Positions 1 to 39,195 of a stretch of DNA of 39,195 bases are shown one piece after another. The stretch lies in assembly GCA_015039365.1 (NCBI GenBank), contig WION01000496.1, positions 1 through 39,195 on the forward strand, in the 5' to 3' direction. The stretch's first letter is position 1; each line of letters starts with the position of its first letter. The position numbers were made by a program, and so were the translations under genes. The notes beneath the pieces were generated by a model, which was given only the letters and a program-made list of their open reading frames with translations, was not told the origin of the DNA and made no database searches. The stretch is from Amanita rubescens. Taxonomy: Eukaryota; Basidiomycota; Agaricomycetes; Agaricales; Amanitaceae.

Positions 1-351
1 ATCATCGCCACAGGCACTGCATCTTGGGATCTGGTTCATTGTTAGTTGGACGACTGGCAGAAAAGAACTGAATTGTCATGTGATAGTCCCGGAGGTCACT
101 GTGTTGTCTTATGTGGTGTCTTAGACCTCTGCTAATTATATCATAATTCTCACGCGAAATATGACCGACGTCGATGAGCGCACCGTCAACTGTCTTTCTT
201 TACGCTCTAATTCTTGCGCTTGGCCGTGGTCACTTTTGTCATCTCAGGCAGCACAGGAGTCAAAATTCTTGACAAAACACTCGAAAATTTACATACCACG
301 TTTCAAAGTTTACGGTAGAAAGTACATAGGAAAAACAGAATAGTCGTGTCG
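1..351. other. left-edge stretch, no gene recognised
   Basis: No convincing coding sequence on either strand; the short open frames here lack any family resemblance. It lies downstream of the leftward MYND gene and probably contains its 3' untranslated region. Confidence 0.5.
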
Positions 352-1579
352 CTAGTCAAATTCCGGAAGAGGGTATGGGTTTTTCATGAGCCACTGGAAT
401 ATTGGATCTCGAAGATCCTTCACGACCGTTGAAATATACCCGTGTATATTTCCCTTGATTGCGGCTTCATGAAGTGCCAAAGGATCTCCATTGGGGCTGT
501 TGAAGAAATCCTTGTACACTTTCTTGAGCCGCCGCTTCTCAGAGGCGTTCCTGCAGTTCGCGAAACCATAATCAACCAGGACCGCAGGTAGCATTTCAGA
601 CTCTTCTTTGGAAAAGTCCTCGTGTGCGAGGGCCTGCTTGAGATACCATACTGATTTCGTCAATTTTGACTGAAGGAGGTCACGAAATTGGACTCGATTG
701 TTCACCTGCAACCCCTTGGAATCAAAGAGATGCGGCAAGCGATGGGTGCGATATGCATCGTAGAACTCTTTGAAAGTGCACATATGGATCAATCTCTGGT
801 AAAGGCCTCCTAATCCCATCTCCTCTTGTTGTACTCTGCACGATGCGAATCCGAAATCAACCCAAAGCTCGAGAGACGGGGATGGGTGCCATTTGGATAA
901 GAGAAGGTTGTACAGATGATGACAATTTTTTTCTTTAACGGGTTTGCGTTCGATGGCAGCCTTGATTTCTTCCGCAGAATCCTTTTCACTTCCTCCCGTG
1001 AATCTCCAAGCGCGTAACAGCGCGGCATCGACAGCGTGGTGCATCGTTTTCTCAGTCACGGGCTGGCCTGCTAGTGCAACGATATGTTCGTTTTGTAAGA
1101 ACCAGGGAAAGTATGCGCCCCTCGACCCCTCTGGGAGCTTGTAAAACACGTTTTTTATTTCATCTACCAACACCCCGCGAACGCGCCAATTATGGACGGT
1201 CTTGGGTGGAATATCATTATATATTATGAGACCTGTGTACACACGTTGAGAAGGATGGCGCTGGAGCGTACGAGGTAGTAGACATACCAACGTATAGGCC
1301 AAACAACATGGTCTTTTGTTCGGGCGTGATTGCACGATCGAACCCATAATCCTTACAGGTCTGGGGGTGCTCAGGAATCAGGTCCCTGTACACTGCTCGT
1401 GCTAGGTAGTAGGCAGTGTTGATCTGATCGTGGGGTTTGCAATCGAATATATGATGCGCCCAGCTGGACTTCTGGCAAGCAGTCGAACAATAGTAAACTT
1501 TCTTGCATCCAGAACAGAGCTTGAGCGTAGCCCCCGACTCCTTGTAGTCATCGTCACAGGAACCACATCTTTGGTCCAT
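352..1579 (-). CDS. MYND zinc-finger protein, two exons
   Basis: Two exons, 1579..1288 and 1232..352, predicted 390 residues. A 55-nt intron (GTATGT...ACAG) joins them in phase 1, so that LYVG runs straight into LIIYNDIPPK. The first 50 residues carry the MYND pattern: CGSC, then CSGC, then YYCSTAC, then HHIFDCK. This is the C-x2-C / C-x2-C / C-x3-C / H-x3-C ligand set that binds two zinc ions. MYND fingers usually mediate protein-protein contact. The remaining 330 residues are an alpha-rich region seen in many mushroom MYND proteins of unknown job, with no SET domain that I can see. The start was chosen because it sits directly before the first zinc ligand. Such families are expanded and variable in agaricomycetes. 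Molecular role unknown. Confidence 0.88.
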
Positions 1580-1832
1580 GGCTAAGGCGATGAGCTGTGC
1601 AGCAAGTTGGTTGTTGGACGATTAGGAGACGCCCAAGCGCTGCGGAAGCCTGTGACCTTCAGAAAAGGAAAACGGGCGCTACGAGTTCTGAGTTCGATTA
1701 TGTGTAAATGTGGCTGTCACTGGTGGGTGACGATAACGGCGTTTCCAAAAACATCCTTCAACGTTGCCTGTTACAGCCAATGATCTGCTTCTATACGAGA
1801 AGCGTGCTTAGGTCTTCCCAGGATAAACTCTT
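1580..1832. other. 5' flank of the MYND gene
   Basis: No gene seen. It should hold the leftward promoter of the MYND-finger gene; no clear TATA element stands out. Confidence 0.35.
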
Positions 1833-2259
1833 GTGGGAATCGGCATAGTTGGTGCGAGCAGAGCTGTCCTCTATACTTCAAGCCACATGTTGATACACCC
1901 CGTGGCGCGTGGTGAGCTTATCATGCGAGAAGAGTGGTCATTCGATACCGCACAAGTTCTTGCCGAAAGCCAAGGCTCTTGTGTTGCTCCCTATAGCGAT
2001 GTCGAGCGAGGTGTCGATGATTAAATCTGGACATCGGATTTCTATCACATACAATCTCTATTTTGACGACGACACGCAAGCTCTTACCATCCCGACTCCG
2101 AATGTGCTAGGACTCCATGTTTCCCTTCGATCTGTCATTTCTTCCTACGGCTGCCTTGTAGCGTTTAATGGATCAATTCGTGATCTCAAGGAGGTACCTG
2201 CAAAAGACATTGCTTACAGAAGGGCCTTGAATCTCAAAAAGGATACGCAACTTTACTGA
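1833..2259 (+). pseudogene. remnant of a 2OG-Fe(II) oxygenase (prolyl-4-hydroxylase-like)
   Basis: Two overlapping frames each hold part of a basidiomycete 2OG-Fe(II) dioxygenase. The first (to about 2015) reads GELIMREEWSFDTAQVL then APYSDVERGV, which matches the family's stretch leading into the iron-binding YSDxxHEV segment. The second (from about 2015) reads SGHRISITYNLYFDDD, matching the conserved SGYRVTLTYNLYF strand. The switch falls near 2010-2025, so a small frameshift separates the iron site from the strand that should follow it. The expected histidine after YSDVE is replaced. N- and C-terminal parts are absent or unreadable. This is inferred to be a dead fragment. The family assignment rests on motif memory and is moderately sure. 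Confidence 0.55.
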
Positions 2260-2596
2260 ACAACAGCTGAGAGCCTTCAAACCTAAATCGACATTATCCT
2301 ACGGCAATCAGTTAGCCACGGAGCATGAAATACTGCTGCCTCTTCATCGAAATGGGTAAACTAACGACCCCACCAGAACCTGCGTCACAATCTGAAGTTA
2401 TGGACGCGGAAGGAGCGTTGGAAGGGGTATAAATTAAAGGTGCTCTTCAAATGTCACATGTCACGGTTGCTATTTATATACACAGATGGGTGTGATACAC
2501 GTATGGCGTACCAGCGCTGTACCGCCAGTCACCGCACCGGTTCACCGGTAACCGGGTCGCCTACCAGTACACAGGCCCCTACAACCTTCTCCTGGG
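2260..2596. other. promoter region of the DUF2855 gene
   Basis: No gene. A TATA-like TATTTATATA lies at 2471-2480, about 120 bp upstream of the DUF2855 start. It is followed at 2503-2578 by a CpG-rich block described separately because it recurs near 14.8 kb. Confidence 0.4.
2503..2578 (+). repeat. block shared with 14807-14865, copy A
   Basis: This stretch contains GGTTCACCGGTAACCGGGTC. A related, shorter version occurs at 14807-14865 upstream of the degenerate DUF2855 copy. Nearly all differences are C-to-T or G-to-A at CpG sites (for example GCGTACC versus GCATACT, TCGCCTAC versus TCACCTAC). It could be the end of an old transposon or a promoter segment copied with the gene. Confidence 0.55.
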
Positions 2597-3981
2597 ATGT
2601 TGGGCATGGAAAATGAGGCGCTTTGCGTGCCCCGTCCTTCTTCAGGTTTGGACTGCAACAAGCTTGTCTTGAACAAACATCCATTTCCATCTAATTTTCC
2701 TGCGAACCACGTATTGATCAAGGTCGACCGGTTTGGCTTTTCGACCAACAATATCAGCTATCAAGCGCTAGGAGAGCACCCACATTTCAGGTGAGAAGCA
2801 AAGCTTTTGTACCCCGACGACTGCTAACCAATGAGCGAAGGTACTTTGACTTTCATCCAATCCCAGACTCGGATACTGGAAACATTTCCGATAAGACTTA
2901 TGGACTAATCCCCGTCTGGGGTTTCGGCACGGTGGTTGCATCAACTCATCCAAAAATTCAAGCGGGAGAGAGAATATACGGCTACCTTTCGCTTGCGAAA
3001 TATCTTTTACTGCCAATCTCTCCTACTGGCGTGACAAAGTATGCCTTGTACGTATCAAGGCCTCAACTCCCTGCAGGTATGTTATAGCCCATGGTGGAGT
3101 CAATGGTGCTCAATGCTAGAACAGATCGTCGGCCATATAATCAAATCATTCGCTGCGCTACTGATCCACAATATGATCCGGATCCTTTGCTAGAAGACTT
3201 GACAATGCTGTATCGACCCCTCTTTTGGACAGCCTACTGGTTTGAGGATTGGCTTTTCGCCTCCAATTACCGAGGTGCATCATTCATTCTCATTAGTTCC
3301 GCCTCGTCCAAAACGGCATTTTCATTCGCATACTTGGTCCGCAAACGAATCAACAATGGAGAGATCAAGTCAAACACGAAGATCATTGGCCTAACCTCAA
3401 GAAAAAACGTTGCGTTTACCAACGGTCTCAACTTATACCACGAGGTGCTCTCGTACGATACTTATCCTGGGTCACCCCTGCTGTACGCAAAAGCCACGGA
3501 AAGATGGATATATGTCGACGTTGCGGGGAACGAGAACCTAAACCGAAATCTTTTCGCCCACTTTTCATCACCATATACTGGACGTTTAGCCGCTTGCATA
3601 GGACTTGGGATCACAAACGTCTTACCGACGTCTGGACAAAGTAAACCTGTTGATTGGAGTGAAAACTCTGCAGCGTCTCTTACATCGACATCGCATGATG
3701 GCGATGTTTCGCAGTTTTGGCCCCGGATGCAGCACTTCTTCATGCCGGAATGGCTCGAGGTACGCCGCCGACAGCTATCTCCAAGCGAAATCGCCACGAA
3801 ACAGAACAAAGCGTGGAAAGAACTTATGCAAGATGGTGCTGGGTGGGTAAAGATGGAAAGGTGCTACGGTGTCGAGGGTGTCCAACGAGCATTCGAAAAG
3901 TTGGTGCAGAATGGAGTTGGACCTGAGGTTGGGCTAATCTGGAGCTTGTGGGGAGAATCACAGATGAAGGCACGGTTGTAA
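2597..3981 (+). CDS. DUF2855 family protein (MDR-like fold)
   Basis: Three exons: 2597..2790, 2841..3076, 3125..3981, predicted 428 residues. Introns of 50 and 48 nt rejoin in frame: HPHF-R-YFDFHP at the first junction, QLPA-D-RRPYNQ at the second. DUF2855 proteins are fungal and bacterial and of unknown reaction. The N-terminal part (LIKVDRFGFSTNN, then WGFGTVVASTHPKIQAGERI) resembles the GroES-like half of medium-chain dehydrogenase/reductases. The middle (FILISSASSKTA, then TKIIGLTSRKN) resembles their Rossmann half. A nucleotide-dependent oxidoreductase role is therefore inferred, not shown. The C-terminal GVEGVQRAFEKLVQNGVGPEVGLIW block, split here by nothing, is intact. An ATG nine bases downstream (2606) is an equally good start. 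A decayed copy of the 3' half lies at 14868-15560. Confidence 0.85.
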
Positions 3982-4440
3982 ACGTCTTGCACGAAGGTTG
4001 TTATTATTGTAAGGCCGTCAAGCAGCTTTCTCGTGCGTCTTCTAATCCTTGCCTTTGGTATAGGGAATACAAATTATCTTGAATACAGTTAGACGGTTTG
4101 ATACACATGCAAAGCTCATGCAGCATTTCTAAATGACGCCGACATGGCGGGAATCACGATTCTAATGCCTTGTACGCCGTTCAACGCTCTGGATTGAGGA
4201 AACTGCTTCAAAGTGGAAGGCCCATTAGGTTTGTCGCGACTTTTTGATCGCCCCACAGTAGCTTTAAGCGTTGCCGATATGACCATTCTTTTCGCGCTGT
4301 CAGGAATCCTCAGCATATTTTCGAAGCCAAGCGTTCCGCACTGACTTCCGTAGAGAATGTAGCCTTGTCCCACTAGACGGATTTTTTTTGGTAAAAAAGT
4401 GTGTGTAAAGATGCGTTGGGCGGAAGTGTGGAGGAGAGGA
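3223..4440 (+). repeat. segmental duplication, copy A (DUF2855 3' half plus downstream DNA)
   Basis: From TGGACAGCCTACTGGTTTGAG onward this segment is closely similar to 14868-15990. The similarity continues beyond the stop codon at 3981 through about 450 bp of noncoding DNA (for example CTTGTACGCCGTTCAACGCT in both). Copy A keeps the open frame; copy B has lost it. The noncoding tail 3982-4440 holds no gene. Confidence 0.85.
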
Positions 4441-4883
4441 GGAAGGCTAGGCTAGGTGGCATGGAGGGGAGGGGAGGAGAAGGGGCCCGGTCAAGATAGA
4501 GCTAAGAACCGTAAGCTGTTCCCATTTTGTATTTCTCGAAAGATTTGTGACAGCGAGCGCGGTTACCATTACTTATGTCCTCCGCATGCCACGATTATGA
4601 TAGCGGTGCTTAAAAGCGCTGATGGGTGGGACATTTGTTCAGGTTTGCAATTGAATTCGACGAATACAACATTTGGTAGCTCCCCTTCATGTAACCATTT
4701 TAATTCACGGTAAATCACGCGTCATGGAATTGCCGGGTAGAAGCTATGTTCATAACCGGTTATGTACAGCGGCCATATACCCACCACCCAAGGCTGTGCA
4801 GGGAAGTCGCGTGTTATCCGCGTGCGGATGGGTTATTTAAATGGCTGGGTCTTTTTTCGCTTCGCCGACTTTTCCCCGACATC
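4441..4883. other. 5' flank of the alpha/beta-hydrolase gene
   Basis: G-rich tract near 4425-4485, then ordinary sequence. No gene recognised. A TATTTAAAT-like element at about 4831-4840 sits some 45-50 bp upstream of the hydrolase ATG and may be its TATA region. Confidence 0.35.
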
Positions 4884-6639
4884 ATGTCGATTATCGTTGG
4901 TTTAGGTATTCTTGGTGTGCTTCTCGCGATGGCAACCAAGTTTCATGCGTCCAGAACTGCACCTACCGTTCGCTTTGGTCTCAAACCTGCCATACTGGAA
5001 GTAAAGACTCGGAAAGATGGCGACAAACGGACTGAACGGCTTTCCCTTCAAGAGTTGTTAGAGACAAGATGCCAGAGTCTTTTCAGTGTTTTCAAACCTG
5101 TATGGTGGCTTTTCAAGTTGGTCCATTCAGCACGGGGTAATTTTGACCATTACTGATGCCTCTAAGTGGACAACTCCAGACCATATACTGTGTGTTAGCC
5201 GACTTTTCAAAGATCGACCGTATCATCTACCGAAGGTAGTAATTTTACCCTAAAGATGTATTGCATGTGGAGATTGATTGGAACGACAGAAAATATCTTC
5301 AGCTAGCAGACGGCGGTACATTGTGAGCGTCCAGAATTCAGGTACTATTCTATCTGGTCCACTGAAAAAAATGTAGAGGTCTCGATTTCGCGACCGATGA
5401 TCGTCCATGGCACAAACAAACCACACCTGTGATCGTAGTAGTGTCTGGCCTTACTGGAGGTATGTCACATTCAGCAAACCGACCAAAGCCTCACGAACTA
5501 ATCATGGTACAGGATCACACGAACCATACATCAGGGCAATCCTTAGCAGGGCTTGTGCTTCCGTTGATGATGGAGGTTTGGGATATCGCGCAGTGGTCGT
5601 CAACTTCCGAGGATGTATGTTCCCAAGTACACCCATTTACCAATTGTCCTACACATTTTACAGGTGCCGGAGTGCCGATCACGAGCCCTCAGCTGTATTC
5701 GGCTGGTCATACTGACGACTTCCGACAATCACTGGTTTACATTTCGCATTTGTTTCCAGAGGCACCCCTTCTAGGAATTGGGTTTTCCATGGGCGCCAAC
5801 ATGATGACGAGGTACGTCGCCGAGGAAGGCGAAAAGAGTAGGCTTCGATCGTGCTGCTCGCTATCTTCTGTGAGTCGTTCTTGTCTGTCCAAAGAACATA
5901 TCTAAGCGTCCTAGCCATGGAATCTTGCTGCGAATAATAGGCTGTAAGTATCCGCTAAGAGTCGCTTCGCAGCTCAGCTAACGGGATCTTCTCGGCTTGT
6001 AGTCTCCTTAGCACCTATTTGGGGAAAGAGATATTCTCCCGTGCACTGGGTACCAACTTCACTAAAGTAGTGAAGAGAAACTATAAGGGACTGACTATGG
6101 ATCCGAATCACATCGCAACAATGGCTGCAAATGACACCATAGCGCTCAAGAAACCTACTTTGGATGAATTTGACCAGACATTCACATGTAGAGCAGGTGG
6201 TCCAATGCCTCCATTTCCCTTCGAGAAGGTGGACGATTATTATCGTTGGGCGTCAAGTCACAATGTCCTTCACGACATCAGGGTCCCCTACTTGGCAATC
6301 AACGCCGATGATGATCCATTTGTCCAAGACGTTCCCCGTGACGCGGGCGAAAACGGCTATGTTGTGCTGGAAATGACCGCAGGCGGTGGACACTTGGGAT
6401 GGTTCCAGTTTGGGGATAGGCGGACGATGGAAAAGTGGACTACCAGACCCGTGTTGGAATGGTTTAAGCTTACGGGTGATGATGTGATCCACGGAGCAGA
6501 TAAAGCGAGCGAGATATTTCAAGACGGCGACGGCTTCTTGAAGGAAAGAAGTAGACCTGACCTAGGTTGCAAGGAATTACGGGACGGGGGCTTGATTGAT
6601 TGGACCACTGTGGAAATGGGAACATTACAGGGCCTGTAA
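4884..6639 (+). CDS. alpha/beta hydrolase, YheT/ABHD1-3 (Eht1/Eeb1) type
   Basis: Eight exons: 4884..5116, 5167..5235, 5290..5322, 5377..5459, 5513..5614, 5664..5869, 5915..5943, 6003..6639. Together they give 463 residues with every junction in phase. It begins with a hydrophobic segment (IIVGLGILGVLLAMA), a likely membrane anchor. The family hallmarks follow: FNGQLQTIYC, LQLADGGTLGLDF, VVVSGLTGGSHEPYIR, NFRGCAGVPITSPQLYSAGHTDD. The nucleophile elbow is GFSMGAN (Ser), the acid lies in NADDDPF, and the histidine is in GGGHLGWF, so the catalytic triad is complete. Yeast relatives make and hydrolyse medium-chain fatty-acid ethyl esters; animal ABHD3 acts on phospholipids. Substrate here is unknown. 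An alternative acceptor for exon 8 at 6011 would remove three residues. It converges on the amidase gene to its right. Confidence 0.9.
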
Positions 6640-6915
6640 CGGGATACCATACATAGGATAGAAACTCCTGATAATGATCTATCATTCGCTGTCACTGAAT
6701 CCTCCCGATCAGAATATGCCAAAGCGGAGATGGCCCTTTTTCTTCATTCATGAGGTTCACTCCTGGATCGCAGTGGATCACGATAGAACTGAATTTGAAT
6801 GTATCACTAAGCTGGCTATGCTGCTACCATACGGAGGCTGTATTTTGTCCGCTATGGACCGTAAGTAATATACAAGCATTTCTAGAAATGTCACGCTACA
6901 TAATCACCGTGGCCC

Positions 6916-8150
6916 TTAAAGACGATATCTCTGAACCCATACGAGACCTCCGGCCTCTGCAGATGGGTCCATAATACATGAAAAATGGGTATTCTCGTTC
7001 TTTACAGGTTTTTCCTCAAGCCATTCCTTGATCTGACTCAGTGACCTCTGCTTGCGCCATGTTGGATTACCACTCTTCCGCATCATATACCTTTTCCTCA
7101 GGACACTGTCCGCATGTCGGATATCTTCAACTGCATCTTCGTTGGCCCCTTGCTTATGCAAAAGCAGGGCAAGCTCTTCCTCAGATAATTCCTCCATGTT
7201 CAGGTCGTGGTTAGTGCACACGAGGAAATCCTCTGATGACCGGCAGGCTACCGTTGCAAGATCTCGCTCGACTAGGAGCACAGACGTGGGGGAACAGAAA
7301 ATCAGGTAGCAGGAGGGCAGTAGCGTTTTGGGATTACTCGCCCATTGCTTTAAGTCAGCGAGTGTTGGAGGGGGTCCTGGAGAAAGAAGGATTCGACGAA
7401 GGAAGCTGCCGACGGAGCGTCGAAAGCCAAGAAATAAGAGAAGCTGGTGCATCTTGTGATGGAGAGGTGGGGAGGTGGAAATGAGGTTTCCACGGAAGTT
7501 TAAAGACATGGAGAGTCCTTCCCTGTTCACCAATAGCATTGACATAAGAGATACATTCCAATGGTGCCGATATGACTAACCTGACGCCCGTAAGTACGCC
7601 AATGTACCCAGCGACAGTTACTCCCCTACGAGATCATTCTATTAGCGTTCGTTCACGACAAGAAAAGAAGGACCGACCTAGCAATAACTTTCCCCTCCCG
7701 CACGTACTCTACCCTCACAACCAACTCCCTCAGCGGGTCGAAGTCGCCCATATCCGACACCCTCAAATGCATCATTCTCTCCTCCTCCCCCTCCGAGCCC
7801 CGTATCATCACGCCCGCACTCATACACCCCGAATACAAATCCAGCATGGTATTGAATGCCACGACGTGGTACACTTCAATCCCTGCACTTTGCGCAATAG
7901 ATATAGCCTCCTCAGTCTCCTCCTTGGTATAGAGTCTCCGCAGGAACAGCTTCCTCCCCGACTTCAGCAGTGCCCTAATCACCCACGAGGCGCTGAGGAA
8001 CTCGGCAGCCTCATCATACAAGGTAGCGATTCCGGCAAGTTGGACTTTGTAATCAGTGGCGATTTGTACATAACGAATATGCGCCGGAAGAGAGAGGTCG
8101 ATAACATAGAGAGGCGGAAGATCCTTGCTTGTTAACTGCCCATTGGACAT
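6916..8150 (-). CDS. acid ceramidase / NAAA-like amidase
   Basis: Read leftward: exon 1 8150..about 7657, exon 2 about 7625..7581, exon 3 7522..6916, up to 381 residues. LYVIDLSLPAHIRY at the N-terminus and FNTMLDLYSGCMSAGV are typical of fungal acid-ceramidase-like proteins; the cysteine in GCMSAG is the expected autocatalytic nucleophile of this Ntn-hydrolase group. Downstream, GYIGVLTGVREGLSMSLNFR and YLIFCSPTSVLLVERD, then SSEDFLVCTNHD, complete the fold. The family hydrolyses N-acyl amides such as ceramides. Intron 2 (GTTAGT...ACAG, 58 nt) is normal. The exon 1-2 junction is odd: the only in-frame GT-AG choice is a 31-nt intron, leaving about seven extra residues between KVIARS and GVTVAGYIG. 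A small lesion there is possible, so integrity is not certain. The start was chosen because MSNG directly precedes the conserved block. Confidence 0.78.
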
Positions 8151-8856
8151 GGTTCCTTTTGAAGCAACAGGCTGTGCCTCATCATATAAGCGGTTAGCGC
8201 AGTTAGCAAATGTACCCAAACAGTGGCAGTGTTCTAACTTCTCGGATCCATGAGTATGTCTTGCGGCGGTACTGGCAGGTCCCCACTTGATGATTGATCT
8301 GCCATTTGATCCCGGCAACCCGAGCTATTAATACTTCAATACTTGTAGTACTACCTAGTACTACGCGACGCGTCAGCGCGCCCTCGTCATGAACGCTCCG
8401 ACGTAGAATCGTAGTCAGGCTGGCACTCGCCGCTACAATCAAAATTTTATGTACATATATTAATAGCCTGCAATATATCACATCTCCATGGCCCCTAGGC
8501 CAGTTTGTAATCCGAGTCACGGTTGTCCTCTGAGTTACTAATAAGCACGGCGCCGTGTAGTTTTAATGGACCGAACGGGAGGCTTGGAGCAAGTAGCGGA
8601 CTCGGACATTCCCGGGGTCGAGTCAGAATCAGATTACCGCGCGCCAGTCCGTCCACTTGGCACTCGCACGGCATTTCTTTCCTTCCACACTCATCTCTCG
8701 AGCCTGACGCACTGCCTTGTCCTCAACTCTTAAGCCGAAGGTATCATCTCTCATCTTGCACATCTGTCTTAGCCTAACACACCATCCCTTCAAGTACTTT
8801 TACGTTGTACAGTGAAACTCCAACAGATATACTAGTGGAGATCCGAGACATCAGTG
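8151..8856. other. divergent intergenic region
   Basis: About 700 bp between the leftward amidase and the rightward G-domain gene. It should contain both promoters. The short frames inside show no family resemblance. Base composition changes across it from about balanced to clearly AT-rich at the G-domain gene. Confidence 0.45.
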
Positions 8857-11800
8857 ATGACAGACATTGCTGGAGCTCCTGTAACAGGTATGTCAACAAC
8901 ATGTCTCAACTTAAACAAAGTTTGACATTGAAATAATAGACAAGAAAGGAATTGCTGTTCGCAGGGAACAATACAAATGCAACCACTTTCGTATTCTCGT
9001 CATGGGAAGGGCTAATGCTGGAAAGACTACAATTCTTGAGAAGGTTTGTGGTGTAGAAAAGGGGACAGTGCCAGTTGTTGTATATGATGCTGATGGTAAG
9101 TTGGACTCGGACACCAAAGCCCAGTCTACTTGAGATCCTCAATACTATTTAGATGGAAGGCTGACACCTGATGGGACTCATGCAAGCCCATCAATTGAAG
9201 TGAGTTGAATCAAAATATGCATGTGCTCACCACTGACATGTTTTAAATTGAAATTGTAAGAGGGGTGTACATGATATTGAGCATCAGATTACCTATCGAG
9301 GGAGCAACTTCATCTTCCATGACTCTCAAGGTTTTGAATCTGGTGCAACTGAGCAGTTAGAGATTGTCTGGGACTTTATCCAGAGGCGGTCTAATGAGAC
9401 TAAGCTGGATGAACGGTTGCATGCAATTTGGTATTTTTGCATTTGTACTTTGTGTAAATAACTGAGATAGGCTTTCATAGGTATTGTATACCCATGGATA
9501 GTTCTCGCCCCCTTCTGTCTTCAGAACTAGAGTTCTTTAACAAAGGAACAGGGAATGGTAAGTCTCAACATCAATGAAGACTATTGACCAATATTCACAA
9601 GCAATACTCTCACATTAGTTCCTTTTATGGTTGTATTCACCAAATTTGATGGTCAGATTATCCAAGAATCTGGAAAATTAGATGACATAGAAGATGATGG
9701 AGTTAAGTGGGACTTGGCCAGGAAGAATGCTGAAATCACTTTTCAGAAAACTTATCTTCCTAGAGTTTTTGGTACTCAATATCCCCCAAAAACATATGTA
9801 CAATTGGGAGGTGAGAATGCCAGTGAACATTCCTTTGTGAAAAGGGAGATGATGTTTTGATAGATATGGACATGCCAGAGAGTGACTGTCCTGAATTGAC
9901 TGAGAAGACTGCTGATATAATTGATGATGCTGCTCTAAAAGAACTCTTTGTCACAACACAGATGAACAACCTCAGCCTTTGTGTTAAATATGGGCTTAAG
10001 TGAGTATTACATTGAAATATTGATTCCAAATGTTGAGAATCCAGACATGTCCTGAGCCGAGAGAAAACCATGTTAGAAGCTGCTTTTGTCATAGTACTCA
10101 GCAAGTTTCCACACTACTGGGTATATTTGAAACCATACTCCCTTGAGCATGGAAAAACTGAATGAAAAAAAGATTGGCAGAACAGTAAGCTTACTTTGGA
10201 AAAAATACATGACAACAACATTAATAATGATATTATTGGGAACTTTAAGGATGTGAGTACAGTGGTTTACCTTTATTTGATGATGTACTGTGCTGAGCAG
10301 AATAATGAACAGGATGTATGTTACTTTGATTGCCTGAAAACTTTTGACATGATCTTGTATTTAGCAACATAATGAGGTTGATGTGAGTGATACCACAATA
10401 TTTTGTACATAAATTTGATGTGCTACACAATAGTGGGCAAGTCATGTTAAAATGGTTGTATACTTCAATGAGTGCTGATCTTAGCAAACAGTTTGTGAGT
10501 GATACTGCCCATATATATATAGCCAGGAAGCATTACTGTGGGCAATAGGAAGTGAGTGAAACTGTAGCCATTTTTCCAAGAGGTAGTCTCAAAGTCCTTT
10601 CCTACATCAAACAGAGTGTCAGTACAACTTTTCCAAGAAGTTCAATCACTTTTCATACCATGATCAACAGGCAGTGAGTGACAACATTATTGTAACCAGG
10701 CTGTCACATTCATGTGTCCTATTCCACACAGGATGTGAGTGTCTTCACACTCTAAAAAAAAGCAGTTTCATTTTCTATTCCTGCTAACAGCGGGTATGTG
10801 ATGCTCTACCACTGCTTTTCCTGAGGTCATCATGTGACCAACAGATTGTAAGCAATAATCAACTTTTTGTGCCAGGCAGTCTCTTCACACATCTACCATG
10901 CCAAATAGGCAGTAAGTGACACTGCAGCCATTTCCATTCACTAGCCTTGGATTAATTCATTCATAGAGAGTGAGTGACTTGTGTAATTTATCTGCAGGGG
11001 TGTCTTTAACATTGCATAAACAACAGGTAGTGAGTGGCTATGTACATATGTTGGCTGCATGATATGTAGTTTCATCTTAACCAACAGGAAGTGAGCAATA
11101 TTACATATTTTTTGTCAAGCTGACCCAACACATCTAATCTACCAGAGAGTGAGTAATTATATATTTTTTCCTAAATTTGAACAAATCACACTGCATCATT
11201 AATAGAATGTTTGTGGTACTGCAACTTTTGTGATTACACATCCTCATGCCTGTCACCATTCTATGTTTAACAGATTGTAAGTAATGTTACATTTGGTGCA
11301 GCCAGTCAGATATTAATTTGAGATCTCTTCACATGAACAACAGTATGTAAGTTACTGTGATTTTTTTTGCCTTTCAAGTGGTCTCACCACATCTCATTCC
11401 ATGACCAACAGGAAGTGAGTGAATTTCTCTTCCAGGAAGTATTGTCACATTTCATCCCATGACCAACAGAAAGTGAGTAACACTGTGCCTTTCCTTTGCT
11501 GGACACCTTTATGCCACACATCTCATAGAGTGTCAGTGACTAAGTATTGTTTTTTTTCAAAGAGTCTCATTTCATTGCATGATAAATAGGATGTGAGTGG
11601 CATGCAGTTTTCTTTATTATGAACTCATCATCAACAGCGAGTGAGTGATATTGGATTTTTTTTCTTTGTGCAGTCTCAACCCATGACCCATGATAACAGA
11701 GGGTGAGTGATCCTGCATCTTTGTTTTGGTGTGCACTCTCATCACAATGCATCCCATGGCTAACAGAAAGTGAGTAACTTTGTATTTTTTTTACATTTAC

Positions 11801-14143
11801 ATCCCATCTCATCCCATGGCCAACAGAATGTGAGTGAACACTTTGCTGGACTCTCACATCTCATCCCATGATTAGCTTGCAAGTGACACCATTTTTTCTG
11901 TCACATAGTCTAATCCCATGATCAACAGGATGTGTGTAACACTGCCTTTTTTCCCTAGGCAATCTAATCATGTCTCATCCCATGACCAACAGAATGTGAG
12001 TGACATATGTTATTTCTGTTTAGCATCCATCACAGTTCATCCCAAAATCATCAGTATGTGAGTGTTGCTGTTTGACCTTTGTTGTGCAGATGGATCCTAA
12101 TCCAATGACCAACAGGGAGTGAGTGATAATGCATTTAGTACAAGGCAGTCTTTTCACTTCTCATTGTATGATGAACAGAAAGTGAGTGATATTGCCTCTT
12201 TTCCTTTGCCAGGCACTTGTCTTATCCCCTGATTAAACAGAAAGTGAGTGACATGTCATTTCTTTTCCAAGTCATGTCTCTCATCTCTGATGACCAACAG
12301 ATGGTCAGTGCCACTGCCTTTGTTCTTTATCTAGGCACCTTGTCACATCATCTTATGACCAACAGGCTGTGAGTTACACAGTCACACTGCAGACTTACTC
12401 CATGTTATCCCATGCCTAACAGCATGTGAGTGATACTGTGCCAAGCAATGCTACTAATACATCTGATCCTATGACCAATAGTTGGTGAGTGACACTGCAG
12501 TTTTTTCCACCTGATATTCTTAACACATCTTATCCCATACCAACAGTCTGTGAGTGATACCATTTTGCTGCTAGCAGTCTCATCATATCTCATCCCATGA
12601 CCAACAGTATGTGAGTGACACTGCAATGCTTTGCTGCTGGGCAGTCTCATAACATAGGCTTGTTCTATGACCAACAGAAAGTTAGTAATACTGCATTTTT
12701 CTCATTGCTAGGGAGTCACATTGATGTCCAATGACAAATAGGAAGTGAGTGGAATTGTGTTTTCATATGGAAGCAGTCTATCACATCACATCTTATATCC
12801 AAAAGAGAGTCAGTCAGGTTTTCTGCCAGAATGTTTTTTTGCATCTCATGTCATGTTCCACAGGATGTAAGTATTGGTTTTTCCAGCCAGTAATAACTTG
12901 ACTTCTGCAATAAATAGAAAGTGAGTGGTATTGCACATGTGTTTGGCTAAGCAGCATCACATTCATGAGTAACAGAGAGTGAGTCTCATCATCACATCAG
13001 ATAGACCTAGCTTAGCCTATCTCACAACCAATAGCAAGTGAGTGTACTACACTTATGATGGCAGGCAACTCCATCTTATCTCATTGCATGTTAGCAAGTG
13101 AGTTATGCTGCAATATTTTCAAGTTGTCCACATGTCTCATATCCCCACCCATTCAACAGTTTGTAAGCAACAACTGTGTTTCTACTCTTCATGCAACCTA
13201 TCCTTATGTCATTAGTTTGTGAGTGACACCAGGGCCTCTTCCATCTGACTGTCTTAACATATCTCTTTTTCATGAGCAACAGAAAGTAAGCAACATTTCA
13301 TTTTTGTAAGGCATGCTTAGGGGAATGTACATTGATGTGAACTCAACAGGAAGTGAATGAACATCTAACTTTCGTGTGGTTTTCTCATGTATAATCCTTC
13401 CTTATATTTGCAGATTGTAAGAAACACTTTCAGATTTCCTGTGCTATTTTCATGACAGCTCTTTTCCCCTTTCTCTAGGTGAGAAATGATTTTACATGAA
13501 ATATAAATAGTCATGCTTACTTACATTCAGATTGTATGTCCCCTACTGAGCTGGACTTGGTGTTTCACACTTCTTATCATCAGCCTGAACTCATCTCCTT
13601 GCTTGGAGATGATTCAACATCATTCTCAGCAACTGTAAGATACATTCTCTGAATTAATAATATGTCCTAATTTTCATTTCAGATTGTATGTTCACTACTG
13701 GGTCAGATTTGATAACTTGACATTTCAGCAGCAGCCTAAACTTCACTCTTTGTTTGGAATATCAAAAAAGTTTTCAGCAAATGTAAGACTTTTCCCTACC
13801 TGCATGATTACTACATTGTTAAATTGACACCATTGAAACTAGGCCACCTGTTGTCGAATTCTAGTTGGTAATGAATCTTACTTCATTTACTTTTTTAGGA
13901 TACTGATATTTTAAAGCAATGAATATTATTGCAAAACTGTCATTCTGGATAATGAAGCCATCTAAGAAATCAATTGTTGATAAGAAAACACAGCCACTTG
14001 AGCAATCAATCATGGATGCCTTGGAACAGCTCAAAAGAGAGGGCTATGTGAAGAAACTGAAAACTTCCATTACTTCAGAGTCCATGCCTTCTGATCATCA
14101 AGAATTACTTGACTTTCTTTTTGATCAGACTGCTTATATCTGA
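8857..14143 (+). CDS. P-loop G-domain protein with about 50 consecutive 3-nt exons
   Basis: Conventional exons: 8857..8887, 8940..9095, 9153..9199, 9261..9430, 9481..9557, 9619..9810, 9864..9999, 10045..10120, 10181..10252, 10301..10315, 10365..10382. They give 330 residues in one unbroken frame. GTPase motifs are clear: G1 GRANAGKTT, G3 HDSQG, G4 FTKFD. The protein should bind GTP; such G-domain proteins are common in agaricomycetes and their role is unknown. Exon 9 is open for 24 codons, exon 10 reads NNEQD, exon 11 QHNEVD. Then come 50 single-codon exons (residues 331-380), exon 13531..13533 (I), 13584..13634 (PELISLLGDDSTSFSAT), 13683..13685 (I), 13729..13782, and probably 13843..13867 and 13917..14143, whose frame ends in FLFDQTAYI. 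Predicted total is 67 exons and 500 residues. The gene is distinctly more AT-rich than its neighbours. The last two exons are least certain: an alternative acceptor at 13898 closes the frame after DTDILKQ. Confidence 0.75.
10383..13530 (+). repeat. tandem array of intron-like units separated by single codons
   Basis: Each unit runs GTGAGTGA..., pyrimidine-rich middle, CATCCCATGACCAACAG, then three free bases. Units are 48-70 nt. Similarity is highest around 11.4-12.7 kb and fades to both ends. Exon first bases: 10434, 10492, 10549, 10615, 10671, 10732, 10791, 10845, 10909, 10967, 11027, 11088, 11146, 11206, 11274, 11344, 11412, 11470, 11529, 11590, 11638, 11700, 11767, 11827, 11876, 11929, 11993, 12055, 12116, 12179, 12241, 12301, 12366, 12423, 12482, 12547, 12608, 12678, 12742, 12806, 12864, 12918, 12976, 13035, 13095, 13160, 13216, 13283, 13350, 13414. 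Residues, 10434-11346: WFESADRIARVERNIY. 11412-12118: EKSDRRKNLDNYG. 12179-12744: KKMAHLSYKE. 12806-13416: RDKRQQFFKEI. Donors after 10436 and 11878 are GCAAGT. All splice calls are by eye. Confidence 0.8.
13417..13530 (+). other. double-length intron with a zero-length AG|GT junction
   Basis: At 114 nt this interval is twice the usual intron. Its centre, at 13478/13479, reads CCCTTTCTCTAG directly followed by GTGAGA. This is a strong acceptor abutting a strong donor with no exon between. It could be a recursive-splicing point or a unit whose codon was lost. Confidence 0.5.
13531..13782 (+). repeat. duplicated two-exon module at the end of the array
   Basis: The pair 'ATT exon, intron starting GTATGT, exon beginning CCT' occurs twice. 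The first is 13531..13533 plus 13584..13634 (PELISLLG...FSAT). The second is 13683..13685 plus 13729..13782 (PKLHSLFG...FSAN after two glutamines). Introns and exons match, so the module was copied as a unit. Confidence 0.6.
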
Positions 14144-14804
14144 TAGTGTCATGGTATGTGTCTCATCAACTTGAACAATATCTATGTTCCATGGAGCTCA
14201 CATGTGCCATAAGATACCACACCAATTCCCAGAAATTTGCTAACACATACTATGATTTTTTTCCTTTATGTTTTCCCTTTGTGTACAGTATGTCAAACTC
14301 CCCTCTGCATGAATTTGTTCCTGTTCAAGTTCAGTTTTACATAAATTTCATCCAGAGCTATATTTGTCATGAAGTCCCATTTTGATACCGTAGCCTTTGT
14401 ACTAGTAGTGTTCACAGATTAAGTCATGCAGTTGATGCTAGTGATTCTAAGTCCAGTTTCCAGAACCAGAAAAAAACCCACAACTCAACCAAACCCTTAG
14501 TAGCTGTAGCTGCAGTTTCTGGCATTATGTATGTAAATCTCGTCAATTCCAAAAAACACTCTTTCTGGATACATATTACAACTTGACATGTGTTATGGTT
14601 CATGCTGAGACTAGCAGCCCAATACTATATGCTACACTGGCAAAGGTATTCTAGGAATCTCTATCTTAAATCACAGGCTGTTCTCCTAAATGTCCATCAT
14701 TTCCTTTAATTCACATTTCTTCTCCTCTTCAACATGATAGCTCCGAAGATTTATAGTACCTCCCAGACTGAATGGGCCCTTGGCTATACTACTACACTCT
14801 AAAA
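14144..14804. other. AT-rich 3' flank of the G-domain gene
   Basis: No gene recognised. The open frame just after the stop codon (14146-14385) has no family resemblance and is probably 3' untranslated or noncoding. The AT-rich composition of the G-domain gene continues to about 14.8 kb and then stops. Confidence 0.45.
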
Positions 14805-14806
14805 GT

Positions 14807-14865
14807 ATGGCATACTAGCTGTGCCTCCAGGTCACCAGTAACCAGGTCACCTACTACATCAGCAA
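14807..14865 (+). repeat. block shared with 2503-2578, copy B
   Basis: GGTCACCAGTAACCAGGTCACC here corresponds, with CpG positions changed to TpG or CpA, to the CpG-rich block upstream of the intact DUF2855 gene. In copy B it is joined directly to exon 3 sequence of DUF2855; exons 1 and 2 are missing. Confidence 0.5.
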
Positions 14866-14867
14866 TT

Positions 14868-15560
14868 CTGGACAGCTTACTACTGGTTTGAGGATTGGCT
14901 TTTCAGCCTCCAATTACCGAGGAGATGCATTCATTCTCATTAGTTCCGCCTCGTTCCAAACGGCATTTTCATTCGCATACTTGGTCCGCAAACTGAATCA
15001 ACAATGAGAGATCAAGTCAAACACGAAGATCATTGGCCTGACATCACGAAAAAAATTACCAATGGTCTCAACTTATACCACGAGGTGCTCTCGTACGATC
15101 ATTATCCTGGGTCACCGGTCACCCCTGCTGTACGCGAAAGCTACAGAAAGATGGATATGTCGACGTAGCAGGGAACGAGAACCTAAACCGGAATCTGTTC
15201 GCCCACTTTTCATCACCATATACTGGATGATTATCCGCCTGCATAGGACTTGGAATCACAAACGTCTCACCGACGCCTGGACAAAGTACACCCGTTGACT
15301 GGAGCGAAAACTCAGCAGCATCTCTCACATCGACATTGCGTGATGGCGATATTTCGCAGTTTTGGCCCCGAATGCAGCACTCCTTTATGCCGGAATAGCT
15401 CGAGGTACGCCGCCGACAGCTGTCTCCAAGCGAAATAGCTGCGAAGCAGAACAAAGCGTGGAAAGAACTCATGCAATATGGTGCTAATCTGGAGCCTGTG
15501 GGTAGAATCACAGATGAAGGCACGGTTGTAAATGTCTTGCACGAAGGTTGTAAAGTTATT
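14868..15560 (+). pseudogene. degenerate DUF2855 3' half
   Basis: Nucleotide similarity to 3223-3981 is high, but the frame is destroyed. A three-base insertion follows GGACAGCTTAC. Short indels occur at about 15000, 15050, 15115 and 15160. A tryptophan codon has become TAG at 15396-15398 (GGAATAGCTCG versus GGAATGGCTCG). About 100 bp corresponding to 3837-3937 are deleted at a GCT microhomology. Exons 1 and 2 are absent. It lies 0.7 kb downstream of the G-domain gene. Confidence 0.85.
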
Positions 15561-15990
15561 GTAAGGCCGTCAAGCAGCTTTCTTGTGCGTCTTCTAATTC
15601 TTGCTTTTGGCATAGGGAATACAAATTATCTTAGACGACACGCAAAGCTCATTCAGCCATCATAACATTACTAAATGACACCCACGTAACGATTCTAATG
15701 CCTTGTACGCCGTTCAACGCTCGGGATTGAGGAAACTACTTCAAAGTTGAAGACCCATTTGTCGCGACATAGTCGTACCTTCTGATCGCCCCAAAGTAGC
15801 TCTAAGCGTTGCCGGTACGACCATTCTTTTCGCGCTGTCAGGAATCCTCAGCATTTATTTGCATATTAATCAAGCTTCACTGACTTCCGTGGAGAATGTA
15901 GCCTTGCCCCACTAGACGGATTTCCCCTGGTAGAAAAGTGTGTGTATGCGCATGCATCACATTTTTCACTACTTGCTGGGCGCGGAGGAA
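14868..15990 (+). repeat. segmental duplication, copy B
   Basis: Matches 3223-4440 in the same orientation, including the noncoding tail after the gene (15561-15990). The two copies bracket the hydrolase, amidase and AT-rich G-domain genes, about 11.6 kb apart. Confidence 0.85.
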
Positions 15991-16700
15991 GCGTTCGCTG
16001 AGTCGGGCAGATTCTTAAACCACCTACTGTTATCTCTTTCTGGGACAGGTAGAATGTAGCGAGCTCTAGAGATGATGGTTGAGGTCTGTTCCAACTGGGC
16101 GCTAGCCTCGTGAGTAACAGAGAGAGGGTCGGAGTTGCAAACCGGGAAGTTTTGATTATTACTTGGACTACCGATGGATGTTCCGAGTCATGTAGAGAAA
16201 TGGGCGGAAACAGGACGAGTTCCGCTCTGTTGAGATACAGGTAGTGTTCTATCATGATTAGTTCATAGCACAGCCGCCGCCACACCTTTGGTAACGAGTG
16301 TAAAACCACATGACACGGTTGTTCAATTCGTTCTGGCCCTATTCACCAGATGATGCGCAAGCCTGGGGTACACCTTCGTGATGGTCTGCAAGTGGTTAGA
16401 GCAGATCATTGCGGAATTCCGAAAGTTTCAACAGTAGGAATGCCCCTGCTGAGCAAAATTGTTACGAAGGTACTAATCAGAATCAGCTCAACAGCAAAGC
16501 ATGTTGAACGTGCATATTATCATCACATCCGAGTCGACTAACATTAATGGTACGCAGTGACCCGATCACAAGTTGAGTTGAAGTTTACCGTGATAGCGGT
16601 ACCGAAAGCCGCCGTGGAGCCTTCAGAAGCTTCATGCTCTGACTCGCAGCAAGACCGAGTTGCCGTTTAAGAACGGCGCCAGCAGGAAACCACCGTTGCA
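15991..16700. other. 5' flank of the acyltransferase gene
   Basis: No recognisable gene. A leftward open frame of 147 codons spans 15866-16309 but partly overlaps the duplicated noncoding tail and has no family resemblance. The acyltransferase promoter should lie in the last few hundred bases. Confidence 0.4.
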
Positions 16701-17477
16701 ATGGACTTGAACGACCATTTAGAACCTCTCGGGCAACAGCCAGGGCTCAAGATATATACCCAGTTATCCCTTTGCTTTCCAGTGTCCGATGCTTCTTCTC
16801 ATCCCGCAATCATCAACACCTTGACGAATGGTCTAGAGCAACTATCTGCAAGCTTTCCGTGGATCGCAGGCCAGCTCGTCAACGAAGGTTCAGGTTCAGG
16901 CGATACAGGTATCTTCAAGATCAAACCATTGGAGAAAATACCTCCTCTGGTTGTGAAAGATTATACGCACGATGCATCGATACCATCGATGAACGACCTC
17001 AGGCGTGCCAACTTCCCCTTTAGCATGCTGGACGAATCTATCATCGCCCCTCGCAAAACTATCCCTCGAGGAGACGAATCGGTGACACCTGTCTTCCTTG
17101 TCCAAGCCAACTTCATCATCGGCGGCCTCGTGCTTACGTTCGTCGGCCAGCATAACTCGATGGATATGACTGGCCAAGGTCAGATCATCCACTTGCTCTC
17201 AAAGGCTTGCCGCAACGAGGAGTTCACAAGCGAGGAACTGTCCTCTGGCAACCTTAAGCGCCGCAACCTTATCCCCTTACTCGACGACTCCTGCAAACCA
17301 GGTACCCAACTCGCTCGCCAGGTTGCAAAACCAAGTCCGTCTGAGGGAACCGATGCCCCCCCAGCAAAGTGCACTTGGGCTTACTTTACCTTTTCTCCCA
17401 CCTCTCTCGCCGCCCTAAAATCACTCGCCACAAAATCCATCACGCTGCCTGAAGGGGGCTACATCTCCACCGATGAT

Positions 17478-17481
17478 ACGC
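17478..17481. repeat. target-site duplication, left (ACGC)
   Basis: Four bases immediately before the left LTR, repeated immediately after the right LTR at 19457-19460. Only one copy is needed for the uninterrupted acyltransferase frame. Confidence 0.75.
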
Positions 17482-17847
17482 TGTAACGGATGGAATCCTG
17501 TTACAGTGTGCAGCATGCTCTGAAGCCTTCCGAAGATGTCCTCCGCCATCCACCTTCGATCCGCTTTCCGTCCGCTTCCGTCCGCTTTCGATCCGCTTCG
17601 ATCCGCTCCGCTCCGACGCGCGGGAATTCGTCGGAGTACATCGGATGCGCGGGAATATGTCGGATTATGTCGGACCACAAGCGCATGGTAGTTACTATAA
17701 GTACATGTCACATGTAGTCATATACATCAGCTACGAACGAGAATCGGAGTCCCCTTCCCCTCAGATCAGCCTTAGCTTAAGTCTGTGCACTATTGTGCAT
17801 GGCACCTGCAGTGCTGGGTACAACCCAGAGCACATTGCAGTGTTTCA
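17482..17847. repeat. left LTR, 366 bp
   Basis: Starts TGTAACGG and ends GTTTCA. It begins with a short inverted repeat, TGTAAC and GTTACA separated by 12 bases. By eye it is base-for-base identical to the right LTR. A TATA-like ACTATAAGTA lies near 17693. Confidence 0.9.
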
Positions 17848-19090
17848 ACTGGAGCCCACCTTCGGCGCGAACTCGCAGTCCTTGTGTCGCTCGTCCGCGA
17901 GCATGAACGTTCTTTCTACCCCTACCAAGGCCTACGTTTCACTCCGCCTTCCATCCGCCACCATCCGCCGCCATCTGCTCCTCACACTGCTCTAGAGTCC
18001 GCTCCGACACAGGCCGCCAATGCCATCCCCTCTTGCTGCCCAACTTGCTCGATCGCTCTGATTCTGCTCCACCTCCGCCGCTGTTCCATTCATTATGCAT
18101 GCGGTCACTCCTTTAGCCCATCCAACACCTATACATGACCCTCTGCTGCCTCCGACGCTGCGCCTCGTTTTTTGCAGCTCTGCCTCATGTATCCACCCTT
18201 CTGCCGCATGTTGACCATGCCTCATGTTTCCCCACACCCGCCAACCCTTGTCCAACATGCTGCAGTCCACCAAATGCTGTCCACACTGCTCCGATGCCCG
18301 CCCCCTGGCCAGCATTGCTCCTCCTCCTCCTTCCGATGCCAACTGCAGCTCCGACGCTCCAATTTTTTTCTTTTCTTCCCAGGAATAGGCATGTGGCATC
18401 CGCCACATTGATGTTTTAGCTTATCTTGATTGCGATCACCTCAATTTGTCTTGCTCCGCTCCGATCGGCTCTGATCTGCCTCAATCCGATCCGACGCACA
18501 TTTCTAAGGCCCACAGCTCCGCCGCAGTTTCGGAACCCTTTACCAGCCATTGACAGAACCTTTGCCATCGACATTCTTTAATACCGTATTGCGCCGACGG
18601 CGTCTCAGGAAACATCTTTATTAGCAGCCTCAATGCAAGGGGTCAGTGCTATTGATTGAATTACTGGGATGACCGCGATCGGGGGAGTTGCGCCCCTCCT
18701 CGCCTTGCTTTGGTATGCTTATACCGACGATTCCACTTCCGACGATTCCGCTCTTTACTGCCTCCGACTTTCTACCTCTGTCAATGATGTTCCACCTCCA
18801 CCCTCCGCCTACAGCTCCGACGCATCCGATTCCGCTGCAATTGCACTGCTTGCCTTACGCCCATATGCAAACAAGCCATGATCCATCACTGAAACACCTG
18901 TCAACACCCCTTTCCTTGCTAAACGACCGCTGACATCAATTCCGCCATGCTGCCTTCGGAACCAACACCTATCATCATTGGATTGCACTACCACGATACT
19001 CCGCCATGCTCCGCCATCATTTCTGCCTTGTCAAGCATCTCCACCTCTGGCTGCACTGACTGGAAGTCAGTATTCAAACTGGTGAGCGGA

Positions 19091-19456
19091 TGTAACGGAT
19101 GGAATCCTGTTACAGTGTGCAGCATGCTCTGAAGCCTTCCGAAGATGTCCTCCGCCATCCACCTTCGATCCGCTTTCCGTCCGCTTCCGTCCGCTTTCGA
19201 TCCGCTTCGATCCGCTCCGCTCCGACGCGCGGGAATTCGTCGGAGTACATCGGATGCGCGGGAATATGTCGGATTATGTCGGACCACAAGCGCATGGTAG
19301 TTACTATAAGTACATGTCACATGTAGTCATATACATCAGCTACGAACGAGAATCGGAGTCCCCTTCCCCTCAGATCAGCCTTAGCTTAAGTCTGTGCACT
19401 ATTGTGCATGGCACCTGCAGTGCTGGGTACAACCCAGAGCACATTGCAGTGTTTCA
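19091..19456. repeat. right LTR, 366 bp
   Basis: Same sequence as the left LTR with no difference that I can find, which means very recent insertion or gene conversion. The acyltransferase frame resumes after the flanking ACGC at 19457-19460. Confidence 0.9.
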
Positions 19457-20260
19457 ACGCTCAGCGCCTTCATCTGGCAATCCATCACCCGCGCCCGCAT
19501 TCCTCGCTTGAGTTCCGCGACCAAGTCAACATTCGCCCGTGCCGTCGACGTACGGCGCCATTTGGGTATTCCACAGACATACCCGGGTATTGTGCAGAAT
19601 ATGACATTTCACACTTACGCGCTCCAGGAGCTGGTCGAGGAACCGTTGGGTAGTATTGCATCCCAGCTTCGTTTGGCCGTTGACCCCAAAACATCGAGCC
19701 TGAAATATGACACCCGTGCCCTTGCAACCTTCCTTAATCGTTCGCCAGACAAGAGTGCCGTTTCCTTCGTAGCGACGCTTGATCTATCTTCGGATATCAT
19801 GCTCAGTTCGTGGGCGAAGCTAGACTGTTATGAACTTGATTTTAACATTGGGTTGGGAAAACCCGAAGCTGTGAGGAGACCGAAGTTTGTTCCGGTTGAA
19901 AGTTTGTTGTATTTGATGCCAAAAGCGCCGGACGGTGAGATTGCGGTTGCCATTTGTTTGAGGGATGAGGATATGGAGAGGTTGAGGGCGGATGAGGAGT
20001 TTGGGCGGTACGCGAGGTATATTGGGTGATGAATAGAAGAGCTGTGTACTGGCGGTGGCTGACTCCCTTTACTGATATCATTTCTCAAACATATGATCAG
20101 TCTTTGTACGAGGGAAATGCATCACCCACAGAATAATACACTCGATACCGATTGCTGAAGGGTAAAAAAGCATGCGATCGGCAAGGCCGTTAAAATCAAC
20201 GGCCAAATACAAGTACAGGAAAATGAAGGTCAGACAGCGTACGTTTTACAATCATGAGCC

Positions 20261-21709
20261 CTAAGTCTTAACATTTATTTGGATAATCGAACGCGTGTTC
20301 CACAGACATTTTGATACGTCAAATCTCCGTTGAGCGGTGACTGGTATTGATTTGCGTGTTGACTTAAAGACTTCGGGATCTTATATGTTGAGATTTTCTA
20401 TGTATTAGAAAGTCTGGATCTCACCAATTTTTGCATAAATTATTTCTTCGTCTTCGCCGGCTTCAGCTAAAACTTGCGTCCTGTTGATAGCCATACTATA
20501 TAGCAACCAATCAAGTAGAGGGAAGGATGTCACTCACATAGGGTCCACAACCATGGAATGCCCGTGCTGAACCCGATTAGCTCATAATTCGCTTATACTG
20601 ACTGTTTGTTAAGGCGCGCTCATGTCTCGAGCAGGATTATATGTAAAACGAACACTTGATTATCGAGTGCTCTATAGATGATAATATAATTCAATGAAAA
20701 CTACGCGAAGAACATTAACATACCTGGCCTGTTGCAAAATTTTACAATGTAGGGGGCCAGTCACAGTATTAAAAGCAGTCGGATATATCAATAGTTGGCA
20801 ACCTTACAAAATCATAATTTAGCTGCGCACAGAAAATGTGTTGTGACAGAACATACCCTTTCTCGCCGCTATCATCGCCGGTTCGGGGAAGCGGAGATCG
20901 TAGCATATCCCAAGACCTATCCTAGCGAAATCTGTAAACGAATTACGAGAATCATTAGAACAACAAATACATAAAGAGTAGATCATGAAGTGTCACCTGT
21001 GCCGAATATCGCAAGTTCTTCATTTCCGGCGTCGAAGATATCACTCTCCTGCTCAAATTTTGTAGGAGCTATGATCTACGAGAGGTTTGGGTGACGTACT
21101 TTCAACGTAATCTTGTTACTCGGTATATCACCCTCGAACAAGTGGACCTTGTGATATAACGCAATCAGTTGTCCTATCATATACGATTCATGAAGAGCTT
21201 CCTAGGTCAATCTAATCTCACACCTTGTGGGTTATAGACAGTGGATGTGTTGTAGAGATCTTTGGAGTCGTCGTTGCTGTCTTTGCTTTTATTTTGGACA
21301 CGCTCTGAAATAGAACCTAGAGCGAAAAAGTTTATTATGTTGCGGAATGTTAACAATGGCCTGAATACCTCCCCTACGAGCCAGGTACGTGTCTCCATGG
21401 CAGCTCTAGCTAGTATCCTCACAGTCTCACTCGGAGAATTCAAGGCGTCGTAGGGTTTCTCGGGTGTATAGTCAATAACCTCTGAATAATCCTCCACTTG
21501 ACCATAAGGACAGTTGAATAATTCCTAATACAATGAGAGTTTGTTGTCGGGCGGTAGGTACGAGGACGCACGGGTAGCACTATGAGATCCGGTTTCAAGT
21601 TCCCGGCTGCGGCACGAAAAATCATATCCCGCGCCTTGCTCAGGTTAGCTTGTTTATTATCAAGGACGATGGTAAATGGTTTGAAGTGAGGAGGATCGTC
21701 GAGTCCCAT
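20261..21709 (-). pseudogene. decayed Nit2-type nitrilase (omega-amidase)
   Basis: Reading leftward, family blocks appear in order: [136 protein letters not shown], then TAQRRFDV near the stop at 20261. The Glu, Lys and Cys of the nitrilase triad all survive. The frame does not: about six residues are missing after FTIVL; the junction following TWLVG is two bases out of phase; the NPARDMSAP block lies one base out of frame with ALDNQVFV; and the AWGHS tryptophan is lost near 20560. Introns remain visible, so this is a decayed gene and not a retrocopy. Nit2 enzymes hydrolyse alpha-ketoglutaramate. A sequencing-error explanation would need several errors. Confidence 0.7.
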
Positions 21710-23107
21710 GGTTGCCTTTTGAGAGCTGGTTCAGCGTCTAGGCCGCTCAATCTACGTTGTCCTGAGCTGTTTCATGACCTTGATATATGCGGATGTCTAC
21801 TATCAGTTCTGGTTGATGGCGCTTCTCCATCCGGAACATATAGAATCGCCGGACAGGCCCATGGAACTTGAAACCGTGTTATGACACTGTTTCCAGAAAA
21901 CATATTTCAGTGTCAAGCGGGAACGAATGGCTTTCAGTAGTTGAAAGCATCGGAGACGTATCCCAACAGTTACAATGTGCGCTGATAAGAACAAGAACCT
22001 CGTGAGTTGATATGTGATGCAAGTTCATTGACACATATCTCGTAAGTTGGGTGAAATGAAACCTATTCTTTTTCAGAGTTATCTGTATGGAGACTGACGC
22101 ACGGTCACTTCATACCAAATGACATCCAAGGTTTTATGGGGATAATCTGATAGAATCTTATTCCTTGATTGAAGGTCCGCCCGACAGATGTCGATGGAGT
22201 GTGAGCATGATGCCGAATTCTTTAACAAGAAATACATATATGCCATGCTAGTGCCATTCAAAGAATCAAGCACGTGAATCGGTTCGAATGATTGAAGGAC
22301 TGCTATTATTGGTATTCAAAAGAGTAGTGTTGACCAACTAGTATACATGCAAAGCGTCTTCATGTGCTGCCTTCGTCTTGAAGATGTACACTCTATCCCA
22401 GCGACTGCATTTTAGACCGTAACCAAAAATATGGAAGATGCGCTATTCCTGACATTTCTGCTGCGGTCCTGGATCATGCCATCTCGATTGATCAGCGCCA
22501 GTATATTTCTGTTGCGTTGCGCATACACAGCTGGTGAACCGGTGACAGTTGACAGTTATTGCCATGACTCATCATGACAGGGTCGTGATATGCTAACCAC
22601 AAGCACTTAGTCGGCTCAGGACTATTCCGGTATTTTTTTATGAATACTGGAGCGAACTAAGTGATAGCTGCAAGGACGTAGCGTAGAATGCGTACTTGCG
22701 CGTGAGATGATTATGTTTTCGAATTTCGAGGCCTGTTAATAGAACATGAGATGAAAATCGAATCCCACCTATTCCAGGACTAGCATGGGCACCGTCAACG
22801 CCGCAAATAATTATAAATGCAACGGGTCAAACCTTAAAAACGCGGCCCTAGACATGCTGAGTTCGACGAGAGATTCATGCAATGGATCGATTATTCGTGC
22901 AAAGATTGTGAGGCGTCAAGCTCAGGCTCAGATAGAGAGAAAGTACAGGGGGCGGCGCGGAAGAGCTGGGAAACTTAGCGGGGAAGAAAGGCGAATAGAA
23001 GAATGAGAACACGTGACCATGGGAAATTGAGCGATGTTCAGTAGAATCGGTAAAAGAACTCAAGTCAAGAGGTCCAGCTGTGAGGGAGGCGTGCACTAGC
23101 ACCAACA
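21710..23107. other. intergenic, no gene recognised
   Basis: Between the nitrilase remnant and the Num1-like gene. Short leftward frames at 21803-21994 and 22079-22273 have no family resemblance. The last 100-200 bp should hold the Num1-like promoter and 5' untranslated region. Confidence 0.45.
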
Positions 23108-26100
23108 ATGGGTTCCTCCTCAGACGGGCTCCATACCCTGCCCGAATACCCTCAAAATTCTCTCTCGTCTGCAGGAGACATGCGTTTCTACCTTCAGAAC
23201 CTCCTAGACAGCAAGGAAAAGCAGCTCCAACAGGCGGGTACTCTGGGCCAGCGGGTCTTGGCACAGCAAATGGAGCTAGAAGAACGTATAAGACAGCTCC
23301 AGGAACTCGAAGCAGACAAGTCAGACGATGACGAACTTGAACCGGACGTGAGCGACAGATACCGAGAATTGGCAGACTCCATTATGGCTTGGGATGCCGA
23401 GAATGCCCAGCTTTCAAGCGCTTTTGGTGCAAGTCTAAAGGTGTGTGGTCGCCACGTTTGTTGCTCTTAATTAATCACTCCTTCGACTCTAGCGGTCAGC
23501 CGCTGCAAAATCTTCACCACCCTTCAACTTCACGGACCTGCCTCATGAAAACCTGACGGCCTCTGCTGAACCTGATCGGTCCACCAAAGCTTCTTCTGCA
23601 ACAAGCACGTCAGCCGCGGCTCAGTCACGTCGTGCTAAAAATGCTGCCCACCGTGCAGACGACGTCGGTATGTCACACGCCCTGATTGTCCTGTGAATTT
23701 CAAACTGACGTACCGCGCGAATTGCAGAGTTTGCTTTTGAAATTGGCAGTGGCTTGCTAACGGAAGTTCGTCGGCTACAAAGTTTACTAGGCGAACGCGA
23801 CAAGGCTATCCAGGACATTAAGGAAGAAAAAGATGATCTCGAAAAAACGGTGGACAACCTCAAAACGGCCCTTCGTCAGCAAGAGCAATCCGCTGGTCGG
23901 TCTTATATCAATGGAGACGTTAACATGACTGACTTGATTTTGTTAAAGATAAATTCAAGGAGGAAAATTGGAACTTGGAGGTCACAATACAAGAGCTGCG
24001 AACCCAGTTCGCGGACTCTGTCACCACGAATGCTCGTCTCGAGTCTGATCACAAGCGTATCAACAAACTTCTCGCTGCCTCCCGCGACGCTGCTGACACT
24101 CACCAAAACGAGTCAGAGCGGGTTGGGAAACTCTATGAAGAGTTGAAGCTCAAGCACGAGAATGACATGGCCATAGCTAGAAAGAATACGGCAGCCCATG
24201 CTAGAGAAAAGAATGAGCTGTCGCAGACCATTGACTCCTTGAAAGCGGACTTGACTCGCGCCACTCGCCGATTCGGTGGACGTTCGCCTCTAACGCCGGG
24301 TGGTCCTGAACAAGGAGATGGATTCCTTACACCTGCTCACGATATGGATCATAGCGATATCTTCACAGGTGGCTCAACAAGACGTCGGAACAAGTTGGAC
24401 ATCACCGGGGTCTTTGCTGTCGATGATTTCGGCGAACTTCTAGATAGGGATGACTCACCCGAGCCATCTCCAATCAAGGGCACCTTCCCGGCGTCTAATC
24501 ACCCCAGCAGTGAGATCGAAGCTTTGCAGAAACGTCTGGCCCATGCACAACGACAGATCAATACGCTCAAAGGTACATTAACGAAGGAGAAGCAGATGCG
24601 CCTCGAACTCCATAACAAGCTTAATGCCCCTGTTGTACGCTCGGACTCCGAAGAAGATGCCAATGAGCAAGATGCGCGCGGAAACAGACGTCTGACGCCT
24701 TTCAGAGTCGGTGGTCGTGGACGAGGCTTTAGCTCCGGTAACAGAGGCATGACTCTGATGCAGAGGTTGGGAATGGCCACCAGCAGTCCTGTTGCTTCAT
24801 ACGCAGACTACGGCGATGAAGATATCAACGGCGAAGAGATTCCACAAGCGTCCCATGTGCCGTCTATAGTCCATCGACATGATGACGACGATGAAGTTGC
24901 AGAGTTCTTTGGCTCTAAGCAAAGCAAGGTTCAGCAGCCAAGCGAGGAAGCACCAGAGCAGCCTCAATCGAACCGTACGAGCGTTGCTTCCGTTACTTCT
25001 GTAGAAGGAATGGATCCTCAGTTTGCTAACGTTCTCAAACGTGTACCATCCAATGGTTCTTCGTATGGAAGCCCATTGCGTCAATCTGTTCTCAACCGAT
25101 CTGCACGTGGAAGGGGCGCCATGAACCTGAGAAGATCCCGAGGTGGGGTTCCATTCAAAGATGGGGCTCGCCCACCTTCGCTGGTAGACCCACCTGATAT
25201 TCTCGCTGCGGAACTAAGCGGTTTGATGGGCGCGGAGAGTACACCGTTGAAGGTTCTCGATATACCTGAAGAAGACGAGTTTAGGGAATTCCGCAAAGAA
25301 CTCGTTGAATTTGGCTGCCAGACCGAGGACATGGAAGACCAGACCCCTGAACCAAAGTCTATCGCTGCCGAATTAGGCATCCAGGTCGACTTGGAGCCAG
25401 TTCCTGAGCAACCAAAGGTCGAGCTTGTAGAGATGTCCACGCAAACAGAGCCGGAACCCACACCTTTCGTGATTGAGCACAGCGAGTTCGGCGTCCAATG
25501 CTCGTTTGTTGAACCCTTGCCTGTCAAACCTGTGTTGCTGGATGTAGCTATCGAGACGGAGACACCTGCACAAGCTGAAACTCAGACCCTCGAGCTAACG
25601 TATGCAGACAGTAAACGGACGACAATCACGTCGCCGGACCTATACTCCCGTTCGGCTAACACCAGCTCTTCCTCGTCTGATGCTACTGTCATTAGGCAGT
25701 TCCTCGCTATTCCAGATGTCGAGGATGACCTGGATGAAGGTGAAGAGACGGAGACTGGTGCAGATACGGAGAACGAGGGAGAAACTGACGCTGATAACTA
25801 TTTCGATGCCCGAAGTATCTCGATGTTGACACCCGCGAGCGAAAGCCGCGACGACTTCCATTCAGTCATGACTGTGACAGACAACGGCTACTCTGATGGC
25901 TCCGACTCCGACGGTGACGATGACGACTCCGACGAGAGCATCAAAGCATCGCGGCTAAACAGTACCATCAGTCTATTGGACTCTGTTTCGTCTTCTGTTT
26001 TGGAGAGGTCATTCAGCGATGCAGTGATCATGGCGGAAGAGACACCCAAGTCGTACAGCACCGTCTGTGTTTCGGCTGACCTGTATGTTGAGAAGGAACC

Positions 26101-28119
26101 CGAGAAGGTGTATATTGTTCCTCCAAAACCCGAATCAAAAGAGATGTCCATTCAGACGGACGAATGGTTACCACCTCTTCCAATCCTTTCTACGACTCCC
26201 ATCTCTCCTTCCCCGACATCATTCCGCACACAACATCAATTCCAATTTATCCCGCCGCCGCCACCCTCTGCTGCCCCCTCTTCTGGCTCAATATCAAATG
26301 GAACATCACAAGTACCCGCAAACGTCTCCCTTTCTCGAACCCGTTCGTCTGCTTCTGACCGCAGACAATCTATTGAGAGTGCGATATCCTCCATCAATGC
26401 CGTTGTTAACGCTCTCAACAATGACGAGACTCGCACTCGACCCGCCACTGCCTTGGGTGTTGTCGATAGATCCAAGCCACCAACGATGATTCTACCTCCT
26501 CCTCCCCGCGCCCCCCCTCCGCCGAACACCATGCTTCCTCCATCATTCATACCAGAGAGGAAGTCCCGCGAGGTGCCACCTCCGCGCCCATCGTCACCAC
26601 CCCCACCCGAACTCGTACGCGCTGCCACGCCAGTTGGTGGAATGTATGGACCAAAGAGTAATCTTGCATTGCGGTCCCATGGATCGAGCGTGCCACCTTC
26701 CCAGACTGGTCTCAAACAGCCACCTTCAACGAGCAGCTTCCGTTCTACCGGAAATGCACAAATTCACTATGCCAATGGTCTGTCCGCACACAGCATCCGG
26801 GAGCGTTCGAATCCCTCTTCTGCTGCTTCTCCAAGATCCAGTGTATCGTCCGAGCGTGACCTCGCTATATTTGAACAATCGAGGTCTCCTCGCTCTGAAC
26901 CACCAACGACTCCCAACAAGTCAGCAGATATAACGCCACGCGCCCATCACGTACCAAATGGCGATTCCAGGCAGACTACGGATCCTGTGGTTATTCATGC
27001 CATCACTCAGACTATGATTGGAGAGTTCCTGTACAAATACACGCGTCGCACTATCGGTAAAGGTCACGGAGAGCGCCGACATCTCAGGTTCTTCTGGGTA
27101 CACCCTTATACGAAGACTTTATATTGGAGCTCTGCCGATCCCGGCTCATCCAATGTGACAGAGTCCATGGCAAAGAGCGGTATGTTACGGTTATGATGTC
27201 TACATGTCGTAGAAACTGACGGTGTTTTGCAGCATATATTGAGGGCGTCCGATCGGTCTTGGACCCCAATCCTATGCCTCCCGGTTTGTACCAGTATAGT
27301 GTGATAGTGTCTACACCACAAAGGGAGATGAAGATCACTTGTCCAACCAAGGAACGCCATGATATCTGGTTCAACGTGAGTATCGTTATATCGTGAAGAC
27401 AGTCAAATTTATTTTTGATGTAGGCACTCAAATATCTATTGGCCCGACCTACTCCTCCTACTGCCACCTCGGGCGTGCAAGAGAGCCCGGCACCGCTCAG
27501 CGATTACGTTACAGATGATGAACGTCAAGGTTTACATACCTCACCGCAAAGCCAGAGGAGCGTACGTAGTGTACAAAAGAGCGAACAATGGACAAGTACA
27601 CCTCGTGGTCAGCGAAGTCGATCGCAGCTCTCTGCCGGAGGCTCTATCGGGAAACGCTCCGGGACACCAGCGTTAGAATATCTACGATGGAACGGCCTCG
27701 AAAGTCCATATAGCCCGACCAAATCGTTCGTGAGCGTTCCAGGAAGGGACGACGATGAGGTTCTAGACTTTGAGTTGCACGGGGACTCGCTGTCTGATGA
27801 TGGGTTTGAGGGACTGGAGAATGTCAGGGCATGCTGTGATGGCAGACACACCGTCGGCCACTCTAATAAACATCATCATCACCATCACCACCATCATGCG
27901 CAGAATCAGCAACCACCGACAATGGTTGATCGACGCAAAAGCAAAGATCACCAACTCCTAGATCCTCGTCATGAAATCGCACGTCCTGCTTCACCATCGA
28001 CTTGGTCGTTCCGCTCGCGCGCTGGCAGCACACATTCTAATGAAGGTGGCAGTGGCCTATTTTCCCTCCGCTTTGGCTCTCGTCGATCCGCGAAGAACTC
28101 GGTAACCACACATGACTAA
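23108..28119 (+). CDS. NUM1: Num1/ApsA/Mcp5-like cortical anchor, coiled coil plus PH domain
   Basis: Six exons: 23108..23440, 23493..23667, 23728..23895, 23949..27179, 27233..27375, 27424..28119; 1581 residues, all junctions in phase. Residues about 20-300 are heptad-rich coiled coil (MRFYLQNLLDSKEKQLQQA, LLTEVRRLQSLLGERDKAI). A long disordered, acidic and proline-rich middle follows. A PH domain of the Mcp5/Num1 class lies at about 1240-1357 (ITQTMIGEFLYKYTRR, RHLRFFWVHPYTKTLYW, KERHDIWFN). Num1-type proteins sit at the cell cortex through the PH domain, capture dynein and pull nuclei or mitochondria. The middle has repeated QT-type motifs (CQTE 682, TQTE 723, TQTL 770, IQTD 960). A nine-histidine run near residue 1499 is probably a CAT/CAC microsatellite. 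The tail is Ser/Arg-rich. The ATG chosen opens the coiled coil. Confidence 0.9.
27869..27897 (+). repeat. histidine-encoding CAT/CAC microsatellite
   Basis: A run of CAT and CAC codons in the C-terminal tail of the Num1-like protein encodes nine histidines. Likely length-variable between strains. Confidence 0.8.
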
Positions 28120-28492
28120 TTAGAGTGCTTGCAATATCGCTTGATTGAATGTTGCCATCTTCCCTGATCGTATCTACTTCACCGTCGCTATTTTCTTTTT
28201 CTTGTTTTCAGTCTCTCTTTTTCACTGCTCCCACGTTACCATCCCTCATAATGACACTCGTAACACATCACTCTCTTTTATAATCTTGTGCTATTTGTCA
28301 ATTCTGTGCGAAACAAAGACATTCCTTTAATACCCGCTCTACATTCCAACTGTGACAGCTCGAACAACGGAAAAAGCTGATATGCTTTCATAGGAAACAA
28401 ATTTCATAATTGACTAATACTACCATGGTGAACCGCGAAGGCTAGGTGTCCCACTTAAAGAGTTTCCTGAATCTAGCTATAGATTATCAGTA
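28120..28492. other. convergent 3' region
   Basis: Between the ends of the Num1-like gene and SEC24. T-rich tract at 28185-28220, no gene. Confidence 0.5.
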
Positions 28493-31400
28493 TCATGGCA
28501 ATGCAATTGAAAATAAAACGTTACGCACGGTACTGGTTATTTGACGGTGTAAGACAGTAAGATCTGAGCAAACGGAGATGAGATGTTGGACCAATTGAAG
28601 CCATTCATTATACATACAGTCTAAGAACGAATTGACCCCATTATTCTGATCTTCAACAAGCATATCGCTGAATTCAATCTCAACGGCGTCCAAGTTTTGA
28701 CGGGCAATTAAGAGTTTTGTACGCCGATGACGTTGCGCTTCTCGATAGGCAATGATATTTCTAACCTGGGTGGAAAAACGTGTTTCCAGTACGGGCAGCT
28801 CATGCTAAAAATGTAAATTGAGTATGTACATGCCGCCGGCTTAGATAGGGCTTACTAGATGTGGATCCAACTTCATGAAATCATCAACGCCGAACAAATC
28901 GCCCAGGATCTTTGGTGAGGCACTAGCACCAATCCAAATTATCACCATTTCCTCGTTATCTGCGTCATTAGTATAATACTCTGAAAAAAGGGAAAACGAA
29001 ATACCCATTAGATATAAGCCATGGCCTTCCATATAAATATGACTTGCCCGCATTGCCGACGGAATTTCGATTCTGCCAGTGACGGGATCCGGGAGGGCGA
29101 TGTCGTCACTAAGGTCATGAAGGGCGATAACACATGGATATAAATTATAAATCAGGCTTCGCAAGTTCATCGATAGTGCACGGTGCGCATGATAATTTCG
29201 CACGTCGGAGGAGACCAGACGACCTATTCCCTTGAACAGGACGAGTTTTCAATAAATTTTGGATGCAAACCTTTTAAAGGTTTTGTTTTGATGGCAGCCA
29301 GCGTGAAAGCCGCAAGAGCTCGATAAGCCTCTGGTATGATTAGCTGGGGCACGAATGTCGTAAACGTCGTAATGTATTTTGAACCATAAAGCTCACCTGG
29401 GAGGTGCGCGTCCCTGAGACACATTTGTTACGATAACCAATAAGAATGGATGAACATTGTTCCGTCATTTCCTCACGGATTGTCAACGTTTTTTTGCGCG
29501 CCATGGACGAGATGGCTTTATGAATCTCCGTATTAGTAAGGGGTCCCAAGAGCGCTCATCACGGAAAAGGCACACCTTGACGGAACATGTACGCAATGGT
29601 GGCATCCATGTCAGCGTATCGAAATACGTTGCCGGCTAGCTCGACTACAGGCATAGCGAGGTTGCATACACGAACTCTTCGTTGACCAGAGACCGTCGTA
29701 TAGAGAATAGCCGCTTGGATATGTGCATACTCTCGTAAATCAAGGCTGCCAGTGTGCTCTAGGCTAGCCGTGATCCCCTTGTCTGCGTCCAAAACACCGA
29801 ACTCGATATCAGTTGGAGATCGTTGTAAAAAGTTGCCCAGATAGGTAGAAACGCGTAACCCTGCGGAAGGTTAATGAGAAAAGACTAACCAATCTAATGA
29901 CCCACCCTTTGAGCACCGTACTTTCATGGTACAATTATATCCCTGATTACGCCTAACCAATCGCTGCAGTTGCGAGCCAAGGATATCAGAATCGTTCGCA
30001 AAGTCAAAGCGTGGATGATAATATAGATCTCCACCCGATATTGTAGCAACAACGCCTAAGTAATAGTTAGTTCATAATAAGCGTTCTTAAGACTAGAATG
30101 AATCATACCAATCGAGCCAATATCCATGAATTTAGTTGGTGCAAGGAACATGTGTACGCCGACACCTTCGTCAACGCATTCCTCGCCAATGGTACTCCAA
30201 ATCATATCGCGCGGTCGGTACAGTGTCTTTTCTTTGTCAGTGTTGTAGAGGTCTGATTCGGGCGGTTGCCCATGCAACGCTCCCGGACCAAGTGACGGCA
30301 TATTGCACTGGAACAAGACAAGCTGACCACCCCGACCAGCCTTGTTACGATGTCAATATCAGCATGAAGTTAAATTTGGGGATGCGCACCAACATGGATA
30401 GGGAACCCCTTATGACAGCACTCAACGCAGTATCTCGAACGACTGTGGTCCCGAACCTCTCGGGCAACGCAACAAGCAGGGACTCCACAGAAGAACTGAG
30501 TGTTATCAATCAGGCAAGTCAGGAAATGAGACCATGGGTCATTTACCGACTCTCTAGAGGATCGATAAAAAGCCCTTCATACGAAGGCGCAAACATCTCG
30601 TCTATGTCTGACACGACAAGCATGGAAGTGACATCTGACTAGTAAGCGATTAAAACGAACCAGTCTATGTCTCGTAAACACTCACTGAGAATGTATAAAA
30701 GTGGACCGTATGATCAAATGTTATTATGGCCAGCCGGCTTTCTGGAGGAAAACACGGCTCAAGCGACATATCCGCATCTCCGAAAAGAACACGACGGATG
30801 GCATCACATGCACTCTTCAAAAACCCGGTCGTGACAGAGTCATGCGATACATCGATGGCGAAGATGTAGTTCATGGGCATCGGTGGTCTTGAACCAGTTT
30901 GCGATAGCCCCACTTGCAGATAGGATGTCGATAGCCCTTTTCGAGGATTCTGGGCCCAGTAGTCCTCAGGTACAACGAAATCGACAATCCCTCTATTCAA
31001 CTCTGGTCGCTCCAGGTGATCAAGTCTCATGAGGTTTGCATCCAAATTTGAGAAATACTGAGGTGCGACTGAACAACGCAGCGTGTGAGTGGCCGCCTTT
31101 TACGTTAGAATATGCATAGTACAGACCTTCTGTTTCAAATGAACACAAGTTACATTTCCACCTGTTACCACCCGCAACCCACTTGCACCATGGATTCACA
31201 TACCCTCTACACTTGTTACATCGTGGAGGACCACCTTCAACCACAACAAGCGGTATTGGCTCCTCTTCGGGGTCAAGTTCTGCGAATGGGTGAATAACGG
31301 TCGCAAGAGGAATCCCACATTCATTTGCTAGCCGGGATGTGTTGGGCACGTTCCACGTTGAGACACGAATGAATTTGGGTGACGCGTTCCCTAAAGCACT

Positions 31401-31701
31401 GCTAAGCCGACCAATGACAGAAGACTCGACAATGTGTAAAACCTTGATCTACGGCTATGAAGTCGCTAGTGCTAAGTGGTGCATGCGCCCCCGGAAGAGT
31501 CGTGTATGTTTTGTCTGTCCAGTTATGTCGGTCAAGTTCGATGGCCTCGATTGGTGACGGTATTTGATTGGCATTAATATGTGGTCTAAAGCCTAGAACA
31601 AAAGTGAAAGACATATTCCCAGTGCATTTCGATAGCATACCTGGTAGGCTCGCTCCTGCAGAGTGTGGTGGTTGAGGAATATGGGTTGGGTGAGCATACA
31701 T
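28493..31701 (-). CDS. SEC24: Sec24, COPII cargo-adaptor subunit
   Basis: Fifteen exons on the minus strand: 31701..31641, 31592..31443, 31390..31127, 31068..30686, 30638..30547, 30495..30390, 30340..30109, 30055..29906, 29860..29576, 29515..29397, 29343..29271, 29223..29005, 28959..28856, 28804..28618, 28563..28493. They join in phase to 831 residues. Start [16 protein letters not shown] is the fungal Sec24 beginning. The zinc finger is RCNKC...WKCNLC. The trunk domain has [14 protein letters not shown] and [10 protein letters not shown]. The beta-sandwich has FDFANDSDI and FRYADMD, and the helical part [11 protein letters not shown]. The gelsolin-like end has [10 protein letters not shown] and [13 protein letters not shown]. 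Sec24 pairs with Sec23 on the ER membrane to select cargo for COPII vesicles. Upstream in-frame ATG at 31731 is possible but the MYAHP start fits the family. Length is somewhat short for fungal Sec24, mainly from a short N-terminus. Confidence 0.93.
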
Positions 31702-32046
31702 CTCGCATGCCGTTACAGTCACTAGCACCACTACTACGTCAAAGTGTACTTTTGTTTGCCCGCAAAAAGAAACAAATAGTATTGCCTGTAGCGATACAGA
31801 TATCCCAACATCCAGGGAATGTACCAGTAAAATACTACGTCATCATAAAACACAGAGGGAATAAAGCGCGAGAACGAAACCGAAAGAACGAACGAACCAG
31901 AATACCACTGCTACAGTGATTCACTATCATGATACACGTTATAACCAAACATCAAAAATGCCATCTAGGGCTGATGCCAATAAATCCAATATGCGTTTTA
32001 GGTGTTGGATGACCGGTAAAAGTATAGGGAGCGTCGAAAGTCCAAA
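31702..32046. other. SEC24 promoter / phosphodiesterase 3' region
   Basis: Both flanking genes point left, so this 345-bp gap holds the end of the phosphodiesterase transcript and the SEC24 promoter. No further gene seen. Confidence 0.45.
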
Positions 32047-33998
32047 TCATGCCACATCGGGAGGTAGGGATCCACTCGCCTCTTGAACATGTGCAAGCGG
32101 CGAGGCAGAAGGTTGCGTTCCGCTGAAACGGTCTGGTGAAGTGGCACACCAGGAATTACGATTAAAAATTTTCTGTTGCCTTGACCCCATTTTTCCAGCT
32201 GCGCGAATCGCGGCATGCTCTTCCAGCTTGGTAAGACTAAAAACACTTCTCGCATCAGAGGAAAGCTTATTGAGGAAATCAAGTAGTGCATACGTGTTGT
32301 CTGATCCGCATGGAGAGACAAGGCCAGAGTCAGACGGTGAAAGGTATACATCGTCTCCGGTAGATTGGCGGGAATGTGGCAGCGTAAGAGGGAAGACATT
32401 GACGTAGTCATCTGCTGTTTGCGGAACAGCCTCATCTTTCCCGGAATAAGGTCTCGCTTCGAGTTCTTTCACTCGCGCTGTCCAGTAATCATTGTTCCGG
32501 ACGCATTCTCGAAAGTATTTCTCCATTTCTTATTTAATAGTAAGAAACCAGTAGTATATCGGTCTTAGACTTTAACCCACCTGGAATAGCTTGTGTTGTT
32601 AATTGCAATAAAGGACGGGCGAACCTCCCGATGAAGGACACTTGGGATTTGGCCTCTTTCAATGGGGACGTACACTCCTGGACAGATGGCTTAAACGCCA
32701 AAGATTTCTCGTATATGGCTTGCTTAGACCACTCGTCCATTAGTGCTGTTGCCCAATGTTGCGAAACGATGTAAGGGCGACTCTATGCGATATGTAGGCT
32801 AATGTATAGATAATTGTCGAAGACACATACGGGATTGCTGATGTCAGCGCACTTGAGAAGCGCTTGACTAAGGAGCATTTGACGCGAACAAAGTGTGCCT
32901 TCTTCGTGATCGAGGTGGCGCTGAAGCCTTTCCATGAAATCGTCGTGCACGCTCATATCGGTCGCAAGGACGGAAGTGAGTAGCAATCTCCGTAAGTAAA
33001 CCCCCTTGACGTGATCATTAAAAAGCGTCGTCAGACCATGATGTTGCATGATACGGAGTAATAATTGATAATGCATGTGTTCCAATGGGGACCGCCCATC
33101 GTATACTTTTGACAGCGGTGCTTCGGCAACTTTCTGGGACACGTTATGATTAGATCACAAACGCGTAGCCCAAAAGCTAGATCTTGTTTACCATAAAATA
33201 ATTTGTGAACCCAGGGTGTCCAACATCATGACCAATGGCGGCGACAAAAAGAATAAAGATCTCTTCTTGTCGAAGTGTGGTCACAAGAGAGCCATTGTCA
33301 AACTCCTTGTTAGACTTCCACATCCGGTTAGCGTGGAGTAGTATATTCACCGACGGCACCATGTTTGCAGACCGGAGATATGAATAGGTGGCTTGAAGTA
33401 CATCTAGCGCGTGTTCAAAATTATGGTATGAATTCTCAAGGCGGTATATGCGACGTAAATGGTGCACAAACGCAGAGATTTGCTCTAAATGGCAATGAGC
33501 TACTTGAATGTATTGTCCGTTACGACTTACGCATTGAGACTGGGATGACGTCCACCATGCCTTCAATTCGAAACAAAAGTTCGAATAGTAAGAGAGTACA
33601 GGCGATGCGTTCATCCTCCGGAAGAGCGTAAGGCTCAAAACGCCAACGATCGAGTTTCCCGATGAGGCGTGATCGAGACTCGGGTGATAGGTTTGCAGGG
33701 ACACTGGAATTTGATCAGTCAATAGGCGCCGGACCAATCCATTTTGGATGACATACAACTCTACATGTTGCTCGTTAACAGCATGAATGGTTTGTTTATA
33801 CATGTCAGTCAACAGCTCTGCAAAACCTGTTCTGGACAAAATCAATACGCTATCAACTATTCCGCTGAACTCGGACGACTTACTCGAGTGCTCCGGTATG
33901 GCCCATCCAACCTTGACCATGATCACTGCTTCCTGTGGCGAGGTTGAGTCCGCCGATATCTGCGCTCCGCCTTCGCCAATGTTTCGGGAAGATATCAT
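32047..33998 (-). CDS. class I 3',5'-cyclic-nucleotide phosphodiesterase
   Basis: Seven exons: 33998..33884, 33826..33757, 33703..33531, 33484..33192, 33133..32831, 32782..32581, 32528..32047; 545 residues with consistent phases. Metal-binding HD motifs are present: YHNFEHALDV, then GHDVGHPGFTN, then LLKCADISNP followed by SRPYIVSQHWATALMDEW across an intron. EYFRECVRNNDYW-type helix closes the catalytic domain (here EMEKYFRECVRNNDYW). The enzyme hydrolyses cAMP (or cGMP) to the 5' nucleotide and resets PKA signalling. The N-terminal block includes FAELLTDMYKQT and RWRFEPYALPEDERIACT, as in basidiomycete relatives. The last 110 residues are low-complexity. The true N-terminus may lie in a further upstream exon; 33998 is the first ATG in the open frame. 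Confidence 0.88.
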
Positions 33999-34274
33999 TT
34001 ACAGTTGGTGGGAACAGCTTTGAATCACTCAAAGACATAAGGAATGGAGGGGGTGCGACTTCGAACGTGAAAGAACGAAAAGAAGTTAAGAAAGAGATAA
34101 AGAGGAAGATATGGAGCTATAAAAATGAGGTGCGGATGATATGGTCGCTGAATTAGCACTCGGTCGCGTGGTGGAAGTCAAGTTCTCTCGTGGCAGCCGC
34201 GTGGCTTTTGTATCGATCGCTGTATCAGGACCCCGAAGGTAGAGCCGGTTACCAAACAAAGTTTCACTCACTTC

Positions 34275-34282
34275 AAAAAAAA
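34275..34282 (-). terminator. RNA polymerase III terminator
   Basis: Eight consecutive T residues on the minus strand, one base after the tRNA discriminator position. Confidence 0.85.
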
Positions 34283-34283
34283 T

Positions 34284-34377
34284 CGTCACCTGAGCGATTC
34301 GAACACTCGCGGGCAAAGCCCAACCGCTGGCAGCTATGAATAGCAGGCGATCCCGTTAACCACTCCGGCAAAGTGAC
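34284..34377 (-). tRNA. tRNA-Ser(GCU) with a 12-nt intron
   Basis: Read on the minus strand. The acceptor stem GTCACTT pairs fully with AGGTGAC. A 3-bp D-stem (CCG/CGG) encloses AGTGGTTAA. The anticodon stem ATCGC/GCGGT has loop CTGCTA-A with anticodon GCT, interrupted after position 37 by a 12-nt intron (34329..34340). A long variable arm GGGC-TTT-GCCC marks a class II tRNA. The T-arm is GAGTG-TTCGAAT-CGCTC. All point to serine, reading AGC/AGU codons. The mature form is 82 nt before CCA. Confidence 0.93.
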
Positions 34378-35248
34378 GTGCTTGTTTGACATCAAAATCA
34401 TCATACAACCGCCCAAGGTCTATGCACAAGATCCCGGGGTCTTGCTCGAGTTCACGAACTGTTTACCCATGTGGAGTCGAGCAGTAGAAGTTTGTGGGTG
34501 CACTGCTGCGCACCGTCCCTTTTAATTTAAAGGGCCACATTGATGGCTGGCACACAAGGTTTAGCGTTCGCGTCCCTATCTCTCGGCTGCCACGGGGGCA
34601 AATCTAAACGGTCTCGAGCTAACCCGCGTTTTGAGGGGTAACAGCGGGCACAATAACCGTTCGCCTGTCCGATTAAAGCGCATCGCGCGCGTGTAGGGCA
34701 TGTACATCGCGTAGATCAGGTCCCGACGTGGGCTGTCACTCGTATCATCGATATCGGACCATATCCATGCATTGACATGCAGCTTTGTAAATTTTCCAGC
34801 GCACGCTGATCACTTTACGAACCTTGGTGACGATCATTGACACCGGTCAACGCTCGATTACCGTTCCAGCCCATGTTTTATTTGTCCCTTGCAACGGGTA
34901 TCATTGAATGGGCGGACCGCCAGGATCCCGGCCTGCCCACTGGGATCTATACCATTCAACTTGTTCCGTATTGTCTAGCGTAAGGCATGAATAAAATTTA
35001 TTTCCCTACAACGGCAATTCTAAACGGTAAAACAGCAAGAACAACAATCACCATACATAGTATTTATACGTTATCGTCCTGCACATGAATCAAGAAATTG
35101 TGATGACCAGTAGTAAACCTGACCGGACCAAAAGAAAGCCACGCGTATTTCATTATTGCATTAAAAATGGCACCTCGCTTGCCATATGGGAGTCTGGAAC
35201 AGACCACCGTCTGGTGATTGTGGAGCTTATAGACGGAAGGACGGCATT
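34378..35248. other. intergenic, no gene recognised
   Basis: No open frame with family resemblance and no further tRNA fold that I could find. The tRNA promoter is internal, so this is mostly 3' flank of the next leftward gene. Confidence 0.45.
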
Positions 35249-36515
35249 CTAGATCATGATGTAAGGCGACGGCGAGAGACTCATAAATACTTCACTTACA
35301 TCGCAACCGGGCGAATCAGCACTGTAAGTGGCGCCGCGGCGAGGTGGTGCATTAAATAGCCCATTTCGCGACCAATATTCGCCCCGATGCTGAGCGGTAC
35401 CGGTGCCTTGTGTACATTTATGAAGGTACGCTGGTGCTATAGTTAGTACGCGAGAGGAAACAAAGGTAGCGTGAAGGCTTACTTTCGTGCAATTCTTGAA
35501 ACTGTTGTTCATAAAACCCAGGCATAGGCTCAGACGATGGCTGTCTTTCGTCCCATTCTGACGCACAATCTGCTGGCTGGATTGACCCTGAATCGTTGCG
35601 ACACTGGTGATTGTCCCATCCGGTCCCTGCAGGATCGCTGTCATCCGTCTGCGTTTCCAAGTCCCCATGGACCTGAGAAGGCTCTTGCGTGTAGGAACGG
35701 ATGTTACCGACGTCCAGTTGGAATTCGAAAGTTCGCGGCTCCTCTTCTAGCGGGCACGCTTCACCACACCACGATGCGACAATACCGCGACTCTCGCCAC
35801 TGTGAATCGCGAATGGATCGATTCGAAAACGACCCATCATTTTGCGCATCTCCTCTGAAGCGTGGGTCGCACGAAGAGGAACTTCGGTCGGAGGGGCCAT
35901 TGATTGGCTTAAGGTGATAGCCTTGACTTGTGCTGCAGATAACTCCATGACGAAGCACCCGTCTCCATCTGGTTGTTCCATTTTGATGGGAGCGGGAGAA
36001 GGCGAGCGACGTGATGCTGGCGTCCCTACATCGTTCATCATATACAGACGATGGCCGTCGTCACTAAAATCGGGGGATTTGGAGGGTGACTTCGGAGCAT
36101 CACCTCGATAACTGAAGTCGGCCGGGGTATTCACCGAGGACGAAGATAAATCTGTACGTTGGGACGATTCGGGATAGTCTGCGTGGGTGGCGTAACCGAT
36201 AGTTTGCGGTGCATCAGCCGACAGAGGAGATGTATACGTCGTTGGAATAACGGGATCCATTGACCACTCATTTTCATGGGCGGGGAAGGAGCCAAATAGG
36301 GGAGAAAAATGGGAAGAATGTGCCAGATGGTCAGGTAACGAATACGGTGCCGTACGTATCGAAAGTTGCTGCCAGCAAGGGTTGGTGGCGGTAATGACTT
36401 GAGGTCTAGAGGCGTGGCAAAATGTCCTATCCAGGTGTGCGACGGGTAGGGTGGAATATCCCCGTTTATCCCGCATGATTGGTAGGTGTTGAGACATCGG
36501 GATGATTTCAGGCAT
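35249..36515 (-). CDS. unrecognised agaric protein, low-complexity, two exons
   Basis: Exon 1 36515..35483, exon 2 35436..35249, 46-nt intron (GTAAGC...ATAG), 406 residues. I do not recognise the family. The first 200 residues are Ser/Pro-rich and look disordered (SPSKSPDFSDDG, TPASRRSPSPAPIKMEQ). IKME fits a SUMO-acceptor pattern. A more ordered block follows, MRKMMGRFRIDPFAIHSGE, then WCGEACPLEEEPRTFEFQLDV, with regular composition that suggests a conserved module. The C-terminus is polar. A nuclear or regulatory protein is a guess from composition only. A GTAAGT donor-like site near 35299 leaves open a third exon. The start is the first ATG in a long open frame. Confidence 0.65.
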
Positions 36516-38729
36516 GAAAGCGGGCAGGTCTTTTGAACGAGGAAAACAGAAGCAGGGATGACAAAATGGTGTAAAACAGTGGAGTCAGTTGGGCTGACTT
36601 ATAGGTGGAAGAGGAAGAGTAAGTAAGATAATAGGTGAAGGGTGAAAAATCTCGATTAAAGATTAGGTTTTTGGAGAGGAAAGCGCGTGCCCGCACAGCG
36701 GCATAACCTGATGTAATCCAGGCGTCATAAAGAGATGAAACGGCATAAAATAATGAGTGGTGATGGCAGGCATACCGTCTGACCGAGGATCACAGATCTC
36801 GATCGCTTCTCTCGACCTGACCTCCAAGCAGCGCGAGTTGAGGGGAGCCTGCCTGACGTTCCTCTTTCTGGAAGTCTTCTTAACTGGATCCGCACGCCAC
36901 TTCACTGCCGTTGCATGTCCTTGATGTTCGTCCCTTTCGTTCCGGGTATGCGTGTGGGCCTCGGAACGCCCGTGCTATCCGTAGCCTCTCCGCTCACAGT
37001 CTGCGGAACAAATCAGTTGAGAAAAGAGACTTGAGCAGGTTGATAACTATGATTTTAGCTACCTGCTAACTTCGGCCTCATGAGTCATGTACTATGGGTA
37101 TTTTTGTCTGTAGCATATTTTGTGCCGTCATTTGGCGACGACCGACGCCGCGAGAGAGATCCAAACTTGGACTTCTGCCATGCTTCGCATTATCTTTATT
37201 ATCCTCTGTCGCGACTCGTGAAGACCGGCTGAATTAAAGGTCAGAGAAACCACACTAACAGTAATCCGACCTGGCGGGATGCATCGGCCGTTGCCTCCGA
37301 TAATCGACTGACGACAACCGCTTCGATCAGCGAGACCCACAATCTTTAAAATTTTCAAAGCTGGCGTTGCATAAGTTGAGACACACCTTGCATTTAATGT
37401 GCGGGGGTGGGAGAGAGAAGATCAATACCACTGGATTGTGACTGCTAGGATAACACTTTTGATCTGATATATGTAATTGTTTTGACAGCAAAGGACTGTC
37501 ATAAAATGATAAACTTTCATGCGAACAGCATCAAGGAACCAGTGTGGAGCAAGTCCATACTGCGCCATTCGCTTTTCATCAGCGATGCACAAAGCGCTCA
37601 CGTACGGAATCGTGTATTTACTGAGCTTGATAGACTCTGAGCCAAGCCGGTCCTTGAAGCGATAGGCTACACTCCGGAAAAGACGGCGAGGGGGAACAAA
37701 ATTCTAGTGACCGAAGTTTGTCCCGCCGGCGTCTCCGACCAGGCATTAGTCTACATAAAGTTGGAGGATCGTAACCCAAACGCGTAGCGATTAAAGCGGC
37801 TGGGAAGAGGCTCACTTCCATCAAGAAGTACAGCCGGAAGCACTACGCATCTGTGACAAGACCGGGTGTAGTGACTGCAGGGTACCAGGAGTTGTGAGTA
37901 CAATACTGTTGACTCCTGAATGCGGAAGCATGATACGAGCGGACGGACATCGCTGGTAAGACAGAATATTGTCACAAAAGGCTTGTTGATGATTCCATTA
38001 TATTCAAGCCAATGGTCTTTCATCTCCGCGGCAATACAGTTCTTGTCTAACTTCTTATAGACTAATCTGTTATTATCGTTCACCGATACGAAGCCTGGTC
38101 TAGAGCGCGATTGGAATTGTCGAGAGATACTGCGGAACAATGGACATAGGGGTTTGTCCAATTTGCAATGGTCGTGAAAGCCGGTCAGATGTCCGTTCGA
38201 GAAGTGAGAAGCGTCGTTAGCATTGAGAAACAGTGAGTCAAAAGACCATCGGTAAATTTTGTTACGTCAAAAGCTTGGAAACATAGAGTCTATGAATACC
38301 GGCCGGCAATTGGTGGGCGAAAAGGTCCGTATTTGATTACAGTACGGTTCTAGCTTCGTTGCCTTCGGCCATCGTGAATGCAGAACACCGAGTCGTCGAC
38401 GGAAAGATGCTGTTAGCCTAATCATCCATGACATGGAAGTTGATCTCAATCGCTAAAAGCCGACGACCACTAGTTGATTTTGAAGCAGGGGCTTCTGCTT
38501 GGCAATACCGGGACGGGACTCGGGCTATAGTTCCTGTGTACTCGGGTTTTCGTAGCGACCTGGATGTTGCGCTGGCTAGCCCATTCTCGTAATTTCACGT
38601 TCGATGCAGTTTGCCACGTTGAAGATATTGTTAGACATTTATATCATAATAAGATTGTACTCTGAGACTGGACCGACTCGGATCCGGTTCATTTTTGAAC
38701 CACAACCTGATACTCCCCACAATATCGGG
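36516..38729. other. 2.2-kb intergenic stretch, no gene supported
   Basis: The first few hundred bases should be the promoter of the gene at 35249-36515. The longest leftward frame (37751-38161, 136 codons) has no family resemblance and no splice continuation that I can defend. The rest shows neither repeats nor tRNA. The last 150 bases precede the CFA20-like gene. Confidence 0.4.
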
Positions 38730-39195
38730 ATGTTTTCTGGGGCTGTCCAATCACCTGTGCTTTCTCTGTTCTCATCAACAGGCAGCGAACCCTTGAGGCT
38801 TTTCAGCGTGCACAAGGACAGCTCCCTGTCTGCGGACTCTTTTGTTCACCTACTTCACGATGAGAAATCCCTTCCTTTGCCAGCACCTCCTGCAAACCTC
38901 ATTTCGTCTCCGTCGATCGATTATTCAGTTCCTGAAACGGAGTTCCCCGACTACACTCTCAATCAGACAGTGCTTCACATTCAATCGCCTACCTTGCGTA
39001 CTACCTATGTACATTCCCCTCCCGAAGTTCCTTTGGGAGGGTGGGCAAGTATGCGACGACCTTTGGATAAAGCATCCCTGGATGCACATGCAAGTTCGTA
39101 ACATGGGACGAGAATGGTCGCTCGAAGTCGGCATTGTAGACCAAACAGGACGAAAAGGCATTCTCAGGCTCTCGACGTTCCAGGTACATCTCATT
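38730..39195 (+). CDS. CFA20/DUF667-domain protein, N-terminal part (runs off window)
   Basis: Starts MFSGAVQSPVLSLFSSTGSE and continues through NQTVLHIQSPTLRTTYV, the conserved opening of fungal CFA20 (DUF667) proteins. From about 39040 a second frame carries the rest: DDLWIKHPWMHMQVRNMGRE, WSLEVGIVDQTGRKG, LRLSTFQVHLI, reaching the window end. CFA20 proteins bind ciliary microtubules in animals; in fungi without cilia their role is unclear. Between 39007 and 39045 the frame changes by one base. Either a 64-nt intron starting GTACAT removes the switch, or there is a one-base indel. The longer upstream frame from 38604 lacks family resemblance, so the ATG at 38730 is preferred. Confidence 0.75.

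Follow-up and report, generated by a model that had tools for sequence, protein, structure and literature searches.

A run of single-codon units in a predicted GTPase-like gene

We analyzed a 39,195-nt stretch of the Amanita rubescens genome (contig WION01000496.1, positions 1 to 39,195; hereafter, the window), in which a predicted GTPase-like gene carries an array of intron-flanked triplets between its G domain and its C-terminal domain. The original prediction described 50 successive 3-nt units spaced 45 to 67 nt apart, entered in phase 0 and free of stop codons. All 50 AG-NNN-GT/GC triplets were located in the window sequence at 10434-13416, with 49 gaps of 45 to 67 nt between them. None of the triplets is a stop, and the 72-, 15-, and 18-nt exons just upstream preserve phase 0. 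The locus has the following features (P0011 and P0121 are related proteins treated below):

8857-8887, 8940-9095, 9153-9199, 9261-9430, 9481-9557, 9619-9810, and 9864-9999, + strand: seven upstream exons, GTPase-like domain; joined frame open, AG/GT borders
10045-10120, + strand: exon ending ..VLSKFPHYW; same residues in P0011 and P0121
10181-10252 (72 nt), 10301-10315 (15 nt), and 10365-10382 (18 nt, QHNEVD), + strand: three short exons; HNEID and NEVD in P0121 and P0011
10434-13416, + strand: 50 predicted single-codon exons, peptide WFESADRIARVERNIYEKSDRRKNLDNYGKKMAHLSYKERDKRQQFFKEI, from the sequence and the alignment to P0011
Array exon starts, first 25, + strand: 10434, 10492, 10549, 10615, 10671, 10732, 10791, 10845, 10909, 10967, 11027, 11088, 11146, 11206, 11274, 11344, 11412, 11470, 11529, 11590, 11638, 11700, 11767, 11827, 11876
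Array exon starts, last 25, + strand: 11929, 11993, 12055, 12116, 12179, 12241, 12301, 12366, 12423, 12482, 12547, 12608, 12678, 12742, 12806, 12864, 12918, 12976, 13035, 13095, 13160, 13216, 13283, 13350, 13414
13478-13479, + strand: zero-length AG/GT junction, read in the sequence 62 nt past the last array triplet
13531-13533, + strand: 51st predicted single-codon exon, ATT; its P0011 counterpart is the L of EILPEL
13584-13634, + strand: first C-terminal exon, PELISLLGDDSTSFSAT; P0011 has PELFSVFGEHSTFFSAT
13683-13782, + strand: second, homologous cassette (ATT at 13683-13685 plus a 48-nt exon at 13735-13782, PKLHSLFGISKKFSAN); likeness judged by eye
13843-13867 and 13917-14143 (including the stop), + strand: last two exons, C-terminal helical domain; same domain downstream of other arrays

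The predicted single-codon exons, with 49 GT and 2 GC donors across the 51 triplets, would supply 51 of the 481 residues of the predicted protein (residues 331 to 381); this 481-aa model excludes the second cassette (13683-13782). Beyond the 50 units listed earlier, the sequence contains the 51st triplet, which is weaker than the other 50, a tandem copy of the downstream cassette, and the zero-length AG/GT junction adjoining the array, perhaps a unit whose codon was lost. The upstream exons (8857-9999, + strand) encode a P-loop, GRANAGKTT; among the matches listed, relatives in A. rubescens reach 75% identity. The 72-nt exon had no clear counterpart in P0121 or P0011.

The array had been assigned to one gene. 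It was confirmed there, but the layout belongs to a gene family rather than to a single gene. Across 30 stretches, 24 to 78 codon-exon units were called per stretch, with the GTPase-like domain upstream of the array in 27 and the C-terminal domain downstream in 22. One array (L010) has three exons of 2 nt and two of 4 nt and would be out of frame if all were used. The window array was absent from the output of Tandem Repeats Finder, probably owing to excessive divergence among its units.

Exon size, stop codons, and related proteins

We searched for short exons with a splice-site weight matrix that scored the borders only and left the triplet itself unscored. At a score of 8, the stretches analyzed held 873 sites with a 3-nt exon, versus 7 in reversed sequence; exon lengths of 1, 2, 4, 5, 6, 8, 9, and 12 nt gave 2 to 16 sites each. 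Apparent peaks at 7 nt (370 sites) and 15 nt (210 sites) are attributed to second GT/GC dinucleotides within the conserved intron start GTGAGTGAC. At a score of 6, the matrix called 41 of the window triplets, the remainder being weaker sites. Over the whole genome, the strict motif ACCAACAG-N(k)-GTGAGTGA, with zero mismatches, occurred at 1,708 sites for k = 3; the counts for k = 0, 4, 5, and 6 were 1, 9, 0, and 17. The arrays are thus unlike recursive splice sites, which are zero-length AG/GT exons, and the sole strict k = 0 site lies elsewhere than in the window.

Stop codons are avoided in the triplets. In 23 stretches, none of 1,026 triplets was a stop, compared with 65.5 expected from the composition of the triplet columns. 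Genome-wide, TAA and TGA, the two stops counted, together occupied 1 of the 1,708 exact motif sites, compared with 103 expected. The expectation was taken from triplet column composition because other intron offsets do not provide a clean control: stops were also scarce at three of the nine (+12, +15, and +21, with 2, 3, and 7 of ~952), where the intron consensus presumably contains none. Synonymous codons were unevenly used in 952 triplets (GTT 18 and GTA 1, ATT 31 and ATA 1, CTT 74 and CTA 15, GGA 85 and GGT 4, CGA 96 and CGT 0, CAA 92 and CAG 1), a bias that fits the avoidance of false splice sites, and the third bases of array codons are nearly all A or T. Of the 813 introns examined, 682 would shift the frame if retained; skipping a codon exon preserves it.

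Model residues 290 to 481 matched four proteins, all from JGI, in a search restricted to candidates by their length and by words in common. The three long JGI proteins are open frames of 445 to 478 aa on contigs of ~1.5 kb, and JGI environmental proteins probably derive from spliced cDNAs. They are known at the protein level, and their DNA might encode the segment in an ordinary exon. Array-encoded residues occur in order within P0011, P0121, and P0122. Aligned end to end with P0011, the array peptide plus the 51st residue scored 79, versus a mean of -6.5 (s.d. 8.6; maximum 32) for 5,000 permutations of the peptide. In two of the six arrays tried (L026 and L016), filled codons gave KETDREIKYDG and KETDREIEYNG, compared with KESDREIEYDG in P0018; these codons, missed by the caller, were filled without transcripts, and each array kept one unfilled gap before the peptide. 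Gaps persisted in the KESDREIEYDG stretch of the remaining four arrays.

Outside the array, P0011 and P0122 are identical at 285 of 298 and 87 of 92 residues; since they differ there as well, the two probably represent separate genes or alleles. A protein search with P0011 returned itself and P0122 only, and searches of the genome with P0011 and P0018 gave paralogues, with no identical gene among the matches listed. The four proteins returned by the search with the array segment, all from JGI, included no annotated protein, so existing annotations of array genes are probably truncated. Given the stop avoidance, the fixed 3-nt size, and the environmental proteins, we took the triplets as single-codon exons. 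The earlier reading of one residue per splicing event draws support from the stop avoidance, the synonymous choice, and the environmental proteins, and the array is accordingly predicted, from its sequence, to be spliced in A. rubescens.

Intron identity, codon turnover, and competing explanations

The 3-nt size, the phase 0, the stop avoidance and, in some arrays, near-identical introns around scrambled codons were read directly in the sequence, as was the placement of the array between a G domain and a C-terminal domain. One 62-nt intron occurs in 352 exact copies (control, 0) and is the commonest intron in arrays on three contigs. Paralogues differ at 39 to 52% of triplet bases versus ~1% of intron bases. 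In eight array pairs, which share loci and are not independent, triplet versus intron differences were 60/120 versus 27/2950, 58/114 versus 33/2739, 51/111 versus 22/2750, 52/117 versus 24/3202, 40/99 versus 30/2767, 9/129 versus 9/3184, 5/129 versus 11/3184, and 4/135 versus 4/3191. Unit shifts may account for some of the scrambling between paralogues, because misregister inflates differences: L019 and L036 had 0/204 triplet differences in register, and 30/207 triplet versus 26/4285 other differences when placed one unit off.

Compared with its near-copy C650, the window gene showed no triplet excess and no hypervariability (0/153 triplet bases versus 40/3,046 [1.3%] in array introns); about two triplet changes were expected at the intron rate, which is weak evidence of constraint. 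The near-identical pairs L026/L041, L044/L045, L042/L043, and L019/L020 had 1, 0, 0, and 0 triplet changes. Between L038 and L039, five changed codons form three adjacent pairs (permutation P = 0.003), and three of the five are multibase changes. The codon ATC is confined to L038, L039, and L040 among the arrays analyzed; by parsimony, L039 underwent one change of CGA to ATC and has four other ATC copies. Adjacent units had the same codon in 88 of 705 cases, not above other lags. Irrespective of register, arrays had no codon order in common (9 shared four-codon words versus 8.3 after shuffling) and thus gave no sign of copying between loci. When both flanking introns were identical, two units had the same codon in 209 of 823 pairs; this exceeds the 12% baseline, and codon and intron are therefore partly dependent on each other.

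We consider it likely that the 50 units (51 with the weaker one) are single-codon exons, predicted to encode residues 331 to 381 of the 481-residue GTPase-like protein, and that near-identical introns serve as exchange arms for codon cassettes. Were the array instead one long intron containing a tandem minisatellite, the mRNA would never include the triplets and exon 10365-10382 would join 13584. Such an intron would suit the tandem, mutually alike units, the annotated Amanita relatives read, which end before the array, the bridging of the array by P0094, and the different or shorter linkers of P0087 and P0069. It is nevertheless highly improbable in view of the absence of stops, the ordered homology of the array peptide to P0011, P0121, and P0122, and an exon size fixed at 3 nt across the genome. 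Introners are near-identical introns at many places in one genome, and the many loci of the 62-nt intron resemble them; in the array loci examined, the copies belong to arrays within a single gene family. If identical mobile introns had been inserted in a burst into a formerly continuous exon, separating its codons, this would explain these copies and the mostly different codons of identical-intron units. We regard it as unlikely, since insertion would be needed in phase 0 at every codon boundary, the A/T-ending codons are unlike an ordinary exon, and among the 100 copies listed of the 352, one (C12) lacked another listed exact copy nearby.

Targeted hypermutation of the triplets with protection of the introns would produce the divergence seen between paralogues, including several changes of 2 or 3 bases within one codon, but seems quite unlikely when the window gene and C650 share every triplet. 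The changed codons also tend to lie in neighboring units, and one repeats a codon private to its arrays; copying fits this better. It is doubtful, if less so, that the arrays serve mainly to generate somatic variety, with codon exons skipped alternatively and sequence turnover secondary. Any number of units could be skipped without a frame change, and truffle nank genes offer a precedent (PMC4986451, PMC9815663), but P0011 and P0122, as probable separate genes or alleles, differ outside the array too.

Protein family, known systems, and a possible role

Pfam scans found neither NACHT nor ANK in the window G domain, P0121, P0011, or P0122. The window G domain matched MMR_HSR1 at 19.5 bits, versus a cutoff of 21.9; the relatives P0087 (25.2) and P0114 (34.8) were above it. 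In P0114, a Lactarius protein, NACHT was below the cutoff (17.4 versus 26.7 bits). P0121 had no Pfam match above the cutoff. In Foldseek, it showed weak similarity to BDLP, IIGP1, and IRGa6 (E values of 3e-5 to 5e-4; TM-score of about 0.3), and G-alpha and septin structures scored nearly as well as BDLP/IRG. The likeness of P0121 to immunity-related (p47/IRG) and dynamin-like GTPases lies in this weak fold similarity, at 11 to 12% identity.

The closest known case is the nank (NACHT-ANK) family of the truffle Tuber melanosporum, whose genes are reported to have dozens of 3-bp mini-exons (PMC9815663, PMC4986451; original description by Iotti et al. 2012). The original prediction that no case on such a scale had been described is corrected accordingly. 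Alternative skipping of the truffle mini-exons has been reported (PMC4986451, PMC9815663). As far as the available text of these papers describes nank, both systems have dozens of 3-bp exons per gene (50 to 51 in the window gene), and both are expanded fungal families with a nucleotide-binding domain, in which mini-exons bear on the C-terminal region. The same trick is found here in another phylum and protein family, a basidiomycete with a GTPase-like domain rather than an ascomycete with NACHT and ankyrin. Codon scrambling between identical introns, seen here, goes unmentioned for nank in the available text of PMC4986451 and PMC9815663. In the literature searched, arrays of single-codon exons were not reported for Amanita or any other basidiomycete, and we found no description of codon turnover like that seen here. 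Schistosome MEGs, nearly all secreted or membrane anchored, likewise have many tiny symmetric exons and are a proposed source of protein variety, but their exons, as described in the available text, are 6 to 36 bp and make up about 80% of the coding region (PMC5825161), compared with 3 nt over 51 of 481 residues here.

We propose that the pre-mRNA would be spliced at each unit. The array ends would supply conserved residues and the middle a hypervariable, probably flexible loop. In identical-intron arrays, recombination or gene conversion between units may copy and reorder codons, while selection would exclude stops and maintain codon diversity. The protein may be a GTPase of the recognition or immunity type, its specificity being set by the variable loop; this is the least certain step, and a recognition role is suggested by the architecture.

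More tentatively, and as something short of probable, thousands of units, each one codon between alike introns, may constitute a system of codon-cassette diversification, in which homologous recombination rewrites a receptor loop residue by residue and leaves the rest of the gene untouched. If true, this fungus would have a counterpart, with a resolution of single residues, to the cassette-based diversification of antigen receptors, its machinery hidden by the spliceosome. Splicing of the array as predicted would require a spliceosome able to handle ~50 consecutive 3-nt exons. The arrays also suggest a reason for codon exons, with introns as exchange arms and the codon as the unit of recombination. 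They point to genome-wide use of single-codon exons by a basidiomycete in a protein family different from that of the truffle case, and likely permit single-amino-acid swaps in a possible recognition protein.

Predicted single-codon exons in the window gene

Fifty successive places at which AG and GT/GC are separated by exactly three bases had been claimed in the original prediction, and all 50 AG-NNN-GT/GC sites are present in the window. Joining them to eleven upstream exons (separated by ten introns), a 51st triplet (13531), and three downstream exons yields a 481-residue open reading frame. The triplets encode residues 331 to 381 of this model: WFESADRIARVERNIYEKSDRRKNLDNYGKKMAHLSYKERDKRQQFFKEII. 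The N-terminal part of the predicted protein carries the P-loop GRANAGKTT and scores 19.5 bits with MMR_HSR1 (Pfam), just below the cut-off of 21.9; the nearest named proteins are Amanita rubescens hypothetical proteins. The array and other features of the window are as follows.

10434-13416: the 50 AG-NNN-GT/GC sites, at a spacing of 45 to 67 nt
13478-13479: AG/GT junction of zero length, at array-unit spacing; a possible recursive splice site
13531-13782: tandemly duplicated cassette (ATT triplet plus a 51- or 48-nt exon), each copy preserving the frame; the two may be mutually exclusive exons of the C-terminus
3462-3863 and 15119-15625, minus strand: two similar reading frames, the latter a short distance past the array gene; a duplicated stretch that may be a broken gene copy
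17477-19511: two copies, at 17546 and 19155 (1.6 kb apart), of the same reading-frame text and tandem repeats, flanked by reading frames that we take to resemble two halves of an acyltransferase; perhaps an LTR-type insertion

Extent of the family and codon content of the triplets

The motif ACCAACAG-NNN-GTGAGTGA occurred 3,189 times genome-wide with at most one mismatch (control, 1); exact matches numbered 1,708 (control, 0). Changing the spacer from three to 0, 4, 5, or 6 bases left 1, 9, 0, and 17 sites, respectively. Among the matches listed, the sites were spread over at least 78 contigs. The window and contig C650 are 98.2% identical, and some other contigs are likewise near-copies of each other, so there are fewer independent genes than contigs. 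With near-copies included, the GTPase-like (G) domain was found upstream of the array in 27 of 30 stretches and the helical C-terminal domain downstream in 22 of 30; stretches missing a domain include some whose borders fall within the array or close to it, as well as L012 and L013. The latter two have a Copia-like reading frame ahead of the array (L012 1-4700, directly upstream), and no G domain was found within the L012 stretch. In L010 (4785-7842), three 2-nt and two 4-nt exons lie between near-identical 62-nt introns, and the array is out of frame if all of them are used.

No stop codon occurred among 1,026 called triplets in 23 stretches, against 65.5 expected from three-column base composition; the triplet itself carried no weight in the calling matrix, and the count omits the near-copies L020, L035, L036, L040, L041, L043, and L045 as well as the search-fetched L001-L008 and L027-L034. 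Genome-wide, a search for TAA and TGA gave 1 among the 1,708 exact sites (103 expected). On this basis the triplets are read as codons. Synonymous codon choice among 952 triplets fits the avoidance of false splice sites: NTT outnumbers NTA (201 versus 19) and NGA outnumbers NGT (196 versus 11), while NAG makes up only 11. Codons ending in G (50/952) or C (21/952) are rare, and TGG, which has no synonym, nevertheless occurs 11 times. We read this usage as codon-level selection under splicing constraints. The dominant residues in the sampled arrays are E, R, L, G, Q, and F; Cys codons occur once in 952, and S, T, P, and A, whose codons have C as the middle base, are rare.

Codon turnover between identical introns

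In window-type arrays the introns all differ (34 of 34 called introns are distinct in the window). One identical 62-mer, present in 352 copies genome-wide, accounts for 35/42 introns in L010, 41/72 in L019, and 21/38 in L023. Among 823 pairs of units flanked on both sides by identical introns, 209 carried the same codon, roughly double the 12% baseline within arrays. Between paralogues (L023/L038, L023/L037, L037/L038, L010/L038, and L010/L037, with loci common to several pairs), triplets differ at 40 to 51% of bases and introns at 0.7 to 1.2%; a separate set of comparisons gave 39 to 52% for triplets. Alignments can slip by one unit because the introns are alike: L019 and L036 differ at 30/207 triplet bases one unit off and at 0/204 in register. 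Four-codon words common to different arrays showed no excess over shuffled arrays (9 versus 8.3), and therefore the scrambling does not stem from slippage alone.

The triplet excess is also visible in close pairs, in which neighbouring codons set the register: L038/L039 (triplets 9/129, introns 9/3184), L038/L040 (5/129, 11/3184), and L039/L040 (4/135, 4/3191). Other pairs had one triplet change (L026/L041, 1/177) or none (L044/L045, 0/162; L042/L043, 0/75; L019/L020, 0/165; L035/window, 0/123). No codon turnover was seen between the window gene and its near-copy (triplets 0/153, exons 0/1,293, array introns 40/3,046).

L038 and L039 differ by five codon changes, which form one adjacent run of three and one of two (permutation P = 0.003); three of the five are multi-base. 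By parsimony, CGA became ATC in L039, where four other ATC copies exist; among the arrays examined, ATC was seen solely in L038, L039, and L040. These changes are best explained by copying within the array, in which codons would be transferred via the identical introns by gene conversion or unequal exchange. We infer that such copying is behind most codon turnover. Selection for codon diversity or a triplet mutation bias must also act, since the introns are homogenised and the codons are still diverse.

Passages of PMC9815663 and PMC4986451, which credit Iotti et al. 2012, describe truffle NACHT-ANK genes with dozens of alternatively spliced 3-bp mini-exons. As far as those passages go, the single-codon exon is common to both systems, whereas the domains differ and Amanita adds codon scrambling between identical introns. 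Schistosome MEGs have exons of 6 to 36 bp, according to a passage of PMC5825161. A literature search for single-codon exon arrays in Amanita or other basidiomycetes found no report.

Spliced-looking relatives and predicted structure

Residues 290 to 481 of the model had four matches among 5.8 billion proteins, in a search that reaches only relatives of similar length with shared words; all came from JGI contigs of 1.1 to 1.5 kb. The environmental proteins P0121, P0011, and P0122 are uninterrupted frames (478, 445, and 461 aa) and thus, compared with the ten pre-array introns of the window gene, probably represent cDNAs. The array-matching segment might be an ordinary exon in their species. An end-to-end alignment of the array peptide with P0011 scores 79 (mean of 5,000 shuffles, -6.5; maximum, 32). 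Among relatives the peptide is conserved at both ends (WFESAD..A..ER.YY and KERD.R..F..EILPEL), and its middle varies in length and sequence. P0011 and P0122 share 285/298 and 87/92 identities in the parts flanking the array segment against 28/52 inside it, and the segment is 54 residues long in P0011 and 71 in P0122. When gaps in six arrays were filled using the splice score alone, the conserved stretch was completed in two, as KETDREIKYDG in L026 and KETDREIEYNG in L016 (KESDREIEYDG in the related protein P0018), each preceded by one remaining gap (103 and 155 nt); gaps also remain in L019, L023, L014, and L010.

An AlphaFold2 model of P0121 (45 rows) had a mean pLDDT of 78, with the G domain and C-terminal helices confident. 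The array-matching segment (residues 327 to 372) lies mostly within residues 317 to 357, where pLDDT is below 50, and is likely a flexible loop. The best Foldseek matches were dynamin-like and IRG-type GTPases, with TM-scores of about 0.3; G-alpha and septin structures scored almost as well. The fold matches, the many copies, and the variable loop together suggest a putative role in recognition.
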